Notes under the pieces: model-generated
Database searches by the model: none
The model's input: the letters and a program-made list of their open reading frames with translations, nothing else
What the model was told of the DNA's origin: nothing
Made by a program: the position numbers and the translations under genes
Shown here: positions 1-64,000 of the stretch, piece after piece
How positions within the stretch are numbered: the first letter of the stretch is position 1
How the letters are laid out: each line of letters begins with the position of its first letter
Assembly: GCF_014203605.1 (NCBI RefSeq)
Contig: NZ_JACHJJ010000027.1
Coordinates: 33,217 to 97,216 of the forward strand
Direction: 5' to 3'
Origin: Thiemannella venezuelensis
Lineage (GTDB): Bacteria; Actinomycetota; Actinomycetes; Streptosporangiales; Streptosporangiaceae
DNA: 64,000 nt

Positions 1-1
1 C

Positions 2-130
2 GACTGGAACAACGACGGCAACGAAGACATCATCGCCCGCGACATCAACGGCGCCCTCTGGCTCTACCGAGGCCAAGGCACCCTCACCCCCAGCCTTCTC
101 CCGCGCACCCAGATCGGCACCGGCTGGTAG
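2..130 (+). CDS. FG-GAP/VCBS-repeat protein, C-terminal end (partial)
   Basis: Only the last 42 residues lie in the window; the reading frame is open to the left edge and stops with TAG at 128-130. The visible sequence contains DWNNDGNEDIIARD, the calcium-binding loop pattern (DxNxDGxxD) of FG-GAP/VCBS repeats that form beta-propellers in secreted actinobacterial proteins, followed by a short LWLYRGQG strand typical of the end of such a blade. The protein is probably extracellular, but its N-terminal domains, and so its activity, cannot be seen. A wobble-paired hairpin at 152-194 follows and probably ends the transcript. Confidence 0.75.
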   Translation, partial: DWNNDGNEDIIARDINGALWLYRGQGTLTPSLLPRTQIGTGW

Positions 131-151
131 GAATCCCCGCCGGCCGGAAAC

Positions 152-194
152 GACGAGGTCCCGTTCGGTCGAGACGATCGGGCGGGATCTCGCC
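152..194 (+). terminator. Orphan hairpin related to the tRNA-Ala trailer hairpins
   Basis: The arms 152-170 and 176-194 pair around the loop GAGAC. The element is recognisably the same as the hairpins after the three tRNA-Ala genes, including the left flank GGAAACGACGAG, but no tRNA is nearby. Read as plus-strand RNA its changes mostly give G-U wobble pairs. On the minus strand the same positions give A-C mismatches, so the structure looks selected on the plus strand, after the FG-GAP gene. There is no long U-tract. Confidence 0.55.
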
Positions 195-246
195 GGTCTT
201 CCCCCGGACATCGCGGGAACGACCCGAGATGAGATCTTCCACTCCC

Positions 247-265
247 AAAGGTTAGCCTTACCTAA
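247..265 (+). promoter_or_regulatory. DtxR/IdeR-type iron box overlapping a TAATAT -10
   Basis: The 19-mer AAAGGTTAGCCTTACCTAA matches 15 of 19 positions of the IdeR/DmdR consensus TTAGGTTAGGCTAACCTAA, including the core GGTTAG and ACCTAA halves. A -10-like TAATAT (263-268) starts inside the box, so a bound repressor would cover the promoter. The downstream ATG is at 278. Iron-dependent repression of that gene is inferred. Confidence 0.7.
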
Positions 266-277
266 TATATTCGAACG

Positions 278-910
278 ATGAATCCTTCTGACATTCGTAC
301 GGTGAGGACCGAGGCCGAGCTCCGGGAGATCGCGAAAGAGCCGCCGCAGACCATCTGGGACAAGGACATCGCCCGGATCGACGAGCACGCACGCACGATC
401 ATCGCGCACTCGCCGTTCGTGCTGCTGGCGACCTCGGACTCGGACGGAGTCTGCGACGTGTCGCCCCGGGGGGATCCCGCCGGGGCGGTGCTGGTCCTCG
501 ACGACCACCGGCTGGTGCTCGCCGACCGGCCCGGCAACCACCGGCTCGACAGTCTCCGCAACGTGCTGAGCAACCCCCGCGTCGGACTGCTGTTCATCGT
601 GCCCGGAATGAACGAGACACTGCGGGTGAACGGGCGTGCGACGATCGTCTCCGACGCGCCGTTCTTCGACGACCTGGCGGTCCAGGGAAAGCGGCCGCGG
701 CTGGCGCTCCTCGTCGACGTCGAGGAGCTGTACATGCACTGCGCGAAGGCGTTCCTGCGCTCGTCGCTGTGGGAGCCCGAGACCTGGCCGGACCGGAAGA
801 GCCTGCCCACGCTCGGGCGGATCGCGAAGGACCAGCTGGGCATCAAGGGGGTTCCCGCGAAGGCGATCGACGCGGGACTCGCCCTGGACGCCAAGATGAA
901 CCGGTACTGA
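278..910 (+). CDS. FMN-dependent PPOX-type flavoprotein (MSMEG_1061-like)
   Basis: This 210-residue protein belongs to the pyridoxamine-5'-phosphate-oxidase-like split-barrel family. It shows the N-terminal FVLLATSDSDGVCDVSPRGD strand-loop and the following FMN-binding barrel (about residues 45-150), then a helical C-terminus. Such proteins bind FMN or F420 and reduce small molecules; the substrate here is unknown. The start is ATG 278. No Shine-Dalgarno sequence is visible, and TAATAT lies 9 nt upstream, so the mRNA is probably leaderless. The overlapping iron box (247-265) suggests expression under iron limitation. No siderophore genes are adjacent. Confidence 0.88.
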   Translation: MNPSDIRTVRTEAELREIAKEPPQTIWDKDIARIDEHARTIIAHSPFVLLATSDSDGVCDVSPRGDPAGAVLVLDDHRLVLADRPGNHRLDSLRNVLSNPRVGLLFIVPGMNETLRVNGRATIVSDAPFFDDLAVQGKRPRLALLVDVEELYMHCAKAFLRSSLWEPETWPDRKSLPTLGRIAKDQLGIKGVPAKAIDAGLALDAKMNRY

Positions 911-984
911 CGTCCGGGCGCCTCGCGGGAGCCGGTCGCGGCACCCGGGCGCGTGCGGCCGTCGCCCGGGATGCCGGTGGGATG

Positions 985-1599
985 TCAGCGGTCGGAGGAC
1001 GGCCAGATGCCGCGCAGTGGACGCATGCCCTCCTCGACGTAGTCGGCGACGGGACGACCGCCGCCGTCGAGGTAACACTGCTCGAGCGCGGCGAAGCAGC
1101 CGAAGACGAGGGCGTTCGCGGTCACGCGAGCCTGCGTTCCGGTCAGCCCGCCGGCAGCCGCGATCAGGGGTGCGATCCGCCGGCCTGCATGGTCGAGATC
1201 GGCGCAGACCGCCACGCGGACCGACGGCTCGGCGAAGAGGTAACGGGCCCTGCGCCACGGGCTCCTCGTCTGATGGCCTTCGCCCGCGTCCCCGGAACCG
1301 GACGCGCCCTCCGGTGCGGATCCGCAGGCGCGGACGGCTCGGAGCAGGCCGCCGACGGGATCACCGGGGACCAGGAAGTCCTCGAGCGCCTCGGGGATCA
1401 TCCTGCCGAACTCGTCGGCGACCACGATCCCTTCCTTCGTGCCGAAGTAGCGGTACACCGACGACGGCGACACCTCGGCCGCGGCCGCGATCTCCTCGAC
1501 CGTGACCGCGGCGAACCCCTTCTCGTCGAACAGGTCGAGGGCGCGTTCCTGGACGGCGCGCATCGCCTTGAGCCGCCGGCGTTCACGGAGCCCGCTCAT
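985..1599 (-). CDS. TetR/AcrR family transcriptional regulator
   Basis: This is a 204-residue protein. An N-terminal helix-turn-helix covers about residues 8-55 (VTVEEIAAAAEVSPSSVYRY, then FGTKEG), the TetR signature. A divergent ligand-binding domain follows. ATG 1599 (MSGLRERRRL) is chosen because TetR proteins begin a few residues before this basic helix; the open frame runs far upstream without homology. It is convergent with the flavoprotein gene and divergent from the ArsR-remnant/SRPBCC locus, so either could be its target. Ligand and operator are unknown. Confidence 0.88.
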   Translation of the reverse strand: MSGLRERRRLKAMRAVQERALDLFDEKGFAAVTVEEIAAAAEVSPSSVYRYFGTKEGIVVADEFGRMIPEALEDFLVPGDPVGGLLRAVRACGSAPEGASGSGDAGEGHQTRSPWRRARYLFAEPSVRVAVCADLDHAGRRIAPLIAAAGGLTGTQARVTANALVFGCFAALEQCYLDGGGRPVADYVEEGMRPLRGIWPSSDR

Positions 1600-1701
1600 G
1601 TGATCAGGGTAGCGATGAAGGCTCACCTGAGCGACGAAGAATCCCGCGCCTTGTCCGGCCGCCCCCCGCCGCGCCGAAGTTCGCCGGACCGTGGAGAGGC
1701 C

Positions 1702-1935
1702 GTGTGCGGAAAACGTCAGCACGCCGTAGCGGAGCCGGGGCGGCTCCTCGGCCACGGCCCGTCCGGTGAGCCGGCCGCGCCGGAGACGGCCAGGAGCGGA
1801 GTGCTCGGCCGGGAGGAGCTGCACTACCTCAACGCCGCGCCCGTGCACGAGATCGCCCACCGGTGGATCAGCCGCTACGACCGGGCCAGGGTCCGAGCCC
1901 TGGCGGACCTGAAACTCGCCCTGGAGAGGACCCCG
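1702..1935 (+). pseudogene. ArsR-family regulator remnant fused in frame to the next gene
   Basis: The frame just upstream of the SRPBCC gene encodes HYLNAAPVHEIAHRWISRYD and then RVRALADLKLALERTP. This is the usual C-terminal end of the ArsR repressors that sit directly before AHSA1-type SRPBCC genes. The DNA-binding domain that should precede it is gone: upstream of about 1800 the frame is degraded and only a vague RQHAVAEPGRLL resemblance to the recognition helix remains. The remnant has no stop before ATG 1936 and is in the same frame. A GTG at 1801 with AGGAG 4 nt upstream could still start a fusion protein of 45 extra residues. Confidence 0.6.
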
Positions 1936-2418
1936 ATGGACGCGCCGACCTTCGTCTACACCGCCTACATCCGCACCACCCCGCAGAAGCTCTGGCAGGC
2001 GCTGACCGAGCCCGCCTTCACCCGCCGCTACTGGGCCACGGAGTTCATCACGGACTGGTCCGCCGGCTCGCCGATGACCTGGGACAACCACGGCGTGCTG
2101 ATCAGCGACCCGGAGCAGGTCGTGCTGGAGGCCGAACCCTACACCCGGCTCTCCCACACCTGGCACGCCATCACCCCGGAGCTCTCCAACCGCTTCGGCT
2201 GGGACGAGGAACTGCTCCCCCGGCTGTCCGGCGAGGCCCGCTCGAAGGTCACCTTCACGATCGAGGAGACCGCGCAGGTCGTGAAGCTCACCGTCGTGCA
2301 CGACGGCTTCGAGCCCGGATCGAGCCTGGCCGAGATGGTCGGCCACGGCTGGCCGAACGTGGTGTCGAGCCTGAAGTCGCTGCTGGAGACCGGCGAACCG
2401 CTGCCGGCCGATGCGTGA
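1936..2418 (+). CDS. SRPBCC/AHSA1-like protein
   Basis: This 160-residue protein belongs to the START/Bet v1-like superfamily, in the branch related to the C-terminal domain of Hsp90 activator Aha1. It begins MDAPTFVYTAYIRTTPQKLW and continues with ALTEPAFTRRYWATEF, the hallmark of this family. These proteins bind hydrophobic ligands in a deep cavity; no enzymatic reaction can be assigned. ATG 1936 follows AGAGGA by 5 nt. The partner ArsR repressor that normally controls and overlaps such genes is reduced to a C-terminal fragment, so expression may be deregulated. Confidence 0.88.
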   Translation: MDAPTFVYTAYIRTTPQKLWQALTEPAFTRRYWATEFITDWSAGSPMTWDNHGVLISDPEQVVLEAEPYTRLSHTWHAITPELSNRFGWDEELLPRLSGEARSKVTFTIEETAQVVKLTVVHDGFEPGSSLAEMVGHGWPNVVSSLKSLLETGEPLPADA

Positions 2419-2455
2419 CCTCCCCGATCAGGGCTCGGCGGCCGCGCCGGGGAGG

Positions 2456-2504
2456 AAAACGACGAGATCCCGTCCGATCGGAGCGATCGGACGGGATCTC
2501 GTCG
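2456..2504 (-). terminator. Hairpin after tRNA-Ala copy 1
   Basis: A perfect 19-bp stem (2461-2479 with 2485-2503, loop GGAGC) is followed on the minus strand by TTTT. The stem carries CCGTCC/GGACGG where the other two tRNA copies have CCGCCC/GGGCGG, a compensatory change that keeps pairing. A second small hairpin, GGCCGTT/AACGGCC, lies between this stem and the tRNA. Confidence 0.85.
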
Positions 2505-2538
2505 ATGTGCTTCAGGCCGTTTCGACAACGGCCCGGAG

Positions 2539-2611
2539 TGGAGCTATGGGGATTCGAACCCCAGACCTCCTCCATGCCATGGAGGCGCGCTACCAGCTGC
2601 GCCATAGCCCC
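2539..2611 (-). tRNA. tRNA-Ala(GGC), copy 1
   Basis: The 73-nt cloverleaf reads GGGGCTATGGCGCAGCTGGT at its 5' end. The acceptor stem is GGGGCTA/TAGCTCC, the D arm GCGC/GCGC, and the anticodon stem CCTCC/GGAGG closes the loop ATGGCAT, giving anticodon GGC. The T arm is TGGGG/CCCCA with TTCGAAT. The discriminator is A and CCA is not encoded. It decodes the GCC alanine codon, which dominates at this GC content. Two further copies lie at 26270 and 46533. Confidence 0.97.
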
Positions 2612-2693
2612 TTGCCGTGGCCCGCCGGGCTCTCACCCGGCGGCACCACGCCAGTGTATAGGACATCGCGCAGCACCCCGTAACCGCCGGACG

Positions 2694-4217
2694 CTAGCCG
2701 AGTTCCACGGCCCGGCCGATCAGGCCGGCCAGCTCGGTCACCATCGGGTCCTCGGTGCTCCCGGCCAGGCGGGCGGCGTGCCCGGCGAGGTCCCGGACGC
2801 CCACTCCGGCCAGCGGCTCGCGGCCGCGCAGGTACTCGGCGAACGCCGCGGCCACCACGTCCACCTGGAACCTCGGCGGCATCCCCGCCCAGAGCGACTC
2901 CGACAGCTCCCCCGCCTCCAGGGAGCCGCTGGCCTCGGCGGGCCGCCGGGTGTCGGGGTCCTGCCAGCGCACGGTCGCGGTGGCCACCTGGCCGGAGGCC
3001 CCGCCGCGCAGCCGCAGGCGGTAGAGGGCGGTCACCGAGTGCCCGGGCCCGATCTCGCCGCCGTCCCGGGCGTCGTCGCGGAAGTCCTCGGCCGCCAGCG
3101 TGCGGTTCTCGTAGCCGATGAGGTGGTAGGACTCCACGACCGCGGGGTTGAACACCACCTGCGCCTTGGCGTCGCGCGCCCGCAGGTCGAGGGTGGTGGC
3201 GAGCTGCTCCGCGAAGACCTTGCGCGCCTCGTCGGCCGAGCCGACGTAGACCGCCGCGCCGTCGCCGTTGTCGGCGAGCTGCTCCATCAGGTGGTCGCCG
3301 TACTCGCGGCCGACTCCGACGCAGAGCAGGGTGATCTGCTTGCCGGCGGACTCCTCGACCCGGTCCAGGATGCCCTGCCAGCTCGTGTCGCCGGTGTTGG
3401 CCAGGCCGTCGGAGAGCAGGATGACCCGGTTGGTGGCCACCGGCCGGAACGCGTGGGAGGCCTCGGCGTACCCGGCGGTCAGGCCCGCCTCCAGATTCGT
3501 GGAGTCCTGTACGGCGAGCCGGTCGACGGCCGCGTGCAACGTCTCGCGATCCGTCGCCGGCGTCATGGAGAGGACCGTCTCGGCCTCGTCGCTGAAGGCC
3601 ACGATGGAGATCCGGTCCCCCGGCCCGAGCTGGTCGACGAGCATGTGCAGGGACTGCCTGACCAGGTCGAGCCGGCCGGGCTCGCCCATCGAGCCGGACA
3701 CGTCCACCACGAAGGTCAGGTTCGCCGGACGGCGCGTCTCCGGGTCCTCCCGGCGGGTCTGCAGGCCGACCCGGAGCAGCGCGGTCCCGTTCTCGGGCGC
3801 GCGGGCGCCGTCGACGTGCACGGCGAAGCCGTCGTCCGCGGGCTCCCGGTAGTCCTGCCGGAAGGAGTTGACGAACTCCTCCGGCCGGACCCCGGCGGGA
3901 TCGGGCAGCCGGCCCTCGCCGAGGAGCCGCCTGGCATAGCCGTAGGAGGCGGTGTCCACGTCGAGGGCGAAGGTGGAGATCTGCTCGGCGGAGGTGTCCC
4001 GGCCCTCCCGGGCGCCCGGCTCCCCCGCCGCGGTCTCCTCCCCCGCCGCCTTCTGCTCCTGGGCGGGCGCCCGGGACGGCGCGGCCCGGTCCTGGTTCAT
4101 CGGACCGGCCGCGGGCTTGGTGCCCTCGCCTCCCGTCCCTCCGCCGCAGGCGGCGGCGAGCAGCAGGGCGAGCGCGGCGAGGACGATGGCGAGCGGACGT
4201 GACTTCCGTGACTTCAT
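2694..4217 (-). CDS. YfbK-like von Willebrand factor A lipoprotein
   Basis: This 507-residue protein starts with a lipoprotein signal peptide (basic MKSRKSR, hydrophobic stretch, lipobox LAAAC near residue 24). A VWF-associated N-terminal domain follows, then a VWA domain with the MIDAS motif DVSGSMG (about residue 170), and a C-terminal YfbK-type (DUF3520-like) domain. VWA domains bind a metal ion and mediate protein-protein contacts; this one would sit on the outer face of the membrane. GGAGG precedes ATG 4217. Length and domain order match the YfbK family. The partner and role are unknown. Confidence 0.9.
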   Translation of the reverse strand: MKSRKSRPLAIVLAALALLLAAACGGGTGGEGTKPAAGPMNQDRAAPSRAPAQEQKAAGEETAAGEPGAREGRDTSAEQISTFALDVDTASYGYARRLLGEGRLPDPAGVRPEEFVNSFRQDYREPADDGFAVHVDGARAPENGTALLRVGLQTRREDPETRRPANLTFVVDVSGSMGEPGRLDLVRQSLHMLVDQLGPGDRISIVAFSDEAETVLSMTPATDRETLHAAVDRLAVQDSTNLEAGLTAGYAEASHAFRPVATNRVILLSDGLANTGDTSWQGILDRVEESAGKQITLLCVGVGREYGDHLMEQLADNGDGAAVYVGSADEARKVFAEQLATTLDLRARDAKAQVVFNPAVVESYHLIGYENRTLAAEDFRDDARDGGEIGPGHSVTALYRLRLRGGASGQVATATVRWQDPDTRRPAEASGSLEAGELSESLWAGMPPRFQVDVVAAAFAEYLRGREPLAGVGVRDLAGHAARLAGSTEDPMVTELAGLIGRAVELG

Positions 4218-4316
4218 GGTCGCCTCCGGGGATGCGGGTCACCCCCTACGACGACGACGTCCCCGTGCGGGCCGGGTGCTTGACCCAAGCGAGTGCGAAC
4301 CGTGCCCGTCGCGTGA

Positions 4317-4862
4317 TCACGCCTTCCAGGCGGGGTCCCGCCCGGTGAGCCCGAGCGCCCGGTCGAGGGGCGGGGCGTCCGCCGGCACCGCGACCTCCTC
4401 GCCGAAGACCCCGTTCTGCCGCGCCATCGGCGCCATCTGCTCGACGTAGACCGCCATGGCCTCGGCGGTCTCGGAGTCCACCTCGTAGTCCTGCCCGGTG
4501 GCCCGGGCCAGGTCCCAGCCGTGGAAGACCAGGTCGCCCAGGCCCATCTGGAACACGACGGTCATGGGCAGTCCCATCATCGGGCTCTCCCCCTCGAACG
4601 CCTCCTGGTGCGACCAGGCCTCGACCATGCCCCGGACCCGGCCCTCCAGGGCGTCCGGCTCGCTGTCCTCCGGCGGCAGGGGCTCCTTGCGGGCCAGTGC
4701 CTCGAACATCAGCGCCACCCAGGACAGGTGGCCGAGCAGCGCCCGGACGTCGTACTCGCTGCAGGGGGTCGGCAGGGCGAGCTGGTCGTCCCGGATCCCC
4801 CGGACCACGTTCACAGTGCGGTCGGCCGCACGCGACAACATCTCGTTCATAGCGCTCATCAT
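4317..4862 (-). CDS. TIGR03086 / DinB-like metal-binding protein
   Basis: This 181-residue protein of the DinB-like four-helix superfamily has the actinobacterial TIGR03086 pattern: PTPCSEYDVRALLGHLSWVA near the N-terminus and MGLGDLVFHGWDLARATGQD in the second half. The conserved His residues (GHLSW, FHGWDL) fit the metal site of mycothiol-dependent maleylpyruvate isomerase relatives. A mycothiol-dependent transferase is plausible but the substrate is unknown. The ATG at 4862 and the one at 4859 are both possible; GGGGGA lies about 10 nt upstream. Confidence 0.85.
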   Translation of the reverse strand: MMSAMNEMLSRAADRTVNVVRGIRDDQLALPTPCSEYDVRALLGHLSWVALMFEALARKEPLPPEDSEPDALEGRVRGMVEAWSHQEAFEGESPMMGLPMTVVFQMGLGDLVFHGWDLARATGQDYEVDSETAEAMAVYVEQMAPMARQNGVFGEEVAVPADAPPLDRALGLTGRDPAWKA

Positions 4863-4993
4863 TCCTGTCGATCCCCCTGCTGTCCCGGAGAAACGCGACA
4901 TATGATCCGTGATCACGCGTGTCCGCCCGGAACCGGCCGCCGAGCGTCCCGGCGCGGAGATCCCGGGGTTCCGGCGTCCGCGGGGCGGACCGG

Positions 4994-5482
4994 TCAGCAG
5001 GCGCAGGCGGCGCCGGAGACGGGGGCGGTCAGGGAGTCGACCGGGCGGCGGGAGACGCCGCCCGCGGTCTCGACCGGGAACCCCTCGCGGGCCCAGTACT
5101 CGAAACCGCCCAACATCTCCTTGACCGGGTGGCCGAGCCTGGCGAACTCCAGCGCGGCGCGGGTGGCGCCGTTGCAGCCGGGACCCCAGCAGTAGGTCAC
5201 CACGGTGGCCCCGGCGGGGACCGTCTCGGCGGCGCGGGCGGGGATCTCCGCGGTGGGCAGGTGCACGGCGCCCTCGATGTGGCCCTGGTCCCAGCTCTCC
5301 CGGCTGCGGGAGTCGACCACGACGATGCCCGGGACGCCTGCGGCCAGGTCGGCGGCGACGTCGGAGACGTCGGTCTCGAACGCCAGGCGGGCGGCGAAGT
5401 GCGCGAGTGCGGCGGCGCCGTCCGCGGCGGGGATCCAGGTGACGGCGGACACAGGGGCGGCAGGGGCGGGGGTGGGGGACAT
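4994..5482 (-). CDS. Rhodanese-like sulfurtransferase
   Basis: This 162-residue single-domain rhodanese has the CH2A-like start GIVVVDSRSRESWDQGHIEG and the active-site loop TYCWGPGCNGAT, where the first Cys of CWGPGC sits at the catalytic position. The family transfers sulfane sulfur to thiol or cyanide acceptors. The protein ends in a Cys-rich tail (ACAC). The gene is divergent from an FtrA-like regulator with about 160 bp between starts. This pairing suggests the regulator controls it. Confidence 0.9.
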   Translation of the reverse strand: MSPTPAPAAPVSAVTWIPAADGAAALAHFAARLAFETDVSDVAADLAAGVPGIVVVDSRSRESWDQGHIEGAVHLPTAEIPARAAETVPAGATVVTYCWGPGCNGATRAALEFARLGHPVKEMLGGFEYWAREGFPVETAGGVSRRPVDSLTAPVSGAACAC

Positions 5483-5646
5483 CTCGTACGGCCTTTCGGT
5501 CGGACCGGTCCGGCTCGTCTGCCGGGCCGGTCTGCGGCGCTGATCGGTGGAGTGGGGCGGCGGAAGGACTGCAACGGAAGGAATACTGCCGCGACCGGAG
5601 GACGCCCAACAGTGGCACGAATGCCGCTTATCGCTAATATCTCGCC

Positions 5647-6633
5647 ATGCTGCTACCGCTGCCGGCGCCGCGCGGCGTCCGCCGTACCGTCTCCGTGCTG
5701 GCCTTCGACGGCATGGCCCCCTTCGAGCTCGGGTGCGTGGTGGAGATCTTCGGGATCCCCCGTCCCGAGCTGGACGCGCCCTGGTACGAGCTGGCCGTCT
5801 GCGCCGAGGCCCCCGGCGACCTGCGGGTCGTGGGCGGCTTCACCATGCGGGCCGGGCACGGCCTCGACGTGCTCGCCGCCGCGGACACCGTGATCGTCCC
5901 GGGGGTGCCGGACGTGCGGGGCGAGGTCTCCCCCGGCGTGGTGGCGGCGCTCCGCACGGCGCACGGGCGGGGCGCGCGGGTCGTCTCGATCTGCTCGGGG
6001 GCGTTCGCGCTGGCCGCCGCCGGCCTGCTGGACGGGCGGGAGGCGACGACCCACTGGCAGTACGCCGAACTGCTCCAGCGCAGGTTCCCCCGGGTGCGGG
6101 TGAACCCGGACGTGCTCTACGTGGACGGCGGCGACGTGCTGACCAGCGCGGGCAGCGCGGCCGGGCTGGACCTGCTGGTCCATCTCGTGCGCAGGGACCA
6201 CGGCCCGGGCGTGGCCAACACGGTCGCGCGGCGGCTGGTCATCCCGCCGCACCGGGACGGCGGGCAGGCGCAGTTCGTCCAGGCGGCGGTCACGCCGCTG
6301 GAGGACGGCGACGCGGTGGCCGCCGCCATGGCCTGGGCCCTGGAGCACCTCGCCGAACCTCTCACGGTCGCCGATCTGGCCAGGGCCGCGCACATGTCGC
6401 AGCGCACCTTCATCAGGCGCTTCGGCCGCCGGACCGGGACCAGCCCGCTGCGCTGGGTGATCTCCCAGCGGGTGGCGGCCAGCCTGCCCCTGCTGGAGTC
6501 CGCCTCGGCTCCGGTGGAGGAGGTCGCCGCCGCGGTCGGATTCGACAGCGCGGTGACCTTCCGCCACCACTTCGCCCGGGCGATGCGCACCTCTCCCTCG
6601 GCCTACCGCAGGGCCTTCCGCTCCTCGGTCTGA
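5647..6633 (+). CDS. FtrA-like AraC regulator with DJ-1/PfpI sensor domain
   Basis: This 328-residue regulator carries an N-terminal DJ-1/PfpI (GATase1-like) domain (about residues 14-190, with VSICSGAFALAAAGLLDGR, the nucleophile-elbow Cys region). It ends with two AraC helix-turn-helix motifs (LTVADLARAAHMSQRTFIRR, then FDSAVTFRHHFARAM). This is the FtrA/GlxA architecture. TAATAT at 5635-5640 lies 6 nt before the ATG with no Shine-Dalgarno sequence, so leaderless translation is likely. The divergent rhodanese gene is the obvious candidate target; a reactive-sulfur or aldehyde signal is inference. Confidence 0.92.
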   Translation: MLLPLPAPRGVRRTVSVLAFDGMAPFELGCVVEIFGIPRPELDAPWYELAVCAEAPGDLRVVGGFTMRAGHGLDVLAAADTVIVPGVPDVRGEVSPGVVAALRTAHGRGARVVSICSGAFALAAAGLLDGREATTHWQYAELLQRRFPRVRVNPDVLYVDGGDVLTSAGSAAGLDLLVHLVRRDHGPGVANTVARRLVIPPHRDGGQAQFVQAAVTPLEDGDAVAAAMAWALEHLAEPLTVADLARAAHMSQRTFIRRFGRRTGTSPLRWVISQRVAASLPLLESASAPVEEVAAAVGFDSAVTFRHHFARAMRTSPSAYRRAFRSSV

Positions 6634-6668
6634 GGCCGTACGGCGCCGCCTCCCGGGTCAGGGGCGGG

Positions 6669-6723
6669 GCACCGGCCCGGCCCGGCCCGGCAGGTGGAGC
6701 GTCGCGCCGGGCCGGGCCGGTGC
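6669..6723. terminator. Bidirectional hairpin between convergent genes
   Basis: The arms GCACCGGCCCGGCCCGGC (6669-6686) and its exact reverse complement (6706-6723) form an 18-bp perfect stem with a 19-nt loop, between the convergent FtrA-like and serine hydrolase genes. It has no U-tract, as is common for actinobacterial terminators. Confidence 0.75.
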
Positions 6724-6744
6724 TCCCGCGCAGGAGCGCCGCGC

Positions 6745-7797
6745 TCAGGAATGCGCCTGCTGCAGGCTGCCGAGCAGGTCGAAGGCGGGGCGGTCCACCG
6801 GCCGCTGCGTGTTGCTCAGCACGACGACGCCCACCCCCTTCTCCGGGTCGAACCCCGTGAACGAGGAGAACCCGCCGGTCGCCCCGTTGTGCCAGATCTG
6901 GAGGTGGCCGCCCTGGCGGGCGTGCAGGCGCTGGCCCATCCAGCCCAGGTGGATCCAGGAGAAGGGGGTGATGCGGTGCTCGGTCTCGCGGCTGAGCCGG
7001 ACCGCCTCGGCGAACCCGCCCGCTCCGCCGCCCGACGGGGCGTCGTCCAGCTGGGCGCGGAGGAAGGCGACCATGTCGGCCGCCGTGGACCGCAGTCCGC
7101 CCGCGCCGGCCAGGTCCGCGAGGTGCCACGGCGCGGCGGGCCGCCCGCGCCGGGTGTGCCCCTGGGCGAGGCGCGCGGAGCGGTCCCCCCCGGTGGCGAT
7201 GCCGGTGTCCGCCATGCCCAGGGGCGCGCAGATCTCCCGGGTGATCAGTGTCTCGTAGTCGGTGCCGGCCCGGCGGGCGAGCGCCAGCCCGAGCAGGCCC
7301 GCGCCGAGGTTGGAGTAGCGGAACCGGCGGCCGGGCGCGGCGCCCAGCCGGGTCGCGGCCAGCCCCCGCAGCAGGAAATCGGCGGTGCACCCGGCGTAGG
7401 GGTCCGGCTTCCCGGGGCGCAGCAGCGCCGGCAGGAGCATGCCCTTGGGCAGGCGCGGCAGGCCCGAGGTGTGGGTGGCCAGGTGCCGCAGCGTGATCTC
7501 CCCGCCGTCCCGCGACGGAACGGCCGTCCCCTCGGGCAGCAGCGCGGCCAGCGGCTCGTCGAGGCCGGCCTCGCCCGCCACGGCCAGCCGGGCCAGGGCC
7601 AGCGCGGTGAACGTCTTCGTCACCGACCCGATCTCGAACAGCGTGCCGGCGTCCGGCGTGCCGTCGCGCTCGCCTCCCGTCCGGCCCGCGCCTCCGATCT
7701 CCGCCGATCCTCCGGCCACCGCGGCGACCACCACACCCGCGTGTGTCGCCGCCAGCCGATCGGCGGTCTCCCGCACTGCAACGCCAAGATCCGTCAT
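6745..7797 (-). CDS. Serine hydrolase, beta-lactamase class C / EstB family
   Basis: This 350-residue enzyme of the penicillin-binding beta-lactamase-like superfamily has the SxxK motif in FEIGSVTKTFTALAL (about residues 56-66), a YSN motif (FRYSNLGAGLLG) supplying the catalytic Tyr, and HNGATGG near residue 285 in place of the KTG box. Such proteins act as esterases, D-aminopeptidases or lactamase-like hydrolases. No signal peptide is visible, so a cytoplasmic esterase or peptidase is more likely than a secreted lactamase. A GATAAT lies 7 nt before ATG 7797 and no Shine-Dalgarno sequence is seen. Confidence 0.9.
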   Translation of the reverse strand: MTDLGVAVRETADRLAATHAGVVVAAVAGGSAEIGGAGRTGGERDGTPDAGTLFEIGSVTKTFTALALARLAVAGEAGLDEPLAALLPEGTAVPSRDGGEITLRHLATHTSGLPRLPKGMLLPALLRPGKPDPYAGCTADFLLRGLAATRLGAAPGRRFRYSNLGAGLLGLALARRAGTDYETLITREICAPLGMADTGIATGGDRSARLAQGHTRRGRPAAPWHLADLAGAGGLRSTAADMVAFLRAQLDDAPSGGGAGGFAEAVRLSRETEHRITPFSWIHLGWMGQRLHARQGGHLQIWHNGATGGFSSFTGFDPEKGVGVVVLSNTQRPVDRPAFDLLGSLQQAHS

Positions 7798-7969
7798 ATC
7801 TCGATTATCCGGCAGCCGGACGAGGGGCCTCCACCGACTAAAGTCTCCGGTCCTCTATCGATGGGATGCCGTCCGGGCCGGATCCCCGGGCGTGCGCCGC
7901 CCCGCCCGAGCGGGCGCCGAGCGCCCCGGCCGGCGTCCCCCTACGGGCCGCGCGTCCCGGCCGGGAACG

Positions 7970-8734
7970 CTACGGCCGGATCCCGAAGCGGGTGAAGAGC
8001 ATGTCCAGGTAGCCGACCAGGTCCCGGCGGCGGTCGGCAGGCGGGATCCGGGCGGAGCCGTCTCCCGCGCGCAGGCGCAGCGCCTCAGCCAGGATCGGGA
8101 GCGGGCCGAACTCCTCCATCGCCCACCGGCCCGCACCGCTCTTGGACGTGACCAGCCCGGTGGTGAGAGTGTAGCACAGGCGGCTCACGCCGAGGGCGGT
8201 CCACACGACGAGCTCGTCGCCCATGTGGACCGGGTCCGCTCCGGCGATCAGCTCACGCCTCGGATACCAGTAGCCGCGCAGGTTGCCGCGGGTCCACCCG
8301 GCGAGCCCCTCCGGGTCGGTGCGGACGTGCGGCGGCCCGCCGCGCAGGACGACCGGGGACTGGGCGAGGGTCTGCCAGACGGCGGGGTTGCTCTCGAAGC
8401 ACTCGGCGACCTCGAAACCCCCCGCGAAGGCGTACGGCCGCGGCCCGCTCCGGGTGGGGTCGTCGCCCAGGCCGGCGGCGGTCACGTAGACGCCGTCGAA
8501 GGGCATGGGCGGGTCCAGCTCCGCGTGCACCCGGCCGAGGGCGGCGACCTGCTCGGCGGTGGGTTCGGCGGACGTCCGGGCGACGAAGTCGACGTCGCTG
8601 CGGCCGGGGCGGTAGTCGCCGAGGGCCAGCGAGCCGACGAGGTAGAGCCCGTCGACGAGATCCGGCGCGTGGGCGTCGGCGAGGGCGAGGTAGCGGTCGG
8701 TGACGGCCAGGACTTCCGGGGGAGGCACGATCAT
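7970..8734 (-). CDS. Nucleotidyltransferase with DUF4111-like domain
   Basis: This 254-residue protein has a Pol-beta-type nucleotidyltransferase core with GLYLVGSLALGDYRPGRSDV near residue 30; GS and the DxD-like SDVDF provide the metal site. The helical C-terminus resembles DUF4111 and aminoglycoside adenylyltransferases (AadA type). Adenylylation of an aminoglycoside or other small molecule is possible but not shown. ATG 8734 (MIVPPPEVLAV) is used because homology starts there; the frame stays open into the ABC permease. It may share a transcript with the ABC genes upstream, about 120 bp away. Confidence 0.82.
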   Translation of the reverse strand: MIVPPPEVLAVTDRYLALADAHAPDLVDGLYLVGSLALGDYRPGRSDVDFVARTSAEPTAEQVAALGRVHAELDPPMPFDGVYVTAAGLGDDPTRSGPRPYAFAGGFEVAECFESNPAVWQTLAQSPVVLRGGPPHVRTDPEGLAGWTRGNLRGYWYPRRELIAGADPVHMGDELVVWTALGVSRLCYTLTTGLVTSKSGAGRWAMEEFGPLPILAEALRLRAGDGSARIPPADRRRDLVGYLDMLFTRFGIRP

Positions 8735-8853
8735 GTTCTGTGATCGTAATTCACCGCGCCCGACCGGGCCCCGCGTTCGGCTCGGCCCGGCCGGACCGGC
8801 GGGCGGGGGGCGGGGGGCGGGGCGGCCGCGGCCCGGGGCCGCGGCCGCGCGGA

Positions 8854-9717
8854 TCAGCGTCTGGCCCTGCGGTAGCGGCGGACGGAGAGGGGGAGGAAGA
8901 GCGCCACGATCGCCAGGGGCCAGGCCACGGCCATCAGCAGCGCGTTCTGCGCGATCCAGGAGTCGCCGCCCAGCCCCGGGTTCCCGAACAGCTCGCGGAT
9001 CGCGGCGACCGTGGAGGAGAGCGGGTTCCACGCGGCGGCGGCGCCCAGCCAGCCCGGCATCATCTCCGGGGCGACGAAGGCGTTGGAGATCATCGTGAGC
9101 GGGAACAGCAGGGCGTAGAAGTTGCCCGCCGTCTCGGCGTTCTTCGCCCTCAGCCCCAGGTAGATGCCGACCCAGATGAAGGCGAACCGCAGCAGCAGCA
9201 GCAGCCCGACCGCGGCGAGGGTCTCCCCGGCCGTCCCGTGCGCCCGCCAGCCCACGATCAGGCCGCAGAGGATCAGGATCACGAGGTCCATGACGGAGTT
9301 GATCATGTCGGCCGTGCTCCGGCCGACCACCACCGCCGACCGGGCCATCGGCATCGCCCGGAACCGGTCGGTGATGCCCTTGTCGGCATCGGTGGTGACG
9401 CCCATCATCGTGTTGCCGATGCCGAACATCATGGTCATGCCGAACAGGCCCGGGAGCAGGAACTCGCGGTAGTCGCCTCCGCCCGGGACCACCATGGCGC
9501 TGCCGAACACGTAGCCGAACAGCAGCACGGAGACCATCGGGTACATCAGCCCCCACACGACGTAGGAGGGCTCCCGCACCCAGTGGATCAGGTAGCGGCG
9601 GGTGACGGTCCAGCTGTCGGCGACCGCCCAGCGGACGCGGGCGAGCGGGCCCGACGGCAGTACCCGGCCCGGCGCGGCGGGGGCGGTGGATGCGGTGGAT
9701 GCGGTGGATGTCGTCAT
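8854..9717 (-). CDS. ABC-2 type exporter permease (DrrB-like)
   Basis: This 287-residue integral membrane protein has about six transmembrane segments and the ABC-2 pattern of DrrB: YPMVSVLLFGYVFGSAMVVP, the DADKGITDRFRAMPMARSAV coupling loop, and PLTMISNAFVAPEMMPGWL. It forms the membrane part of a multidrug or lipid exporter with the ATPase encoded just upstream; the two frames overlap by four bases (9714-9717), implying translational coupling. The N-terminus holds a TASTASTA run encoded by a 9-bp tandem repeat (about 9680-9715), probably from slippage. Transcription is likely repressed by the divergent TetR protein. Confidence 0.92.
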   Translation of the reverse strand: MTTSTASTASTAPAAPGRVLPSGPLARVRWAVADSWTVTRRYLIHWVREPSYVVWGLMYPMVSVLLFGYVFGSAMVVPGGGDYREFLLPGLFGMTMMFGIGNTMMGVTTDADKGITDRFRAMPMARSAVVVGRSTADMINSVMDLVILILCGLIVGWRAHGTAGETLAAVGLLLLLRFAFIWVGIYLGLRAKNAETAGNFYALLFPLTMISNAFVAPEMMPGWLGAAAAWNPLSSTVAAIRELFGNPGLGGDSWIAQNALLMAVAWPLAIVALFLPLSVRRYRRARR

Positions 9718-10778
9718 ACGGCGGTCGTCTCCTCTTCCGCTCGGTGGCCCGCGGGCTCCGCCCGCCTCTTCCCGGAGTCCGGCCGCCCCCCGCCGGGTCC
9801 CGCTTCCTCCCCGGGTCCCGCCGGGTGCCCGGTGAGCCGGAGGAACACCTCGTCCAGGGTCGGCCGCCGCAGGGCGATGTCCTCCACCGCGATCCCGGCC
9901 TCGTCCAGGGCCCGGACGGCTTCGACGAGGGTGGTCGCCGCGAGGGTGGCGGCGCGGTGCCGGACCGGGGCGGTGATCCCCCGCGTGTCGGGCCGCGTCT
10001 CGGGCTCGGCCCCGCAGACTCCGGCGACGACCCGCGCCGCCCGGTCCAGCTCGGCGGCGTCGGTGATGACCAGGTCGAGCTGGTCGCCGCCGATGGTGGA
10101 CTTGAGCCGGTCGGGTGACCCCTCCGCGATCATCCTGCCCTTGTCGAGCACGACGATCCGGTCGGCGAGCCGGTCGGCCTCGTCGAGGTACTGGGTGGTC
10201 AGCAGGACCGTGGTGCCCTCCGCGACGAGCGAGCGGACCGCCTCCCAGACCTCGATGCGGCCGCGCGGATCCAGACCGGTGGTGGGCTCGTCGAGGAAGA
10301 GCACCTGCGGGGCCATGATGAGGCTCGCCGCCAGGTCGAGCCGGCGGCGCATTCCGCCGGAGTAGTGCTTGACCGACTTGCCCGCGGTGCCGGCCAGCCC
10401 GAACCGCTCCAGCAGCTCGTCCGCCCGGCGCCGGGCCCCGGCCGCGCCGAGGTGGTAGAGCCGCCCGAACATCTCCAGGTTCTGCCGGCCGGTGAGGATC
10501 TCGTCGACCGCGGCGTGCTGCCCGGTCACCCCGATCCGGTAGCGCACCTGCGCGGCCTGCCGTACGACGTCGAAGCCGGCGACCTCGGCCCTGCCGCCGT
10601 CGAACTCCAGCAGCGTGGAGAGGATCCGCACCGCCGTGGTCTTCCCCGCCCCGTTGGGGCCGAGCAGCCCGCAGACCGAGCCCTCGGGGACGGTGAGGTC
10701 GAACCCCTCCAGCGCCCTGGTCTGCCGGTACTCCTTCCGCAGTCCTTCGGCGACGATCGCCGGTCCGTTCGGAGCCAT
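9714..10778 (-). CDS. ABC exporter ATP-binding protein (DrrA-like)
   Basis: This 354-residue ATPase has Walker A GPNGAGKTT (about residue 40), the signature YSGGMRRRLDLA, Walker B VLFLDEPTTGLD and a switch-region TTQYLDEADRLADR. The C-terminal extension of about 100 residues (VRALDEAGIAVEDIALRRPT, then LDEVFLRLTG) is the DrrA/daunorubicin-resistance type. It powers the permease encoded by the overlapping downstream gene. The TetR gene on the other strand and the inverted repeat at 10796-10827 make a standard drug-inducible efflux unit; the drug is unknown. Confidence 0.95.
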   Translation of the reverse strand: MAPNGPAIVAEGLRKEYRQTRALEGFDLTVPEGSVCGLLGPNGAGKTTAVRILSTLLEFDGGRAEVAGFDVVRQAAQVRYRIGVTGQHAAVDEILTGRQNLEMFGRLYHLGAAGARRRADELLERFGLAGTAGKSVKHYSGGMRRRLDLAASLIMAPQVLFLDEPTTGLDPRGRIEVWEAVRSLVAEGTTVLLTTQYLDEADRLADRIVVLDKGRMIAEGSPDRLKSTIGGDQLDLVITDAAELDRAARVVAGVCGAEPETRPDTRGITAPVRHRAATLAATTLVEAVRALDEAGIAVEDIALRRPTLDEVFLRLTGHPAGPGEEAGPGGGRPDSGKRRAEPAGHRAEEETTAV

Positions 10779-10795
10779 GCCGGTCTCCTTACTGG

Positions 10796-10827
10796 GTACA
10801 GTGTACGAAGTTATGCGTACACAATAC
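10796..10827. promoter_or_regulatory. TetR operator between ABC exporter and its regulator
   Basis: GTACAGTGTACG (10796-10807) and CGTACACAATAC (10816-10827) form an inverted repeat matching at 10 of 12 positions around 8 nt. It lies between the divergent starts at 10778 and 10850, the expected place for a TetR dimer to repress both genes. TAGGAT (10835-10840) is a likely -10 for the regulator. Confidence 0.75.
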
Positions 10828-10849
10828 GCAGTTCTAGGATTGACGCAAG

Positions 10850-11659
10850 ATGACGACGGAATACAGCGGCGGCGGCGACCTGTCCTTCAGCCTCAAGATC
10901 ATGTGGAGGGGCGGAGAACGGCCCTCGCGCGGCCCGAAACCAGGCCTCGACCTGACGCGGATCGTCGAGGCGGCGATCCGCGTCGCCGACGCCGAAGGGC
11001 TGGCCGCGCTGTCCATGCGCCGGATCGCCACCGAGCTCGGGGTCGGCACGATGTCGCTCTACCGCTACGTGCCGGGCAAGGCCGAACTGCTCGACCTCAT
11101 GCTCGACGCGGTGTACGGCGAGGACATCGACCTGGAGCAGGATCCCGGGCAGGAGGCCGCGCGGCTGCGGGCCGGGGGCTGGCGGGCCGGGCTGGAGGAG
11201 ATCGCCCGCGGGTCGTGGGCGCTGCACCTGCGCCACCCGTGGATCCTGCAGGTCTCCCAGGCCCGGCCGGTCCTCGGCCCCAGTTCGATCACGGGCCTGG
11301 AGATCGCCATGCGACTGCTCGACGGCATCGGCCTGGACGACTTCCAGATGATGAAGGTGATCTCCCTGATCGACAGCTACGTGACCGGCACGGCCCGGCT
11401 CGCCGTGGAGGCCGGCCAGGCCGCGCAGCGCACCGGCGTCAGCGACGAGGACTTCTGGCAGGCGCAGGGACCGTTCATCATGCGTTTCATGAGCGACGAG
11501 CGCTTCCCGACGCTGACCCGCGCCGCCGAGGCCGGCGTGTTCACCGTCGACGACGGCGACGGCTTCGGCTTCGAGTTCGGCCTGCAGCGCGTGCTGGACG
11601 GCATCGAGGCGTTCGTCGCGGCGGCCGGCCGGGAGCACCCGGCGCCCGGGACCGGCTGA
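10850..11659 (+). CDS. TetR regulator with tetracycline-repressor-type C-terminus
   Basis: In this 269-residue protein about 35 residues precede the helix-turn-helix (LDLTRIVEAAIRVADAEGLA, then MRRIATELGVGTMSLYRYVPGKAEL). The C-terminal domain is the TetR_C type common beside DrrAB exporters. TAGGAT lies 9 nt before ATG 10850 with no clear Shine-Dalgarno sequence, suggesting a near-leaderless mRNA. It probably represses itself and the divergent exporter through the operator at 10796-10827. Confidence 0.92.
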   Translation: MTTEYSGGGDLSFSLKIMWRGGERPSRGPKPGLDLTRIVEAAIRVADAEGLAALSMRRIATELGVGTMSLYRYVPGKAELLDLMLDAVYGEDIDLEQDPGQEAARLRAGGWRAGLEEIARGSWALHLRHPWILQVSQARPVLGPSSITGLEIAMRLLDGIGLDDFQMMKVISLIDSYVTGTARLAVEAGQAAQRTGVSDEDFWQAQGPFIMRFMSDERFPTLTRAAEAGVFTVDDGDGFGFEFGLQRVLDGIEAFVAAAGREHPAPGTG

Positions 11660-11760
11660 CGGCGATCACCCGGGTCCGTGCCCCCGCAGCCCCGGGGCCG
11701 CGCGGCCCGTCCGGCGCGCGGGGCGCCCGGAGCCGGGCGCGCTCCACCGGGGCCGTCCCG

Positions 11761-12183
11761 TCAGCCGTGCTCGCACGGCCGGCGGTCAGGACCCGCCGTG
11801 AGCATGAGCCGGAACTCGGGGCAGTCGAAGAAGTCCTCCTCCGGGCAGTCCAGCACGTGCTCGACCATCTCCATGGACGCACGCAGCCGCTCCATCCGCC
11901 GGGCGAGCCCGGCCCGGTGCCGCGCGAGGATCTCCCTCCTGCGCGCCCCGCTCCCGGCCGTCACCAGGTCGCGGATCTGCTCCAGCGAGGCCCCGGCCTC
12001 CTTGGCCCGCACGATCAGCGCGACCCTGGCCTCGTCCTCGGGACCGTAGCGGCGCCGCCCGTTGCCCTGCCTCGCGGGGCTGAGCAGGCCCATCGCCTCC
12101 CAGTGGCGCAGGACGTGGGCGGCCAGGCCGTACCGGCCCGCCAGTTCGCCGATCTCGAGCGACTCCGCGGCGGTTGACTTCAT
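11761..12183 (-). CDS. MerR family transcriptional regulator
   Basis: This 140-residue protein has an N-terminal MerR winged helix-turn-helix (LEIGELAGRYGLAAHVLRHW, residues 8-27), the wing GNGRRRYGPEDEARVALI, a dimerisation helix, and a short Cys-containing tail (LDCPEEDFFDCPEF). The paired Cys residues could bind a metal or sense thiols, but this tail also occurs in ligand-free actinobacterial MerR proteins. ATG 12183 faces the divergent methyltransferase start at 12242; the 58-bp gap contains a long-spacer promoter (12174-12204). Confidence 0.9.
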   Translation of the reverse strand: MKSTAAESLEIGELAGRYGLAAHVLRHWEAMGLLSPARQGNGRRRYGPEDEARVALIVRAKEAGASLEQIRDLVTAGSGARRREILARHRAGLARRMERLRASMEMVEHVLDCPEEDFFDCPEFRLMLTAGPDRRPCEHG

Positions 12184-12204
12184 GTTCACATTAACCTGCA
12201 GAGT
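12174..12204 (+). promoter_or_regulatory. Possible MerR-controlled promoter with 19-bp spacer
   Basis: TTGACT (12174-12179) is followed after 19 bp by CAGAGT (12199-12204), a weak -10. The unusually long spacer is the hallmark of promoters remodelled by MerR proteins. It would drive the methyltransferase at 12242. The -35 overlaps the first codons of merR. The -10 matches the consensus poorly, so this is tentative. Confidence 0.4.
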
Positions 12205-12241
12205 GGGGGCGGAGATCAATCCCCGAGAGGAAGCGATCGGC

Positions 12242-12796
12242 ATGTCCCACTTCGAAGGCCGCAGCGGCGAGCGGTACGACCGCCGGGCGGGCCGCCTCAA
12301 CCGCACCCTGTTCCGCAAGATCTGCCGGGAGGTCGCCGCCGTGGCGCCGCGGGACGGTGCGGTCCTCGACGCCGGGACCGGCTCCGGGCACCTGCTCCTG
12401 GAGCTCGCCCGGATCCGCCCGGACCTGCGCCTGACCGGCGTGGACCTGTCGGCCGACATGATCGGGATCGGCCTCCGCCACGTGCGCGGGGCCGGGCTGG
12501 AGAACCGCGTCTCCCTGGACGTGGCCGACGTGGCCGAGCTGCCCTACCCGGACGGCCGCTTCGACGTCGTCGTCTCGACGCTGAGCATGCACCACTGGGA
12601 CCGGGTGGACCGGGCCGTGGCCGAGTTCGCCCGGGTGCTGAGGCCGGGGGCGCCCCTGCGGATCTACGACTTCCGGTTCACCTCCTCCCGGAAGCTGGCG
12701 GAGGCCGTACGGGAGCGCTTCCCGGGGCGGCCGCTGCGCCGCACCCCGGTCCGCGCCCTGCTGCCGTTCGCCGTCTTCGCCGGATACGCGGTCTGA
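12242..12796 (+). CDS. Class I SAM-dependent methyltransferase
   Basis: This 184-residue Rossmann methyltransferase has motif I VLDAGTGSGHLLLELA (residues 41-56), an acidic LTGVDLSADM after strand 2, and the post-motif SMHHWDRVDRAVAEFARVLR with LRPG, typical of the UbiE/Methyltransf_11 type. The substrate is unknown. ATG 12242 follows AGAGGAAG by 8 nt. The gene is divergent from a MerR regulator, which probably activates it. Confidence 0.9.
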   Translation: MSHFEGRSGERYDRRAGRLNRTLFRKICREVAAVAPRDGAVLDAGTGSGHLLLELARIRPDLRLTGVDLSADMIGIGLRHVRGAGLENRVSLDVADVAELPYPDGRFDVVVSTLSMHHWDRVDRAVAEFARVLRPGAPLRIYDFRFTSSRKLAEAVRERFPGRPLRRTPVRALLPFAVFAGYAV

Positions 12797-12830
12797 CCGG
12801 GCCGCCCGGCCGGCGGACCCGCCCGGCCCT

Positions 12831-12914
12831 GGCCGTGGCTCTCGGGCCGTGGCTCTCGGGCCGTGGCTCTCGGGCCGTGGCTCTCGGGCCGTGGCTCTCG
12901 GGCCGTGGCTCTCG
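12831..12914. repeat. 14-bp tandem repeat, six perfect copies
   Basis: The unit GGCCGTGGCTCTCG is repeated six times without change (12831, 12845, 12859, 12873, 12887, 12901). The array lies between the methyltransferase stop and the serpin start, outside both genes. Identical units point to recent expansion. Because 14 is not a multiple of 3, copy number changes would alter any frame crossing it. Confidence 0.97.
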
Positions 12915-12974
12915 GACGGCGCCCCTCCGGCGGCGCCCCGTGAACCGGGCGGCGGGCGCGGACGTTTGAAGGGC

Positions 12975-14231
12975 ATGCGCCGTCGTGTGTTCACCACCGC
13001 CCTGCTGGCCGTCGCCGCTCTCGCCGCGTGCGGCGGCGGGCCGGAGACCCGCGCGATCACCGCCGAGGGGGTGGAGCGGGAGAACCCGCCGGGGGCCCCG
13101 GTCGCGAACCTCCAGCCCGGCCTGGCCGCCTTCGGCCACGCCCTGTTCACCGCCGCCGCCAAGCCGCAGGCCAACACGGTGCTGTCCCCGCTGAGCATCG
13201 CCTACGCCTACGGCATGGCCAGGGCGGGAGCGGACGAGGCGACCGGGGCCGAGCTGGACCGGGTCTTCGGCTTCCCGCCGGAGGGACCGCACTCGGCCTT
13301 CAACACGCTCTCCCGCGTGGTCACCACGACCGACGGGCCGCCGCCCGTACCCGACCGGGGCACTCCGCGCGACGCCCAGGAGAGCGAGGCCGCACCGCCG
13401 GTCGTCAGCCTGGCCGGAGGGCTCTTCGTGCAGGACGGGCTGAGCGTCCGGCAGGAGTTCCTGCGCGTGCTCGCCGCCAAGTACGGCGCGGGCGCGCGCC
13501 AGGTGGACTTCGCCGGGGACGCCGCCGATGCGATCAACGCCTGGGCGGAGCAGCGGACCGCCGGACGGATCAAGGAGGTGTTCGACCGGCTGGACCCGGA
13601 GACGAGGCTGGTCATCGTGAACACGCTCTACCTCAAGGCCGACTGGGCCGTGCCGTTCACCGACCCGCCGGAGCGGGACGCCGTCTTCACCCGCGGCGAC
13701 GGCACGGCGGTGCGCACGGACCTGATGCGGCAGGAGGGCGAGTTCCGCTACGCGAGCGGGCCAGGCGGGCAGGCGGTCGAGCTCCCGTACGCCGGAGGCG
13801 AGCTGGCCATGTGGATCCTGCTGCCGGAGCCGGGCGGCGCTCCCGGCGACCGGCTGGCCCCCGCGGCCGTCGCCGAGGTGGGCAGGGAGCTGAAGAAGAC
13901 GAGGGTCAAGGTCGCCATGCCCCGCTGGGACTTCTCCACCGGCCTGGACCTGGAGCAGCCGCTGGCGGCACTCGGACTGAGGGGCGCCGGCTACTCCGGC
14001 ATCGCCGACGGCCTCCTCCTGGGGCGGGCGGTCCACAAGGCGAACATCGCGGTCGACGAGTGGGGCACCGAGGCCGCCGCCGTCACCGGCCTCGCCTTCC
14101 TCCAGTCCGCGCCGCCGCCCGCCGAGGCCGAGCTCCGCGCCGACCGGCCGTTCGCCTTCGCGATCGTCCACCGGCCGACGCTGGTCCCGCTCTTCGTCGG
14201 CCAGGTCGCCGACCCGGCCGCGGCGGGCTGA
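12975..14231 (+). CDS. Serpin-family serine protease inhibitor, lipoprotein
   Basis: This 418-residue serpin has a lipoprotein signal (MRRRVFTTALLAVAALAAC, Cys at the lipobox end), placing it on the cell surface. Family landmarks are TVLSPLSIAYAYGMARAGAD, FDRLDPETRLVIVNTLYLKA with DWAVPF, HKANIAVDEWGTEAAAVTG (the hinge, with the required small residues) and DRPFAFAIVHRPTLVPLFVG. Aligned to alpha-1-antitrypsin, P1 falls near Ser-Ala in FLQSAPPP, but the loop is about three residues longer, so the scissile bond is uncertain. A functional hinge suggests a real inhibitor. ATG 12975 directly precedes the signal peptide; no strong Shine-Dalgarno sequence is seen. Confidence 0.93.
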   Translation: MRRRVFTTALLAVAALAACGGGPETRAITAEGVERENPPGAPVANLQPGLAAFGHALFTAAAKPQANTVLSPLSIAYAYGMARAGADEATGAELDRVFGFPPEGPHSAFNTLSRVVTTTDGPPPVPDRGTPRDAQESEAAPPVVSLAGGLFVQDGLSVRQEFLRVLAAKYGAGARQVDFAGDAADAINAWAEQRTAGRIKEVFDRLDPETRLVIVNTLYLKADWAVPFTDPPERDAVFTRGDGTAVRTDLMRQEGEFRYASGPGGQAVELPYAGGELAMWILLPEPGGAPGDRLAPAAVAEVGRELKKTRVKVAMPRWDFSTGLDLEQPLAALGLRGAGYSGIADGLLLGRAVHKANIAVDEWGTEAAAVTGLAFLQSAPPPAEAELRADRPFAFAIVHRPTLVPLFVGQVADPAAAG

Positions 14232-14243
14232 ACCCGGCCCGGG

Positions 14244-15077
14244 TCAGCCGCCGATGTTCAGCAGGCCCGCGCCCACCACGCCGCGGCCGAAGGGCCGGGC
14301 CAGCTCGGCCAGGCGGGCCAGTTCCCCATCGGAGAGCGCGGCGTAGGCGGGCGCGGCCAGCTCGTCGGTGCGGTCCTCGATCCGCTGCTTCAGCGCCCGG
14401 CCCTCCGCGGTGAGCTCGTCGCCCGCCAGCAGCCCGCGCCCGCGCAGCGACTCCTCGGCCGCCAGCCACTCCTCCTCCGGCCAGGCCCGGCTGAGCTTCA
14501 GGAAGATCGTGGGCACGCCCCCGGAGGCGCCGTGCAGAACCAGCGCCTCCAGCGGGCCGACCCCCTCGGCGAGCAGGGTCGCGACGTGTCCGTCGCCCCG
14601 GAACTCGCGCAGCAGCGTCTGGGCGTGCCAGAGCTCCAGCAGCGGGTCCGACGGCCAGGGCAGCGTGGCGTGCGCGGCGAACAGCGGGCGGCCCTGGGGC
14701 TGCTCGCAGGCGTGCTCGGCCGCCCGCCGGGCCAGCGCGGCCGTCTCGGCGAGGCCGGGCAGCTCGTGGATCCCGCCCCGGCGCAGCGCCGCGTCGGCGG
14801 CGTCGTAGCGGGCCTGCAGGATCTTCTCCGGCGTCACGGCCTCCCAGGCCGCCGGGAGCGCCCTGCGCACGAGCGCGGGGCAGAAGTTGTAGAAGGTCGC
14901 GATGACCAGCTCGGGCGAGGCGGCGCCGAACGCGGCCGAGCGGGAGGCGAAGTAGCCCGCGTGCACGTCGAGCCCGAGCGCGGCGTAGCGCTCGGTGGCC
15001 TCGGGGACGAAGTAGATCATCCCGTGGAGGGGCTCCAGGCGGCGCCAGGACTGCCGGGCGAGCTGGACATCGGTCAT
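14244..15077 (-). CDS. SCO6745-family (SalK-like) protein
   Basis: This 277-residue protein is recognisable as the actinobacterial SCO6745 family, also linked to the SalK name, by LEPLHGMIYFVPEATERYAA at the start and ATFYNFCPALVRRALPAAWE soon after. The C-terminal half predicts a winged-helix segment. Its biochemical function is not known. GGAGG lies 5 nt before ATG 15077. It is convergent with the serpin gene (stop codons 13 bp apart). Confidence 0.82.
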   Translation of the reverse strand: MTDVQLARQSWRRLEPLHGMIYFVPEATERYAALGLDVHAGYFASRSAAFGAASPELVIATFYNFCPALVRRALPAAWEAVTPEKILQARYDAADAALRRGGIHELPGLAETAALARRAAEHACEQPQGRPLFAAHATLPWPSDPLLELWHAQTLLREFRGDGHVATLLAEGVGPLEALVLHGASGGVPTIFLKLSRAWPEEEWLAAEESLRGRGLLAGDELTAEGRALKQRIEDRTDELAAPAYAALSDGELARLAELARPFGRGVVGAGLLNIGG

Positions 15078-15146
15078 CGTTCCTCCGGGAGGTCGGCTGG
15101 CGTCCGGAATGTTATTCCAGAACGTATTGCTACTCGCCAGTAGCCG

Positions 15147-15896
15147 TCAACGGCGGCGCAGCACGAACACGCCCCACCCGAGGTGGCGCCTGCCGTACTC
15201 CACGTGCGACCTGCGGCAGCGCTCCAGGAACGCGCGGATCTCCCCGGCCTCGGGATCGCCGGGGTTGGCGCGCAGCCAGTCGCTCAGCGTCCACCACTGG
15301 CTCGCCACGTACCGGTCCCAGCTTCCGGGATCGGCCAGGACCATCTCCAGCACCTCCGTCCCCGCCGCCTCGAAGCGGTCGAAGGTCCCGGCCAGAGAGG
15401 TGAAGGCCTCGGGCGCGAAGCCGAACGCCTCGTAGGCCCCGGAGGGCGGCTCGGAGATCCAGTACGGCTCGCCGACCAGGAGGACCCCGTCCTCCCTGAG
15501 CGCGGGGAGCATCAGCTCGACCGTCCCCTCCACCCCGCCCCCGATCCACGTCGCCCCGAGGCAGGAGACGACGTCGTAGGAGCCCGGCTCGGCCCGGTGG
15601 GCCCCGGCATCCCCGTGCTCGAACCGCACCCGCCCGGCCACGCCCAGCTCCGCAGCGCGCTCGTGCGCCGCCGCCAGGAACACCCGGCTGATGTCGATCC
15701 CCACCCCCTCGATCCCGTGTTCCGCGGCCCAGCGGCAGAGCATCTCGCCCTTCCCGCAGCACAGGTCGAGCAGGCGCGTGCCGGGCCGGAGCCGGGCGAC
15801 CTCGCCGAGCAGGGCGAGCTTGTCGTCGGTGAACGGGTTGAGGATGCGGTGATCGGCCTCGGCGATCTCGTGAAAGCGCAGTGACATGCCCGCCAT
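15147..15896 (-). CDS. SAM-dependent methyltransferase
   Basis: This 249-residue class I methyltransferase has motif I TRLLDLCCGKGEMLCRWA, an acidic GVGIDISRVFLAAA and the VVSCLGATWIGGGVEGTVEL segment of the methyltransferase-25 group. Cys residues in and near motif I are unusual but occur in this subgroup. The substrate is unknown. ATG 15896 (MAGMSLRF) is preferred over 15887 because GGGAGGAG lies just upstream at correct spacing. The gene is about 70 bp from the SCO6745-like gene on the same strand and may share a transcript. Confidence 0.87.
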   Translation of the reverse strand: MAGMSLRFHEIAEADHRILNPFTDDKLALLGEVARLRPGTRLLDLCCGKGEMLCRWAAEHGIEGVGIDISRVFLAAAHERAAELGVAGRVRFEHGDAGAHRAEPGSYDVVSCLGATWIGGGVEGTVELMLPALREDGVLLVGEPYWISEPPSGAYEAFGFAPEAFTSLAGTFDRFEAAGTEVLEMVLADPGSWDRYVASQWWTLSDWLRANPGDPEAGEIRAFLERCRRSHVEYGRRHLGWGVFVLRRR

Positions 15897-15981
15897 GCTG
15901 CTCCTCCCGCGATCTCCGGCCAACCGGTTATTCCCCCTCGCCGACGACCTCCGGGCCGGTGCTACGGTGGAGGGGACAGGA

Positions 15982-15997
15982 TTTGAACGTGTTCAAA
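15982..15997. promoter_or_regulatory. Perfect palindromic operator before the yndJ-like gene
   Basis: TTTGAACGTGTTCAAA is a perfect inverted repeat with 7-bp arms around GT, ending 13 nt before the preferred start at 16011. A possible -10, TACGGT, lies at 15963-15968. The symmetry and position fit a TetR-type repressor site, but no regulator gene adjoins it. Confidence 0.75.
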
Positions 15998-16010
15998 AAT
16001 GGAGGGCGGC

Positions 16011-16865
16011 ATGCGTCCCCTGATCGACGCGGTTCTGACCACCGGAATGCTCGTGGTCGTCCCGGCCGGTCTGCGGCTCCTGCGGGTGCCGCGGTGGCTG
16101 CTGCGGGCGTGGTGGCTCGGCGCGGTGCCCGGCGCGCTCTCGCTCTGGCTGGAGCGCGGTCCCTGGGCTGCGGCGGCCGCGTCAGCCTATGCGCTCGCCA
16201 CCGCCTGCCTGGCCGTCCAGGCCCCGATCCGGCTGTGGTCCCGGCGGGACCCGAGCTCCCCCGGTTCCCGGCCCCCGCTGCGGGACCTCCTCGCCCCTCG
16301 CGAGATCGCCGCGCTCACCGCGCTGGTGACCCCCGCCGTCGCCGCCGTCGCGCTGGTCGCCGAGCGTGCGGGGCATCCGCTGTGGGGCTTCTCCCTCAAG
16401 ATCCTGGCGCTCACCGTGGCCCACTTCCACTTCGCCGGCTTCGCCGCCGCGCTGGTGGCGGGACTGACCGGCCGCGCCGCCGGGGACGGCCCGCTGTCCC
16501 GCGCGGCGGCGCTCAGCGTGCCCGGCGGCACGCTGCTGGTGCTCGGCGGCTACTTCGTCGGCGACTGGGCGGAGCTGGCCGGTGCGGTGGTGCTCACCGC
16601 GGGTATGTGGCTGGTCGGCTGGCTGACGCTGGCCGAGGTACGGCGGGGCGGCCACGACCGGCTCACCGGTGCCCTGCTCGCCGTCTCGTCCCTGGTCCTG
16701 GCCGTCTCGATGGTGCTGGCGCTGAGCTGGGCGCTGGGCGAGGCGAGCGGCCTGCCCCGGCTCCCGCTGGACTGGATGGTCGCCACCCACGGCCTGCTGA
16801 ACGCCTTCGGGTTCGCCCTGTGCGCGCTCGCCGCCTGGATCAGACTCCGTCCCGAACCGCTCTGA
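16011..16865 (+). CDS. YndJ-like integral membrane protein
   Basis: This 284-residue membrane protein has about eight predicted transmembrane helices and the YndJ-family segment LTVAHFHFAGFAAALVAGL, where His and Phe are conserved. The function is unknown. ATG 16011 is preferred over 15999 because GGAGGG lies 5 nt before it, while 15999 abuts the palindrome at 15982-15997. The DUF1990 gene follows after 20 bp, and the two families recur together in other bacteria, so they probably act in one pathway. Repression through the palindrome is inferred. Confidence 0.85.
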   Translation: MRPLIDAVLTTGMLVVVPAGLRLLRVPRWLLRAWWLGAVPGALSLWLERGPWAAAAASAYALATACLAVQAPIRLWSRRDPSSPGSRPPLRDLLAPREIAALTALVTPAVAAVALVAERAGHPLWGFSLKILALTVAHFHFAGFAAALVAGLTGRAAGDGPLSRAAALSVPGGTLLVLGGYFVGDWAELAGAVVLTAGMWLVGWLTLAEVRRGGHDRLTGALLAVSSLVLAVSMVLALSWALGEASGLPRLPLDWMVATHGLLNAFGFALCALAAWIRLRPEPL

Positions 16866-16885
16866 CCCGCCCCGGAAGGACCACG

Positions 16886-17419
16886 ATGGACCCGCTCCAG
16901 CGTTACCTCGGCGCCGACTTCGGCTATCCCGACGTCGGCTTCACCCACCCGGACACGGACGCGTTCCGGGCCGGGGCCGTACCGCCCGGCTACCGGCGGG
17001 TGCGCCACCGGCGGCTGCTCGGCCCCGGGGTGAGCCTGGAGCGGGCGGCCGAGACCCTGCTGACCTGGCAGGCCCACGCCCGGTGCGGGCTCCGGCCGGT
17101 CGCCTCCGCCCCCCGGGCCGCGGCGGGGGTGACCGTCGTCTCCCGGCTCGGCCTGGGGCCGCTCCGGCTGCCCGCTCCCTGCCGGGTGGTGTGGACGCTG
17201 GAGGAGGGCGACCGGGCCGGGTTCGGCTACGGCACGCTGGCGGGGCACCCGGAGAGCGGGGAGGAGGGCTTCCTGCTGGAGCGCGGCCCGGACGGGCGGG
17301 TCCGGTTCACCGTCCACGCCTACACCCGTCCCGGCCGCTGGTACACCCGGCTCGCCGGTCCCGTCCCCGGCCTCCTGCAGCACCTGTTCGCCCGCGCCTA
17401 CGCCGGAGCGCTGCGCTGA
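16886..17419 (+). CDS. DUF1990 family protein
   Basis: This 177-residue protein matches the DUF1990 pattern: GYRRVRHRRLLGPGVSLERA, then LLTWQAHARCGLRP and YGTLAGHPESGEEGFLLER, ending in RWYTRLAGPVPGLLQHLFAR. The fold is thought to resemble SRPBCC-like lipid-binding domains; no reaction is known. GGAAGGA precedes ATG 16886 by 6 nt. It is the second gene of an operon with the YndJ-like protein. Confidence 0.88.
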   Translation: MDPLQRYLGADFGYPDVGFTHPDTDAFRAGAVPPGYRRVRHRRLLGPGVSLERAAETLLTWQAHARCGLRPVASAPRAAAGVTVVSRLGLGPLRLPAPCRVVWTLEEGDRAGFGYGTLAGHPESGEEGFLLERGPDGRVRFTVHAYTRPGRWYTRLAGPVPGLLQHLFARAYAGALR

Positions 17420-17425
17420 CACCCG

Positions 17426-17457
17426 GCCGTCCGCGCCCGGTGGGCCGGGCGGACGGC
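17426..17457. terminator. Hairpin between convergent genes
   Basis: A GC-rich inverted repeat (GCCGTCCG...GCCCGG pairing with CCGGGC...GGACGGC, with a 2-nt bulge) lies between the DUF1990 gene and the convergent kinase gene. It probably terminates both transcripts. Confidence 0.6.
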
Positions 17458-17466
17458 GGACGGCGG

Positions 17467-18420
17467 TCACCCCTGCGTGACCGCGGGCTCCCGGCCGGTG
17501 TCGCTCCGCTCCCCGGAGGGCTCCGGCCGTGGGGCGCGGAGGATGAGGCCGCCCGGGACGACCTCGGCCCTCAGCTTGGTGACCGTGCCCTTGGCGCCCC
17601 CGTCCAGCTCGTAGGACATGGGCCTGGCCAGCTTGACCGTGATCTTCCTGGCGCGGGTCATCCGGACGAAGGGCGAGGCGTCGGAGCGGCTCACGCTCAT
17701 CCGGCCGAGCGTGCGGGCCCACTGGATCGGCCCCTCGGCCGTGGTGACGCCGACCTCCAGCCAGCCGTCGTCGGGGCGGGCGTCGTCGAAGGCCTCGATG
17801 CCGCCGGTGATCGTGCCGACGTTGCCGAACAGCACGCAGCTCGCCTCGGCGTCGAACCACGGCGTCCCGTCCACCTTGATCTTCATCGGGACGAGCTCGC
17901 CCCGCACGTGCCGCAGGCCGGTCCAGAAGTAGGCGGCCCGGCCCATCCGGTCCTTCAGCCCCCGGTCCGCGTCTTTGATCATCTCCGCGTCGAACCCGAT
18001 CCCGGCCATGACGGCGAAGTGCTCACCGTTGACCCTGCCCAGATCGAGCTTCCTGTCCTCGCCGTGGAAGGCGATCCGCACCGCCTCCGGCAGGTCCTCG
18101 GGGATGCCGAGGTTCCTGGCGAACATGTTGGCCGTGCCGGCGGGGATGATCCCGACGGCCGTCCCGGAGCCCGCGAGCGCGTCCACGCACCGCTGCACCA
18201 TGCCGTCGCCGCCCCACACGAGGACCAGGTCCGCGCCCTTCTTCAGCGCCTTCCTGGCCTGCTTGGGAGCCTTCTTGCTCTTGGGCACCTCGTACCAGAG
18301 CAACTCGTCCACACCCTCGTCGGCCAGCAGCCGGCGCAGCTCGTCCAGACCGCCGCCGAGCGACTTCCGCTGGTGGGCGATCACAGCGACCGTACCGGCC
18401 TTCCGCTGTCCCTTCGGCAT
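17467..18420 (-). CDS. Diacylglycerol/sphingosine-kinase-like lipid kinase
   Basis: This 317-residue protein of the DAGK/LCB5 family has the nucleotide-binding motif LVLVWGGDGMVQRCVDALAG (GGDG), the IIPAGTANMFARNLGIPEDL loop conserved in the family, and GIGFDAEMI in the C-terminal beta-sandwich domain. These enzymes phosphorylate diacylglycerol or related lipids at the membrane; the exact substrate is not deducible. ATG 18420 (MPKGQRKAG) has GGAGG 6 nt upstream. The C-terminal 30 residues are polar and variable. Confidence 0.92.
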   Translation of the reverse strand: MPKGQRKAGTVAVIAHQRKSLGGGLDELRRLLADEGVDELLWYEVPKSKKAPKQARKALKKGADLVLVWGGDGMVQRCVDALAGSGTAVGIIPAGTANMFARNLGIPEDLPEAVRIAFHGEDRKLDLGRVNGEHFAVMAGIGFDAEMIKDADRGLKDRMGRAAYFWTGLRHVRGELVPMKIKVDGTPWFDAEASCVLFGNVGTITGGIEAFDDARPDDGWLEVGVTTAEGPIQWARTLGRMSVSRSDASPFVRMTRARKITVKLARPMSYELDGGAKGTVTKLRAEVVPGGLILRAPRPEPSGERSDTGREPAVTQG

Positions 18421-18601
18421 GATGACCTCCCGCAGCCGTCCGTCCCGAGCTGACCGACGGCTGCCCCGGTGCGCAAGATCCAAACGTCGGCGGAGATCAT
18501 CCGCACGCCGGGCCGGGCGGTGCGGGATCCCGCCGGCGCGCGGCGGGAGCGGGAGTGTGAGAGGACGCAGAACCGGGACGGGACGGGGAAGGAGCATGAG
18601 C

Positions 18602-20008
18602 ATGGACGGATTCGACGCGGTGGTGGTCGGCTCCGGGCCGAACGGCCTGGCGGGGGCGCTGACCCTGGCCGGGGCGGGGCGCCGGGTGCTGCTGCTGGAG
18701 GCCGCGGAGCGCTTCGGCGGCGGGCTGCGCACCGAGGAGCTGACGCTGCCGGGGTTCGTGCACGACGTGTGCGCGACGGCGCTGCCGATGGCCGCGGTCT
18801 CGGCCGCGTTCCGCTCGCTCGGCCTGCCCGTCGGCTTCGCGCACCCTCCCGTGCCCGCGGCGCACCCGCTCGACGACGGCCCCGCCGTACTGGTGCACCG
18901 CGACCCGGATCGGACCGCGGCCGGTCTCGGGCGGGACGGGCGCGCCTGGCGGGCCGTGGTCGGGGCGACCGCCCGCGCCGGGACCCCGCTGGTCGACACC
19001 CTGCTGTCCCCGCTCGGCCTGCCCCGGGCGCCGCTGGCCGCCGCCCGCTTCGGGGCGCTCGCGGTGCAGCCGGCGACGGTGCTGGCCCGGGCGGCCTTCC
19101 GCACCGCCGGGGGCCGGGCCGCGCTGGCCGGAATGGCCGCCCACTCCATGCTGGACCTGCGCTCCCCCATCACCGGCGGCTTCGGGGTGATGCTGGCCGC
19201 CCTCGCCCACCACGCGGGCTGGCCGGTGGTGCGCGGCGGCTCTCAGGTGCTGGCCGACCTGATGGTGGCCCGGCTGCGCGAGCTCGGCGGCGAGGCCGTC
19301 ACCGGGCACCGGGTGACCTCCCTGGCCGGCCTGCCGCCCGCGCGGACGGTCCTGCTGGACGTCACGCCGCGCCAGTTCCTCGCCATGGCCGGCGACCGGC
19401 TGCCGGCCCGCTACGCCCGCCGGCTGGCCCGCTACCGGTACGGCCCCGGCGTGTTCAAGCTGGACTGGGCCCTGGACGGGCCGGTGCCGTGGAAGGACCC
19501 GGCGGTCGGCCTGGCCGGCACCGTCCACCTGGGCGGCACCCTGGAGGAGATCGCGCTGAGCGAGGCGCAGGTCGCCCGCGGCGTCCACCCGGAGCGGCCG
19601 TACGTGCTGCTGGTGCAGGCGTGCGTGGCCGACCCGTCCCGCGCCCCGGCCGGCCGGCACACCCTGTGGGCCTACTGCCATGTGCCCAACGGCTCCGCGG
19701 TGGACATGACCGCGGCGGTCGAGGACCAGATCGAGCGGTTCGCCCCCGGCTTCCGCGACCGCGTCCTGGCCAGGCACTCCCTGGACTCCCCCGCCATGCA
19801 GGACCGCAACGCCAACTACGTCGGCGGCGACATCGGGGCGGGTCTGGCCGACCTGCGCCAGTTCGTAGGCCGCCCGGTGTACTCCCCGCGTCCCTGGCGG
19901 ACCCCGCTGCCCGGTGTCTACCTCTGCTCGGCCGCGACCCCGCCCGGCCCCGGCGTGCACGGCATGGGCGGGTACCGGGCCGCCCGGCTCGCCCTGCGCG
20001 CCGGCTGA
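18602..20008 (+). CDS. FAD-dependent oxidoreductase, phytoene desaturase-like
   Basis: This 468-residue flavoprotein has an N-terminal dinucleotide fold AVVVGSGPNGLAGALTLAGA (residues 6-25), LLLEAAERFGGGLRTEELT for the FAD ribose, and a C-terminal ATPPGPGVHGMGGYRAARLA motif. This is the phytoene-desaturase/amine-oxidase-like group common in actinobacteria (beta-carotene ketolase/CrtO-like annotations). The substrate is unknown and no carotenoid genes are nearby. ATG 18602 is chosen over 18596 because AAGGAG then lies at 7-nt spacing. Confidence 0.9.
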   Translation: MDGFDAVVVGSGPNGLAGALTLAGAGRRVLLLEAAERFGGGLRTEELTLPGFVHDVCATALPMAAVSAAFRSLGLPVGFAHPPVPAAHPLDDGPAVLVHRDPDRTAAGLGRDGRAWRAVVGATARAGTPLVDTLLSPLGLPRAPLAAARFGALAVQPATVLARAAFRTAGGRAALAGMAAHSMLDLRSPITGGFGVMLAALAHHAGWPVVRGGSQVLADLMVARLRELGGEAVTGHRVTSLAGLPPARTVLLDVTPRQFLAMAGDRLPARYARRLARYRYGPGVFKLDWALDGPVPWKDPAVGLAGTVHLGGTLEEIALSEAQVARGVHPERPYVLLVQACVADPSRAPAGRHTLWAYCHVPNGSAVDMTAAVEDQIERFAPGFRDRVLARHSLDSPAMQDRNANYVGGDIGAGLADLRQFVGRPVYSPRPWRTPLPGVYLCSAATPPGPGVHGMGGYRAARLALRAG

Positions 20009-20066
20009 GCGCCCGCCGCGGGGCGGGGAGCACGGCGGGAGCGCCTTCCCCGCCCCGTCCCGCTCC

Positions 20067-20089
20067 GCCCCGCTCCGGCGGAGCGGGGC
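20067..20089. terminator. Hairpin between convergent flavoprotein and P450 genes
   Basis: GCCCCGCTCC (20067-20076) and GGAGCGGGGC (20080-20089) form a perfect 10-bp stem with a very tight loop, in the 98-bp gap between the convergent genes. A bidirectional terminator role is inferred. Confidence 0.65.
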
Positions 20090-20106
20090 CTCCGGCGCCC
20101 GGCGGT

Positions 20107-21396
20107 TCACCTCGGGGACGGCCTCCGGAGACGGAGCGGGAGGGTGCGCGGCCCGCGGACCTGGCCCGTCGCCCAGGTCACCGCGGCCGGATCGTCGAGG
20201 CTGAACCACGGGATCCGCTCCAGCCACACCTCCAGGGCGACCCGCAGCTCCATGCGCGCCAGGTGCGAGCCCACGCAGCGGTGGATGCCGAGGCCGAACG
20301 CGGCGTGCCGGTTGACCTCGCGGTCGATGACGACCTCGCCGGCCCGGTCGAACTGGGCCGGATCGCGGTTGGCCGCCGGGAACGACAGCAGGACCCAGTC
20401 GTCGGCCTTCATCTCGACACCGTTCCAGTGCATGTCCTCCTTGACCAGCCGCGCCATCGTGACCGGCGCGTAGGCCCGCAGCAGCTCCTCCATCGCGGTC
20501 GGCAGCAGGGCGGGCTCGGCGACCAGGCGCTCGCGGTCGGCCGGCGTCCTGGCCAGGTGCCACAGCGACGCGCCGATGGCGCTCCAGGTGGTGTCGATGC
20601 CGGCGATGAGCAGCAGCGCCATCGTGCCCGCCACGTGGGCCGTCTCCAGTTTCCGGCCGTAGAGCTCCGCGTTGACGAGGTAGGTCGTCAGGTCGTCGCG
20701 CGGGTTCTCGACGTGGTCGCGGATCTGCACCATCAGGTAGTCGAACAGCTTCTCCGCCCGGAGGATGCGCTCCTCGGGCGGCAGGTTGACGCCCTCCAGC
20801 GCGTTCTCCACGAACTCGCGGAACCGCGGCCCGTCCTCCGCAGGGAAGCCCAGCATGTCGGCGATGACCCGCATCGGGATGTGCTGGGCGTAGTCGCGGG
20901 CGGCGTCGACGACGTCCTGCCCCTCCAGCGCGTCGATGAGCGCGTGGCAGAGCTCGCGCGTCGCCTGCTCCTGCCCGGCCACCGCGCTCTTGGTGAACGC
21001 CGGCAGCAGCAGCTTGCGCGCGTCGTGGTGGAAGGGGGGGTCGGAGGAGATCGGCGGCACGCCGCCCACCGGGGCCAGCTCGCGGGGCGGCCGGACGTTG
21101 CTCACGATGATCGCGCGGGAGGAGAAGCGCTCGGTGTCGTAGGCGATCGCCGCGACGTCCTCGTAGCGGGTCGGCAGCCACGCGCCTCCGAACCGGTCGG
21201 TGTGCGCGATCGGGCAGCGCTGCCGCAGGTCGTCCTGGATGGGGTACGGGTCGGCCGCCCACTCCGGCTCGGCGTGGGAGAAGTCGGTGGCCCAGTCCGC
21301 GACCGGACCGGTGATGATCTCGTTGCGCACGCCGGCGGGCCGGTGCCGCATCCTCTCCTCGTAGTTCCGCTGGTCGAAGCGGTCGTCGACGGTCAC
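20107..21396 (-). CDS. Cytochrome P450
   Basis: This 429-residue bacterial class I P450 has the I-helix oxygen-binding motif AGIDTTWS, the K-helix ExxR (EELLR), and the heme-binding loop FGLGIHRCVGSHLARMELRV with the Cys ligand. It inserts oxygen into an organic substrate using electrons from the ferredoxin encoded immediately upstream. The GTG start at 21396 sits one base after the ferredoxin stop, with AGGAGG 7 nt upstream, so translation is tightly coupled. The TetR gene is the first gene of the same operon. The substrate is unknown; the divergent dehalogenase-like gene hints at xenobiotic or lipid metabolism. Confidence 0.96.
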   Translation of the reverse strand: MTVDDRFDQRNYEERMRHRPAGVRNEIITGPVADWATDFSHAEPEWAADPYPIQDDLRQRCPIAHTDRFGGAWLPTRYEDVAAIAYDTERFSSRAIIVSNVRPPRELAPVGGVPPISSDPPFHHDARKLLLPAFTKSAVAGQEQATRELCHALIDALEGQDVVDAARDYAQHIPMRVIADMLGFPAEDGPRFREFVENALEGVNLPPEERILRAEKLFDYLMVQIRDHVENPRDDLTTYLVNAELYGRKLETAHVAGTMALLLIAGIDTTWSAIGASLWHLARTPADRERLVAEPALLPTAMEELLRAYAPVTMARLVKEDMHWNGVEMKADDWVLLSFPAANRDPAQFDRAGEVVIDREVNRHAAFGLGIHRCVGSHLARMELRVALEVWLERIPWFSLDDPAAVTWATGQVRGPRTLPLRLRRPSPR

Positions 21397-21397
21397 G

Positions 21398-21598
21398 TCA
21401 CACCTCCTGGAGGATCTCGATCGCTCGTTCCGGACAGTTCGCCGCGGCCCGGCGCGCCGGATGCTCCTGCTCGGGCGGAACGGCGCCGTCGCCGGAGACC
21501 CGGCCGTACCCCTCGTCGTCCTCGCCGAACAGGCCGGGGGCGAGGTCGTAGCAGCGGCCGTGGCCCTGGCATCGCCCGGAGTCGATCGTGACTTTCAC
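21398..21598 (-). CDS. Ferredoxin of the P450-associated 3Fe-4S type
   Basis: This 66-residue ferredoxin carries CQGHGRC and, near the C-terminus, CPERAIE. The cluster ligand pattern CxxHxxC...C, with His in place of the second Cys, is typical of actinobacterial ferredoxins that feed P450 enzymes. The GTG start (21598) overlaps the TetR stop by four bases and the stop is one base before the P450 start, so all three are one operon. The reductase partner is not in the window. Confidence 0.92.
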   Translation of the reverse strand: MKVTIDSGRCQGHGRCYDLAPGLFGEDDEGYGRVSGDGAVPPEQEHPARRAAANCPERAIEILQEV

Positions 21599-22212
21599 TG
21601 CGGCGTTCCCTTCTGCGCTGTGGTGCCGTCGGGGGCGAGGGCGGCGACGACCCGGGTGAGCAGCGCGGTCCACTCCCCGTCGTCCACCGCGTGCAGGCCG
21701 GGTGCGACCAGCGCGCTGCCCATGGCGAGCAGCAGGCAGAAATGCGCCAGCGCGTCCGGAGAGAGCGTGCCGTCCAGTTCGCCGCCGTCCTGGGCCGCGC
21801 GGACGAGCCCGGCCAGCCAGCCGGCGCGCTCGCCGACGTAGTCGCGCATCGGCCGGGCGACGTCCTCGTCGCGGCGGGCCGCGACGAGCGCCTCGACGAT
21901 GAGGTAGCCGAAGGCGTCGCGGCGGTGCGGGAGACTGCGGCCGACGACGACCAGCAGGTCCGCTACCGGCCGGCTCGGGTCGGCGGCGAGCAGCTCGGCC
22001 AGCAGCTGCGGCCCGTGCGCGCGCAGCGCGGCCACCATCAGCTCGGCCTTCGAACCGAAGTGCGCGTACAGCGCGCCGTTGCTCACTCCCGCGGTCGCGG
22101 CGATGTCGGCCACGCGCGTGCCGTCGTAGCCGCACCGCGCGAAGGCCTCGGCCGCCGCCTGCAGCAGCCGCTCGCGGGTCTCGGCGGCGGTGACCCCTGC
22201 GATGCGCCCCAT
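21595..22212 (-). CDS. TetR regulator of the P450 operon
   Basis: This 205-residue TetR protein has the helix-turn-helix TRVADIAATAGVSNGALYAH followed by FGSKAEL near residue 45. It is the first gene of the TetR-ferredoxin-P450 operon. ATG 22212 lies at the edge of an inverted repeat (22211-22235) that should be its own operator. It is divergent from the haloalkane-dehalogenase-like gene, which it may also control. Confidence 0.9.
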   Translation of the reverse strand: MGRIAGVTAAETRERLLQAAAEAFARCGYDGTRVADIAATAGVSNGALYAHFGSKAELMVAALRAHGPQLLAELLAADPSRPVADLLVVVGRSLPHRRDAFGYLIVEALVAARRDEDVARPMRDYVGERAGWLAGLVRAAQDGGELDGTLSPDALAHFCLLLAMGSALVAPGLHAVDDGEWTALLTRVVAALAPDGTTAQKGTPQ

Positions 22213-22235
22213 GAACGAATTAAAAAAGCGTTCAT
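22211..22235. promoter_or_regulatory. TetR operator at the P450 operon start
   Basis: ATGAACG (22211-22217) and CGTTCAT (22229-22235) form a perfect inverted repeat around an A/T-rich 11-bp spacer, a striking contrast to the GC-rich surroundings. It covers the start codon of the TetR gene. Autorepression is inferred. Confidence 0.7.
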
Positions 22236-22352
22236 TTGATGTGTCAACGGCGGGTGCGAGCGCCCGGCGGCCCGTTCCCGGCTCCCGGCGCCCCGGCGGC
22301 GGAGCCGCGCACACGGTAGCCCATAGACGAATGTTCTGGTACGTATGCACCC

Positions 22353-23240
22353 ATGGATGTGCTGCGGACTCCCGACGAGCGTTTCGCCGACCTGCCCGAC
22401 TTCCCCTACCCGCCGCGCTATGTCGACCTGCCCGACGGCCCGCGCATGGCCTACGTCGACGAGGGCGAAGGCCCCGTCGTCCTGCTCCTGCACGGTGAGC
22501 CGTCGTGGTCGTTCCTGTACCGGCACGTCATCCGGGTGCTGGTGGACGGCGGCTGCCGCGCCGTGGCCCCCGACATGATCGGCTTCGGCCGCTCCGACAA
22601 GCCGGCCGCGATCGCCGACCATACCTACGCCCGCCACATCGCCTGGACGGCCGCGTTCGTCGACGCCCTCGGCCTCGACGACGTCACGCTCGTCGGGCAG
22701 GACTGGGGCGGTCTCATCGGTCTGCGCCTGGCCGTCGCCGACCCCGGCCGCTACGCGCGGATCGTGGCCGCCAACACCGGCCTGCCGACCGGCGACTTCC
22801 CCATGCCGGAGACCTGGCTGCGCTTCCGCGAGGCCGTACGCGGCGCGGGCGCGGAGTTCGACGTGCCGCGCGGCGTCCAGTCGGGCTGCACGAGCACGCT
22901 GCCGCCCGAGGTCCTGGCCGCCTACGACGCGCCCTTTCCCGACACCGCCTACAAGGCGGGCCCCAGGGCCATGCCGGGGCTGGTGCCCGCCGAACCGGAC
23001 GACGTCGAGGCCCAGCCGAACCGCGACGCCTGGGAGGTCCTGCGCGCCTGGAACAAGCCCTTCCTCGTCGCCTTCAGCGACCGCGACCCGATCACCGGCC
23101 CCATGGCCGGGCTGTTCCAGAGCCTCGTGCCGGGCGCGCGGGGAATCGACCACCCGGTGCTGGAGGGCGCCGGCCACTTCCTGCAGGAGGACGCCGGCGA
23201 GCGCCTCGGCCGCGAAATCGTGCGTTTCGTGACACGCTGA
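22353..23240 (+). CDS. Haloalkane dehalogenase-like alpha/beta hydrolase
   Basis: This 295-residue alpha/beta hydrolase has the oxyanion motif LLLHGEPSWSFLYRH, the nucleophile elbow VGQDWGG with Asp as nucleophile, SDRDPITGP near residue 245 and the catalytic His in LEGAGHFLQEDAGE. Asp as nucleophile followed by Trp is the signature of haloalkane dehalogenases (DhlA-like subgroup), which hydrolyse C-halogen bonds to alcohols. Activity on halides is not proven, as many relatives are poorly characterised. TACGTA lies 7 nt before ATG 22353 with no Shine-Dalgarno sequence, suggesting a leaderless transcript. Divergent from TetR-ferredoxin-P450. Confidence 0.9.
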   Translation: MDVLRTPDERFADLPDFPYPPRYVDLPDGPRMAYVDEGEGPVVLLLHGEPSWSFLYRHVIRVLVDGGCRAVAPDMIGFGRSDKPAAIADHTYARHIAWTAAFVDALGLDDVTLVGQDWGGLIGLRLAVADPGRYARIVAANTGLPTGDFPMPETWLRFREAVRGAGAEFDVPRGVQSGCTSTLPPEVLAAYDAPFPDTAYKAGPRAMPGLVPAEPDDVEAQPNRDAWEVLRAWNKPFLVAFSDRDPITGPMAGLFQSLVPGARGIDHPVLEGAGHFLQEDAGERLGREIVRFVTR

Positions 23241-23282
23241 AGGCTCCCAGTGCCGGGCCGCGCGGCCACACGGCCACCCAGG

Positions 23283-23306
23283 CACGCAGCCACGCAGCCA
23301 CGCAGC
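23283..23306. repeat. 8-bp tandem repeat, three copies
   Basis: CACGCAGC is repeated three times without change, followed by a partial CACGCGG, downstream of the dehalogenase-like gene. It is non-coding. Confidence 0.85.
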
Positions 23307-23425
23307 CACGCGGAAGAACCCCAGCCGGATCACGGCTCCGGACCCGCCCCGTACGGGAGACGGTTGTCTGATTTCATGTAGTTTCACACGCCCCGGCAGC
23401 ACCTCACGACGAGTCAGCCGTCCCT

Positions 23426-23608
23426 GTCGACATCCTTTTCCTCCCGCCCCTGCGGTGCCCGGGACGCGGCGTCCCCGCCCTGCTGCGCACCTACGCCGGC
23501 CGCATCGCCGAGGCGATCGCCCGGCTCCAGGAGTCCCGGAAGGCGCTGGACTCGCTTCTCGGCACCGCCCTGCGACGGCCCCTCGGGCCGGAGGACGGCT
23601 CTCCCTGA
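23426..23608 (+). pseudogene. Possible C-terminal remnant of a MerR-like regulator
   Basis: A frame without a usable start encodes PALLRTYAGRIAEAIARLQE then SRKALDSLLG and stops with TGA at 23606-23608. The amphipathic helix with regularly spaced Leu/Ile and Arg/Glu resembles the dimerisation helix that ends MerR-family proteins. No DNA-binding domain can be found upstream. Identification is weak; it may also be a fragment of another coiled-coil protein. Confidence 0.35.
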
Positions 23609-23795
23609 TCTGCGCGGAGGCGGGTACGGCGCGCGGCCGGGAACGCGGGGCCCCCGCGGACCGCCCGGTCCGCGCCGTGACCCGGAACCGCGTCCGGCGC
23701 ATCGCCGAACACCTCTGCCGCCGGGGCATAACCGGGTCCGCCGGGGGAAAAGGCAGGCACGATCTGGAGGACGATCTGCGACAAGGAGTCGTGTG

Positions 23796-23975
23796 ATGGC
23801 AGCCCGGTACACGCTGAAGAAGACCTCTGCGGGATTCCGCTTCAACCTGGTCGCCGGCAACGGCGAGATCATCGCGACCAGCGAGTCGTACACGAGCAAG
23901 GCCGGCGCGCTCAAGGGCATCGAGGCCGTCAGGAACAACGCCGATGCCCCCGTCGACGACCAGACCGGCAGCTGA
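23796..23975 (+). CDS. YegP/DUF1508-like small protein
   Basis: This 59-residue protein has one DUF1508 unit: YTLKKTSAGFRFNLVAGNGE, then IIATSESYTSKAGALKGIEA. The unit folds as a small alpha/beta domain. Many bacteria encode a tandem pair (YegP); this copy has a single unit. The function is unknown. AAGGAG ends 7 nt before ATG 23796, which overrides the GTG at 23793. Confidence 0.88.
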   Translation: MAARYTLKKTSAGFRFNLVAGNGEIIATSESYTSKAGALKGIEAVRNNADAPVDDQTGS

Positions 23976-24032
23976 GGCCCCGCCCGGGCCGGGGAGTCAC
24001 CGGCCCGGGCATCGCCGCCGGGATGACGCGGA

Positions 24033-24977
24033 TCACCGGATCCGGGCGTCCCGGATGGAAGCCATGCTCCACAGCCGCACCGTGCCACCCGCATCGGGAG
24101 CGGCCAGCAGATGCCCCCGGGGGTGGAAGGCCAGTGAGGAGACATGCCCCGTCTGGCCGCTCAGCGGCTCCCCGGCGGGCCGGACGGTCGCGGTGTCCCA
24201 CCGCCGCACCGCGAGGTCGTCACCGGCGGTCGCGAAGAACCGGCCGCCGGGGTGGAAGGCCACCGCCCAGACGTGGTCCCCGCGATGGCCGCGCACCGGT
24301 TCGCCGACCGGGCAGCCGGTCGTGACGTCCCACAGTCTCACCTGGTTCCGGTCGTAACCGGCGGCGGCCAGCAGGCGTCCGGCGGGGTGGAAGGCCACCG
24401 CGTGCACGGACCCGCTGTGATCGCCCGGCAGGCGGCAGGCGGACCGACCGCCCCCGACCTCCCACAACCGCACGGTACGGCCCGCGGCGCAGGCCAGCAG
24501 GCCTCCGTCGGCGGAGAAGGCCACCGCGTGGACGGGGTCGCCGTGGTCGCCCAGCGCTTCCCCGGCGGGCTGAAGGGTGTCGGTGCGCCACAGCCGTACC
24601 CTCCCGTCCTGGCCCGCACTGGCCAGCAGGTGGCCGCCGGGGTGGAAGGCCAGCGCGGTGACGCCCCCGGTGTGACCGCCCGGCGGTTCGCCGGCGGTGC
24701 GGAAGGCGGCGGTGCGGAAGGCGGCGGTGCGGAGCACCCGGACCGCGCCGTCCGACCAGCCGGTGGCGACCAGGTGGCCCCGGGGATGGAAGGCCACCGC
24801 CCAGGCCTGTTCAACCGGATCGGCCAGGGACCGGCCGACGGCGTGACCGGTGGCGGTGTCCCACAGGCGCACGGTCCCGTCCTCCCCCGCGACGGCGAAA
24901 CAGCCGCCTCCGGGGTGGAAGGCCACATCCGCCGGGGCGCAGCGCCCGATCCGAACGTCCCGGAAAGGAGAAGTCAT
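24033..24977 (-). CDS. Seven-bladed WD40 repeat protein
   Basis: The 314-residue protein consists almost entirely of seven WD40 repeats, each with an (A/L)AFHPxGxLLA core and ending VRLW. Seven repeats close one beta-propeller, a protein-interaction scaffold. No catalytic domain is attached, unlike the usual kinase-WD40 fusions of actinobacteria. Between repeats 2 and 3 a 15-bp duplication encodes RTAAFRTAAFRTAGE, a recent slippage. TATCCT lies 8-9 nt before ATG 24977 and no Shine-Dalgarno sequence is visible, so a leaderless start is chosen over the longer open frame. Confidence 0.88.
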   Translation of the reverse strand: MTSPFRDVRIGRCAPADVAFHPGGGCFAVAGEDGTVRLWDTATGHAVGRSLADPVEQAWAVAFHPRGHLVATGWSDGAVRVLRTAAFRTAAFRTAGEPPGGHTGGVTALAFHPGGHLLASAGQDGRVRLWRTDTLQPAGEALGDHGDPVHAVAFSADGGLLACAAGRTVRLWEVGGGRSACRLPGDHSGSVHAVAFHPAGRLLAAAGYDRNQVRLWDVTTGCPVGEPVRGHRGDHVWAVAFHPGGRFFATAGDDLAVRRWDTATVRPAGEPLSGQTGHVSSLAFHPRGHLLAAPDAGGTVRLWSMASIRDARIR

Positions 24978-25118
24978 ATCGATCGGAGGATAGCGCCGTC
25001 CCGCCGGCGGGCGGGACCACCCGCATCGCCGACCTGCACGTCCTCGCCCCGCGGCGGCAGAGCGCCCACCTGCGGCCCGCCGCGGCCGATCCGGAGCGCT
25101 CCGCCGGGCGGACACGCC

Positions 25119-25478
25119 TCACACCAGGATGAGAATCGCCGCGACCACCGCCATCACCGCGGCGGTGAGGCCGTGGACGCCGAACGCCACCGCCCGCGGA
25201 CCCCCGTTCCTGAGCACGACGACCATGTCGCCCAGCGGGGCGAACACGCTGGCGAGAATCAGCCAGCCGAGCATGTGCTGGTTCCCCGTCAGGAGGGCCG
25301 GCAGCACGACGAGCCCGGCCGTGATGTCCCGTACGCCCTTGACGGTCAGGTAAGCGTTCATGGACACGGGAACCCCGTAGCCCTCCGCCGACGCGACCGG
25401 CTGCAGCAGGAAGCGGATGCCGATGAGGATGATCCCGATGGCGACCAGCCCGGCGAGCCAGGTGGCGATGGTGACCAT
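25119..25478 (-). CDS. DUF4267-like four-helix membrane protein
   Basis: This 119-residue protein has four predicted transmembrane helices (about residues 5-25, 50-65, 70-85, 97-117) and the conserved VKGVRDITAGLVVLPALLTG motif of DUF4267. The function is unknown. GGAG-like sequence precedes ATG 25478. It is divergent from a TetR gene 83 bp away, and inverted repeats fill the gap, so it is the probable regulated target. Confidence 0.85.
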   Translation of the reverse strand: MVTIATWLAGLVAIGIILIGIRFLLQPVASAEGYGVPVSMNAYLTVKGVRDITAGLVVLPALLTGNQHMLGWLILASVFAPLGDMVVVLRNGGPRAVAFGVHGLTAAVMAVVAAILILV

Positions 25479-25493
25479 GCCGTCTCCTTAGAT

Positions 25494-25552
25494 CGTTGCT
25501 AGAAGTAGTAGCGACGCTAACCTAGCAACGCTTCTCTGTCTAGCGGTGCTAG
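25494..25552. promoter_or_regulatory. Clustered TetR operators between DUF4267 and tetR
   Basis: CGTTGCTAG (25494-25502) and CTAGCAACG (25522-25530) are a perfect 9-bp inverted repeat. A second palindrome, CTAGCGGTGCTAG (25540-25552), overlaps the -10 TAGAAT (25550-25555) of the TetR gene. Further half-sites (TAGCGACG) lie between. The layout fits joint repression of both genes by the adjacent TetR protein. Confidence 0.8.
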
Positions 25553-25561
25553 AATCCGAGG

Positions 25562-26137
25562 GTGTCCACACAGCAGCGCAGAGAACGCGAACGCGCCCGC
25601 CGCCACGACCTGATCGTCACGACCGCCCGCAAGCTGGCCGAGTCCGAGGGCTGGGACGCCGTGACCACCCGCCGCCTGGCCGACGAGATCGAGTACAGCC
25701 AGCCGGTCCTGTACAGCCACTTCGCCGGCAAGGACGCCATCGTCGCGGCGGTGGCGCTGGAGGGCTTCACGGAACTGGCCGCCCGCCTGCGCGCCGCGAC
25801 CCGGACGGGCGAGCCGCGGGCCGCACTGGAGGGACTGGCCAGGGCCTACCTGGCGTTCGCCGAGGAGAACCCCGCGCTGTACGACGCCATGTTCACGATG
25901 GCCGTGGACCTGCCGTTCGGCCAGGACGACACCCCGGAGCCGCTCCGGGACGGCTTCCAGGCGCTTCTGTCCGGGGTCGCGCAGTTCGCCGGCGGCCGCG
26001 ACCCGGCGATCCTGACGGAGGTCGCCTGGAGCGCCCTGCACGGGCTGATCGTCCTGTCCCGCGGCGGCCGGCTCCCCGCCTCGGGCCGCGAGGCCCGCCT
26101 GACGCTGCTGCTCGACCAGCTCGGCGCCGCCCGCTGA
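25562..26137 (+). CDS. TetR regulator, autoregulated with DUF4267 gene
   Basis: This 191-residue TetR protein has the helix-turn-helix VTTRRLADEIEYSQPVLYSH followed by FAGKDAI at about residues 33-60 and a TetR_C C-terminal domain. It starts with GTG at 25562, 6 nt after a TAGAAT -10 that itself overlaps the palindrome 25540-25552: a leaderless, autorepressed arrangement. Its probable targets are itself and the divergent DUF4267 membrane protein. Confidence 0.92.
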   Translation: MSTQQRRERERARRHDLIVTTARKLAESEGWDAVTTRRLADEIEYSQPVLYSHFAGKDAIVAAVALEGFTELAARLRAATRTGEPRAALEGLARAYLAFAEENPALYDAMFTMAVDLPFGQDDTPEPLRDGFQALLSGVAQFAGGRDPAILTEVAWSALHGLIVLSRGGRLPASGREARLTLLLDQLGAAR

Positions 26138-26187
26138 CCCAGCCGCGTACGCTCAAGCGAGCCCGCCGACGGCCGCACCAGCCGGGG

Positions 26188-26234
26188 AAACGACGAGATC
26201 CCGCCCGATCAAGCCGATCGGGCGGGATCTCGTC
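26188..26234 (-). terminator. Hairpin after tRNA-Ala copy 2
   Basis: A perfect 19-bp stem (26192-26210 with 26216-26234, loop AAGCC) is followed on the minus strand by GTTTCCCC. Only the loop and the compensated base pair differ from the other tRNA-linked hairpins. The small GGCCGT/ACGGCC hairpin lies between it and the tRNA. Confidence 0.82.
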
Positions 26235-26269
26235 AACGCGCTTCAGGCCGTCTGAGAAACGGCCCTCTG

Positions 26270-26342
26270 TGGAGCTATGGGGATTCGAACCCCAGACCTC
26301 CTCCATGCCATGGAGGCGCGCTACCAGCTGCGCCATAGCCCC
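26270..26342 (-). tRNA. tRNA-Ala(GGC), copy 2
   Basis: This 73-nt gene is identical to copy 1 over the mature tRNA, with anticodon GGC and no encoded CCA. TAAGAT upstream (near 26390) may be the -10 of its promoter. The trailer, including the two hairpins, is also conserved. Confidence 0.97.
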
Positions 26343-26459
26343 TTGCGGTGTGCGGTGCGCCCCCTGCGGAGGGCGGCACAGAAGAAATCTTAGCCGACCC
26401 GGGGCACCCCTCGCGCCACCGTTTCCGGACCGTGTCCCGTGGAAAAGGGTCCCGGGCCG

Positions 26460-26487
26460 TGTCACGCGGGAAGGACCGTGATACGTC
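26460..26487 (+). promoter_or_regulatory. ECF41-type promoter of the first sigma gene
   Basis: TGTCACG (26460-26466), 17 bp, CGTC (26484-26487), then 8 nt to the ATG at 26496. The two boxes match the published ECF41 target motif (TGTCACA and CGTC). The identical arrangement precedes the next gene at 27384-27411. The sigma factor therefore appears to transcribe its own gene, as a near-leaderless mRNA. Confidence 0.8.
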
Positions 26488-26495
26488 CTGGATCC

Positions 26496-27383
26496 ATGGC
26501 CGTCGAACGCTTCGAGCACCACCGCGACCTGCTGACCGGGGTCGCCTACCGGATCCTCGGCACCGTCACCGACGCCGAGGACGTCGTACAGGAGGCCTGG
26601 CTGCGCTGGTCGGGCGTGGACGCCGCCGCGGTCGAGAACGACAGGGCCTACCTGATCAGGGTGGTCACCCGGCTCTCCATCGACCGGCTCCGGCGGATCG
26701 GGGCCCGGCGGGAGACCTACGTCGGGGAGTGGCTGCCCGAGCCGGTCGCCACGGCTCCCGGGGTGGCCGAGCGGGTCGAGCTGACCACCTCGGTGGAGCT
26801 CGCGCTGCTGGTGGTGCTGGAGACGCTGTCCCCGCTGGAGCGGGCGGTGTTCGTGCTGCGGGAGGCGTTCGGCCTGCCGTACGCGGAGATCGGCGAGGCG
26901 ATCGGCCGCAGCGAGGCGACGGCCCGGCAGCTCGGGCGGCGGGCCAAGCGGCACGTCGAGGAGGGCCGGCCGAGGTTCGACGTGGACCGGGCCAGGCGCC
27001 GCGAGATCACCGAGCGCTTCATCGGCGCCGCGGCCGGCGGCGACCTGGACGGGCTGATCTCGATGCTCGCCGCCGACGTCACGCTGGTGGCCGACGGGGG
27101 CGGGAAGGTCAAGGCCCCGCTGCGGACCCTGACCGGCGCCGGGAAGGTCACCCGCTTCCTCGCCGCGATCACGACCGAGGCGGGGATCCGGCGGTTCCTG
27201 GAGTCGGCGGGCGCCGAGGCGGCCGGCGGGCTCACCGTGGAGACGGCCGAGGTCAACGGCGCCCCGGCGGTCGTGGCGGCCGCCGGCGGCCGGCCGGTCG
27301 CGGTGTTCTCGCTGGTGGTCAGGGACGGCCTGATCGAGACGATCTACCTGCTCGCCAACCCGGAGAAACTGACGCGTCTGTGA
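26496..27383 (+). CDS. ECF41 (SigJ-like) sigma factor with SnoaL-like domain
   Basis: This 295-residue sigma factor has sigma-2 (LTGVAYRILGTVTDAEDVVQ), the ECF41 linker YVGEWLPEP, sigma-4 (LPYAEIGEAIGRSEATARQL) and a fused NTF2/SnoaL-like regulatory domain with the diagnostic DGGGK and C-terminal NPEKL motifs. In this group the C-terminal domain, not an anti-sigma factor, controls activity. It has its own ECF41 promoter and sits 36 bp before a flavoprotein gene with the same promoter. This matches the ECF41 habit of neighbouring a carboxymuconolactone decarboxylase, oxidoreductase or epimerase gene. Confidence 0.95.
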   Translation: MAVERFEHHRDLLTGVAYRILGTVTDAEDVVQEAWLRWSGVDAAAVENDRAYLIRVVTRLSIDRLRRIGARRETYVGEWLPEPVATAPGVAERVELTTSVELALLVVLETLSPLERAVFVLREAFGLPYAEIGEAIGRSEATARQLGRRAKRHVEEGRPRFDVDRARRREITERFIGAAAGGDLDGLISMLAADVTLVADGGGKVKAPLRTLTGAGKVTRFLAAITTEAGIRRFLESAGAEAAGGLTVETAEVNGAPAVVAAAGGRPVAVFSLVVRDGLIETIYLLANPEKLTRL

Positions 27384-27411
27384 TGTCACGGACGCGTCCG
27401 CGGGCTGCGTC
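27384..27411 (+). promoter_or_regulatory. ECF41-type promoter of the flavoprotein gene
   Basis: TGTCACG (27384-27390), 17 bp, CGTC (27408-27411), 8 nt, ATG 27420: exactly the geometry found before the sigma gene. It starts at the base after the sigma stop codon. The downstream flavoprotein is thus the likely target of the adjacent ECF41 factor. Confidence 0.82.
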
Positions 27412-27419
27412 GTGAGGGC

Positions 27420-28583
27420 ATGAGACGACAGATCACCATCATCGGCGGCGGCCTCGCCGGGCTGACCGCGGCCATCGCGTGCGCCGAGGGCGGCGCCGCC
27501 GTCACCCTCCACGAGGCCCACCGCGCCCTGGGCGGGCGGGCCCGCTCGTCCGCCGCGCCGTACATCGCCAACGACGGCACGCACGTCTTCTACTCCGACG
27601 GCGAGCCGTGGCGCTGGATGGCCGCGCGGAAGCTGGTCCAGCCGTTCCGCAGGCCCACGCTCGGCGAGCTCGCGCGGAGCCGGTTCCGGTACGGCGGCCG
27701 CCTGGCCCTGACCCCTCCCTGGTCTCTGGTGAGCGCGCTCACCAAGCGGAAGGCGGTGGCCCCGGTGGACCGGGACTTCCGGAGCTGGGCCGCCGGGCGT
27801 TTCGGCGAGGAGGCCATGCGGGCGGCCTGCGGGCTCGTCGGCGTCATCACCTACGACGCCGACCCGGGGCGGCTGTCGGCCGCGTTCGTCTGGGAGCGGG
27901 CGCTGCGGGCGAGCGCGCCGCAGTACCCGGCCCCGCGCTACGTGGTCGGCGGCTGGCAGCGGGTGGTCGACCGGATGGCCGATCACGCGCGCGGGCTCGG
28001 CGTGCGGATCGAGACCGGTTCCCGGGCCGACCGCCTGCCGGAGGACACGCCCGTGATCGTCGCGACCTCGCTGGACGCGGCCAGGGCGCTGCTGGGCGAC
28101 GAGTCCCTGCGCTGGGAGAGCGGCCGGGCGGTCCTGCTCGACCTCGGGCTCACCCGGAGTCCGAGGGACGTGTTCTTCGCCTCGGACCTGGACGAGGGCG
28201 GGTTCGTCGAGCAGTACGGCCTGGCGGACCGCACGCTCGCCCCGGCCGGGCACACGCTCGCGCAGCTGGAGATGCCGCTGCGGGCGGGCGAGGCCAGGGC
28301 CGGAGGGCTCGCCCGGCTGGAGCGCCTGGCCGACCTCGCCCTGCCCGGCTGGCGGGAGCGCACCACCTGGCGGCGGGAGTCGGTGGCGAACGGCCGCAGC
28401 GGGGCCCTGGACCTGCCCGGCGTCTCGTGGCGGGACCGCCCGGCGGTCGACCGGGGCGACGGCGTCTGGCTGTGCGGAGACTCCGTCGCCGCTCCCGGTC
28501 TGCTCAGCGAGGTCTCCACGCACAGCGCCCTGGCCGCGGCCCGGGCCGCGCTGCGTGCCGTGGGCGCGCCCGTGGCTGCCTGA
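27420..28583 (+). CDS. FAD-dependent oxidoreductase, target of ECF41 sigma
   Basis: This 387-residue amine-oxidase/phytoene-desaturase-like flavoprotein has an N-terminal ITIIGGGLAGLTAAIACAEG dinucleotide fold, LHEAHRALGGRARSS and a C-terminal GVWLCGDSVAAPGLLSEVST motif for FAD. The substrate is unknown. ATG 27420 lies 8 nt after the CGTC box of an ECF41 promoter, so its mRNA is probably almost leaderless and its expression tied to the sigma factor encoded just upstream. It is the oxidoreductase partner expected of ECF41 loci. Confidence 0.9.
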   Translation: MRRQITIIGGGLAGLTAAIACAEGGAAVTLHEAHRALGGRARSSAAPYIANDGTHVFYSDGEPWRWMAARKLVQPFRRPTLGELARSRFRYGGRLALTPPWSLVSALTKRKAVAPVDRDFRSWAAGRFGEEAMRAACGLVGVITYDADPGRLSAAFVWERALRASAPQYPAPRYVVGGWQRVVDRMADHARGLGVRIETGSRADRLPEDTPVIVATSLDAARALLGDESLRWESGRAVLLDLGLTRSPRDVFFASDLDEGGFVEQYGLADRTLAPAGHTLAQLEMPLRAGEARAGGLARLERLADLALPGWRERTTWRRESVANGRSGALDLPGVSWRDRPAVDRGDGVWLCGDSVAAPGLLSEVSTHSALAAARAALRAVGAPVAA

Positions 28584-28590
28584 CCCGCCG

Positions 28591-28623
28591 GGGAGGCGTG
28601 TCCGGCGACCGGGCACGCCTCCC
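28591..28623. terminator. Bidirectional hairpin
   Basis: GGGAGGCGTG (28591-28600) pairs with CACGCCTCCC (28614-28623), a perfect 10-bp stem between the convergent flavoprotein and AlaX-like genes. Confidence 0.75.
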
Positions 28624-28647
28624 GCGCCCCGGCCCCGGCGGGCGGGA

Positions 28648-29517
28648 TCAGGCCGGGGACACGGTGGTGCGCGCGGTGGTGCGCGCAGTGGTGCGCATGG
28701 TCAGCTCGGAACCGTCGGCGGACAGCTCCAGGGTGACGGCGGCCGCGCCCAGCTCGGCGGTGCGCGTCAGATGGGTGCCCCCGCAGGGGATGCTCACCGC
28801 GCCCTCGGGCAGGTCGCAGTGCCAGCTCCGGCGCGCGGTCAGTTCGGCGCCCGGGCTCTCGATCCGGACCGGGGCATCGGCCGCGATCCACTCCTTGAGC
28901 CGGTCCCCGGTCCGCCGGGTGATCTCCGGGAGCTCCTCGGCCAGGCCCTCGGCGGTGAAGCCCTTGCGGCGCAGGGACTTGCCGAGCCGGTAGACGTCGC
29001 GGCTGCCGTACGGCTCGATCCGCGAGGAGGCGATGGCCGTCTGGTCGAAGTCGGGGCTGCCCAGCCCGTCGGCGGGGGCCTCCTTGCGCCAGCGGCCGGC
29101 CAGCGCGGCGTTGAGCGCGAGGGCGGCCAGGTGGCAGGCGGTGTGCCCGGCCGACAGGGCCCGGCGGTGCCCGGCGTCGGCCACCAGCTCGACCTCGCCC
29201 TCCAGGGGTGTGTCGGTGACGTGGACGACGAGCCAGTGCCAGCCGGGGGTGCCCCGGCGGACCGGGATGTCCTCGCCGAGGTGGACGGTGTCCCCGCCGT
29301 CCTCCAGGGCCCCGGTGACGCAGTCGGTCACCGGGGCCCCGCCGATCGTGCCGGTGTCGGCGGGCTGGTCCGGCCAGGTGTGGTCGAGGGGGTGGAACGG
29401 GGTCTCGGCGACGATCACCCCGTGCCGCTCCCCCACCGGCACGACCCCGATGACGGCGGACCTCCCCCGGGTCTCCCCCGCCGGGTAGGTGACCAGCGTC
29501 GATGTCTCGATCTTCAT
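28648..29517 (-). CDS. AlaX-like alanyl-tRNA editing/threonyl-alanyl-tRNA synthetase SAD protein
   Basis: In this 289-residue protein the second-additional-domain metal site is visible: HTACH in LSAGHTACHLAALALN and C...H in SIPCGGTHLTRTAELG. The N-terminal HPLDHTWPDQPADTGTIGG resembles the TxxY/PxGGGQ region of AlaX. These proteins hydrolyse mischarged Ser- or Gly-tRNA(Ala). Three tRNA-Ala genes occur in this window but not adjacent to it. The C-terminal TTARTTARTT is encoded by a 12-bp tandem repeat (about 28665-28700). Start is ATG 29517. Confidence 0.85.
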   Translation of the reverse strand: MKIETSTLVTYPAGETRGRSAVIGVVPVGERHGVIVAETPFHPLDHTWPDQPADTGTIGGAPVTDCVTGALEDGGDTVHLGEDIPVRRGTPGWHWLVVHVTDTPLEGEVELVADAGHRRALSAGHTACHLAALALNAALAGRWRKEAPADGLGSPDFDQTAIASSRIEPYGSRDVYRLGKSLRRKGFTAEGLAEELPEITRRTGDRLKEWIAADAPVRIESPGAELTARRSWHCDLPEGAVSIPCGGTHLTRTAELGAAAVTLELSADGSELTMRTTARTTARTTVSPA

Positions 29518-29586
29518 GCCCTCATGATGCCAGTACGGCCTGCGCCGCCCCCGAGGAGGCGCAGGCCGTTCCGGCTCTCGGGGAGG

Positions 29587-30816
29587 TCAGCGGGCCAGGG
29601 CCCGCTCGTCCTCCAGGTAGCGGGAGCGGCCGGCGTACCAGCCGACGGCGAGCTGCACCGCGACCACCGCGAACAGGAACAGGAAGGGGGCCGTCCAGCC
29701 GCCGGTCGACTCGTGCATCACACCGACGACCAGCGGGCCCGCACCGGCGATGAGGTACCCGGCGCTCTGCCCGAAGGCGGACAGCGCGGCGGTGGCCTCG
29801 GGGGTGCGGGTGCGCAGGGCGAGCATGGTCAGCGCGAGCGGGAAGGAGCCCATGCCGATCCCGACCAGGATCGTGAAGAGCCAGGCCCAGGAGGCGGGCG
29901 CCAGCCAGAGGCCGAGGAACCCGGCCGCGTAGAGCGCGACGAACGCCGCCACCACGGGCCGCTGGTCGGCGAACCTGGTGGCGACCGAGGGCACGACCAG
30001 GGAGACCGGGATGCCGATCGCGGTGAAGACGCCCAGCAGCAGCCCGGCCTGGCCGGTGGTGAGGCCGCCGTCGGTGAGGATCTTCGGCAGGAAGCCGAAC
30101 ATGATGTAGGCCACCATGCTCTGGGTGCCGAAGTAGGCGGCGACCGCCCAGGCGAGCCTGCTGCGGACCAGCGTCCGCATGCCCAGGCCGGCGGTCCCGG
30201 CGGCGCGCTCCGGCTCGCTGCGCAGCAGGAGGAGCCAGGGCAGGGCGGCGACGGCGGCCAGCGCCGCCCACACGCCGAGCGCGACGTGCCAGTTGCCGTC
30301 GGCGGCGCGCTCGATCGGGACGGTCGCGGCGGCGGCGAGCATGGTGCCGACCGCCAGGGCGGTGGTGTAGACGGTGGTCATGGTCCCGGCCCGGCCCGGG
30401 AAGTGGCGCTTGATCAGGGTGGGGATGAGAACGTTGCCCACCGCGCCGCCGGACAGCGCCAGGGCGCTGCTGAACAGGAAGACCACGGCCGAGTCCACCA
30501 TCGCGCGGGTCAGCAGGCCTGCGCCGAGGGCGAGCAGGCCGAGCAGGAGCAGCCGGTGCTCGCCCGCCTTGCGGGCCAGTGCCGGGGTCACCGCGCCGAC
30601 GGTGGCGAAGATGAGCACGGGAAGCGTGGTGAGCAGGCCGATCCCGGCGCCGGACATTCCCAGGCCGGCCGAGATGTGGTCGAGGACGGGGCCGACGCTG
30701 GTGACCGCGGTGCGCAGGTTCAGTGCGGCGAGGACGATTCCCAGCACGAGCAACCAGGCCAGGGATCCCGGCGTCCCATCGGTGCGACCCCGGCTCTCGT
30801 GGGTGAGCACGCTCAT
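29587..30816 (-). CDS. MFS transporter, CynX/NimT family
   Basis: This 409-residue protein has 12 predicted transmembrane helices and the CynX/NimT signatures LAALNLRTAVTSVGPVLDHI near the start and IKRHFPGRAGTMTTVYTTAL in the first half. The family includes cyanate and 2-nitroimidazole transporters; the substrate here is not deducible. GGAGGA lies 10 nt before ATG 30816. A palindrome at 30847-30857 in the upstream region suggests control by a GntR-type repressor encoded elsewhere. Confidence 0.92.
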   Translation of the reverse strand: MSVLTHESRGRTDGTPGSLAWLLVLGIVLAALNLRTAVTSVGPVLDHISAGLGMSGAGIGLLTTLPVLIFATVGAVTPALARKAGEHRLLLLGLLALGAGLLTRAMVDSAVVFLFSSALALSGGAVGNVLIPTLIKRHFPGRAGTMTTVYTTALAVGTMLAAAATVPIERAADGNWHVALGVWAALAAVAALPWLLLLRSEPERAAGTAGLGMRTLVRSRLAWAVAAYFGTQSMVAYIMFGFLPKILTDGGLTTGQAGLLLGVFTAIGIPVSLVVPSVATRFADQRPVVAAFVALYAAGFLGLWLAPASWAWLFTILVGIGMGSFPLALTMLALRTRTPEATAALSAFGQSAGYLIAGAGPLVVGVMHESTGGWTAPFLFLFAVVAVQLAVGWYAGRSRYLEDERALAR

Positions 30817-30844
30817 GCGGGTTCAGTCCTCCGTACAGTCGTGG

Positions 30845-30859
30845 ATTCATAGGATGATT
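30845..30859. promoter_or_regulatory. Possible GntR/FCD operator before the MFS gene
   Basis: ATTCATAGGATGATT contains the palindrome TCAT-AGG-ATGA, a form seen at FadR/FCD-type GntR sites. It lies about 30 bp upstream of the transporter start in an A/T-richer stretch. No GntR gene is in the window, so this is tentative. Confidence 0.35.
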
Positions 30860-30980
30860 GGCTGACCCAAACTGTAACAGGAGTGAAACGCCGATTTGTT
30901 CCTGGCGGGAGAAACCTTGACAAAGTGGAAACCCGGGCCCCTCACCCTTGACAGGGAGGAACCCGGGCCTGCCGGAACCG

Positions 30981-31535
30981 TCAGAGCTGGCGGCCGGGGG
31001 TCGGCGGGAACTGCTCACCCGGGAGCGTGCCGGGGGCCGGCGGGAACTGCTCGCCGGGGAGCGTGCCGGTGCCGCGGTCGTGCGGCCCGGGGACGTCCCC
31101 GCGCCAGCCGCCCGTCTCGGCGCCGCGCGACTCGATGAACGTCTTGAAACGCTCCAGGTCGCCGCGGACCCGCAGGCGGACGATCTGCAGCCAGTCGCCG
31201 ACGGTCTCCGCGAAGCCCTCCGGGTCGTACTCCATCTGGAGGGTGACCCGGGTGGTGTCCGGCGTGAGGTGGTGGAAGGTCACCACACCCGCCTGGTGCG
31301 GCCGGTCGAGCGACTTCCAGGAGACCCGCTCGTCGGGGTGCTGCTCGGTGATCTCCGCCTCGAACTCACGGCGCACACCGGCGATCTCCACGATCCAGGC
31401 CGTGCGGGTGTCGCTCAGCTGCTTGACCGACTCGACGCCCTCCATGAACTCGGGGAAGCTCTCGAACTGGGTCCACTGGTTGTAGACCGTCCGGATCGGC
31501 ACGTTCACATCGATGGACTGCTCGATGGTGCTCAC
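30981..31535 (-). CDS. SRPBCC (cyclase/dehydrase, COQ10-like) protein
   Basis: This 184-residue protein has residues 1-150 as a START-like lipid-binding domain: MSTIEQSIDVNVPIRTVYNQ, then WTQFESFPEFMEGVESVKQL and VGDWLQIVRLRVRGDLERFK. Such proteins are often abundant in stress conditions in actinobacteria; function unknown. The C-terminal tail holds a near-perfect direct duplication, GTLPGEQFPPAPGTLPGEQF, from a 39-bp DNA repeat (about 30990-31075). GTG 31535 has a GGAAGGCAGGA leader upstream. Confidence 0.88.
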   Translation of the reverse strand: MSTIEQSIDVNVPIRTVYNQWTQFESFPEFMEGVESVKQLSDTRTAWIVEIAGVRREFEAEITEQHPDERVSWKSLDRPHQAGVVTFHHLTPDTTRVTLQMEYDPEGFAETVGDWLQIVRLRVRGDLERFKTFIESRGAETGGWRGDVPGPHDRGTGTLPGEQFPPAPGTLPGEQFPPTPGRQL

Positions 31536-31617
31536 AATCCTGCCTTCCTCTCGGGGTCGGGGAAGGCTGCCTCTGCCCGGTACGGCGCGGGCCTAACCAG
31601 CCCCCGCCACCGTCCCG

Positions 31618-32055
31618 TCAACGGCGGCGCGAGAGCCAGAAGAGGCCGAGCAGGGGCAGGACGAGCGGAATGTAGACGTATCCGCTGCCGAAACCGGACC
31701 AGACCGTGGCCTTCGGGAAGGCCTCGGGGTCCACCAGGCTGAACGTGCCCACGATGAGCACCCCGGCCAGCTCGATGCCGCAGGCGACCGTGGCCAGCAC
31801 GCGGTTCTCCCTGGCCAGGGCGACGGCGAGCACGAGGTAGACCAGGGCCGCGAAGGCGGACAGCAGGTAGGCCAGCGGCGCCTCGTCGAACTGCCGGGCG
31901 ATCTGCACGGCCGCCCGGGCCCCGGCGGCGAGGGCGAAGATCCCGTAGACCGCGACCAGGACCCGGCCGGGCCCGGCGCCGACGGCCGCCGCGCCGGCGG
32001 AGGGGGCCCCTGAGGCGGGCACGGCCCCGCCGGACCCGTTGACGTGCTCGTTCAT
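31618..32055 (-). CDS. Small integral membrane protein, four TM
   Basis: This 145-residue protein has a 30-residue Ala/Gly-rich cytoplasmic start and then four predicted transmembrane helices, including AYLLSAFAALVYLVLAVALA and PLVLPLLGLFWLSRRR at the end. I recognise it only as a conserved actinobacterial membrane protein of unknown function. Its ATG (32055) overlaps the stop of the gene before it by four bases, so the two are co-translated. Confidence 0.8.
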   Translation of the reverse strand: MNEHVNGSGGAVPASGAPSAGAAAVGAGPGRVLVAVYGIFALAAGARAAVQIARQFDEAPLAYLLSAFAALVYLVLAVALARENRVLATVACGIELAGVLIVGTFSLVDPEAFPKATVWSGFGSGYVYIPLVLPLLGLFWLSRRR

Positions 32056-32414
32056 GCCGTCCCCTGCCAGAGCTGCAGCATCCGCCCGACCATACCCGGG
32101 ATCGCGAAGCCCGCGACCGCGATCACCGCCGGGCCCCAGCGGGAGCGCTCGCCCACCCCCCAGAAGGCGGCGACCGGCGGGATCACCACGGTGCCCGCCA
32201 TGTAACCGATCAGCGTGGCCGTCTCGGCCGGGCCCTCGCCCCGGACCAGCGCGGCGATCAGGAGCCCCGCCTGGACGAGCAGGCCGAGCTCCAGCACGCC
32301 GAGCGCGACGAGGAGCACGTTGCCCATGGCCTTGTTCAGCGCGGTCGTCAGCAGGCTGACCAGCGCGATCACCAGCGCCAGCACGATCAGGCCGGTCGCG
32401 AGCGGGCCGATCAT
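32052..32414 (-). CDS. Small integral membrane protein, four TM
   Basis: In this 120-residue protein helices are evident in LIVLALVIALVSLLTTAL, LLVALGVLELGLLVQAGLL and TLIGYMAGTVVIPPVAAFWG, with a final segment at the C-terminus. Function unknown; together with the overlapping downstream gene it forms a two-gene operon found in actinobacteria. ATG 32414 is chosen from the homology-like start MIGPLATG; CGAGG lies about 10 nt upstream. Confidence 0.8.
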   Translation of the reverse strand: MIGPLATGLIVLALVIALVSLLTTALNKAMGNVLLVALGVLELGLLVQAGLLIAALVRGEGPAETATLIGYMAGTVVIPPVAAFWGVGERSRWGPAVIAVAGFAIPGMVGRMLQLWQGTA

Positions 32415-32500
32415 CGGGGCCTCGGGAGGTTTGCGGACATGAGCAGTAGGGTACTGCCCGCCCGCGCCGCCCCCCGATCCGAGGCGCATACGCTGGAACC

Positions 32501-33025
32501 GTGGAGAGAATCCTGGTCAGCGCCTGCCTCATGGGGCGGAAGGTCCGTTATGACGGGGCCGCCAAGACCAGCGGTGACGCGCTGCTGGCCACCTGGCGGC
32601 AGGAGGGCCGCCTCGTCCCGTTCTGCCCGGAGGTCGAGGGCGGGCTGCCCGTCCCCCGCCCGGCCGCCGAGATCGAGAGCGGCGCCGGGGGCGCGGCCGT
32701 GCTCGCGGGCGCCGCCAGGGTGCTGACCGCCGGCGGGGAGGACGTCACCCCGGCGTTCCTCGCCGGAGCCCAGGCCGCGCTCGCCGTCGCCCGGTCCTTC
32801 GGCGTCAAGGTCGCCGTCCTGAAGGAGGGCAGCCCCTCCTGCGGCGTCCTCACCCTCTACGACGGCACCTTCCGCGGCCGCCGCCTGCCCGGCCGGGGCG
32901 TCACCGCGGCCCTGCTGGAACTGCACGGCATCGCGGTCTTCGGCGAGGACCGCATCGCGGAGGCCGGGGTACGGCTCCGCGAGATCGAGGACGCCGGAGG
33001 AACCGCGGAGCCCGGAGGCCGGTGA
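32501..33025 (+). CDS. DUF523 (YbbK-like) protein
   Basis: In this 174-residue protein the family is clear from ILVSACLMGRKVRYDG at the N-terminus, PFCPEVEGGLPVPRPAAEI in the middle and LKEGSPSCGV with conserved Cys. Conserved Cys residues (SACL, FCPE, SCG) suggest metal or Fe-S binding. The biochemical role is unknown. GTG 32501 is preceded by TACGCT at 32489-32494 and lacks a Shine-Dalgarno sequence, so it looks leaderless. Confidence 0.88.
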   Translation: MERILVSACLMGRKVRYDGAAKTSGDALLATWRQEGRLVPFCPEVEGGLPVPRPAAEIESGAGGAAVLAGAARVLTAGGEDVTPAFLAGAQAALAVARSFGVKVAVLKEGSPSCGVLTLYDGTFRGRRLPGRGVTAALLELHGIAVFGEDRIAEAGVRLREIEDAGGTAEPGGR

Positions 33026-33113
33026 CCGGCCCGCGGGAGACGCCCGGAGGCGCGCCGGGGCCGGTCGCGCCGTACCCGGCGCCGGTGCTCCCGGATGTCA
33101 GGGCCCCCGGATG

Positions 33114-33857
33114 TCAGTACTCCCAGGTGTCCGTGCGGTTCTCGTGACCGATGCAGAAGGCGGCCGAGCCGTGGTCCCCCTGGTACAGGTCCACCCGGAT
33201 CCAGCCGTCGGCCTGGGAGATCCTGGTCTGGTAGCCCGAGTTCGGCACGGCGGAGACCAGGCGGCAGGCGCCGTTCTCGATGGTGAACGAGACGGTCCCG
33301 CCCTTGACCCGGACCACCCGGACGTTCTGGTTCGCCGCCGCCGCCTGGGTGGTGGCCTTGGGAGCCGTGGTGGTCGCGGCGGGCTTGGGAGCCGACGTGG
33401 TCGCGGCCGCCTTGGGAGCCGACGTGGTCGCGGCGGGCTTGGGCGCCGCGGACGTCTGGGCGGGTTTGGGCGCCGCCGTGGTCCGGGCGGGAGAGGGCCG
33501 GGCGGAGGAGGGCGAAGGGCTGGCCGAACCGCGCGGCCGTACGGAGTGGCCGGTGTTCTGCGGACCCGGGCGGGCCGGCTTCGACCGGGCGGCGGCGGGC
33601 GAGGGATCCGCCGTCCGGTCCGGCCGCTCCGTCCCGGACGTGGCCGTCGGCGTGCCGACGGCCACCACCGGTTCGGCCGTCGGCCCCGAGAGCGGCGGGG
33701 CCGCGCCCGTCCTGCCGTTCGCGGCGCCGAACCGCTCGATCGTCACGTCGTCGAAGACCCCGAGGTGCAGCACATCGCGGACGCCGAACCAGGCGATCGA
33801 GATCGCCAGGACCGTGGCCCCGAACCACCCCGCGATGAAACCAAGCTTCTGCCGCAT
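33114..33857 (-). CDS. Membrane-anchored protein with Ala/Pro/Lys repeat linker
   Basis: In this 247-residue protein a single N-terminal transmembrane segment (about residues 7-25) is followed by a long disordered Pro/Ser/Ala linker. The linker includes at least four tandem TTSAPKPAA-type units from a roughly 30-bp DNA repeat (33350-33480). A 70-residue C-terminal domain with two Cys (NGACRL, AAFCIGHENR) could form a disulfide outside the cell. I do not recognise the C-terminal domain. The gene is divergent from a response regulator 49 bp away and may be controlled by that system. Confidence 0.78.
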   Translation of the reverse strand: MRQKLGFIAGWFGATVLAISIAWFGVRDVLHLGVFDDVTIERFGAANGRTGAAPPLSGPTAEPVVAVGTPTATSGTERPDRTADPSPAAARSKPARPGPQNTGHSVRPRGSASPSPSSARPSPARTTAAPKPAQTSAAPKPAATTSAPKAAATTSAPKPAATTTAPKATTQAAAANQNVRVVRVKGGTVSFTIENGACRLVSAVPNSGYQTRISQADGWIRVDLYQGDHGSAAFCIGHENRTDTWEY

Positions 33858-33906
33858 GCAGTGAATTATTACCCCAAATGTCTCTTTACTTACTACTGTT
33901 CACCTC

Positions 33907-34587
33907 ATGGCGACCGTTCTCGTGGTGGAAGACGACGAGTATGTGCGCTCCGCGATCATCCAGGAACTGAGCAGGCGCCAGCATGCCGTGCGCAGCGCGG
34001 GGCGGGCTCTCGACGCGTTGCGGGAGATCACCCAGCGTCCCCCGGACGCGGTGATCCTCGACCTCGGCCTGCCCGACCTGGACGGGTCCGAGGCGCTGAA
34101 GATGATCCGCAGCGTCTCCGGCGTCCCGGTCATCGTCGCGACGGCCAGGGACAACGAGGCGGAGATCGTCCGCCTGCTGGAGGCGGGCGCCGACGACTAC
34201 CTGGTCAAACCGTTCTCCGGCGACCATCTGAACGCCCGGCTGGACGCGGTGCTCCGGCGGGCGCGGACCGCGAGCCCGCCGCAGGTGCTGCGCATCGGCG
34301 ACCTGTCGGTGGACCTGAACCGTCGCGAGGCCGCCGTGGGCGGCACGCCCCTCACCCTGACACGCCGGGAGTTCGACCTGCTGGCCTACCTGGCCGCGCG
34401 GGCCGACCGGGTCGTCTCCCGCAAGGAGCTGCTCACCGAGGTGTGGCAGCAGTCCTACGGAGACGACCAGACCATCGACGTCCACCTGTCGTGGCTGCGC
34501 CGCAAGCTCGGCGAGCGCGCCTCCGCTCCCCGCTACCTCCACACCGTGCGCGGTGTGGGCGTCATGCTGGTAGCGCCGCCGCCATGA
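33907..34587 (+). CDS. OmpR/PhoB-type response regulator
   Basis: This 226-residue protein has a receiver domain (VVEDDEYVRSA; phospho-acceptor Asp in VILDLGLPDLDG; Thr in IVATARD; Lys in YLVKPF) and a winged-helix output domain ending DQTIDVHLSWLRRKLGER. It is phosphorylated by the kinase whose ATG overlaps its stop (34584-34587). TACTGT (33894-33899) lies 7 nt before ATG 33907 and no Shine-Dalgarno sequence is seen, so a leaderless mRNA is likely. Confidence 0.96.
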   Translation: MATVLVVEDDEYVRSAIIQELSRRQHAVRSAGRALDALREITQRPPDAVILDLGLPDLDGSEALKMIRSVSGVPVIVATARDNEAEIVRLLEAGADDYLVKPFSGDHLNARLDAVLRRARTASPPQVLRIGDLSVDLNRREAAVGGTPLTLTRREFDLLAYLAARADRVVSRKELLTEVWQQSYGDDQTIDVHLSWLRRKLGERASAPRYLHTVRGVGVMLVAPPP

Positions 34588-35960
34588 GGCGGACCCTCGC
34601 CCTGCTCGCCCTCGCCGGGGCCTCGATGATCGCCTTGGCCTTCCTCGTCCCCCTGGGGCTCTTCGTCAAGGAGAGCGCCGAGGGCAGAGCGCTGGCCGAG
34701 GCCGAACGGCAGGCCGCGGCGCTCGTCCCGGTGCTGGCGATCACCGTGAACCCGGAGCGGCTGCCCCATGCCCTGGCCAGCACCGGCGCCGGGGACCGCA
34801 TCGCCGTGCACCTGCCGAACGGCGGCGCGGTCGGCACGGTCCGCGCGCCCGTCCCGACCGTGACCGCGGTCGCCGGGCAGGGCCGGGCCGTGACCGCCGA
34901 GACCGACACCGGGGTCCTCCTGCTGCGCCCGGTCGCCCTGGACGGCGGCCGGACGGTGGTGATCGAGATCTTCGTGCCCGGCGGGGAGCTCACGCGGGGC
35001 GTCACCACCTCCTGGGCGGTGCTGACCGGGGTCGCGGTGATGCTGGTCGCGGGCTCGGTGCTGGTCGCCGACCGGATGGGCGTGCGCGTGGTGCGCTCGG
35101 CCCGCCGGCTGGGCCGCGCCGCGGGCGCTCTGGGCGCCGGCGACCTCACCGTCCGCATCGATCCGGAGGGCCCGCCGGAGCTGGCCGCCGCGGGAGAGGC
35201 CTTCAACACCATGGCCGACCGGGTGGTCCAGCTCCTCGCCGCCGAACGGGAGATGGCCGCCGACCTGTCGCACCGGCTGCGCACGCCGCTGACCGCCCTG
35301 CGGCTCAGCCTCGACCACCTGGGCCCGGAGGCGGAGCAGAGCCGCCGCTCCCTCAGCCGGCTGGAGTCCGAGGTCGACCAGATCATCGCCGCGGCCCGGG
35401 CGCCCTCCCGCGCCCCGGAGTTCGTGGCCTGCGACGCGGCGGAGGTCCTCCGCGAGCGGCTGACCTTCTGGTCGGCGCTGGCCGAGGACCAGCAGCGCCG
35501 CTGGGAGCTGATCGGCGCGGACGCGCCCGTCCGGGTCCCGGTCGCGGCGACCGAGCTCAGCGCCGTCGTGGACGCGCTGCTCGGCAACGTGTTCCGGCAC
35601 ACCCCCGAGGGCTCGGCGTTCACCGTGACCCTGCACCAGGGCTCCGGCACGGTCGGCATGCTGATCGCCGACGCCGGACCGGGCATCCCCGACCCGTCGG
35701 CGGCGCTGCGGCGCGGGGCCAGCGGATCGGGCTCCACCGGGCTCGGTCTGGACATCGCCCGCCAGCTCGCCGAGACCACCGGCGGCGACCTGCGGATCGA
35801 CGCCTCCTCCCTCGGCGGCGCCCGGGTCCAGCTGTGGTTCCGCACCGACCAGCGGGACCGCACGCCGCGCGCGGCCCGGCGGCCGGTCCGCAGCCGCTGG
35901 TCGGGGGCGGCCCGGCGGGTGGTCGGCGACCGCTGGTCGGGGGCGCCCCGCACGCACTGA
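34584..35960 (+). CDS. Sensor histidine kinase, HAMP/HisKA type
   Basis: This 458-residue membrane kinase has two transmembrane helices (about 5-27 and 140-165) flanking an extracytoplasmic sensor region, a HAMP domain, the H-box DLSHRLRTPLTALRLSLDHL with the phospho-acceptor His, and a HATPase domain (N-box-like LLGNVFRHTPEG; DAGPGIPD; STGLGLDIARQLAE). The tail is extended by a duplicated Arg/Trp-rich motif (RSRWSGAARR, GDRWSGAPR). Translation is coupled to the response regulator. The signal is unknown; CseC-like envelope sensing is one possibility. Confidence 0.95.
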   Translation: MRRTLALLALAGASMIALAFLVPLGLFVKESAEGRALAEAERQAAALVPVLAITVNPERLPHALASTGAGDRIAVHLPNGGAVGTVRAPVPTVTAVAGQGRAVTAETDTGVLLLRPVALDGGRTVVIEIFVPGGELTRGVTTSWAVLTGVAVMLVAGSVLVADRMGVRVVRSARRLGRAAGALGAGDLTVRIDPEGPPELAAAGEAFNTMADRVVQLLAAEREMAADLSHRLRTPLTALRLSLDHLGPEAEQSRRSLSRLESEVDQIIAAARAPSRAPEFVACDAAEVLRERLTFWSALAEDQQRRWELIGADAPVRVPVAATELSAVVDALLGNVFRHTPEGSAFTVTLHQGSGTVGMLIADAGPGIPDPSAALRRGASGSGSTGLGLDIARQLAETTGGDLRIDASSLGGARVQLWFRTDQRDRTPRAARRPVRSRWSGAARRVVGDRWSGAPRTH

Positions 35961-35970
35961 CGACCGGCGC

Positions 35971-35991
35971 GGGCCGCCTCACCGGCGGCCC
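35971..35991. terminator. Hairpin between convergent genes
   Basis: GGGCCGCC (35971-35978) and GGCGGCCC (35984-35991) form a perfect 8-bp stem with a 5-nt loop, in the 33-bp gap between the kinase stop and the convergent membrane protein stop. Confidence 0.65.
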
Positions 35992-35993
35992 GG

Positions 35994-36389
35994 TCACGCC
36001 GCGGCGGCCCCGTGGGCGCGGCGGCCGGCCCAGACCTGGCCGAGCTGCAGGACGCTCAGGCCGAACATCAGCGCGCCCAGCGGGACATGCAGGGTCTTCA
36101 CCTGCGCTATGCCCAGCGCCACCTGCGCCAGCGTGAGCGCGAAGAACCCGGCCGCGTACAGGACGGGCCCGGGTGAGCCGCCTCCCGGACGCCACGCCAG
36201 GACCGCGGCGACCAGGTGCGCCAGCGTCACGGTGAACACCCCGTACCCCGAAGCGCTGTGCAGCGCCGACCCGCCGGGCGAGGACAGCAGCAGTCCGGCG
36301 GTGACCGGTGCGGCGAACAGGGCCAGGGTCTGCAGGACGATCACGACACGCAGGAACGTGGCGTAGCCCTGCTTGCCCGTCGTGGACAT
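35994..36389 (-). CDS. Four-helix membrane protein under an ECF41-type promoter
   Basis: This 131-residue protein has four predicted transmembrane helices (LRVVIVLQTLALFAAPVTAG; GVFTVTLAHLVAAVLA; VLYAAGFFALTLAQVALGIA; VPLGALMFGLSVLQLGQVWA) and conserved His residues in LHSASGYG and TLAHL. I cannot place it firmly; it resembles small heme- or quinone-linked membrane families such as DUF6220. GAGGAG precedes ATG 36389. It is divergent from an ECF41 sigma gene and the shared region contains mirror-image ECF41-like promoters, so it is a probable sigma target. Confidence 0.8.
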   Translation of the reverse strand: MSTTGKQGYATFLRVVIVLQTLALFAAPVTAGLLLSSPGGSALHSASGYGVFTVTLAHLVAAVLAWRPGGGSPGPVLYAAGFFALTLAQVALGIAQVKTLHVPLGALMFGLSVLQLGQVWAGRRAHGAAAA

Positions 36390-36442
36390 GGGGTCTCCTC
36401 TTCTCTGGTCCGAGGCTCTGCGGCATGGTGCCTCAGTAGTCC

Positions 36443-36507
36443 GACGACGCGGCCGCCGGGAATGTGAGGCGACCGCGCGACCTCACATTCCGGAGGGCCG
36501 TCTCGTC
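36443..36507. promoter_or_regulatory. Back-to-back ECF41-type promoters
   Basis: GGAATGTGAGG and CCTCACATTCC form a perfect 11-bp inverted repeat around 11 bp. Each outward arm reads CCTCACA, and 16 bp further out is CGTC (plus strand 36504-36507; minus strand 36446-36443). Both directions therefore match the ECF41 motif TGTCACA-N16-CGTC except for the first two bases. One promoter points to the sigma gene at 36549, the other to the membrane protein at 36389. Confidence 0.78.
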
Positions 36508-36548
36508 GGTCTGATGAGAGCAACCGCGACAGAGGAAAGCCGGGGACC

Positions 36549-37589
36549 ATGACCACCCAGCCCGAGCCGGGAGACGGCCGATCCGACCCGAACCTGAGTG
36601 CGATCATGAGCGAGCGGCGTCATCTGATCAATCTCGCCTACCGCCTCCTCGGTTCCCTGTCCGACGCCGAGGACGTCGTGCAGGAGACCTACGTCCGCTG
36701 GTACGCCATGCCCCGGCAACGGCAGGACGCCGTCGGATCCCCCGGCGCCTGGCTGACGACGGTCGCCGGCCGCATCTGCCTGGACCTGCTCGGCTCGGCC
36801 CGGGCCCGGCGCGAGCGGTACGTGGGCGAATGGATCCCCGAACCGCTGCCCGACCCCGCGGAGTGGACCCCCGGGCCGTCGGACGGCACCGCGGCCGACC
36901 CCGCCGACCGGGTCACGCTCGACGAGTCGGTCAGCATGGCCTTCCTGGTCGTGCTCGAATCCATGACCCCGGCCGAGCGCGTCGCGTTCGTCCTGCACGA
37001 CGTCTTCCGCTACTCCTTCGCCGAAGTGGCGGCGACCGTCGGCCGCACCCCGGCGGCCTGCCGCCAGCTGGCCTCCTCGGCCCGCCGCCGCCTCCGCGCC
37101 GCGCAGGCGTCCACGGCCCCCGCGGCCCGGCAGGCCGGCGTCGTCAGGGACTTCAAGCGGGCCTGGGAGGCCAAGGACATCGACGCCCTCATCGGCCTGC
37201 TCGACCCCGGCGCCACGGCGATCACCGACGGCGGCGGCCTCGCCAGCGCCGGGCTCCGCCCGATCGAGGGCAGCGAGCAGATCGTCCGCTACATCCTCGC
37301 CGTCGCCGGTACGGCGCCCGCCATGACGATCCTGGAACGCACGGTCAACGGCCGGCCCGGCCTGGTGGCCCAGCAGGGCGGCGTCACCGTGACGGTGACG
37401 GCGTTCGACGTCGCAGGCGACCGGATCACGCGCATCTGGGCGGTGCGCAACCCCGACAAGCTCCGGCCCTGGACCGCGGGACCGCGGCAGCACCCGGGTG
37501 TCCCGGGGGAAGACCCGGCAGCTCACCCGAGCGGCCCGGCACCGTTCACCGCGCCGCCCGGCGGTACGGCCGCCGTACGCGAGACCTGA
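36549..37589 (+). CDS. ECF41 (SigJ-like) sigma factor, second copy
   Basis: This 346-residue ECF41 sigma factor has sigma-2 (LINLAYRLLGSLSDAEDVVQ), linker YVGEWIPEP, sigma-4 (YSFAEVAATVGRTPAACRQL), an SnoaL-like domain with DGGG followed by Leu instead of Lys, and NPDKL near residue 303. About 40 Pro-rich residues follow NPDKL, longer than usual; this tail may affect autoregulation. It is a distant paralogue of the sigma at 26496 and its promoter -35 (CCTCACA) differs from that copy's (TGTCACG), suggesting separate regulons. AGAGGAAAG lies upstream of ATG 36549. Confidence 0.94.
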   Translation: MTTQPEPGDGRSDPNLSAIMSERRHLINLAYRLLGSLSDAEDVVQETYVRWYAMPRQRQDAVGSPGAWLTTVAGRICLDLLGSARARRERYVGEWIPEPLPDPAEWTPGPSDGTAADPADRVTLDESVSMAFLVVLESMTPAERVAFVLHDVFRYSFAEVAATVGRTPAACRQLASSARRRLRAAQASTAPAARQAGVVRDFKRAWEAKDIDALIGLLDPGATAITDGGGLASAGLRPIEGSEQIVRYILAVAGTAPAMTILERTVNGRPGLVAQQGGVTVTVTAFDVAGDRITRIWAVRNPDKLRPWTAGPRQHPGVPGEDPAAHPSGPAPFTAPPGGTAAVRET

Positions 37590-38132
37590 AGCAGAGACCA
37601 TTCCCTTTGTTGTCATCCGCACACGACAAAATGTGTTTATTTTTGTCAGCGAGTGCTTGAACCTCTTTTTATGGGTGAGACTTCCGCCCATTTCCGGCGG
37701 GGCCGGGAACTGGAATGCCATATCCTCCGGACCGCCGCCCCGGGCGTCTTCCCGCAGCACCGGAAGACACCCGGGGGAGACAGGCCGCATGTGCACTCCC
37801 CGGCCCGCCGGCGGGGATGTTGACTCAGGCGCTTGGCCCTTTTCCCGGGGCGAATGCCCTCACGAAGAGCCGGGATGCCCGGGTCACTGCGGAAATCACG
37901 GCCTCCCATCCGGCCCGTCGGCGGCAAGACCGGACCCCGGTGATCTTCGATCCGCCGGCTGGAACGCGCCAGAAAAGGGAGGGGCCCCATAGCGGAGCGC
38001 TTATCTCAACATTATTTCCGCGAAGCGGATCAGAATACGATCAATGACAATTCGAATCGACTCCCGGACATTGACGGAGAATACACCTGTCTTTATTCTC
38101 GAAATAACCGGCATATCGTATTGGAGTGGCCG
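37590..38132. other. Intergenic region, 543 bp, A/T-richer ends
   Basis: No convincing gene is visible on either strand. The first 100 bases hold GACAAAA/TTTTGTC (about 37624-37648), an A/T-rich inverted repeat that may end the sigma transcript. The middle (37680-37980) is GC-rich without recognisable protein similarity in any frame. The last 60 bases contain a clear vegetative promoter for the secreted protein. Confidence 0.6.
38071..38099 (+). promoter_or_regulatory. Vegetative promoter of the secreted protein gene
   Basis: TTGACG (38071-38076), 17 bp, TATTCT (38094-38099) is the closest match to a standard housekeeping sigma promoter in this window. The start codon is 33 nt downstream with a Shine-Dalgarno GGAG. 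Strong expression is inferred. Confidence 0.8.
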
Positions 38133-38828
38133 ATGAAACGTCTCGGGAACCTCGCCGCCGCCGTCCTCCTCGCCGCCGCGGCGTCAATCCTCGCCGCGGC
38201 CCCCGCCTGGGCGGCCACCACCACGATCCACAGGGACAACGCTGCGGGCGCCGCCTACGCGGGCAAGGTGCGGGCGACGCTGATCGCGCCCGTGTCGGTC
38301 TCCACCTCGCTCGGCACCGCCACCTGCAACACCGGCAACATCGACGCCGCCATCCAGTCGGACGGCACCGCCCTGAACGTCTCGGGCTTCTCCTTCAGCA
38401 ACAGCCCCGGACCGGCGTGCCCGAACAGCGCCGGCGGCCAGTCCACCGTGAGCGCGGTGGGACTGCCGTGGAACGGGGGCAACGTCACCTACGGCGCGGT
38501 GAGCGGCGGGCGCGACGCGACCCTGACGCTCACGAATGTCAGGGTCTCCTCGGTGACCACCGGCTGGTTCGGCACCATCACCTGCGTCTACCGGGGATCG
38601 GGGGCCTCCGACAGCATCGTCCTGGACGGCTTCAACGCCGACAACGCCGCCCGCCCCGACCCCTCCGTCGACCAGGCTCAGGCCAGGGCCGTCAACTCCG
38701 GCCTCTCCAAGGTCAGTGGAAGCTTCCTGTGCCCCGGTACGGCCAGATACAGCGCCACCTTCCAGTTGCTCGGCGAGACCGTCGCCGGATCCGGCGTCTA
38801 CGACCAGAAGCTCCACATCACCTCCTGA
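38133..38828 (+). CDS. Secreted protein of unknown function
   Basis: This 231-residue protein has an N-terminal Sec signal peptide (MKRLGNLAAAVLLAAAASIL, cleavage after AWA near residue 28). The mature part is beta-rich with repeated Ser/Thr/Gly and five Cys (TATCNTG, GPACPNS, TITCVYRG, SFLCPGT), suggesting extracellular disulfides. I do not recognise a domain. GGAG lies 7 nt before ATG 38133 and the promoter is strong. The last 31 bases overlap the 3' end of the convergent transposase frame. Confidence 0.82.
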   Translation: MKRLGNLAAAVLLAAAASILAAAPAWAATTTIHRDNAAGAAYAGKVRATLIAPVSVSTSLGTATCNTGNIDAAIQSDGTALNVSGFSFSNSPGPACPNSAGGQSTVSAVGLPWNGGNVTYGAVSGGRDATLTLTNVRVSSVTTGWFGTITCVYRGSGASDSIVLDGFNADNAARPDPSVDQAQARAVNSGLSKVSGSFLCPGTARYSATFQLLGETVAGSGVYDQKLHITS

Positions 38829-39940
38829 CGGCGTTCGCCGCAGCGGTACAGCCCCTCCCCTCCGGGGGATCGGCCCGCCTCCCCGCCTCGCGCGGGAGGG
38901 GCGGGCCACAGCTGCGAGCCCTCCGTCCACAACGCCAGCGCGCACATCGCCTGGTAGACGCAGAGCAGCGCCCACACCTCCTGGGCCACCGTCTCGGCGC
39001 TCCTGGAACGCAGCACAGCCGCCGGGCCGCACCGGCCGGCCCAGGCCATCGCGCCCGCCATGTCCCACCGCCCGGCGTACCGTGCCGACAACTCGGCCAC
39101 GGGCGCCCGCCCCGGATCCGTCAGCGTCGTGACCAGCCAGTCCGTGCCCGGCCGGGGAACGACTCTGACGGGCGCGCCTCCCATCGCGGCGTGCCGGGAC
39201 AGATACGAGCCGTCCCCGAGGCGGTGCTCCACTGCGAGCCCGTCAGCCCCGGCGATCCCCCACAGCAGGTGCGCGCCGGTCGCCGCCGCCGTACGCCACA
39301 GCCCGAACCCCTCGGGACCGGACCGGGCCAGCAGCAGCGCCCCCGGTCCCAGCCTGCGCAGCGCCCGCGCCGCCAGCGTGTGCCGCTCCACCGCCGAGCC
39401 CGCGAACGTCGCGTCCACCAGCGTGTGGGTCCCGTTCTCCGCCACCGCCACGACCCGGACACAGGGGAGAGGCCTTTTCCCGTCCGGGCGGCCGAACGCC
39501 GCGTTGTCGGGGGTCCCCGGTACGGCCAGCGTCATGTCGTCCATCGTGACCGGCCACAGTCCGGCCAAGTCCTCGTCATGGGCACGGGGCGTGGGGACGG
39601 CCACGCGGTGCAGAAGCGCCCGCAGGGGCTCCGCGCCGAGCCGCGCGCGGGCCCGGCTGATCGCCGATGTGCTGGGCGCCTCCCACCGCAGGACCCTGCG
39701 GGAGCGCCACGCGAGCCCGTTCAGGAGCAGGCGCATGACCTGGTCGTAGTTCCTGTCGGGGAACATGCACAGCGCCAGGACGTAGTACATCGTCAGATGG
39801 GCCGGCAAAGCTCGTCGCCGCCTGTCCGCGCACCCGCTGGCCCGTATCACCTCGTCGAGCAGTGACACCGGGAAGGCGGATGTGAGAACACTGATCGACA
39901 AGTGGTCCGCCAGCCGTTCCTCACCCGGCCGGGTCCTCAC
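38798..39940 (-). CDS. Degenerate IS4-family transposase (intact frame, dead active site)
   Basis: The 380-residue frame has the IS4 N-terminal domain (LTSAFPVSLLDEVIRASGCA; LPAHLTMYYVLALCMFPDRN; NGLAWRS) and the DDE fold. The first Asp region is kept (VTMDDMTLAVPGTPDNAAFG, D134/D135). The second, normally LLLADRGF, reads LLLARSGPEGF, so Asp is replaced by Arg206. The YxxRWxIE...K signature reads YAGRWDMAGAMAWAG, so Glu is replaced by Ala295. The C-terminus (after about residue 340) runs into unrelated sequence overlapping the secreted-protein gene. It cannot catalyse transposition by the normal mechanism. It is a decaying element or a domesticated protein. GTG start 39940. Confidence 0.85.
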   Translation of the reverse strand: MRTRPGEERLADHLSISVLTSAFPVSLLDEVIRASGCADRRRRALPAHLTMYYVLALCMFPDRNYDQVMRLLLNGLAWRSRRVLRWEAPSTSAISRARARLGAEPLRALLHRVAVPTPRAHDEDLAGLWPVTMDDMTLAVPGTPDNAAFGRPDGKRPLPCVRVVAVAENGTHTLVDATFAGSAVERHTLAARALRRLGPGALLLARSGPEGFGLWRTAAATGAHLLWGIAGADGLAVEHRLGDGSYLSRHAAMGGAPVRVVPRPGTDWLVTTLTDPGRAPVAELSARYAGRWDMAGAMAWAGRCGPAAVLRSRSAETVAQEVWALLCVYQAMCALALWTEGSQLWPAPPARGGEAGRSPGGEGLYRCGERRQEVMWSFWS

Positions 39941-40218
39941 GTCCCTGATCGTGCCCGTGTGCGCGCCGGGTAAGCGGCGACCGGGTGAATCTCTGATTTC
40001 TTGGCGGTGTGCGCTGGAGTCCGCGGCGGGAATGCGCGGAATCTGAGTGCGGTCGCCTCGGTATCCGCGCTCCTGGACGGGCCGCCGACCGTCGCCGGGA
40101 CCTGACGGGCGGCGGCGAATTCGAACGGCTTCAGCCGCAGGCAGGCGTCGCGTTCGGCGCAGACGCGTGCCGTGCCCGCGACGATCGGCGGGCCGGCTCG
40201 TCTAGGCTGTTCCCCCGG

Positions 40219-42375
40219 ATGTTCGGGGGTACGGATTTGCCACAGATGCAGGCGCCCCATCTGGCCCGGGGGATCACCCTCGCCGTTCTGGGCGCGTTCG
40301 CGAGCGTGTACCTGCTGGCCGGGATGCCGATCGCGATCGTCGTGTTCGCGCTGCAGCTCGTCCACGTCCTGCCGGCGCTCAGGCGGTTCCGGGGAACGGT
40401 GCTGTTCGCCGTACAGGCCGGCGCCGGGTTCTGGGGCGTTCTCGCCTCCGGCGCATCCGTCGGCATGCTCGGCTTCCTGGCCGGGTCACTGCTGCTGTCG
40501 CCGCTGTGGCCGCTCGCTCCGGCGGTCGCCGTGGCGGCGGCGGTGATCGGCTCCGTCCGGTACGGCGAAGCGTCCGCCGCAGCCGACGCCACGATCACGA
40601 TGGTCCTGATCGCGCTGGTGGTCTACGGCCTGACCCGGCTCACCGAGCGGGTCGACCAGCTGCACTCGGCCAGGCTCGCCCTCGCCGTGGCCGCCGTCGC
40701 CGAGGAGCGCCTGCACATCGCCGCCGAACTGAGCGACGGTCTCGGGCGAGGCCTCACCATGATCGCCGCAGGCGGCAGGCGCGCCCTGGCCGAGCCGGAA
40801 CGCACGGCCGAGATCCTCGGACAGGTCGCGGGCACGGCACGGCGCGCCCTGGCCGAGGCGCGGACCGCCGCCTCCGGGTACCGCGCCATGTCTCTGGCGC
40901 CCGAGATCACCACCGCCCGCGCGATGCTGGCGGCCGCGGGCGTGACCGCGCACGTGCGCGTCGGCCACGCCGAACCGCTGGGGCCCGCGGGCGCGCTGCT
41001 CGCGGCCGTGCTCCGGGAGGCGGTGACCGAGGTCGTACGGCGCGGCACGGCGACGACGTGCGAGATCGAGACCGACGTGTCCGAGGGCGGAGTCCGGCTC
41101 CGCGTCTCCAACGACGGAGCCAGGACCGCGGAGGACGAGAGCCTGGGCGACCTTCCGGGCCGGGTCGCCGAGGCGGGCGGATCGCTCACCACAGGCCTGT
41201 CCTCCACCGGCCGTTTCACCGTCTCCGTCGTGCTTCCCGGCGCCGGATCCGCTCCGTCGCTCCCGCCGGACGACCGGCACGCCTCCGTTCTCTCCTTCAC
41301 CCTGCTGGCCGTCGTCCTGGCCGGGTTCAGCGCCAAGGCGCTGCTCCAGCTCCCGGCAGGCTCGCTGCCCCCGGCGGCCGCCTGTCTCGGGCTGATCCTC
41401 TTCCTGCAGCTCCGCTCGGTGTCCGGCCACCACATACGGTCGCTGGCGGTCATGGCCCTGCTCACCTATCTCCCGATCCCCGCCTTCGGCGCGGTCTGGC
41501 TGGGCGTCGCCGGTTTCCTGTCCGGCCCGCTCCTGCTGGCCTTCCCCGCGGTGCTCGCCTGGCCGCTCGTCGCCTCGGTGACGGCGAGTGCCGCGGTCAT
41601 CGGCGTCGCCCTGGGGCTGGAGCCCGCCGTGACGGTGAACTACACCGTGAGCACGCTGGTGACCGGCCTGGTCGTCCACGGGCTCCTCCGCCTGGCCCTG
41701 CTGGCGAAGGAGGTGCAGGCGGTCAAGGAGGAGCTGGCCCGCTCGGCGGTGGTCGAGGAGCGCCTGCGCGCCGCCCGGGACCTGCACGACCTGCTCGGCC
41801 ACAGCATGGCGGCGATCCTCCTCAAGTGCGAGCTGGCCAGGAGGCTCGACCCCGTCCGGGCCCGCGCCGAGATCGAGGACGTACTCGAGATGGTGGACAA
41901 GGCCGAGGCCGACCTGCGCTCCGTCTCCGGGGAGCGGCACGAGATGGCGCTGGCCGCCGAGGCGGACTCGGCGCGGTCGCTCCTGGGCGCCGCGGGCATC
42001 GAGGTCACGGTCGAGCTGAGCCACGGCCGGGTCGCCGCGGAGGTCGAGACCGTGCTGAGCACGGTGCTGCGCGAGGCGGTGACCAACGTGCTCCGGCACA
42101 GTGCCGCACGCCGCTGCACGATCACGGCGGACTGCGAGCAGGGCGAGGTACGGCTCCGCGTGCGCAACGACGGCGTGCGCCCGGCCGCGGTTCCCGCCGA
42201 GGACTCCGCCCCGGACCGGACCGCGGGGCGCCGCGGCTCTGCGGGAGTCGGCAACCTGACCACGCGGCTGGCCGCCCTCGGCGGCAGTCTCGCCACCACC
42301 CGCGACGGCGAGCGGTTCGAGATCGAGGCCCGTGTCCCCACCGCGTCCCTCGCGGTGTCCGTCCCCGCCGGCTGA
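40219..42375 (+). CDS. Tandem fused DesK-type histidine kinase with inactive first half
   Basis: This 718-residue protein contains two complete DesK/NarX-type units in a row. Unit 1: membrane helices (15-140), then ERLHIAAELSDGLGRGLTMI, where the phospho-acceptor His is Ser172, and REAVTEVVRRG, where the N-box Asn is Glu271. Unit 2: about six membrane helices (355-490), canonical RDLHDLLGHSMAAILLK with His523, N-box REAVTNVLRHSA with Asn623, and a GVGNLTTRLAALGGSL G-box. Only unit 2 should autophosphorylate. ATG 40219 follows TAGGCT by 10 nt, near-leaderless. The convergent NarL-type regulator and the MacB-like ABC genes beyond it form its functional neighbourhood. Confidence 0.88.
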   Translation: MFGGTDLPQMQAPHLARGITLAVLGAFASVYLLAGMPIAIVVFALQLVHVLPALRRFRGTVLFAVQAGAGFWGVLASGASVGMLGFLAGSLLLSPLWPLAPAVAVAAAVIGSVRYGEASAAADATITMVLIALVVYGLTRLTERVDQLHSARLALAVAAVAEERLHIAAELSDGLGRGLTMIAAGGRRALAEPERTAEILGQVAGTARRALAEARTAASGYRAMSLAPEITTARAMLAAAGVTAHVRVGHAEPLGPAGALLAAVLREAVTEVVRRGTATTCEIETDVSEGGVRLRVSNDGARTAEDESLGDLPGRVAEAGGSLTTGLSSTGRFTVSVVLPGAGSAPSLPPDDRHASVLSFTLLAVVLAGFSAKALLQLPAGSLPPAAACLGLILFLQLRSVSGHHIRSLAVMALLTYLPIPAFGAVWLGVAGFLSGPLLLAFPAVLAWPLVASVTASAAVIGVALGLEPAVTVNYTVSTLVTGLVVHGLLRLALLAKEVQAVKEELARSAVVEERLRAARDLHDLLGHSMAAILLKCELARRLDPVRARAEIEDVLEMVDKAEADLRSVSGERHEMALAAEADSARSLLGAAGIEVTVELSHGRVAAEVETVLSTVLREAVTNVLRHSAARRCTITADCEQGEVRLRVRNDGVRPAAVPAEDSAPDRTAGRRGSAGVGNLTTRLAALGGSLATTRDGERFEIEARVPTASLAVSVPAG

Positions 42376-42466
42376 GGCTCCCCCGCGCCTCGGACGGCAG
42401 GCGCCGCGGCCGTCCCCGGGCGGCCCGGTCCCCGCCTCCCGTCCCGGCCGTGCGGGTGCGGCGCGG

Positions 42467-43075
42467 TCAGATCCAGCCCGCCTGTCTCGCGATGCGCACG
42501 GCGTCGACCCGGTTGCGGGCGTTGAGCTTGGCGACGATCGCGGTGATGTAGTTGCGCACGGTCCCCGCGCTCAGGAAGAGGCGCCCGGCGATCTCGGCCG
42601 CGTCGATCCCCTCGGCCACCAGCCGGAGCACGTCGGCCTCGCGGGGGGTGAGCGGGTTGTCGGCCAGGTCCCAGGCCGTCACCGCCAGCGAGGGGTCGAG
42701 CACCCGCTCTCCGCCGGCCACCGCGCGGATGGCGGCCACCAGTTCCTCCGGCGGCGCGGTCTTCAGCAGGAACCCGTCCACCCGCGCGCCGAGCGCCCGG
42801 CGCAGATGGCCCGGCTTGCCGTACGCGGTGAGCATGAGCGTCCGGCAGCCGGGCAATCGCAGGCGGAGCTCTGCCGCGGCCGCGAGGCCGTCGAGCGCGC
42901 CGGGCATGTCGATGTCGAGCACCGCGACGTCGGGCCGGTGCAGAAGCGCGGCGGGCACCACGGCGTCGCCCGACTCGACGGCGGCGACGACCTCCAGGTC
43001 CTCCTCCAGGCCCAGCAGCACCGCCAGGGCGCCCCGGACGACGTACTGGTCCTCGGCCAACAGCACACGGATCAC
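42467..43075 (-). CDS. NarL/FixJ-type response regulator (DesR-like)
   Basis: This 202-residue protein has a receiver domain (LLAEDQYVVRGALAVLLGLE; phospho-acceptor Asp in VAVLDIDMPG; Thr in LMLTAYG; Lys in GFLLKTAPP) and a LuxR-type helix-turn-helix (LTPREADVLRLVAEGIDAAE, then LSAGTVRNYITAIVAKL). GTG start at 43075. It is convergent with the fused kinase gene and divergent from the ABC transporter, which is the likely regulated target. Confidence 0.95.
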   Translation of the reverse strand: MIRVLLAEDQYVVRGALAVLLGLEEDLEVVAAVESGDAVVPAALLHRPDVAVLDIDMPGALDGLAAAAELRLRLPGCRTLMLTAYGKPGHLRRALGARVDGFLLKTAPPEELVAAIRAVAGGERVLDPSLAVTAWDLADNPLTPREADVLRLVAEGIDAAEIAGRLFLSAGTVRNYITAIVAKLNARNRVDAVRIARQAGWI

Positions 43076-43172
43076 GGGACATGTCTACCAGTGTCCGGAT
43101 CATGACGATGTCACGGTCCCTCGATGATCACATCTCTGGCCCGGCGGACCGCAGGCCAGCAGGCTGGCAGGC

Positions 43173-43904
43173 ATGACGGACGTAGTGCGTTTGGACGCGG
43201 TGAGCAAGGTGTACGGCACGGGCCAGAGCGCGGTGGCGGCCCTGCGCGAGGTGACGGCGGGCATCCCGCAGGGGAGCTTCACCGCGGTGATGGGACCCTC
43301 GGGGTCGGGGAAGAGCACGTTTCTGCACTGCGCGGCCGGGCTGGACTCACCGTCCTCGGGCTCGGTAAAGCTGGGCGGCACCGAGCTGAGCGGGATGGAC
43401 GAGACGCGGCTGACGAAGCTGCGCAGGCAGCGGATCGGGTTCGTGTTCCAGGCGTTCAACCTGGTGCCCGCGCTGACCGTGACCGAGAACATCACGCTGC
43501 CGCTGCGGCTCTCGGGCAGCCGGGTGGATCGGGCCTGGCTCCGCGAGATCGTCTCGAGGGTCGGCCTGGACGGGCGGACCGGGCACCGGCCCGCCCAGCT
43601 CTCCGGCGGACAGCAGCAGCGGGTGGCCATCGCCCGGGCGCTGATGACCCGGCCTGAGGTGGTCTTCGGCGACGAGCCCACCGGCGCGCTCGACACGATG
43701 ACCGCCCGTGAGGTGCTGAGGCTGCTCCGCGAGGTGGTGGACGGCATGGGCCAGACCGTGGTGATGGTCACCCACGACCCGGTGGCGGCCTCCTACGCCG
43801 ACACCGTCCTGCTCCTGGCCGACGGCCGGATCGTGGACACGATGACCGCGCCGACCTCCGAGCGCGTGGCCGAGCGGATGACCAGGCTGGGAGCGTGGGT
43901 GTAA
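43173..43904 (+). CDS. ABC transporter ATPase, MacB/LolD family
   Basis: This 243-residue ATPase has Walker A GPSGSGKST, Q-loop VFQAFNLVPALTV, signature LSGGQQQRVAIARAL, Walker B VVFGDEPTGALD and the switch His in VMVTHDP. This is the type that drives FtsX/MacB permeases, mechanotransmission rather than classical import. The stop and the permease ATG overlap as TAATG. It is probably induced through the neighbouring two-component system by membrane-active compounds, as in Bce/Lia-type modules. Confidence 0.96.
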   Translation: MTDVVRLDAVSKVYGTGQSAVAALREVTAGIPQGSFTAVMGPSGSGKSTFLHCAAGLDSPSSGSVKLGGTELSGMDETRLTKLRRQRIGFVFQAFNLVPALTVTENITLPLRLSGSRVDRAWLREIVSRVGLDGRTGHRPAQLSGGQQQRVAIARALMTRPEVVFGDEPTGALDTMTAREVLRLLREVVDGMGQTVVMVTHDPVAASYADTVLLLADGRIVDTMTAPTSERVAERMTRLGAWV

Positions 43905-46333
43905 TGATCTTCTTCGCATTGCGGACGATCCGGCACCGCAAGGCCGGCTTCGCGGGCGCCTTCCTCGCCCTGATGTGCGCGGCGGCCCTGGTCTGCGCCT
44001 GCGGGATGCTGCTGGAGACCGGGCTGCGCGGCGGCGTCGCCCCCGAGCGCTACGCGGGTACCCCGATGCTCGTCGCGGGCGACCAGTACGCCCGCGAGAC
44101 GATCCGGAAGTCGGAGGGGAAGACCAAGGAGAAGGCCAAGGCCCTGTCAGAGCGCCGGTGGATCCCCGCCTCTCTCGCCGGGGAGCTGAGCCGGCTCCCG
44201 GGGGTCGAGCGGGTGGTCACCGAGGTGACCTTCCCCGTCCTGGCCGCGGGCCGGTCCTTCTGGGGGCACGGCTGGGAGTCGGCCCCGCTCACTCCGTTCA
44301 CCCTGCGCGCCGGACGCGCGCCCGGCAGCGGGAACGAACTGGTGGCGGACGCACGGGCGGGGCTGGAGGTGGGCGCCGAGGTGACCGTGGAGTCACCGGT
44401 GGGATCACGGGTCTACCGGGTGACGGGCGTCACCGCCGAGGCCCTGCCCAGCCAGGACATACTGTTCTTCGCCGCCTCCGAGGCCCGCCGCCTGGCCGGC
44501 CGCCCCGGTCTGGTCAGCGCGATCGGCGTCTTCCCCCGGTCCGGCGCGTCCCGGATCGACCCGGCCCCGGTGCTCGGCGGTGCGCTCGTCCACACCGGCG
44601 ACGAGCGCGGCGCGGCCGAGTTCCTCGACGCGGAGCAGGCACGGCTGAAGCTGGTCAGCATGGGCGGCGCCCTCGGCGGTACCGCGCTGCTGGTCGCGGT
44701 CCTCGTCGTGGTCGGCACGTTCGCGCTCTCCGTCCAGCAGCGCCAGCGGGAGATCGCCCTGCTGAGAGCGGTCGCGGCGACGCCCCGGCAGGTGCGTCGG
44801 CTGCTCGGCGGCGAGGCGCTCATGCTCGGCGCCGTCGCCGGGATCCCGGGGTCCGCTCTGGGAGTCGGCCTGGGTTTCTGGCTGCGCTCCCGGTTCGTCG
44901 CGCTGGGCGTGATGCCGGAGAACCTGCGGCTCGTGGTGAGCCCGTTCCCGGTACTCGCCGCACTCGCGGCAACCGTCCTGGCCGCCTGGACCGCCGCGCG
45001 CCTCTCCGCTCGCCGTACCGCCCGCATCCGCCCGGTCGAGGCCCTCGGTGAGGCGGCGCTGCCGGCCGCGCGCCTGCCCCGGGGACGGATGATCGCCGGA
45101 CTGCTGTGCGCCGCGGGCGGTGCCGTGCTGACGTTGGTGCTGTCGGGGCTGTCCACCGAGGCGGCATCCGGCCCTGTGACGATGTTGACCGCACTGGTGT
45201 GGACGGTCGCGGCCGCCCTGCTCGGCCAGGTGATCGCCCGGGTGGCCGTCGCGCTGCTCGGAGTGGTGCTGCGCGCCTGGCGGGTGAGCGGGTACCTCGC
45301 CGCCGCGAACCTGCGGGCCGGGTCGCACCGGATGGCCTTGGTGATCACTCCGCTCAGCCTGATGGTCGCCATGACGTGCACGATCCTGTTCGTGCAGACC
45401 ACGATGGGGCACGCCGCCCAGGAGGAGGCGGCCGCGGGTGACCGCGCCGACTACGTGCTCGGCCCGCGGGTTTCCTCCTCCGCGGCCGAGGCCGTACGCC
45501 GGGTGCCGGGCGTGGAGGCGGTCACCGAGATGCTGCACACCTCGGTCCGGGTCGGCTTGGACAAGTACGGCGCACGAGCCGTCACGCCCTCGGGGCTCCT
45601 GCTGACGCTCGACCCCGGAGTGGTCGCCGGATCGCTGCACGGGCTCGGCCCGCAGACGGTCGCCGTCAGCCGGACCGCCGCGTCCCGCCTCGGCGTGTCG
45701 GTCGGCTCGCCGCTCAGGCTCACCCTCGGCGACGGCACCCGCGCGACGCTCCGCGTCGTCGCCCTCTACGAGCGGGGCCTCGGGTACGGCGAGCTCCTCC
45801 TGGCGCACGAGCTGGTGCGCCCGCACGTCGACGATCCGTTCTCCACCGTCCTGGTCTCGGCGCCGTCGGTCTCCCGCGCGGCCCTGGAGCGGGCCGCACC
45901 GGGCGTCGCGGTGCTCGACAGGGTCCGGGCCGCCGAGGCGGGAGCGCCGAACGCCGAGGTCAACTACGTGACGATGGGCCTGATCATCGCGTTCACCGCG
46001 ATCGCCGCGGTCAACACGCTGGCGATGTCCGCCTCGGACCGCTCCCGCGAGTTCGCCCTGCTCCGCCTCGTCGGCACCACGCGCCGGCAGGTGCTGAGGA
46101 TGGCCCGTCTGGAGACGCTGACCGCGGTGCTGGTCTCGGTGGCCGTCGGCACGGTGATCTCGCTGGTCACGCTCACCGCCTTCAGCCTGGGCATGATCGG
46201 TTCGGCACGGCCGCACGTGCCGCCGCCGGCCTACCTGGCCCTGGTCGCCTCGGTGGCCGCCCTGGCCCTGGCCGCCACCGCTCTTCCCGTGCGGTTCCTC
46301 CTCCGTGCCCGCCCCGCCGAGGCGATCTCCTGA
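43904..46333 (+). CDS. FtsX/MacB-like ABC permease
   Basis: This 809-residue permease has the actinobacterial layout: an N-terminal helix (about 10-35), large extracytoplasmic domain, three helices of a first FtsX domain (about 260-390, with LSVQQRQREIALLRAVAATP), then more helices, a second extracytoplasmic domain and a second FtsX domain (about 690-805, SDRSREFALLRLVGTTRRQV). ATG 43904 overlaps the ATPase stop (TAATG), giving coupled translation. It should move or extract lipophilic compounds such as antimicrobial peptides, lipids or lipoproteins. Confidence 0.94.
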   Translation: MIFFALRTIRHRKAGFAGAFLALMCAAALVCACGMLLETGLRGGVAPERYAGTPMLVAGDQYARETIRKSEGKTKEKAKALSERRWIPASLAGELSRLPGVERVVTEVTFPVLAAGRSFWGHGWESAPLTPFTLRAGRAPGSGNELVADARAGLEVGAEVTVESPVGSRVYRVTGVTAEALPSQDILFFAASEARRLAGRPGLVSAIGVFPRSGASRIDPAPVLGGALVHTGDERGAAEFLDAEQARLKLVSMGGALGGTALLVAVLVVVGTFALSVQQRQREIALLRAVAATPRQVRRLLGGEALMLGAVAGIPGSALGVGLGFWLRSRFVALGVMPENLRLVVSPFPVLAALAATVLAAWTAARLSARRTARIRPVEALGEAALPAARLPRGRMIAGLLCAAGGAVLTLVLSGLSTEAASGPVTMLTALVWTVAAALLGQVIARVAVALLGVVLRAWRVSGYLAAANLRAGSHRMALVITPLSLMVAMTCTILFVQTTMGHAAQEEAAAGDRADYVLGPRVSSSAAEAVRRVPGVEAVTEMLHTSVRVGLDKYGARAVTPSGLLLTLDPGVVAGSLHGLGPQTVAVSRTAASRLGVSVGSPLRLTLGDGTRATLRVVALYERGLGYGELLLAHELVRPHVDDPFSTVLVSAPSVSRAALERAAPGVAVLDRVRAAEAGAPNAEVNYVTMGLIIAFTAIAAVNTLAMSASDRSREFALLRLVGTTRRQVLRMARLETLTAVLVSVAVGTVISLVTLTAFSLGMIGSARPHVPPPAYLALVASVAALALAATALPVRFLLRARPAEAIS

Positions 46334-46451
46334 TCCGCGGATCCGGTCGTCCTGAACCGGAACCCGTCCCGTCCGGGGCATCGAAGGGCCAGGAGCTGCA
46401 GGAGCTGCGCAAACGGTCGGTGATACCGCCGGTGGTCACGCCATCCGGGGA

Positions 46452-46497
46452 AACGACGAGATCCCGCCCGATCGAGGCGATCGGGCGGGATCTCGTC
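46452..46497 (-). terminator. Hairpin after tRNA-Ala copy 3
   Basis: A perfect 19-bp stem (46455-46473 with 46479-46497, loop GAGGC) is followed on the minus strand by GTTTCCCC. It matches the copy-2 stem exactly. The GGCCGTT/AACGGCC mini-hairpin again lies between stem and tRNA. Confidence 0.82.
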
Positions 46498-46532
46498 AAC
46501 GTGCTCCAGGCCGTTTCGAGAACGGCCCGCTG

Positions 46533-46605
46533 TGGAGCTATGGGGATTCGAACCCCAGACCTCCTCCATGCCATGGAGGCGCGCTACCAGCTGCGCCATA
46601 GCCCC
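46533..46605 (-). tRNA. tRNA-Ala(GGC), copy 3
   Basis: This 73-nt gene is identical in mature sequence to copies 1 and 2, with anticodon GGC and no encoded CCA. An A/T-rich upstream segment with TATGCT (about 46645-46650) probably holds its promoter. Confidence 0.97.
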
Positions 46606-46683
46606 TGGTCACCGCTCCGAGTGCTCTCGTTGCGGCGCCTGGGAAGCATATAGGGACAACGTCCCGTTCACCTAATCGACGGC

Positions 46684-46724
46684 CGTACGGCTCGCGCCCG
46701 TCACCGGCGGAGGCGAGCCGTACG
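46684..46724. terminator. Hairpin after the phosphatase gene
   Basis: CGTACGGCTCGC (46684-46695) and GCGAGCCGTACG (46713-46724) form a perfect 12-bp stem just after the stop of the histidine phosphatase gene (minus strand). There is no U-tract. Confidence 0.75.
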
Positions 46725-46729
46725 CACCG

Positions 46730-47362
46730 TCAGGACGGCGCGGCCTCGGGGCTGTCGTCGCTCTGGATCGGCTCCGGCAGGGTCCCGGCGTTGTGCTCCA
46801 TGAGGCGCCAGCCCTTGCGGCCCTCCTGCAGCACCGACCACGAGCAGTTGCCCAGGCCGCCGAGGGCCGGCCAGTGCTCCTGGGGCAGGCCCATCAGCCT
46901 GGCGATGCCGAGCCGGATCGCCGCGCCGTGGGAGACGACGACCAGCAGCCCGTCGGGGCTGAGCCGCTCGGCCCAGCGGCGGACGGAGGCCGACACCCGC
47001 TTGGCGACGTCGGCGACGTCCTCCCCGCCGGGCGCCTCCCAGGCGGCGAACTCACGGGGCCAGCCCGCGGAGATCTCTTCACGGGTGAGACCTTCCCACT
47101 CGCCGCCGCCGCGCTCGCGCAGGTCCTCGTCAACGGTCACGGACAGGCCTGTGACGCGGGCCAGCGCGTCGGCGGTGTCCGCGGCGCGCTGGAGGTCGGA
47201 GGCGACGATCAGCTCGGGGCGGAGCGTGGCGAGCATCGAGGCGGCGCGCGCGGCCTGCGCGATGCCGGTCTCGTCCAGCGGGATGTCGGTGTGGCCCTGG
47301 AAGCGCCGCTCGACGTTCCACAGGGTCTGGCCGTGTCTCAGGCAGACGACCCGGCGGCTCAT
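46730..47362 (-). CDS. Histidine phosphatase (phosphoglycerate mutase-like)
   Basis: This 210-residue protein has the catalytic RHG motif in VVCLRHGQTLWNVERRFQGH, a general-acid Glu region DLRERGGGEWEGL and the second catalytic His in LVVVSHGAAIRLG. The family removes phosphate from sugars or metabolites. In actinobacteria the copy next to rsfS is often annotated as phosphoglycerate mutase or glucosyl-3-phosphoglycerate phosphatase; the substrate cannot be decided here. It lies 79 bp downstream of rsfS on the same strand, probably one transcript. Confidence 0.93.
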   Translation of the reverse strand: MSRRVVCLRHGQTLWNVERRFQGHTDIPLDETGIAQAARAASMLATLRPELIVASDLQRAADTADALARVTGLSVTVDEDLRERGGGEWEGLTREEISAGWPREFAAWEAPGGEDVADVAKRVSASVRRWAERLSPDGLLVVVSHGAAIRLGIARLMGLPQEHWPALGGLGNCSWSVLQEGRKGWRLMEHNAGTLPEPIQSDDSPEAAPS

Positions 47363-47441
47363 GCGCCGCCCTCACCGCGGGCTGCGGGGGCGGGGGTGGG
47401 GGCGGGGGCCGTCCGGACGGCGGCCCGCTCATGCCGTCCCG

Positions 47442-47858
47442 TCACAGGGCGTCCCCCGGAGCGGCCGGGCGGGCGCGCTGCGCGGCGACCTGGGTCACGC
47501 TGTCCGGCAGGGAGATCGCCGGGCAGTCCTTCCACAGCCGCTCCAGGGCGTAGAAGGTGCGGTCCTCCTCGTGCTGGACGTGCACGACGATGTCGACGTA
47601 GTCCAGCAGGACCCAGCGGCCCTCGCGCTCCCCCTCGCGGCGGACGGGCTTGGCGTCGGCCTCGATCCGCAGCCGGTCCTCGATCTCGTCGACGATGGCA
47701 CGGACCTGGCGGTCGTTGGTGGCGGAGCAGAGCAGGAAGGCGTCGGTGATGACGAGCTGCTCGCTCACGTCATAGGCGAGGATGTCGTCGGCCAGCTTGT
47801 CGGCGGCGGCCTCGGCGGCGAGCCTGACGAGCTGAACGGATCTGTCGGTTGCGGTCAC
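47442..47858 (-). CDS. rsfS: Ribosome silencing factor RsfS
   Basis: This 138-residue protein is recognised by AADKLADDILAYDVSEQLVI then TDAFLLCSATNDRQVRAIVD and the C-terminal VLLDYVDIVVHVQHEEDRTF with YALERLWKDCP. RsfS binds ribosomal protein L14 and blocks subunit joining when nutrients are scarce. GTG 47858 (VTATDRSVQL) is chosen because orthologues begin MTATDRS; the upstream ATG at 47894 has no ribosome binding site, although GGAGG is 13 nt before the GTG. nadD normally lies close upstream; here an 874-bp gap separates them. Confidence 0.93.
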   Translation of the reverse strand: MTATDRSVQLVRLAAEAAADKLADDILAYDVSEQLVITDAFLLCSATNDRQVRAIVDEIEDRLRIEADAKPVRREGEREGRWVLLDYVDIVVHVQHEEDRTFYALERLWKDCPAISLPDSVTQVAAQRARPAAPGDAL

Positions 47859-48732
47859 GGTGTGGGTTAGTCCTCCGGTAGTCGGCCCTGTCATGCCCAG
47901 GGGTCACCCCTAAGGATGCCCGGTGTGGCGCGCGTTAAGAGCGGGCACGGATACAACGCATATCGTGTGCCACCCGATTCCGCACCGCAAACGATTTGGC
48001 GGTCCGGCCGCGGGCTCTGCGCGCGGTCCAGGCGGCGTCCGCTGATGCGGCGCGCTCGCCGGTGCCCTGACCAGGGTATCCGCAACGGTGCTCCGGGCCG
48101 GGCGCCCGTTCCGCCGCCCGGCCTCGCCGCTCACGCGTGAGCTCAAGGCCGAGATCGTCGAGCCCTGCCGCTTACGAGGCCGCTTGCGCGGCCCGACCAT
48201 CACCCCAGGGGTGTCCTTCGAAGCGGAGCAGGTTCAACTAGAAGATCGAGCAGGGTGCCCGCCCAGGTCATGCGGGTAAGGGCCGACCATAACCAACATG
48301 ATTCGGTGGAGTTTCTGCGCTTTATTACGTCCCATTTCCGCCCAACCATCACGTCTGATTGACGACCATTCTTGCTCCCACGGGGCATGGTCTTCGTCGT
48401 CGAGGACGGCCGAGTCGATCACCATTGGGCCGAACGAGCCCTCGACGGTCCTGACCACTGCGTGCGCGATGAGCTCTGTCGCGAACCCTTACCTTCCATC
48501 CCGGGCAGTCGCACGATCCAAGCAGGTAAGAGCGACATTTCCACGTTTCGCCACCACATCTTCCTGCTTGGTCGCCCTGTCTGCCGCCGCAACCACCTAC
48601 GGCCCAGGTTTGCAATCACGATCATCCTGGAGCCGGGGCCCACCGAAGGCACCCGTGCAAGGGCCCGAAGGGCCTCGCAGCGGTCAGGGCCGGGCGGCCG
48701 GCCGCCCGGCGGACGGCTGAGGAAAGCCCTGC
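47859..48732. other. 874-bp gap between nadD and rsfS with foreign-looking DNA
   Basis: No intact gene is supportable. The stretch 48230-48640 is clearly richer in A and T than its surroundings. A minus-strand frame at 48234-48458 (start MVRTVEGSFGPMVIDS, A/T-ending codons) is the longest open piece with non-shadow character, but it lacks a ribosome binding site and I recognise no family. A short IS3-like trace lies at 48120-48200. In many relatives nadD and rsfS are close together, so this looks like an insertion that has decayed. Confidence 0.5.
48120..48200 (+). pseudogene. Possible IS3-family OrfA remnant
   Basis: One frame reads LTRELKAEIVEPCRLRGRL, close to the (F/L)KAEIVELCRRGDRS start of actinobacterial IS3 OrfA helix-turn-helix proteins. 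The similarity ends after about 20 residues and no inverted repeats or OrfB pieces were seen. Very short, so uncertain. Confidence 0.3.
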
Positions 48733-49353
48733 TCAGTCCTCTGCCCGCTGGTACAGCCCGCGCTTTCCGATGTACTGGACGATGCCGTCGGGCACGAGAT
48801 ACCAGATGGGCTCTCCCGCGGCCACCCGCTCCCGGCACTCCGAGGAGGAGATGGCCAGGGCCGGGATCTCCAGCAGGCTGACCCGGCCCGCGGGCAGGCC
48901 GGGGTCGTGCAGGTGGTGGCCGGGACGGGTGGCGCCGACGAAGTGCGCGATGGTGAACAGCTCGTCCACGTCCCGCCAGCTCAGGATCTGGGAGAGCGCG
49001 TCGGCGCCGGTGATGAAGTACAGCTCCGTGTCGGGGCCGTGGATGTCGGCGATGTCACGCAGCGTGTCGATGGTGAAGGTCGGGCCCGGCCGGTCGATGT
49101 CCACCCGGCTCACCGAGAAGCGGGGATTGGACGCGGTCGCGATGACCGTCATCAGATAGCGGTCCTCGGGCGCGGAGACCGCCTGGTCGGCCTTCTGCCA
49201 GGGCCGCCCGGTGGGCACGAAGACGACCTCGTCGAGCTCGAAGTGGTGCGCGACCTCGCTGGCCGCGACCAGGTGACCGTGGTGGATCGGGTCGAAGGTT
49301 CCTCCCATGACGCCCAGACGGCGCTTCCCCCGGCCGATCGGCGCGTTCATCAT
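48733..49353 (-). CDS. nadD: Nicotinate-nucleotide adenylyltransferase
   Basis: This 206-residue protein is NadD, which makes deaminido-NAD from nicotinate mononucleotide and ATP. It has the nucleotidyltransferase motif [20 protein letters not shown], the family [12 protein letters not shown] loop, [20 protein letters not shown] and the C-terminal [20 protein letters not shown] with the ISSSECR motif. TATGGT (49361-49366) lies 7 nt before ATG 49353; the alternative ATG at 49365 falls inside this -10, so the leaderless start MMNAPIG is preferred. Confidence 0.95.
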
Positions 49354-49436
49354 GGAAGGGACCATACGCGCAAGCCGTACAGAGCTTTTAAGGGCCCCCC
49401 GCGCGTGACAGGCGGACCCGACGTAGCATGCCGGAC

Positions 49437-50453
49437 ATGACCACCACCCCGGATCGCAACCGCGTGCAGCTTCCCGGCATCAGCTCCCGTGCCTACGAAC
49501 ATCCCGCCGACCGGTCCGCGCTGGTCGCTCTCCGTTCGCTCAGCGGGTTCGACACGGTCCTCAAGCAGATGTCCGGTCTGATCAGCGAGCGCCGTCTGCG
49601 CCTGATCTACCTCGCCTCGGCGGTGCGCACGAGCGACACCCAGTTCCGCGCTCTGCACGACATGGGCCGCGACGCGGCCTACGTGCTCGACCTCCACCGC
49701 ATCCCGGAGGTCTACGTGCAGCAGAGCCCGCAGGTCCAGGCCAAGGCCATCGGCTTCGACGACCCGTTCATCGTCGTCACCACCGGCCTGCTCGACCTGA
49801 TGGACGAGGAGGAGCAGCGCTTCGTCATCGGCCACGAGACCGCCCACATCCTGTCCGGCCACGCGGTCTACCGCACCATGCTGGACATCCTCACCCGCCT
49901 GGCCACCCGCGTGGCCTGGATCCCGCTGGGCTACATCGGCCTGCGCGCGATCGTGGCGGGGCTGGAGGAGTGGCACCGCAAGTCCGAGCTCTCCGCCGAC
50001 CGCGGCGGCCTGCTCGTCGGGCAGGACCCCGACGCCGCGCTGCGCGCGCTGATGAAGCTGGCCGGCGGCTCGCGCCTGCACGAGATGAACATCGAGGCCT
50101 TCCTCGACCAGGCGCGCGAGTACGACACGGCGGGCGACGTCCGCGACGGCCTGCTGAAGGTCCTCAACCTGCTGGGCACCACCCACCCGTTCGCCGTCTC
50201 CCGGGTCGCCGAGCTCGACAGGTGGCGCCGCAGCGGCGAGTACGAGAGCGTCCTCCGCGGCGACTACCCGCGCCGCGCCGACGACTCCAGCGCGAAGATC
50301 TCCGAAGAGGTCAAGGCCGCGGCCCGCTCCTACCGCGAGTCCTGGTCGCAGTCCCAGGACCCGTTCATCGGCGTCCTGCGCGACGTCGCCGAGGGCGCGG
50401 TCAACGCCGGCGAGCGCATCTTCAACCGCTTCTCCCGACGCGACGGCAACTAG
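49437..50453 (+). CDS. M48-family zinc metallopeptidase
   Basis: This 338-residue protein has the zinc motif HETAH in [20 protein letters not shown] and the third ligand Glu in [12 protein letters not shown], both intact. A hydrophobic hairpin ([17 protein letters not shown]) may associate it with the membrane. HtpX/Oma1 relatives degrade misfolded membrane proteins. TAGCAT (49424-49429) precedes ATG 49437 by 7 nt; the ATG at 49428 lies inside that hexamer, so a leaderless start at 49437 is chosen. A strong terminator follows. Confidence 0.92.
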
Positions 50454-50467
50454 CTCATTTCGTTCAC

Positions 50468-50502
50468 AAAAAGGTCTGGAAGTTCACCTTCCGGACCTTT
50501 TT
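50468..50502. terminator. Classical intrinsic terminator
   Basis: AAAAAGGTCTGGAAG (50468-50482), loop TTCAC, CTTCCGGACCTTTTT (50488-50502). It is the only hairpin in the window with a good U-tract, and works on both strands. It ends the metallopeptidase transcript. Confidence 0.95.
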
Positions 50503-50537
50503 GCATGTACATGAAGATTGCCCTACTGTGCCGGGCC

Positions 50538-51311
50538 ATGAGAATGCGCATGATCGCAGCCCTGACCGGGCTGGCCGGGCTGCTGCTGTCGGGTACGGCC
50601 CACGCCTACCCGATCAAGGACGAGATGCTGACGAAGAACAAGCTCTACTCCTCCGGCAGACTCGCCGCGGCCGCGTGCAAGGAGCCGCCGGTCAAGGACG
50701 GCGACGCCGCCTCGCTGAAGAAGTACTGGGCCGGGATCAACACCTGTCTGGACACCGTCTGGGGTGCCCACCTCACCAAGGCGGGTCTCCCGTTCAGCAA
50801 GCCGGTCCTGAAGTTCGGAAAGATTCCCAAGAAGTACTGCGACTTCGAGATCGTCAAAGACGACTCGATGGCGTACTACTGCCCGCAGTCGAAGACCATC
50901 ATGGCGCAGCTCGGAAAGAACTGGCTGGAGGACACGGACGACCTCTGGCTGCTCCACTTGGCGGGCGGGATGTACGGATACCACGTCATGAACCTCGTCG
51001 GCATCGAGGAGGCCTTCCAGGCGGCGCCGTACGCGAACAAGAACGAGCTGAACGAGCAGATCCGGCGTCAGAGCCTCCAGACCGACTGCCTAGGCGGCGT
51101 GTTCGTCAAGAGCGTCTGGTCCTCCCTACGGCGGCCGGGTGAGGACTGGAAGCACCTGCTGGGTCTCCTCCAGACCAGCGGCGACGTCAAGGGTAAGCCC
51201 CGCACCGCAGGCAAGGGCGGCAACCGCGTCTACTGGACCAAGAAGGGCTACGTCACCGGCAATCCCGCCTCCTGCAACACCTGGTCCGCCCCCTCGTCCA
51301 AGGTGGCCTGA
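50538..51311 (+). CDS. Secreted YpfJ-like neutral zinc peptidase homologue, catalytically dead
   Basis: This 257-residue protein has a signal peptide (MRMRMIAALTGLAGLLLSGT, cleavage after AHA at about 23). The body follows the neutral zinc metallopeptidase family: YYCPQSKTI, then the helix that should contain HEYGHHV, and QTDCLGGVF further on. The helix here reads LAGGMYGYHV (residues 141-150), so His-Glu and the second zinc His are replaced by Gly-Met and Tyr. It therefore cannot bind zinc as an enzyme and is a pseudo-peptidase, perhaps a binding protein. TACTGT (50524-50529) lies 8 nt before ATG 50538. Confidence 0.82.
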   Translation: MRMRMIAALTGLAGLLLSGTAHAYPIKDEMLTKNKLYSSGRLAAAACKEPPVKDGDAASLKKYWAGINTCLDTVWGAHLTKAGLPFSKPVLKFGKIPKKYCDFEIVKDDSMAYYCPQSKTIMAQLGKNWLEDTDDLWLLHLAGGMYGYHVMNLVGIEEAFQAAPYANKNELNEQIRRQSLQTDCLGGVFVKSVWSSLRRPGEDWKHLLGLLQTSGDVKGKPRTAGKGGNRVYWTKKGYVTGNPASCNTWSAPSSKVA

Positions 51312-51340
51312 CGGTCGCCCGCCCTGGGCGCGCCGACCGG

Positions 51341-53044
51341 TCACAGGACCAGCGCGACGACCCGTACGGCCGCCGCGCACAGGGCGACGAACCCGCCGAG
51401 GACGGCCAGCGCCCGCAACCCCTCCCTGCGGAGGTCGGGCAGGCCGGAGCCGACCCGCTCCACCTCGCGGCCGATGATCCCGCCGCAGGTCACCCCGAAC
51501 ACGACGCCCGCGAAGGCGACCGGGGCGGGCCGCTGCCACCAGTCGGGGGGCAGCGTCCCGCCCAGGGTCAGCCAGAGCGCGAAGGCCGCCAGTCCGGCCG
51601 CGGGCAGCCCCGGCCAGAAGACGGCGCTCGCCAGTGAGCCCGCGAAGGTCAGCGGGAAGCCCAGGACCCGCAGGGCGCCCCGGACCCGGGCGGATCTGCG
51701 CTTCCTGACCAGCCAGTGCCCGGTCCAGACCGTGCGTGCCAGGACGGCGAAGAACCCGGTGACGGCGAAGGTCGCCACCGGCCAGATCACCGAGGCCACC
51801 ACGCAGGGCACCGCCAGCAGGGCGAGGACGATCAGCGCCATGTTCCCCGCGGGCAGCGGACCCGCCGGGGCGGAGGGCGCCGCCTCGGCCGCCAGGGCGC
51901 TGTCGGCCTGCCGCCCCCGGGAGGCGGTCCTGGCGGTCCGCGTCCCCGTCGCGGAGGCCCGCCGGGGCTCCCGCCCTTCGGCCGCCGCGGTCCGCGTGCC
52001 GCGTGAGGGCTCCCTGCTCCCGGACGCCTGCCTGGCCGCGCGCGCGGGCTCCCGCTCCGGCCCGGGCTCGGCTCCGCTCTCCGCCTTCGTCCCGGCCTTG
52101 CGCGCTCCCGTCCTCTCCGGGCCCGTTTTCTCCGCGGCGGCGGGTTGCGGCGGGGGCGGCGGCTCGGCCGGGGCGGGTTTCCTCCGCACGGTCCTGGCGG
52201 TCTTCGGCGGCGCCGGAGGCTCCGGGGACTGCTCGCGGGCGCGGGCCAGGCGGGCGAGGCGGGCGGCCAGGAGGGCCGCGGTGGGGCGTTTGGCGGCCTC
52301 CCGGTGGAGCGCGGCGCGCAGCAGCGGCAGGAGCGCGGCGGGGACCCCGGCGAGGTCCGCCTGGCCGTTGAGGATGGCGTACATCTGCGCCTCGACCGTG
52401 CCCCGGCCGAAGGTGGGGCGGCCGGTGGCGGCGAAGGCCACCGTGGCGGCCCAGGCGTGCACGTCGGCGGGCTCGCCCACCGGCTCGTCCGCGAACAGCT
52501 CGGGGGCGGAGTAGCCGGGGGTGCCCAGGAAGGTGCCGGTCATGGTGAGCCGGGTGGCGTCCAGGACCTGGGCGATGCCGAAGTCGATGAGGACGGGCTC
52601 ACCCGACGGGCCGACCAGGACGTTGGCGGGTTTGAGGTCCCGGTGGACCACCCCGGCCGCGTGGATGATCGCCAGCGCGGCGGCCAGGCCCTGGGCCAGG
52701 ACGACCAGGTCGGCGCCGGTCAGCGGGCCGGCGGTCCGCACCCGGTCGAGCAGGGTGTCGCCCTCGATGTGCTCCATGACCAGGTAGGGACGGTCGCAGG
52801 CGAGGTCGGCGTCGAGCACCCGGGCGACGTAGGGGCTCTCGACCCGGCGCAGCGCGCGGACCTCGCGCTCCAGGCGGATCCGGGCCTCGGAGTCGGCCTC
52901 GATCGCGTCACGGAGCATTTTGAGCGCGACGTTCTCACCCCGGCGGGTGGCGGCGAGGTAGACCTCGCCCATCCCGCCCCTGCCGAGGCGCTCCACCAGC
53001 GTGTACGGGCCGACGCGCCCGAGTCTGCCCCGACCTCCACCCAT
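51341..53044 (-). CDS. Membrane-bound Ser/Thr protein kinase
   Basis: This 567-residue protein has an N-terminal Hanks-type kinase (12-275) with the glycine loop LGRGGMGEVYLA, catalytic Lys in VALKML, HRDLKPANVLV, DFGIAQV and the APELF motif. A Pro/Ala/Arg-rich disordered linker (about 275-405) follows, then about five transmembrane helices to the end. Unlike PknB there are no PASTA domains. The catalytic residues are all present. ATG 53044 (MGGGRGRLG) is used; GGTCTCC-type sequence upstream gives no strong ribosome binding site. Confidence 0.93.
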   Translation of the reverse strand: MGGGRGRLGRVGPYTLVERLGRGGMGEVYLAATRRGENVALKMLRDAIEADSEARIRLEREVRALRRVESPYVARVLDADLACDRPYLVMEHIEGDTLLDRVRTAGPLTGADLVVLAQGLAAALAIIHAAGVVHRDLKPANVLVGPSGEPVLIDFGIAQVLDATRLTMTGTFLGTPGYSAPELFADEPVGEPADVHAWAATVAFAATGRPTFGRGTVEAQMYAILNGQADLAGVPAALLPLLRAALHREAAKRPTAALLAARLARLARAREQSPEPPAPPKTARTVRRKPAPAEPPPPPQPAAAEKTGPERTGARKAGTKAESGAEPGPEREPARAARQASGSREPSRGTRTAAAEGREPRRASATGTRTARTASRGRQADSALAAEAAPSAPAGPLPAGNMALIVLALLAVPCVVASVIWPVATFAVTGFFAVLARTVWTGHWLVRKRRSARVRGALRVLGFPLTFAGSLASAVFWPGLPAAGLAAFALWLTLGGTLPPDWWQRPAPVAFAGVVFGVTCGGIIGREVERVGSGLPDLRREGLRALAVLGGFVALCAAAVRVVALVL

Positions 53045-53119
53045 AGGAGACCAAACCCTAGCGGGCGGGCACGACGAAACCCCGGCGGCACGCCGTACGC
53101 GGGAAGATCGGCGGGCGGG

Positions 53120-53323
53120 CTACGATCGGCCCGCGGGCTCGCGTCCCGAGGGCACGAACAGGCTCTCCAGCTCGGCGACGGGCTCGGCCGACAGGTCCAG
53201 GCGCCCCTTGCGCCGCCAGTTCACGTGCCCCCGGCTCTCCAGGAACAACATCAGCCGGTCGGCGCCGAGCAGCACCGCGACGACGAAGAGGCATGCGATC
53301 ACGATCTCCACGCGGAGAGTCAA
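53120..53323 (-). CDS. DUF6191-like small membrane protein
   Basis: This 67-residue protein has one N-terminal transmembrane helix (IVIACLFVVAVLLGADRLML), then a basic stretch and LSAEPVAELESLFVPSGREP, which matches the C-terminal part of actinobacterial DUF6191 proteins. Function unknown. The start is TTG at 53323, supported by GGAGGA with 6-7 nt spacing; the first internal alternative is GTG 53311. Confidence 0.72.
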   Translation of the reverse strand: MTLRVEIVIACLFVVAVLLGADRLMLFLESRGHVNWRRKGRLDLSAEPVAELESLFVPSGREPAGRS

Positions 53324-53359
53324 GCCGGATCCTCCGCGGCCTCCGCGGACGACACGCGG

Positions 53360-53794
53360 CTACATACCGTGAGCGGCGAGACGCTTTACCAGATCGTCGA
53401 TGAACCTGCGCAGCACCACCCTGACCACCGGTCCCTGCCCCGGCAGGCGGCCGCGGAAGCGCGACCTCCAGCGGATCGTGGTGCCGCCGCCGGGGATCGG
53501 CTCCAGCGTGACGTCGGCGCGGTGGTCCCGGGCCGGGACGCCCTCCAGCAGCTCGTAGGCGAAGTGCCACGAGCCGGGGTCGAAGGCGACCACCCGCTCC
53601 CGGGTGACCCTGCTCCCGCGCCGGAAGAGCCGGACCGCCCCGACGCCGTCGCGCTCGGGAGAACCGGGTGACTCCAGTTCGGCGGTGTCGAAGGGCCCCC
53701 ACTCCGGCCAGGTGGAGACGTCCGTCAGGAGGGCCCAGAGGCGGTCCGGCGGGGCGGGCGAGACATGTGCGACGTCGATGCGCTGTTCGGCCAT
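53360..53794 (-). CDS. SRPBCC family protein (polyketide cyclase/START-like)
   Basis: In this 144-residue protein the single START-like domain spans the length: APPDRLWALLTDVSTWPEWG at the N-terminus and RFIDDLVKRLAAHGM as the long C-terminal helix. Members bind hydrophobic ligands; no reaction can be assigned. ATG 53794 (MAEQRIDVAHVSPAP) is supported by the usual short lead-in of the family. It lies between a small membrane protein gene and proA, all on the minus strand, but about 100 bp from proA. Confidence 0.88.
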   Translation of the reverse strand: MAEQRIDVAHVSPAPPDRLWALLTDVSTWPEWGPFDTAELESPGSPERDGVGAVRLFRRGSRVTRERVVAFDPGSWHFAYELLEGVPARDHRADVTLEPIPGGGTTIRWRSRFRGRLPGQGPVVRVVLRRFIDDLVKRLAAHGM

Positions 53795-53895
53795 GGTCCA
53801 GTGATATCCCGCCCGCCTTGCGTCCTGCTTGCTCCCGGCTGCACCGCGTCCGCGGCGTCGCGGCCCGGGAGCCGGTGAGAGGCGCCCGCGCCGTG

Positions 53896-55197
53896 TCAGG
53901 CGTTCGGGCAGGAGGCGATGACGGTGCCCTCGGAGGTGCGCAGGTGGCCTTCGCCGGTGTAGACCCACTTGGTGGAGGTCAGCTCCGGCAGTCCCATCGG
54001 GCCGCGCGCGTGCAGCTTCTGGGTGGAGATGCCGATCTCCGCGCCGAACCCGAACTCGCCGCCGTCGGTGAAGCGGGTGGAGGCGTTGACCGCCACCGCC
54101 GCGGAGTCGACCAGCGCCACGAACCTGCGGGAGGCGGTGACCGACCGGGTGACGATCGCGTCGGTGTGCGCGGAGCCGTACTTCCTGATGTGGGCGACCG
54201 CGTCCTCCAGCGAGTCGACCACGGCGGCGGCGATGTCCAGCGAGAGGTACTCGGTGCCGAAGTCCTCCTCGGTGACCGGCACCACCGTGTCGCCCAGGCC
54301 CTCGCCGTAGGAGGCGATCCGCGCGTCGCCGTGGACCGTCACACCCGCCCCGGCCAGCGCGGCCAGCGCGCGCGGCACGAAGGCGTCGGCGACGGCGGCG
54401 TGCACCAGGAAGGTCTCCGCCGCGTTGCAGACCGAGGGGCGCTGGACCTTGGCGTTGAGCAGGATCTCCAGCGCCAGGTCGAGGTCGGCCTCGGCGTCGA
54501 CGTAGACGTGGCAGTTGCCCACGCCGGTCTCGATGACCGGGACCGTGGACTCCTCCACCACCGAGTTGATCAGCGAGGCGCCGCCGCGCGGGATCAGCAC
54601 GTCGACCAGGCCGCGCGCCTTCATCAGCGTCTTGACCGACTCCCGGGTCTGGCCGGGCACGAGCTGTACGGCTCCCGCCGGGACCTCGGTGCCCGCGAGC
54701 GCGTCCTGCATGACCCGCACCAGCACCGTGTTGGAGGAGTAGGCGCTGGAGGAGCCGCGCAGCAGGGTCGCGTTGCCGCTCTTCAGGCAGAGCGCGGCGG
54801 CGTCGACCGTGACGTTGGGGCGGCCCTCGTAGATGATGCCGATCACACCGAGCGGCACCCGGAGCTGGCGCAGCTCCAGCCCGTTGGGCAGGGTGTTGCC
54901 CCGGATCACCTCGCCGACCGGGTCGGGCAGGTCGGCGACCTGGCGGACGGCCTCGGCGATGGCCTCGATCCGCCCGGCGTCCAGGCCCAGCCGGTCGATC
55001 ATGTATTCGGAGGTGCCGTTCTCCCTGGCCCGGGCCACGTCGACGGCGTTGGCCTCGACGATCTCGGCGGACCTGGCCACCAGCGCGTCGGCGATCGCCC
55101 GGAGCGCGGCGTCCTTCGGCGCCCGCGGCAGCGGGGCCAGCTCGGCGGCGGCCTCCTTAGCCGCCAGGGCCACCTTCAGGAAATCGTGCTCGGACAT
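53896..55197 (-). CDS. proA: Gamma-glutamyl phosphate reductase
   Basis: This 433-residue enzyme of the second step of proline synthesis reduces gamma-glutamyl phosphate to glutamate semialdehyde with NADPH. It has [20 protein letters not shown] near residue 110, the catalytic Cys in [17 protein letters not shown], and [20 protein letters not shown] at the C-terminus. The length is normal for ProA. GGAG lies 6 nt before the start. It is 21 bp downstream of proB. Confidence 0.98.
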
Positions 55198-55218
55198 CTC
55201 ATGCTCCAGGGGAGGTGA

Positions 55219-56343
55219 CTAGTGGGTGGGCTCCAGTATGACGATGTCGTCACGGTGGATGAGTTCGCGTTCATATTCCGGACCGAGGCTGGTGGCCAGC
55301 TCGCGGGTGGAGCGGCCGAGCAGGTCCGGGATCTCTGCGGCGTCGAAGTTGACCAGCCCGCGGGCGACCACGTGGCCGTGCGGACCGCACAGGTCCACCG
55401 GGTCCCCCGCGGCGAACTCCCCCTCGACCGCGGTGACCCCGGCGGGCAGCAGCGACTTGCGGCGGCCCACGACGGCCTCGACCGCCCCCTCGTCCAGGTG
55501 CAGCCGGCCGCGGCCGGTGGTGGCGTGGGCCAGCCAGAGCAGGCGGGTGCCGGGGTGGCGGCCGTCCGGATGGAAGGAGGTGCCGATGTCGGCGCCGGCG
55601 AGGGCCTGGGCGGCGTGCGCGGCGGCGGTCAGCACGACCGGCACGCCCGCGCCGGTGGCGATCCTGGCCGCCTGGACCTTGGTGACCATCCCGCCGGTGC
55701 CGACCGCGCCGCCCTTGCCCAGCTCGACCCCGGCCAGGTCCTCGGGGCCGCGCACGTCGCCGAGCCGGCGCGCGCCGGGGCGGCGGGGGTCGCCGTCGTA
55801 GAGGGCGTCCACGTCCGAGAGCAGCACCAGGGCGTCGGCCCGGATCAGGTGGGCGACCAGCGCGGCGAGCCGGTCGTTGTCGCCGAAGCGGATCTCGTCG
55901 GTGGCGACGGTGTCGTTCTCGTTGACCACCGGGACGATGCCCAGCTCCAGCAGGCGGCTCAGCGTGCGCTGGGCGTTGACGTGGTGCGCGCGGCGCATCA
56001 TGTCGTCGGCGGTGAGCAGCACCTGGCCGACGCGCAGGCCGTACCGGGCGAAGGAGGAGGTGTAGCGGGCGACCAGCACGCCCTGGCCGACCGAGGCGGC
56101 CGCCTGCTGGGTGGCGAGGTCGCGGGGGCGGGCGGACAGGCCGAGCGGGCCGAGACCCGCCGCGATCGCACCGGAGGAGACCAGCACGATCTGCGTGCCG
56201 GTCGCCCGCCGGGCGGCGAGGACGTCGACCAGGGCGTCCACCCGGTCGACGTCGATCGTCCCCTGCGGGGTCGTGAGCGAGGACGAACCCACCTTCACGA
56301 CGAGGCGTGAGGCCGTACGGATCCGGTCGCGCGCGGAGGTCAC
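55219..56343 (-). CDS. proB: Glutamate 5-kinase
   Basis: This 374-residue enzyme phosphorylates glutamate, the first committed step of proline synthesis. The amino acid kinase domain holds RLVVKVGSSSLTTPQG, VSSGAIAAGLGPLGL, PVVNENDTVATDEIRFGDND and GTGGMVTKVQAARIA. A C-terminal PUA domain covers about 275-370. GTG 56343 is used, with AAAGGTG upstream. It lies in a minus-strand series rplU-rpmA-obgE-proB-proA, 53 bp after obgE. Confidence 0.98.
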   Translation of the reverse strand: MTSARDRIRTASRLVVKVGSSSLTTPQGTIDVDRVDALVDVLAARRATGTQIVLVSSGAIAAGLGPLGLSARPRDLATQQAAASVGQGVLVARYTSSFARYGLRVGQVLLTADDMMRRAHHVNAQRTLSRLLELGIVPVVNENDTVATDEIRFGDNDRLAALVAHLIRADALVLLSDVDALYDGDPRRPGARRLGDVRGPEDLAGVELGKGGAVGTGGMVTKVQAARIATGAGVPVVLTAAAHAAQALAGADIGTSFHPDGRHPGTRLLWLAHATTGRGRLHLDEGAVEAVVGRRKSLLPAGVTAVEGEFAAGDPVDLCGPHGHVVARGLVNFDAAEIPDLLGRSTRELATSLGPEYERELIHRDDIVILEPTH

Positions 56344-56396
56344 GGGAGGCACCTTTCGAAGGTCTGGCGGAGCCAGGGGCAGCGGGCGGGAGCAGG

Positions 56397-57749
56397 CTAT
56401 CCGAGCCGGTTGTCCGTGCCGCGCGGGCCCTGGTGCACGGCCTCGGCGTTGAGCGTGGGCTGCCAGTCGAAGACGTAGCCGCCCTCCATCGGCCCGATGA
56501 CCACCTCGGCCCCGGCCTTGGCACCGGCCTTGGTGAGCTCCTCCTCGACGCCGAGGCGCTCCAGCCGGTCGGCGAGGTAGCCGACGGCCTCGTCGTTGGT
56601 GAAGTCGGTCTGGCGGATCCAGCGCTCCGGCTTGGCGCCGGTGACCTGGAAGGTGTTCTCGTCGATCCTCCGCACGCTGAAGCCCGCCTCGCCGAGCTGC
56701 CGGGGCTTGATGACCAGGCGGGTGGGCTCGGCGACGGGAGCCGCGGCCCGGGCCGCGGCGACCATCTCGCCCATGGCGTAGGTCAGCTCCTTGAGGCCCT
56801 CGTGGGTGGCCGCGGAGATCGAGAAGACCCGCAGGCCCCGCTCCTCGAGCATGGGGCGGACGATCTCGGCCAGCTCGCGGGCGTCGGGCACGTCCGCCTT
56901 GTTGAGCACGGCCATCCGGGGCCGGTCCTCCAGCTTGCCGTACGCGGCCAGCTCGGCCTCGATCGCCTCGTAGTCGCTGATCGGGTCGCGGCCCGGCTCC
57001 ATCGTCGCGCAGTCGATCACGTGCACGAGCGTGCTGCACCGCTCGACGTGGCGGAGGAACTCGTGGCCGAGCCCCCTGCCCTCGGAGGCGCCGGGGATCA
57101 GGCCGGGCACGTCGGCGACGGTGAAGACCGTCTCCCCCGCCGTGACCACGCCGAGGTTGGGCACCAGCGTGGTGAACGGGTAGTCGGCGATCTTCGGCCG
57201 GGCGGCGCTGAGCGCCGCGATGAGGGAGGACTTGCCCGCGCTGGGGAAGCCGACCAGCGCCACGTCGGCGACGCTCTTCATCTCCAGCATCACGTCGAGC
57301 GCGTCACCGGGCTCGCCGAGCAGCGCGAAGCCGGGGGCCTTGCGCTTGGCGGAGGCCAGCGCCGCGTTCCCGAGGCCGCCGTGGCCGCCCTCGGCCACCA
57401 CGTACCGGGTGCCCGCGCCGACCATGTCGACGATGACCTCTCCGGTGGCGGCGTCCTTGACCACGGTGCCGTCGGGCACGGGGAGGATGACGTCGCCGCC
57501 GTTGGCGCCGTCCCGGTTGGAGCCGGAGCCCTGCTTGCCGTTGTCGGCCTTGCGGTGCGGGCGGCGGTGGTACTCCAGCAGGGTCGCGGTGTTCGCGTCC
57601 ACCTCCAGGATCACGTCACCGCCCCGGCCGCCGTTGCCGCCGTCGGGGCCGCCGAGCGGCTTGAACTTCTCCCGATGGACAGAGGCGCAGCCATGTCCCC
57701 CGTCACCGGCCTTGATGTGCAGGACCACCTGGTCCACAAAGTCCGGCAT
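56397..57749 (-). CDS. obgE: GTPase Obg/CgtA
   Basis: This 450-residue protein has the glycine-rich OBG fold (1-158; [20 protein letters not shown]), the GTPase domain with G1 [10 protein letters not shown]3 DVPGLI and G4 NKAD, and a C-terminal OCT domain (about 345-425) typical of actinobacteria. Obg binds the 50S subunit and links GTP level to growth and sporulation. ATG 57749 starts the conserved MPDFVDQV. Two hairpins lie between rpmA and this gene. Confidence 0.98.
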
Positions 57750-57812
57750 GTCTGCTCTCCTACCCCCATCTGCGGGATCCCCGCCGACCGCGGAAACCCC
57801 TCTGCCACGAAA

Positions 57813-57901
57813 GCCCCCTCGGAGGGGGCCTGCCCCCACCGCGGGAACCGGCGCTCACAACGCGACAGGGGCGGACCGCGGAACGCGATCCACCCCTGTC
57901 G
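57813..57901 (-). terminator. Two hairpins between rpmA and obgE
   Basis: CGACAGGGG (57863-57871) pairs with CCCCTGTCG (57893-57901), closing just downstream of the rpmA stop on the minus strand. GCCCCC/GGGGGC (57813-57829) follows. They may partly terminate the ribosomal-protein transcript and so reduce expression of obgE. Confidence 0.6.
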
Positions 57902-57921
57902 TAACGTCTGCCGGTGCGGAT

Positions 57922-58179
57922 CTACTCCGCGACCGGGACGATGCTCACCGCGCGGCGACCGCGCTTGACGCCGAACTGCACGTGGCCGGCGGCCAGCGCG
58001 AACAGCGTGTCGTCGCCACCGCGGCCGACGTTGTCGCCCGGGTGGAAGTGGGTGCCACGCTGGCGGACGATGATCTCACCGGCGTTGACCAGCTGGCCGC
58101 CGAAGCGCTTCACGCCGAGCCGCTGGGCGTTGGAGTCACGGCCGTTCCGAGTGGACGACGCGCCCTTCTTGTGTGCCAT
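57922..58179 (-). CDS. rpmA: 50S ribosomal protein bL27
   Basis: In this 85-residue protein the start [20 protein letters not shown] is diagnostic of bL27, whose N-terminal tail reaches the peptidyl transferase centre; [20 protein letters not shown] follows. No extra N-terminal cleavage sequence as in Firmicutes is present. It lies 19 bp after rplU. Confidence 0.99.
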
Positions 58180-58198
58180 CTCGCAAAACTCCCGAAAC

Positions 58199-58501
58199 TC
58201 AGGCCTGGTTGATGCCGGTGATCTTCACCTGGGTGTACCGCTGGCGGTGACCCTGGCGCTTCTTGTAACCGGTCTTGTTCTTGTACTTCAGAATGCGGAT
58301 CTTCGGACCCTTGGTCTCGCCGAGAATCTCGGCGGCGACCGAGAACCGGCCGGCCTCGGTGGTCACGTCGCCGTCGTTGACGACGAGCACCGTCGGCAGC
58401 GTAACCGTGGAACCGACCTCGCCGGCGACCTTGTCCACCTCGAGGACGTCACCGACGGAGACCTTCTGCTGCCTGCCGCCGCAACGAACGATCGCGTACA
58501 C
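58199..58501 (-). CDS. rplU: 50S ribosomal protein bL21
   Basis: In this 100-residue protein [20 protein letters not shown] at the start and [20 protein letters not shown] at the end identify bL21, which binds 23S rRNA. The GTG at 58501 is chosen because bL21 begins with M(Y)AIV; AAGGG lies about 8 nt upstream. Any longer frame upstream would have no homology. Confidence 0.99.
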
Positions 58502-58633
58502 CGCGGAACCCTTCTTCTGACTACATGCTCGCTGGATGCTGCGCCCGCATCCGGCTATGGTCACCGATTTGACCGACGAACCGGGTAGGCGCGCGAACAG
58601 GGCGCGCCACGAGCGCACCGATTCATCAGGGTA
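58502..58633 (-). promoter_or_regulatory. rplU promoter and structured leader
   Basis: TACCCT (minus strand 58633-58628) is a likely -10, preceded 18 bp upstream by TTCGAC. The resulting leader of about 120 nt contains GGCGCGC/GCGCGCC (58588-58594 with 58602-58608). A leader of this length before a ribosomal protein operon could be an autoregulatory site, but no known L21 leader motif was recognised. Confidence 0.45.
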
Positions 58634-58726
58634 CCGGACTGCGGTGTCCTGGTCGAACCGGGCGGAACGTCGGTGGTGCCGGCGCGACCGGAGCGCGCCG
58701 GCGTTCGCCAGACCTGACCGTGCCGC

Positions 58727-58754
58727 GTCCCGCGGCCCTTGCCTGCCGCGGGAC
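58727..58754 (-). terminator. Hairpin after the RNase E/G gene
   Basis: GTCCCGCGGC (58727-58736) pairs with GCCGCGGGAC (58745-58754), a perfect 10-bp stem with an 8-nt loop, starting 6 bp after the rne stop codon. Confidence 0.8.
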
Positions 58755-58759
58755 ACCGG

Positions 58760-61483
58760 CTAGTCGGCCGGCTTGGCCTTGCGGGAGCGTCTCCGCCCCC
58801 GGCCGGAAGCCTGTGCGGCCTGGGCGTCCTCATCCGGGACGTCGCCAAGCGCATCTGTCACCGTATCACGTCCGGACTGGTCGCCCGCCGCGACGGCGCT
58901 CCCCGGCTCCTTGCCGAGCTTCTCCGAGACGGCCTTCTCGACGGCCATCTTGCCCTGGGTACCGCGCGGCTCCGGCTTCCCCTCGACCGGCTCGGTCGAG
59001 ATGTGCAGGCCCCGGCCGCCGCAGCAGTCGCAGACGGTCGAGAACGCCTCCAGCAGGCCCTGTCCGACCCGTTTGCGGGTCATCTGGACCAGGCCCAGGG
59101 AGGTGACCTCGGCGACCTGGTGCTTGGTCCGGTCCCGCGCCAGGCACTCCAGCAGCCGCCGCAGCACCAGGTCCCGGTTGCTCTCCAGCACCATGTCGAT
59201 GAAGTCGATGACGATGATGCCGCCGATGTCCCGCAGCCGGAGCTGGCGGACGATCTCCTCGGCCGCCTCCAGGTTGTTGCGGGTGACGGTCTCCTCGAGG
59301 TTGCCGCCCTGCCCGGTGAACTTGCCGGTGTTGACGTCGACGACGGTCATCGCCTCGGTCCGGTCGATCACCAGCGAGCCCCCGCTGGGCAGCCAGACCT
59401 TGCGCTCCATCGCCTTGGCGATCTGCTCGTCGATCCGGTAGGCGGCGAAGACGTCGCCGTCCTCGTCCCACCGGGTCAGGCGCTCGGCCAGGTGCGGGGC
59501 CACGTAGCGGACGTACTCGTCCACGGTCCCCCACACCTCGTCGCCCTGGACGACCAGCGAGGTGAAGTCCTCGTTGAACACGTCGCGGACCACCCGGACG
59601 GTCATGTCCGGCTCGGCGGAGAGCAGCTCCGGCGCGCTGGCCGACTTGGCCTTGCGCTGGATGTTCTCCCACTGCGCCGAGAGCCGGGCCACGTCGCGGC
59701 CGAGCTCCTCCTCCGACGCGCCCTCGGCGGCGGTACGGACGATCACACCGGCGTTCTCCGGCATGACCTTCTTCAGGATGCTCTTGAGGCGGGTGCGCTC
59801 CTTGTCGGGGAGCTTGCGGCTGATCCCGGTCATCGAGCCGTCGGGCACGTAGACCAGGTAGCGGCCGGGCAGGCTGACCTGGGAGGTCAGGCGGGCGCCC
59901 TTGTGGCCCATCGGGTCCTTGGTGACCTGGACGAGCACCGACTGGCCCGACTTCAGCGCCACCTCGATCCGCTTGGGCTGCCCCTCCAGCCCGGCGGTGT
60001 CGAAGTTGACCTCACCGGCGTACAGCACCGCGTTGCGGCCCTTGCCGATGTCGACGAAGGCGGCCTCCATGCTCGGCAGGACGTTCTGCACCTTGCCGAG
60101 GTAGACGTTGCCCACGTAGGACTGGCTCGCCTCGCGGTCCACGTAGTGCTCGACGAGGATGTCGTCCTCCAGCACCGCGATCTGGGTGCGGCCACCGGTG
60201 CGGCGGACCACCATCACGCGCTCGACGGACTCCCGGCGGGCCAGGAACTCCGACTCGGTGATGATCGGCGGACGCCTGCGGCCGAGCTCCCGGCCCTCCC
60301 TGCGGCGCTGCTTCTTGGCCTCCAGCCGGGTCGAGCCGCGCACGCTCTGCACCTCGTCGACCGAGGTGCTCCGCCCGGCGCGGGGAGCGCGGATGCGGAC
60401 CACGGTGTTCGGCGGGAGGTCCTGGACCTCGGCCGCCTCGTCGGAGCTCCTGCGGCGCCTGCGCCTGCGGCGGCGGGAGCCGCCCTCCTCCTCGCCCTCC
60501 TGCTCGGGCTCGGCGGCGGCATCCTCCTCGGCCTGGCCGGCCTCGGTCTCCTCCGCCTCGTCCAGCTCGCGTCCCTTGCCCCGGCCGCGGCCGCCCCGCC
60601 GGCGGCGCCTGCGGCGGCCGCCGGCCTCGTCGCCCTCGGCCTCCTCGATCTCCTCGTCCTCGATCTCCTCGGCCTCGGTCCCGGCCCCGGCCTCGGGCTC
60701 GGTCTCGGCGGGCTCGGGCCGACGCTCCGCGCGCTCGGCGGCGGGGCGGGGAGAGGGCTGCTCGGCCCGGTGCGGGTCGGGGGCCTGGAACAGCGGCTGG
60801 AACACCGCCGCGGGAGCCTGGAAGGTCACCGAGGGCACCTCGGCGCGCCCCCTGGCGGCCAGCCCGAACGGGTCGGCGACCAGGTCGCGCTCCTCGGCGA
60901 CCTCCTCACCGGGAGGCTCGTCGTCCAGCGGCTCGTCGACGGGCATCGCGAGCAGCAGAGCCGCCGCGACCTCCTCGGCCTCGGCGGTGGACAGGTCCAT
61001 GACCGGCTCCGCCACGGGCCGGGCGTCCTCCGCGGTCTCCTGCACGGCCTTCTTCCGCGTGCGCGTCCGCTTGGCGGGCGCCGCGGCGGGCTCGGAGGCG
61101 ACCTCCTCGGCGGCCGGAGCGGGAACCTCCTCCTCCGCGACCGGCGCGGGAACCTCCTCCTCCGCGGCGGGTACGGCGGCCGCCTTCTTCGCGCGGCTCC
61201 GCCTGGTCGCGGCCGGCGCGGCGGCCGTGTCGTCCGCGGCGGCCGCCTTGCGCCGGGTGGCGCGCTTGGGCGGCGCCTCCTGCGCGGGCGCGGCCTCCTC
61301 CGGCGGCGCGGTCTGCGCGACCGGCGCGGCCTGGACCGGCGCGGCGGCCGCGGGCTCCGGCTCCTCCGGCGGAGGCCCGGCCGGCCGGCTGGCGGCCCGC
61401 CTGCGGCGGACCGGCTGAGCAGTCTGTTCCGTCGTATCCCCGGCAGGGCCGTTGGCCCCGACGTTGGGCTCGTTGTCGAGCAT
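58760..61483 (-). CDS. rne: RNase E/G family endoribonuclease
   Basis: In this 907-residue protein residues 1-380 are low-complexity, with alternating acidic and Arg/Lys/Ala-rich blocks, the actinobacterial RNase E style in which the scaffold region is N-terminal. The catalytic core follows: S1-like SYVGNVYLGKVQNVLPSMEA, VVDVNTGKFTGQGGNLEETV and GGIIVIDFIDM with the two metal-binding Asp residues, then the Zn-link-like CDCCGGRG. A short basic tail (GRGRRRSRKAKPAD) ends the protein. It processes rRNA and degrades mRNA. The 5' end of the gene is only about 90 bp from the next upstream gene. Confidence 0.96.
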   Translation of the reverse strand: MLDNEPNVGANGPAGDTTEQTAQPVRRRRAASRPAGPPPEEPEPAAAAPVQAAPVAQTAPPEEAAPAQEAPPKRATRRKAAAADDTAAAPAATRRSRAKKAAAVPAAEEEVPAPVAEEEVPAPAAEEVASEPAAAPAKRTRTRKKAVQETAEDARPVAEPVMDLSTAEAEEVAAALLLAMPVDEPLDDEPPGEEVAEERDLVADPFGLAARGRAEVPSVTFQAPAAVFQPLFQAPDPHRAEQPSPRPAAERAERRPEPAETEPEAGAGTEAEEIEDEEIEEAEGDEAGGRRRRRRRGGRGRGKGRELDEAEETEAGQAEEDAAAEPEQEGEEEGGSRRRRRRRRRSSDEAAEVQDLPPNTVVRIRAPRAGRSTSVDEVQSVRGSTRLEAKKQRRREGRELGRRRPPIITESEFLARRESVERVMVVRRTGGRTQIAVLEDDILVEHYVDREASQSYVGNVYLGKVQNVLPSMEAAFVDIGKGRNAVLYAGEVNFDTAGLEGQPKRIEVALKSGQSVLVQVTKDPMGHKGARLTSQVSLPGRYLVYVPDGSMTGISRKLPDKERTRLKSILKKVMPENAGVIVRTAAEGASEEELGRDVARLSAQWENIQRKAKSASAPELLSAEPDMTVRVVRDVFNEDFTSLVVQGDEVWGTVDEYVRYVAPHLAERLTRWDEDGDVFAAYRIDEQIAKAMERKVWLPSGGSLVIDRTEAMTVVDVNTGKFTGQGGNLEETVTRNNLEAAEEIVRQLRLRDIGGIIVIDFIDMVLESNRDLVLRRLLECLARDRTKHQVAEVTSLGLVQMTRKRVGQGLLEAFSTVCDCCGGRGLHISTEPVEGKPEPRGTQGKMAVEKAVSEKLGKEPGSAVAAGDQSGRDTVTDALGDVPDEDAQAAQASGRGRRRSRKAKPAD

Positions 61484-61578
61484 GCGGGCGTTCTCCCGTC
61501 AGCCCCCGGGCGCGTCTCCGCGCCGCGCGGGAGCTCTCGTCTCTCGCTGTCCGCCGGGCCTGGGCCCGGCGCCAAGTC

Positions 61579-62358
61579 CTATAGGTCGCCGTCGACGTGC
61601 TCGCCTGCCGGTCCCGTCTCGCCGCCGCGCGTAGTGTCGCGGTCAGGGCCGAACGGGTCGGCGGGGCCACCGATGTGCACGTCCAGCGGCCCCTGCGCCA
61701 GCCTGGTCACCTCGGGGGGTGACGGCGGCGCGAAGTCGGCCACAAGACGCAGTCCGGTGAGGACGTCGTCGGGTCGAACGGCAGGAGTTGCGTGCCGTAC
61801 AACCATGCGAAGTATGACACATGACTGACTGGACGCCTGACCTGCTGTTGTCTCTCCTCCTTCGATGGCGTGCAGATTCAGCACCACCTCCCGCGCGTCG
61901 AAGCGGCGCATCCCCTTCTTGGTCAGGCGCTCCACCTCGATCCGCTCGGCCGCGTTGAACCGCTCGACCGCCTCCCCCGCCAGCGCGGGGTCGGCCCCCG
62001 GCAGCCGGATCTCCCACGCCGAGCACTCCAGCCGGTCGGCCAGGCTCCCGGAGGTCGCCGCGACGACGTCGAGCACGTCGAGGCCGGGCGGGAGCGAGTC
62101 GTCCAGTTCGGCGCGGAGCCGGTCGGGGTCGTACTCCCGCGTCACGCCGATCTCGAGGTACTCGGCCTCGCTGGCGACTCCGGTCGGGGCGGCGGCCCCC
62201 ACGTAGGAGATCTTCGGATGAGGCGAGAACCCCGCGCTGAACGCCACGGGGACGTCCGCGCGCCGTACCGCGCGCTCGACGGCCCGGGAGATGTCACGGT
62301 GACTGGTGAAGCGCAGGCGTCCGCGCTTGGCGTAGCGCACGCGCAGGCGCTGCGCCAC
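61579..62358 (-). CDS. TIGR03936 / DUF2344 radical-SAM-linked protein
   Basis: This 259-residue protein has the family start RLRVRYAKRGRLRFTSHRDI and then RADVPVAFSAGFSPHPKISY. The family always accompanies, or is fused to, TIGR03960-type B12-binding radical SAM proteins; here that partner is directly upstream. The joint function is not known. GTG 62358 is the probable start. The C-terminus is acidic and Gly-rich. Confidence 0.9.
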   Translation of the reverse strand: MAQRLRVRYAKRGRLRFTSHRDISRAVERAVRRADVPVAFSAGFSPHPKISYVGAAAPTGVASEAEYLEIGVTREYDPDRLRAELDDSLPPGLDVLDVVAATSGSLADRLECSAWEIRLPGADPALAGEAVERFNAAERIEVERLTKKGMRRFDAREVVLNLHAIEGGETTAGQASSQSCVILRMVVRHATPAVRPDDVLTGLRLVADFAPPSPPEVTRLAQGPLDVHIGGPADPFGPDRDTTRGGETGPAGEHVDGDL

Positions 62359-62505
62359 GGGCGCGGGCGGAGGCCCGTCGGGAGCGGGTTTCAGGGTGTG
62401 CCGTCCTTTCCGAATCGTGACCGTCGCCTGCGGAGCAGACCGTGCTCACGCACGGCCTACTCCAGACAACGGCCGGTGACGAGGGCTTCTTCCCGGGCCG
62501 GCGCT

Positions 62506-64000
62506 CTAGACGACCGTCAGCGGCAGGAGCTTCTTGCCGGTGGGGCCGATCTGGATCTCGGTGCCCATCGTGGGGCACACGCCGCAGTCGTAGCACGGGG
62601 TCCAGCGGCAGTCCTCGACCTCGACGTCGTTGACCGCGTCCTGCCAGTCCTGCCAGAGCCACTCGCGGTCGAGCCCGGCGTCGAGGTGGTCCCAGGGCAG
62701 GACCTCGTTCTCCTCGCGCTCGCGGGTGGTGTACCAGCCGACGTCGACGCCGGCCTTGTCGGCGGCGTCCATCCATCGCTGGTAGGAGAAGTGCTCGCTC
62801 CAGCCGTCGAACCGGCCGCCGTCCTCCCAGACCGCGCGGATGACCGCGCCGACCCGGCGGTCGCCCCGGGACAGCAGCCCCTCCACGATCGAGGGCTTGC
62901 CGTCGTGGTAGCGCATGCCGATGGCCCGGCCGTACTCCTTGTCGCCGCGCAGGGCGTCCTTGAGCGCCTTGAGCCTGCGGTCCACCGTCTCGTGGTCGGC
63001 CTGGGCCGCCCACTGGAACGGCGTGTGCGGCTTGGGCACGAACCCGCCGATGGAGACCGTGCAGCGGACGTCGCGCGACCCGGTCGCCTCCCGGCCCGCC
63101 TGGATGACCTTCCTGGCCAGGTCGGCGATGCCGAGCACGTCGGCGTCCTCCTCCGTGGGCAGGCCGCACATGAAGTAGAGCTTCACCTGCCGCCAGCCCT
63201 GGGTGTAGGCCGTGGTGACGGTCCGGATCAGGTCCTCCTCGGTGACCATCTTGTTGATCACCTTGCGCATGCGCTCGGAGCCGCCCTCCGGGGCGAACGT
63301 GAGACCCGACCGGCGGCCGTTGCGGGAGAACTCGTTGGCCAGGTCGATGTTGAAGGCGTCGACCCGGGTCGAGGGCAGCGAGAGCGAGGTGTTCGTGCCC
63401 TCGTAGCGGTCGGCCAGGCCCTTGGCGACCTCGCCGATCTCGGAGTGGTCGGCGCTGGACAGGGACAGGAGCCCGACCTCGTTGAAGCCGGAGGCCTTGA
63501 CGCCCGCCTCGACCATGTCGCCGATCGTGGTGATCGACCGCTCCCGCACCGGCCGGGTGATCATCCCTGCCTGGCAGAAGCGGCAGCCCCGGGTGCAACC
63601 GCGGAAGATCTCCACGCTGAACCGCTCGTGCACGGTCTCGGCCAGCGGGACCAGCGGCTTCTTCGGATAGGGCCACTCGTCGAGGTCCATGACCGTGTGC
63701 TTGTGCACCCGCCACGGCACGCCGGACCGGTTCGGCGCGACGCGCTGGATCCGGCCGTCGGCGTGGTAGTCGACGTCGTAGAACCTGGGCACGTAGACCC
63801 CGCCGGACTCGGCCAGGCGCATGAGCAGCTCGTCGCGGCCACCGGGCGAGCCCTCGGCCTTCCACTCGCGGACGACCTCGGTGATGGCGATGGCGATCTG
63901 CTCGCCGTCGCCCAGCACCGCGGCGTCGAGGAAGTCGGCGATCGGCTCGGGGTTGAAGGCCGCGTGACCGCCCGCGAGCACGATCGGGTCGTCGTCGCCC
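62506..64000 (-). CDS. TIGR03960-type B12-binding radical SAM protein (partial)
   Basis: The stop is at 62506; the frame runs off the right edge, so the N-terminal B12-binding portion is missing. The visible 498 residues contain the radical SAM cluster FRGCTRGCRFCQAGM (CxxxCxxC) and SLPSTRVDAFNIDLA with TFAPEGGSER for SAM binding. The C-terminus has paired Cys (CRWTPCYDCGVCPTMG) that may hold a second Fe-S cluster. The reaction is unknown. The small DUF2344 partner follows after about 150 bp. Confidence 0.93.
   Translation of the reverse strand, partial: GDDDPIVLAGGHAAFNPEPIADFLDAAVLGDGEQIAIAITEVVREWKAEGSPGGRDELLMRLAESGGVYVPRFYDVDYHADGRIQRVAPNRSGVPWRVHKHTVMDLDEWPYPKKPLVPLAETVHERFSVEIFRGCTRGCRFCQAGMITRPVRERSITTIGDMVEAGVKASGFNEVGLLSLSSADHSEIGEVAKGLADRYEGTNTSLSLPSTRVDAFNIDLANEFSRNGRRSGLTFAPEGGSERMRKVINKMVTEEDLIRTVTTAYTQGWRQVKLYFMCGLPTEEDADVLGIADLARKVIQAGREATGSRDVRCTVSIGGFVPKPHTPFQWAAQADHETVDRRLKALKDALRGDKEYGRAIGMRYHDGKPSIVEGLLSRGDRRVGAVIRAVWEDGGRFDGWSEHFSYQRWMDAADKAGVDVGWYTTREREENEVLPWDHLDAGLDREWLWQDWQDAVNDVEVEDCRWTPCYDCGVCPTMGTEIQIGPTGKKLLPLTVV

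Follow-up and report, generated by a model that had tools for sequence, protein, structure and literature searches.

The ECF41 sigma factor gene and its flavoprotein neighbor

In the window, a 64,000-nucleotide stretch of Thiemannella venezuelensis DNA, two adjacent genes on the plus strand encode a sigma factor (positions 26496–27383) and a FAD-dependent oxidoreductase (27420–28583). Judged from its sequence, the first gene product, a protein of 295 amino acids with sigma2, sigma4 and a C-terminal extension, is an ECF41 sigma factor. Profile, Pfam and structure matches agree: the protein scores 328 bits against TIGR02957 (cut-off 323) and 312 against the SigJ model NF007214 (cut-off 271), Pfam finds sigma region 2 and region 4, and residues 1–293 align with the structure of Mycobacterium tuberculosis SigJ (PDB 5xe7, E 9e-57), an ECF41 factor which, compared by protein alone, has the same full-length architecture. 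WLPEP, DGGGK and NPEKL are all present in the translation, with WLPEP in the linker and a motif-bearing extension of about 100 amino acids or more; WLPEP and a large extension are characteristic of the ECF41 group. A Pfam search of the protein called no SnoaL domain. The earlier note had placed this sigma factor in the ECF41 group from the DNA letters, and these matches bear it out.

The second gene, assigned by profile and Pfam matches, encodes 387 amino acids and is the "O" partner of the ECF41 locus. Its product matches NAD_binding_8 and FAD_oxidored, with weak similarity to amine-oxidase and HpnE/CrtI-like families, and its sole match to a solved structure is weak and limited to the FAD-binding start of the protein. 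An enzyme of the partner class expected for ECF41 loci, a FAD oxidoreductase, therefore lies directly 3′ of the sigma gene, as had been proposed. No anti-sigma gene is found next door; the remaining neighbors seen are a tRNA and, on the minus strand, an unrelated gene.

The tRNA, tRNA-Ala(GGC) at 26269–26342 on the minus strand, is divergent from and directly upstream of the ECF41 gene and lies outside the circuit discussed below. It is one of three tRNA-Ala(GGC) genes within 44 kb (2538–2611, 26269–26342 and 46532–46605, on the minus strand), each of which sits within a shared stretch of ~160–180 bp whose conserved downstream part can form a hairpin. A minus-strand protein gene at 24033–25115 contains internal repeats resembling WD40-type beta-propeller repeats, and within it the DNA of 24069–24306 matches that of 24462–24693.

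Two promoter sites with identical distances to their start codons

The sequence TGTCACG-N17-CGTC-N8-ATG occurs twice on the plus strand, at 26460–26498 before the sigma gene and at 27384–27422 before the flavoprotein gene. In the first site, P1, the −35 element TGTCACG occupies 26460–26466 and the −10 element CGTC occupies 26484–26487, within the wider conserved GTGATACGTC. In the second, P2, the −35 element (TGTCACG, 27384–27390) abuts the sigma gene stop codon TGA (27381–27383) and the −10 element (CGTC, 27408–27411) lies upstream of the flavoprotein gene. Both sites have a 17-nt spacer and 8 nt between CGTC and ATG, and all three distances agree between the two. The coordinates, motif and distances given in the earlier note were correct, as both sites were found again in the sequence. 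The motif, of the form TGTCACA/G-N16 ± 1-CGTC at the target genes, also matches the published ECF41 promoter, which was defined from 285 sequences with a spacer of 16 ± 1 nt (Wecke et al., 2012; PMC3426412).

The extended GTGATA that precedes the P1 −10 element is missing from P2, whose strength may therefore differ from that of P1. There is also a GAGGG-like stretch 2–3 nt upstream of the flavoprotein ATG, which could help in translating a read-through message.

How often such motifs arise by chance depends on whether the start codon is included. In the window, TGTCACG-N15..19-CGTC has three matches where shuffled sequences predict 0.40, and none of 100 shuffles reached three. Pattern searches of the whole genome (8.18 Mb) returned 33 matches to the looser TGTCAC-N17..19-CGTC, against 12 for the reversed control, so the loose motif alone is only modestly enriched. 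When the distance to the start codon is fixed, the pattern TGTCACR-N16/17-CGTC-N8/9-ATG occurs only at P1 and P2, and the reversed pattern gives no match. The expectation that the motif would not be equally common at random positions thus holds for its start-locked form and only weakly for the loose one. The 33 loose sites, at many unrelated places in a GC-rich genome, are what could be said for regarding the repeat as a chance match or a local duplication with no regulatory meaning. We give that explanation a negligible probability, as start-locked matches are confined to these two genes in the genome, occupy the same positions in dozens of species whose spacer sequences are unrelated, and leave a footprint at the level of codons (see below). 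The conservation data rule it out.

Conservation of promoter position among relatives

Orthologues were drawn from the genomes of 149 relatives and from named genomes; the closest named orthologue is that of Planobispora takensis (80%). For the sigma gene, orthologues of at least 59.5% identity provided 54 distinct upstream regions, and 45 of these contain the strict motif 8–9 nt before the start codon (36 at 9 nt, 9 at 8 nt). Among the nine without it, six have near matches at the same place that differ by one or a few changes (L193, L077, L185, L171, L061 and L146), one (L051) has a more degenerate motif and two have none. A few orthologues, such as L084, lack P1 altogether. The P1 −10 element is embedded in a wider conserved GTGATACGTCT. 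For the flavoprotein gene, the strict motif is present in 39 of 56 distinct upstream regions, 14 at 8 nt and 25 at 9 nt. These loci are kin, and the counts are not independent events.

Across orthologous promoters the spacer is 16 or 17 nt long and its bases vary freely. The seventh base of the −35 element before the sigma gene is G in 27 cases and A in 18, and we accordingly rejected the G at this position as evidence. It had been argued that the exact repeat of the motif implies selection. The identity of the two copies is no evidence of this, since their variable bases differ freely among relatives; the constant distance to the start codon across relatives does support selection on the promoter-to-start distances.

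The motif was absent upstream of the sigma gene in Streptomyces orthologues of 54–60% identity, and P1 is thus not a general trait of all related sigma factors. In these Streptomyces loci (L099–L155), a conserved TGGACA ... TGGGATGG lies a few nt before a GTG start codon; it looks like a housekeeping-type promoter, likewise very near the start codon.

P2 follows the flavoprotein start codon into the sigma coding sequence

The 34 loci that contain both genes separate the position of P2 relative to the sigma gene from its position relative to the flavoprotein gene. The first base of P2 ranges from −41 to +287 nt relative to the sigma stop codon, and P2 invariably lies 8 or 9 nt from the flavoprotein ATG. 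P2 tracks the start codon of the flavoprotein gene rather than the sigma gene. It falls wholly within the sigma coding sequence in 21 of the 34 loci, and its −35 element does so in 26.

Where P2 is embedded, TGTCAC overlaps the codons that follow an NPDKM/L motif, as in AAG ATG TCA CGA. The overlapping serine codon is TCA in all 19 compact loci. L091, L172 and L183, whose flavoprotein gene is absent or degenerate, have TCC or TCG instead, as does L062, where that gene is displaced by ~0.8 kb; the exception is L089, which retains TCA with no adjacent flavoprotein gene. With different comparison sets, Fisher p values for this contrast range from 1e-4 to 4e-7; since the loci are related, they are indicative only. 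Constraint on the protein alone might have kept TGTCAC at the 3′ end of the sigma gene, and we rejected this explanation on the basis of codon choice, with L089 as the exception. The use of TCA constitutes direct evidence for selection on the DNA rather than on the protein.

At some loci the flavoprotein gene is degenerate or absent beside the sigma gene while P1 is retained. These comprise L172/L230 (genome G188) and the Nonomuraea loci L078–L080, L083, L098 and L116. Retention of P1 after loss of the flavoprotein gene indicates that the sigma factor is kept even where the usual partner does not adjoin it.

Both messages are predicted to be leaderless

Because CGTC ends 8 nt before both ATGs and transcription cannot start upstream of the −10 element, a leader could be only a few bases long. 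At both genes the −10 element lies too near the start codon for an ordinary leader and no Shine-Dalgarno sequence is found, the combination by which leaderless genes are recognized. The calculated Shine-Dalgarno energies are −2.2 kcal/mol for the sigma gene and −1.7 kcal/mol for the flavoprotein gene, compared with −8.5 kcal/mol for other flavoprotein homologues (p 2e-8). Those homologues that lack a start-locked motif have strong Shine-Dalgarno sequences, with TGTCAC further upstream.

The base immediately before the start codon is a pyrimidine at all 84 distinct sites (45 of 45 for the sigma gene, 39 of 39 for the flavoprotein gene), compared with 18 of 35 chance sites at a different distance (counted by hand). 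A pyrimidine at −1 fits transcription starting at the A of ATG; in M. tuberculosis, start sites are reported to have C or T as the preceding base and, most often, A at +1 (Cortes et al., 2013; PMC3898074). We therefore place the predicted transcription starts of the sigma and flavoprotein mRNAs on the plus strand at 26496 and 27420, each the A of ATG, ± ~2 nt. Both messages are predicted to be leaderless and translated without a Shine-Dalgarno sequence. The earlier suggestion that the two mRNAs start a base or two before their ATGs is thus upheld in so far as P1 and P2, with CGTC 8 nt from the start codon, allow no leader beyond a few bases; the start sites themselves are predictions. For the ECF41 factor RpoE9 of Sinorhizobium meliloti, the promoter sequence that contains the mapped start ends 9 nt past CGTC, which is a bound rather than an exact position.

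Could the short distance be a by-product, with translation starting downstream, or with the main transcript coming from an upstream housekeeping promoter, so that both messages have ordinary leaders? The ECF41 promoters of Bacillus licheniformis and Rhodobacter sphaeroides, which have 22- and 23-nt leaders and a ribosome-binding site, offer a precedent. Both ATGs, however, lie at the conserved beginning of their proteins, and a later start would intrude on the fold, removing part of the sigma2 domain or of the FAD-binding strand (ITIIGGG from residue 5). The lack of a Shine-Dalgarno sequence, the invariant pyrimidine before the start and the strong Shine-Dalgarno sequences of the leadered flavoprotein homologues also argue against ordinary leaders, which we consider improbable.

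Before the flavoprotein ATG, at window positions 27416–27419 and the orthologous sites, G is conserved at −4 (34 of 39) and −2 (32 of 39), which is not the case before the sigma ATG. These G residues are perhaps an aid to translating read-through mRNA or a discriminator signal.

On a tree of 53 flavoprotein rows, leaderless and leadered loci fall into strong clusters; three changes of state are needed, at least two of which are forced by well-supported branches. All leaderless loci with a readable gene order have the sigma gene followed by the flavoprotein gene. Leadered loci have the reverse order, or no neighboring sigma gene in the stretch examined, or the sigma gene first with a gap of ~80–110 nt before the flavoprotein gene. 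Two leaderless loci, L224 and L225, are nested in a clade of leadered ones and point to either a second origin or a reversal.

Related promoters in this genome and in other families

Among 150 genomes of the family, the start-locked pattern (N8–9) has 119 matches, compared with 24 for the reversed control and 35 for N12–13. Many of these genomes have exactly two matches, one at each of the sigma and flavoprotein genes and separated by ~0.9–1.7 kb. Among the matches listed, with an ATG within 30 nt, the distances from CGTC to ATG peak at 9 nt over background; our claims of conservation lean on the orthologue analysis rather than on this histogram. Elsewhere in the class, 268 genomes from other families yield 74 matches, compared with 17 for controls (rows counted by hand), and those that are readable precede ECF41 genes, an NmrA-like gene, short-chain dehydrogenases and other enzyme genes. 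In one other actinomycete family (f21), a small DnaJ-domain-like gene is preceded by TGTCACA-N16-CGTC-N8-ATG (L257, L259, L261 and L262); no ECF41 gene was found within 1.5 kb of it, and it is a possible further ECF41 target.

The genome from which the window comes has further ECF41-like sigma genes with the same −35 type. At one locus (L033, G000:C1 near 307,760), TGTCACA-N16-CGTC-N8-GTG precedes an ECF41 gene, and the reading frame after that gene resembles, from its translation, a CxxC carboxymuconolactone decarboxylase. At another (L032, G000:C15 near 99,640), an ECF41 gene is followed by a gene whose translation is NmrA-like and which is preceded by TGTCACG-N17-GTTC-N8-ATG, with GTTC as the −10 element. 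From these sequences, each partner class seems to be represented in the genome by one pair, and the distance to the start codon is 8 nt in all of them.

Since the paralogous loci share this geometry, assigning P1 and P2 to the adjacent sigma factor is a prediction, and cross-reading is possible; the earlier wording, that the two promoters fix the regulon of this factor, was too strong given the paralogues with the same −35 type and the two loci with the same geometry. Another ECF41 paralogue could read P1 and P2, in which case there would be no autoregulatory loop. Several ECF41-like genes are available for such cross-talk, and two of their loci share both the TGTCAC −35 element and its distance from the start codon. 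Against it, P1 and P2 accompany this particular sigma orthologue in relatives, P2 is kept 8–9 nt from the flavoprotein start where that gene closely follows the sigma gene and mostly decays when the gene is lost, and characterized ECF41 factors target their own neighbor alone. We regard cross-talk as unlikely, if a little less so than ordinary leaders.

Discussion

We propose, with a probability of roughly 0.84, that the locus is an autoregulated ECF41 two-gene module with start-locked promoters and leaderless messages. The ECF41 sigma factor would guide RNA polymerase to P1, before its own gene, and to P2, before the FAD oxidoreductase gene, seemingly its sole targets, both promoters conforming to TGTCACR-N16/17-CGTC placed 8–9 nt before the start codon. 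Transcription would begin on, or a few bases from, the A of ATG, giving two leaderless mRNAs translated without a Shine-Dalgarno sequence, and the flavoprotein could additionally be made as a second cistron by read-through from P1. Selection fixes the distance of P2 from the flavoprotein start, even where this carries the promoter into the last sigma codons. By analogy, activation may occur through relief of inhibition by the C-terminal SnoaL-like domain. The motifs, their distances and conservation, the codon footprint, the decay on gene loss and the absence of Shine-Dalgarno sequences are observations; from them we infer recognition of both promoters by the sigma factor, the exact starts and leaderless translation.

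Much of this arrangement has precedents. As at the B. licheniformis (ydfG) and R. sphaeroides (RSP_0606) loci, there is an ECF41 sigma factor with a C-terminal extension, a promoter of the type TGTCACA (−35) and CGTC (−10) with a spacer of 16 ± 1 nt, and an adjacent partner gene (carboxymuconolactone decarboxylase, oxidoreductase or epimerase), which is the sole target at those loci. The partner gene was described as the only target, and in ~20% of loci in which the sigma gene precedes the partner, each of the two genes has an upstream copy of the motif (Wecke et al., 2012; PMC3426412). The promoters mapped in that study had 22- and 23-nt leaders and a ribosome-binding site, whereas here the distance is 8–9 nt at both genes with no ribosome-binding site, and P2 lies within the sigma coding sequence in most relatives. 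S. meliloti RpoE9 recognizes TGTCACA-N16-CGTC at one target operon, which there includes the neighbor of the sigma gene (PMC6180224); the RpoE9 partner lies upstream and is likely co-transcribed from one promoter, whereas here the sigma gene comes first and there are two promoters.

The leaderless form is also familiar in this phylum. Over a fifth of Actinobacteria genes are leaderless (Zheng et al., 2011; PMC3160421), and in M. tuberculosis the share among genes with a primary start is about a quarter (Cortes et al., 2013; PMC3898074). Like those genes, the two described here have a −10 element ~10 nt before the start codon and no Shine-Dalgarno sequence, and transcription, which starts on the start codon there, is predicted to do so here. 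The surveys mainly concern housekeeping TANNNT −10 elements, whereas here the promoters belong to an alternative sigma factor and the arrangement occurs at nearly every conserved site of the clade. The idea, raised in the earlier note, of an alternative sigma factor making leaderless messages is unusual when set against the 22–23-nt leaders described for ECF41, but leaderless mRNAs are common in Actinobacteria.

The ECF41 promoter and two-promoter loci are already known; what is added is the near-constant leaderless geometry, which is also present in other actinomycete families. In the open-licence literature, ECF41 and leaderless occur together solely in the S. meliloti start-site map, which mentions ECF41 once, in its reference list, and we found no description there of a start-locked, leaderless and partly gene-embedded ECF41 form. 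A more speculative idea, about which we have considerable doubt, is that the actinomycete ECF41 regulon is leaderless as a rule: the sigma and partner promoters would be held 8–9 nt from the start by selection so that the messages of this alternative sigma factor are readable by leaderless translation alone, tying their output to conditions that favor it.

The locus provides a concrete, testable regulon in which the position of a promoter as well as its sequence is selected, constraining the codons of the upstream gene. A promoter 8–9 nt before the start codon would be a simple rule for finding ECF41 targets in actinomycetes. Finally, since leadered and leaderless flavoprotein forms occur in related genera, they offer a natural comparison for asking why an alternative sigma factor makes leaderless messages.

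Follow-up and report, generated by a model that had tools for sequence, protein, structure and literature searches.

An inverted repeat in Thiemannella venezuelensis, very probably two divergent promoters read by a single autoregulated sigma factor of the ECF41 type

ECF41 sigma factors carry the signature motifs WLPEP, DGGGK and NPDKL, and their genes typically lie next to a gene for a carboxymuconolactone decarboxylase (CMD), an oxidoreductase or an epimerase. Such loci have no gene for an anti-sigma factor, the activity of the sigma being set by its fused domain. An amino acid-to-nucleotide code for ECF sigma factors has reportedly been derived from autoregulated promoters (Todor et al. 2020, PNAS), and the residue-to-base rule described below may be partly known already within that code. 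The closest described systems are the ECF41 loci of Bacillus licheniformis and Rhodobacter sphaeroides, where a sigma2-sigma4 protein with a SnoaL-like C-terminal extension is associated with a bipartite promoter, consisting of a -35 element (TGTCACA) that was called specific for ECF41, a 16 +/- 1 bp spacer and a CGTC -10 element (Wecke et al. 2012, PMC3426412). In 55 loci the genes are arranged divergently (<ECF< >COE>) with the motif before both of them, and ECF41 factors have few targets and very small regulons (PMC3426412). Among structurally characterised factors, the region 2.4 helix of sigma-H and sigma-L has been linked to recognition of the duplex bases that immediately precede the melted -10 (PMC6411747, PMC6372665). 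In the crystal structure of Mycobacterium tuberculosis sigma-H, N92 hydrogen-bonds the template base of a -10 G:C pair, and SigJ has an arginine at the position of sigma-H N88 (PMC6411747). The sigma-L study left the recognition of C-14 G-13 open and proposed helix 78-82 of Mtb sigma-L as the reader (PMC6372665).

The locus considered here lies in a 64,000-nucleotide stretch of the Thiemannella venezuelensis genome, the whole of which is referred to as the window (Table 1). Its sigma factor (36549-37589) shows both domain hallmarks of ECF41, namely regions 2 and 4_2 without region 3 (Pfam Sigma70_r2 54 bits, Sigma70_r4_2 36 bits) and a SnoaL-like extension, the latter scoring 23.2 bits with SnoaL_2, under Pfam's own 27-bit cut-off. 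The NCBIfam SigJ model PRK09636 scores 300 bits against a cut-off of 271, and the protein matches the SigJ crystal structure (PDB 5xe7) over its full length (E 8e-48). M. tuberculosis SigJ is thus a full-length homologue with equal domain order and an Asp at the position of residue 79, although identity is only moderate and SigJ has Arg at the position of residue 177, where the clade has Ser. In the present sigma, Asp79 lies in region 2.4 and Ser177 in the recognition helix of region 4.2. The signature motifs read WIPEP, DGGGL and NPDKL. A preliminary description of this DNA had singled out DGGGL, in place of the DGGGK of the described ECF41 loci, and a 40-residue extra tail. Both are indeed present, but according to the alignment the former is typical of the whole clade rather than peculiar to this copy, whereas the C-terminal tail of about 40 residues is absent from the orthologues and, not being conserved, was dropped as a specificity feature. 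An IS4-type transposase gene (Nterm_IS4 domain; 38798-39940, minus strand) is found about 1.2 kb downstream of the sigma gene.

Upstream of the sigma gene lies a perfect 11-bp inverted repeat with an 11-bp gap, whose palindromic look arises because two copies of one extended -35 element stand head to head. Exactly as first claimed, the sequence CCTCACA-N16-CGTC occurs once per strand, at 36481-36507 (plus) and 36469-36443 (minus), and ribosome-binding-like sequences precede both ATGs (sigma, 36549; membrane protein, 36389). The distance from the -35 to the -10 CGTC falls within the 16 +/- 1 bp of ECF41 promoters, whereas CCTCACA differs from the consensus TGTCACA in its first two bases; the promoter is therefore classed as an ECF41 variant and not as a standard ECF41 promoter. 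Thus, compared with the loci of Wecke et al., the -35 is CCTCACATTCC instead of TGTCACA, and two such elements form an inverted repeat. Within the window, CCTCACA-N14-19-CGTC has only these two matches (expectation 0.38), and two or more matches arose in 7 of 100 shuffles. Perfect 11-bp inverted repeats are common in this GC-rich window, with 61 overlapping start positions against a mean of 3.5 in Markov-1 simulations, but the joint divergent promoter arrangement, present once in the window, did not arise in any of 200 simulated ones. A hairpin with perfect 21-bp arms and a 3-base loop (CGACGAGATCCCGTCCGATCG GAG CGATCGGACGGGATCTCGTCG) is located at 2460-2504. The scan of the genome for the motif that had been proposed as a check returned the two known sites as the only exact matches, and allowing up to one mismatch to the extended motif added five sites with a single mismatch each, apparently chance hits. 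The idea of a wider regulon was therefore dropped for this genome. The lack of a further convincing motif target here matches the very small regulons of ECF41 factors (PMC3426412).

Table 1. Coordinates of the features discussed, numbered from the first nucleotide of the window.
Feature	Position	Strand	Remark
Second ECF41 sigma	26496..27383	+	DGGGK; Arg at residue-177 position; Asp at residue-79 position
TGTCACG-N17-CGTC, putative promoter of second ECF41 sigma	26460..26487	+	8 nt before ATG 26496
TGTCACG-N17-CGTC, putative promoter of FAD-dependent oxidoreductase gene	27384..27411	+	8 nt before ATG 27420
Small membrane protein, 131 aa, four predicted helices	35994..36389	-	Predicted divergent target in this genome
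Partner-side -10 CGTC, read on minus strand CGTCGGAC	36443..36446	-	16 bp from -35
Left arm GGAATGTGAGG	36459..36469	-	Reverse complement CCTCACATTCC is the (extended) -35 of the partner-side promoter
Inter-arm gap, 11 bp	36470..36480	.	Poorly conserved; length variable among relatives
Right arm CCTCACATTCC, sigma-side -35	36481..36491	+	Motif match and conservation in relatives
Sigma-side -10 CGTC (CGTCGGTC)	36504..36507	+	16 bp from -35
ECF41/SigJ-type sigma, 346 aa	36549..37589	+	Sigma region 2, sigma region 4, C-terminal SnoaL-like domain

The repeat was compared with about 130 relatives from the same taxonomic family and from named actinobacteria. The exact repeat with a gap of 7-15 bp is found in 22 of 250 genomes of the family, nearly always with an 11-bp gap, and in nearly all checkable cases among these 22 it adjoins the gene for this sigma. 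Since this set was selected for the repeat, a second set was formed from sigma orthologues taken irrespective of their upstream DNA, whose flanks were then scanned. Both divergent promoters are present in 69 of 84 family orthologues (at least 65% identity), with a -35/-10 spacing of 16 bp on the sigma side in all 69 and on the partner side in 66. The inter-arm gap is 11 bp at 42 of these 69 loci and 0, 1, 3, 8, 9, 10, 12, 61 or 90 bp at the others. Several orthologous loci have one promoter only, either arm having been lost along with its own box, and a recognisable promoter was not found at loci L097, L112, L141 and L156 or at relatives of L156 (about 62-65% identity). In the 66 aligned family loci the partner-side -35 consensus is CCTSACATTYC, and the -10 has GTC in 98-100% and G as the next base in 97%. 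At exactly +16 from most CCTSACA arms stands a YGTCG/A box; most of the other arms show either a box that differs in one base at this place or a box at a shifted distance. On comparative sequence evidence, both promoters are conserved as single units of fixed internal spacing, the gap between them is free, and either can be lost alone.

Conservation in the clade extends past the -35 heptamer: beyond CCTSACA, a T at position 9 and a C at position 11 are kept. The gap is most often 11 bp. Both observations would be expected if the elements were sigma promoters whose overlapping -35 arms serve in addition as a site for another regulator or for the C-terminal domain of the sigma itself, acting as a dimer. 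However, the extra bases are also present where a locus has one promoter only or a gap of another length and are therefore part of each promoter unit, which makes such a double function unlikely, although the preference for 11 bp leaves room for some spacing constraint. A plain operator, to which a repressor or activator would bind as a dimer and beside which the CGTC boxes would be coincidental, is very improbable. It is suggested by the perfect dyad, with 22 bp between the arm centres, and by the near-uniform 11-bp gap in the 22 genomes selected for the repeat. A dimer operator should keep its arm geometry and not necessarily the boxes, and orthologues retaining the repeat without the boxes had been named in advance as favouring an operator. 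The opposite is seen: in the unselected set the half-sites lack the fixed spacing of a dyad operator, their gap ranging from 0 to 90 bp, whereas the arm-to-box spacing is kept. Moreover, the halves are lost independently, the boxes 16 bp outside the arms co-vary with a residue of the sigma, and at the loci examined the sigma gene is the constant neighbour while no other regulator gene is. The operator reading was dropped on the variable arm gap, the independent loss of halves and the sigma-base covariation. The repeat is thus very probably formed by two divergent promoters of one autoregulated ECF41-type sigma, as the preliminary description had preferred. The 16-bp spacing is fixed, the gap is free and the boxes change together with a residue of the adjacent sigma.

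As judged from the aligned loci, the first -10 base of both promoters co-evolves with sigma residue 79. At the 69 two-promoter family loci the two sides agree in this base as C/C (46), T/T (18) or G/G (2), and two of the three discordant pairs are scan artefacts. In the discovery set Asp79 accompanies C in 45/45 cases and Asn79 accompanies T in 18/18. A wider set comprised all loci of at least 60% identity and was scanned for promoters blind to the first -10 base. There Asp79 occurs with C/C at 69 loci (sigma/partner side) and with a single C promoter at 17, Asn79 with T/T at 29 and with G/G or G/T at 3, and Thr79 with G/G at one. Two apparent Asp79 mismatches, at L101 and L117, come from poor matches on the partner side in which the spacing is 15 bp. 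The one real exception to the pairing of Asp79 with CGTC is L037 (genome G217), with TGTC on the sigma side; its divergent partner-side gene encodes another ECF41 sigma, in which the equivalent of residue 79 is Asn, and the TGTC box may serve this neighbour. In named genomes outside the discovery set, all 25 Asp79 loci with a promoter have C and none of the 7 Asn79 loci does. Similarly, distant ECF41 sigmas with a recognisable promoter have Asp with CGTC in nearly all cases, the exceptions being L222 (Asn, GGTC on one side), L241 (Glu, GGTC on both) and L227 (Asp, a poor GGTT match). The best tree, built without column 79, implies about 10 changes of residue 79 and about 9 of each first -10 base, of which only three independent switches fall on well-supported branches, all three concordant, the protein tree of about 300 columns being weakly resolved. 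Pagel-type likelihood ratios for correlated evolution (4 df) are 70.6 for the residue and the sigma side, 79.6 for the residue and the partner side and 65.2 for the two sides, while a control position in the -35 gives 7.3. In a scan of 175 variable sigma columns on the tree, column 79 reaches 71.4, with a runner-up of 28.5 and a median of 5.1.

That the two arms agree through template switching or gene conversion, and not through one sigma reading both, is very improbable: spacers are slightly more alike within a locus than between loci (0.551 against 0.521), but this effect is tiny compared with that at the first -10 base (0.971 against 0.536), for which reason arm homogenisation was dropped as the main cause, and in addition the C/G position of the -35 is not matched between the sides, their agreement persists at gaps of 61-90 bp and the first -10 base tracks a sigma residue that is encoded elsewhere.

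The position of residue 79 is compatible with direct reading of the base by the autoregulated sigma. In our own alignment W68, R75 and D79 correspond by a constant offset to W81, N88 and N92 of sigma-H, R75 agrees with the arginine of SigJ at the N88 position, and D79 aligns (phmmer) inside helix 78-82 of sigma-L. However, sigma-H has Asn at the equivalent position, and this residue contacts the adjacent pair, the G of GTT (PMC6411747), which lies directly downstream of the first -10 base, whereas the identity of residue 79 tracks the base preceding that G. The switch would have a simple chemical basis if Asp accepted a hydrogen bond from the amino group of cytosine and Asn gave one to the carbonyl of thymine.

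The -35 element also differs between ECF41 groups. Among 124 sigmas of the CC type (CCTSACA), residue 177 is Ser in 118 and Arg in none, while Arg177 is present in 14 of 16 sigmas of the TG type (TGTCACA), as well as in the second ECF41 sigma of the window. This supports, at the -35, the earlier suggestion that the two factors follow separate promoter codes, and makes residue 177 a candidate for what determines the first two bases of the -35. As the split goes back mostly to a single ancient event, it is a lead rather than a test. The TGTCACG-N17 element that had been reported for the second locus is found there twice, before the sigma gene and before the FAD-dependent oxidoreductase gene that comes after it (27420-28583), and the equal geometry and position of both suggest nearly leaderless transcripts (Table 1).

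The divergent slot beside the sigma gene holds a membrane protein and not a CMD, oxidoreductase or epimerase gene. In this genome the membrane protein is the partner, as proposed initially, but in relatives it is one of at least eight families that occupy the slot: LUD domain proteins (35 loci), CMD (18), the four-helix protein of the window (15), flavodoxin-like reductases (9), NADPH-dependent FMN reductase (5), YceI (4), DoxX-like (4 and one more), Pyr_redox_2 (4), SnoaL and others. LUD, YceI, DoxX, flavodoxin-like and four-helix membrane proteins thus set these partners apart from those of the loci of Wecke et al. In the sole other species of the genus compared, a CMD gene is in the slot and a homologue of the membrane protein is encoded downstream of the sigma gene. 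Going by their family names, most partners would point to redox, quinone or electrophile chemistry. The membrane protein is modelled with fair confidence (pLDDT 85.7) as four helices hydrophobic enough for membrane spanning; no Pfam or NCBIfam family, including anti-sigma families, could be assigned, and a fold search of the model against the PDB gave no match with E <0.4, so that a fold-based function was dropped. Its exchange among relatives would argue against an anti-sigma role. Residues invariant in the four-helix family include H44, WRPGG at 66-70 and H101, which would be compatible with cofactor binding, though this is only a guess. Two further four-helix paralogues are encoded in the same genome (G000 C8:125653-126018 and C28:71946-72293; L017, L018), and the promoter motif of the sigma is absent from both of these contigs.

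In the mechanism proposed for the autoregulated sigma, the sigma itself would bind both promoters, and its holoenzyme would read CCTCACA(TTC)-N16-CGTC on each strand independently, driving its own gene rightward and the partner gene, here that of the four-helix membrane protein, leftward, with transcription predicted to start about 7 nt beyond each CGTC. Back-to-back polymerases would nearly touch at a gap of 11 bp and should collide at a gap of 0, so simultaneous occupancy is probably not required. Asp79, the equivalent of sigma-H N92, would read C:G at the first -10 base and Asn would read T:A there, while loss of Arg177 may have released the TG of the classical ECF41 -35. The SnoaL-like C-terminal domain would gate the sigma on a signal, probably a redox- or electrophile-related one. 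Taken together, it seems likely, if less firmly so than the promoter assignment itself, that in this actinobacterial ECF41 subclade a promoter slot addressed by its own sigma stays fixed while the effector is freely exchanged, that repeated single switches at residue 79 (Asp with CGTC, Asn with TGTC, sometimes G) have dragged both promoters along, and that an earlier loss of Arg177 changed TGTCACA to CCTCACA, which would give two orthogonal ECF41 promoter codes within a single genome.

What was suspected to be an operator thereby becomes a natural experiment, in which one sigma and two promoters would be forced to change together and the tracking of a base by an amino acid can be read without bench work. 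Residue 79 offers a concrete one-substitution test of -10 CG recognition, and the arrangement suggests orthogonal promoter parts. It would also mean that the target gene can be replaced without change of the regulator and its promoter.

Follow-up and report, generated by a model that had tools for sequence, protein, structure and literature searches.

The kinase gene described here lies in a 64,000-nucleotide stretch of the Thiemannella venezuelensis genome (contig NZ_JACHJJ010000027.1, positions 33,217 to 97,216; referred to here as the window and numbered from its first letter). The gene is a single open frame with candidate start codons at 40219 (ATG), 40237 (TTG), or 40246 (ATG). Pfam placed both HisKA_3 (E 1.2e-16) and HATPase_c (E 1.1e-10) in two stretches of the 718-residue product, in agreement with the initial annotation, which described one polypeptide with two membrane-plus-kinase units. 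An AlphaFold2 model built from 28 sequences (mean pLDDT 82.9; pTM 0.68) predicts the same layout in both halves, in which a bundle of about six membrane helices leads into a DHp hairpin and then a CA domain. The best PDB matches of the predicted fold were all DesK structures (3GIE, 5IUK, and others), with DivL also listed, and DesK was the top PDB match by sequence as well. Pfam found no receiver domain, the feature that joins the two modules of a TodS-like double kinase. The features of the locus are as follows:

40182 to 40218, forward strand: first part of the block shared with close relatives (blastn); probable kinase promoter
40219 to 42375, forward strand: DesK-type histidine kinase gene with a dead and a live unit, 718 aa (ORF, Pfam, orthologues)
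40243 to 40683, forward strand: unit 1 membrane helices (about six) and signalling helix (AlphaFold2 helices H9-33 to H118-191)
40684 to 40896, forward strand: unit 1 DHp hairpin, residues 156 to 226, with dead H-box (S172) (alignment to unit 2, single kinases, and DesK)
40732 to 40734, forward strand: Ser172 codon, phospho-acceptor position (orthologue alignment)
40840 to 40863, forward strand: unit 1 DHp alpha2 stripe R208, L211, R215 (DesK R228, L231, R235)
40897 to 41253, forward strand: unit 1 CA (HATPase-like) domain, with E271 for the N-box Asn, G-box degenerate, D-box Asp kept
41287 to 41736, forward strand: unit 2 membrane helices and signalling helix (AlphaFold2 helices H350-376 to H469-542)
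41737 to 41946, forward strand: unit 2 DHp hairpin, residues 507 to 576, with intact H-box (H523, D524, H528)
41947 to 42348, forward strand: unit 2 CA domain, with canonical N-box (E619, N623), D-box, and G-box
42467 to 43075, reverse strand: LuxR/NarL-type response regulator (REC and GerE; Pfam), convergent with the kinase
43173 to 43904, forward strand: ABC transporter ATPase (LolD/MacB-like)
43895 to 46333, forward strand: FtsX-type permease, 812 aa

We collected 136 distinct double-unit ORFs overall; 116 distinct orthologues, mostly from Streptosporangiaceae in the GTDB sense, make up what we call the main lineage. When positions 36001 to 47000 were searched with blastn, close relatives aligned to the window only across approximately 40182 to 46373, indicating that the four genes for the kinase, regulator, ABC ATPase, and permease are conserved as a unit. 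These alignments begin at 40182 to 40202, and the segment from there to the first candidate start is probably the promoter of the kinase gene. Across the main-lineage loci, some of which have too short a flank to show one or another neighbor, we detected the regulator in 92 cases, the ATPase in 97, and the permease in 96, with side and strand constant. From this gene context, we presume that the convergent LuxR-type regulator is the partner of the kinase and that the ABC/FtsX exporter is the regulatory target. An IS4-family transposase gene (38798 to 39940, reverse strand) lies upstream of the kinase, outside the conserved block.

Alignment placed S172 and E271 of unit 1 and H523 and N623 of unit 2 at the phospho-acceptor and N-box positions previously claimed for them. 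The phospho-acceptor position of unit 1 is occupied by N (60 orthologues), S (41), D (10), E (2), G (1), T (1), or R (1), and by His in 0/116; the N-box Asn of unit 1 is likewise found in 0/116. In unit 2, the His, the Asp that follows it, the N-box Glu, and the N-box Asn are each present in 116/116. Unit 1 has also lost the His+1 and His+5 residues of the phosphatase motif and the Arg before the His, and its G-box is degenerate. Judged by its motifs, therefore, unit 1 is a histidine pseudokinase, and unit 2 alone carries the DesK-type His-Asp pair together with the N-box Asn. The D-box Asp of unit 1 is nevertheless retained in 115/116 orthologues, so that this unit may still bind nucleotide.

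Independently assembled genomes, among them those of Planomonospora, Planobispora, Nonomuraea, Streptosporangium, and Actinomadura, show the same uninterrupted ORF, and all 116 orthologues have a dead first unit. We therefore reject both a frame error joining two genes and damage private to this copy, the two possibilities that could have undone the original description. When 343 genomes of the same GTDB family were searched with a profile of unit 1, about 110 contained strong matches (E 1e-80 or better), nearly all of them within frames of 600 to 1100 codons; among 395 sampled genomes of the class, matches this strong were confined to the family. In a separate scan of named genomes, unit 1 was found in Planomonospora, Planobispora, Nonomuraea, Microtetraspora, Streptosporangium, Sphaerisporangium, Actinomadura, and others, with one match in the Pseudonocardiaceae (Solihabitans). 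On a tree of 115 units, the first units of the main lineage formed one clade (support 100) and its second units another (support 99), which fits one ancestral fusion inherited whole.

Selection on unit 1 had been proposed from its open frame; the evidence for it is now firmer than that. Median dN/dS values for unit 1 (TM, 0.36; DHp, 0.24; CA, 0.30) are close to those for unit 2 (0.41, 0.22, and 0.38, respectively), indicating purifying selection of similar strength on the dead unit, and invariant residues occur in both its DHp and CA domains. That unit 1 is a decaying relic, retained only through its in-frame fusion to a working kinase, would agree with the loss of its catalytic motifs and with the complete absence of the CA domain in some lineages described below. 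However, given its retention in 116 orthologues, a dN/dS of approximately 0.24 to 0.36, and these invariant residues, we regard this explanation as extremely improbable. One orthologue (Acrocarpospora corrugata; L008/L060) has kept unit 1 but has lost the kinase portion of unit 2 and, it appears, also the regulator gene; its frame continues out of phase into the ABC gene.

In crystals of the DesK:DesR complex, the docking surface for the regulator is alpha1 of one protomer (Q193, S196, L200, D203, R206); the regulator also touches alpha2' of the other protomer to a minor extent, and its Asp103 forms a salt bridge with Arg235 (PMC5231405). Residues at the DesK-equivalent positions were counted in the 116 orthologues and in single kinases. 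Unit 2 carries L or I at the L200 position in 116/116, E at the D203 position in 116/116, and R at the R206 position in 114/116 (L535, E538, and R541 in the window protein). In unit 1, the L200 and R206 residues are largely lost, the D203 position is mostly R, and core positions of alpha1 have become Gly or Ala. The alpha2 positions R228, L231, and R235, which share one helix face (i, i+3, i+7), show the reverse. R228 is R in 116/116 first units and in 0/116 second units (E95 G11 V4 A3 D2 T1); L231 is L in 115/116 first units and, among the residues listed, in 0/116 second units (mostly R, E, or M); R235 is R in 116/116 and 96/116, respectively. In unit 2 of the window protein, the stripe is accordingly altered to D560 and E563, with R567 kept. 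Among 86 single kinases, a baseline that takes in three first units of the two-unit family left single by truncation or splitting, R228 is present in 71, L231 in 69, and R235 in 80. Scored against a single-kinase profile, unit 1 had the lower alpha1 score of the two units in all 116 pairs and the higher alpha2 score in 109/116. At the level of sequence, then, degeneration is reciprocal: unit 2 retains the regulator-binding alpha1 face, and unit 1 retains the alpha2 stripe. Because the 116 orthologues share one ancestor, each of these losses may be a single old event.

This pattern bears on what the dead unit does. DivL is a dead kinase that binds phosphorylated regulator (PMC4211667), and by analogy unit 1 could be a decoy or sensor that binds the (phosphorylated) regulator without phosphorylating it and thereby tunes unit 2. 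The appearance of a DivL structure among the fold matches of our model and the retained D-box Asp, which leaves nucleotide binding possible, would be in keeping with such a role; however, alpha1, the main docking helix, is decayed in unit 1 at the L200, D203, and R206 equivalents, which makes it very unlikely. The initial annotation had instead offered two roles, a built-in dimerization partner or a second sensor. The two are compatible, since unit 1 keeps its own membrane bundle, and need not be weighed as exclusive alternatives. For the partner role, the reciprocal loss on alpha1 and alpha2 is suggestive: a unit 2 homodimer would miss the alpha2 wall, and a unit 1:unit 2 pair, combining alpha2 of the former with alpha1 of the latter, has exactly one complete site. 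Covariation between the units, measured by mutual information over the DHp domains, was at chance and, with a Neff of approximately 29, uninformative (32 of the 60 top pairs were inter-unit).

Alternatively, unit 2 could homodimerize across two chains, with unit 1 as a second sensor or regulatory arm that forms its own homodimer, no site being shared. Unit 2 does keep a complete alpha1 and CA domain, both units keep membrane bundles, and such an arrangement would permit autophosphorylation in trans. Yet each unit 2 would then face its own alpha2, from which R228 is gone in 116/116 and L231 is gone among the residues listed, both of which unit 1 keeps; a unit 1 homodimer, in turn, would be poorly based on an alpha1 core now made of Gly and Ala. 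In several lineages, moreover, unit 1 lacks the CA domain and still has the DHp alpha2. Taken together, these observations lead us to consider two separate homodimers unlikely.

Further features of the hairpin and the regulator were considered. The residue after the conserved Lys of the regulator, equivalent to Asp103 of DesR, is Thr in 102/106 main-lineage regulators; thus, the exact DesK salt bridge does not explain the invariance of R215, which weighs against the partner role. The DesR row in this alignment served only as an anchor. In regulators of other two-unit lineages, the same position is Asp or His. The charges at the D203 position (unit 2, E; unit 1, mostly R) and the R228 position (unit 2, mostly E; unit 1, R) look as if swapped as a pair, but we do not claim a salt bridge between them because by hairpin counting the residues lie about two turns apart. 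DHp loop length was also tried as a marker of cis or trans autophosphorylation and allowed no call (28, 31, and 26 for unit 2 loops; 31 for DesK).

We therefore favor, with a probability of roughly 0.6, the reading that the two units of the 718-residue protein make up a fused pseudo-heterodimeric sensor kinase that has a single composite active site; what points to the pairing is the pattern of retained and lost residues. Under this reading, the DHp hairpins of units 1 and 2 would together form a single four-helix bundle, in the simplest case within one chain, and only one of its two pseudo-symmetric active sites would be complete. Unit 2 alpha1 would contribute H523, the phosphatase residues D524 and H528, and the regulator-docking face, and unit 1 alpha2 (R208, L211, R215) would form the opposite wall. 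The CA domain of unit 2 would phosphorylate H523, the phosphate would then move to the convergent LuxR-type regulator, and the regulator would be dephosphorylated at the same composite site through D524/H528; it probably controls the neighboring ABC/FtsX exporter. Unit 1 would add its own membrane bundle, such that two sensor bundles feed one catalytic site. The odds seem balanced that, in such a split site, the dead half keeps only the alpha2 wall of the DHp domain and a sensor, with alpha1 and the catalytic domain left to the live half.

Comparison with DesK raises a difficulty for the fused pseudo-heterodimer. In the phosphotransferase structure of DesK, the CA domain contacts alpha1 of the other protomer (PMC5231405). 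If units 1 and 2 pair, the CA domain of unit 2 must, unlike in that contact, act on H523 in cis; the literature on DesK that we searched contained no statement on cis versus trans autophosphorylation. DesK in the phosphotransferase state is also asymmetric, with one regulator bound per dimer (PMC5231405), so that the fused kinase would fix an asymmetry that DesK adopts transiently.

Degenerate first units are not confined to the main lineage. They were also found in group A (L081 and ten relatives), group B (L044, L045, L087), L015, a second locus of L038, L221, L244, L245, L246, L296, L299, and L303. In most of these dead-live lineages the CA domain of the first unit is wholly lost; L015 still has the His of unit 1 but neither the Asp after it nor a CA domain. 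Even without a CA domain, the degenerate unit retains R228 and R235 in all other lineages except L299, in which it is alpha2 of the degenerate unit that has been lost. The live unit lacks at least one stripe residue in group A, group B, L015, L244, L245, L246, and L296. L221, L303, and the second L038 locus are exceptions: their first unit is dead, yet the alpha2 stripe of the second is intact. Thus, the other two-unit lineages mostly agree with the reciprocal pattern and a few do not. Relatives in which both units are canonical do exist (L010, L013, L220, L240); they keep R228 and R235 in both units, and those placed on the tree (L010, L013, L220) are separate lineages.

The dead-live layout recurs in several actinobacterial lineages and possibly arose repeatedly. 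An AU test on the live units did not reject a single origin of four dead-live lineages (P = 0.17). If the halves of such a fused heterodimer do split one active site, for which we see about an even chance, a half-of-sites asymmetry that is transient in homodimeric kinases would be fixed in the gene. An AlphaFold2 model of a lineage without the first CA domain was set aside (mean pLDDT 59; pTM 0.39). Other arrangements were encountered as well. The genome from which the window derives encodes a second two-unit kinase (L045, G000:C12) whose dead first unit, like that of L044, lacks a CA domain, and a response regulator adjoins L045. In L046 (G017) the order is reversed, with unit 1 live and Q in place of H at the phospho-acceptor of unit 2. 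L010 (G029) has two nearly identical live units, apparently from a recent in-frame tandem duplication, and may be a snapshot of how such fusions begin.

Several elements of this architecture are already documented. Dead kinases are known, as are a heterodimer in which kinase and pseudokinase are separate chains, a form of ChrS that is a pseudokinase, and a chain with two active modules. DesK of Bacillus subtilis shares the domain fold, H-box type, polytopic membrane sensor, and LuxR/NarL-type regulator with the window protein but has a single unit, and its homodimer is symmetric or transiently asymmetric; the window protein has two fused units, the first of them dead. In group A Streptococcus, the kinase FasB and the proposed pseudokinase FasC pair via their DHp domains and share one regulator (PMC12675982), as the two units here would. 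FasB and FasC are, however, separate polypeptides, and FasC carries a likely phosphorylated His (PMC12675982), whereas the dead unit of the window protein has neither a His nor a canonical ATP site. DivL (PMC4211667), RocA (PMC7028121), and ChrS_CA-fs (PMC9491836) are kinase-like proteins that act without kinase activity, some of them by interacting with a live kinase, but all are separate proteins and none is fused to the live kinase that it regulates. TodS-like double kinases do have two histidine kinase modules per polypeptide; in contrast to the window protein, TodS has no membrane helices and has a receiver domain between its modules, and both of its His residues are needed for the phosphorelay (PMC4861429). 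Full-text searches of a library of open-access papers turned up no fused dead-live histidine kinase.

Histidine kinases are treated as symmetric homodimers, in which the contribution of each protomer is difficult to disentangle. In this family, evolution appears to have separated the protomer roles, with one complete and one stripped half in each chain, across more than 100 species. Should units 1 and 2 indeed pair, these proteins would provide a natural single-chain system in which each part of the regulator site could be assigned to one protomer or the other, and in which it could be asked whether a single phosphorylatable His suffices and whether autophosphorylation runs in cis. Some eukaryotic kinases have a built-in pseudokinase, and the fused histidine kinase would then be their counterpart among bacterial two-component systems.
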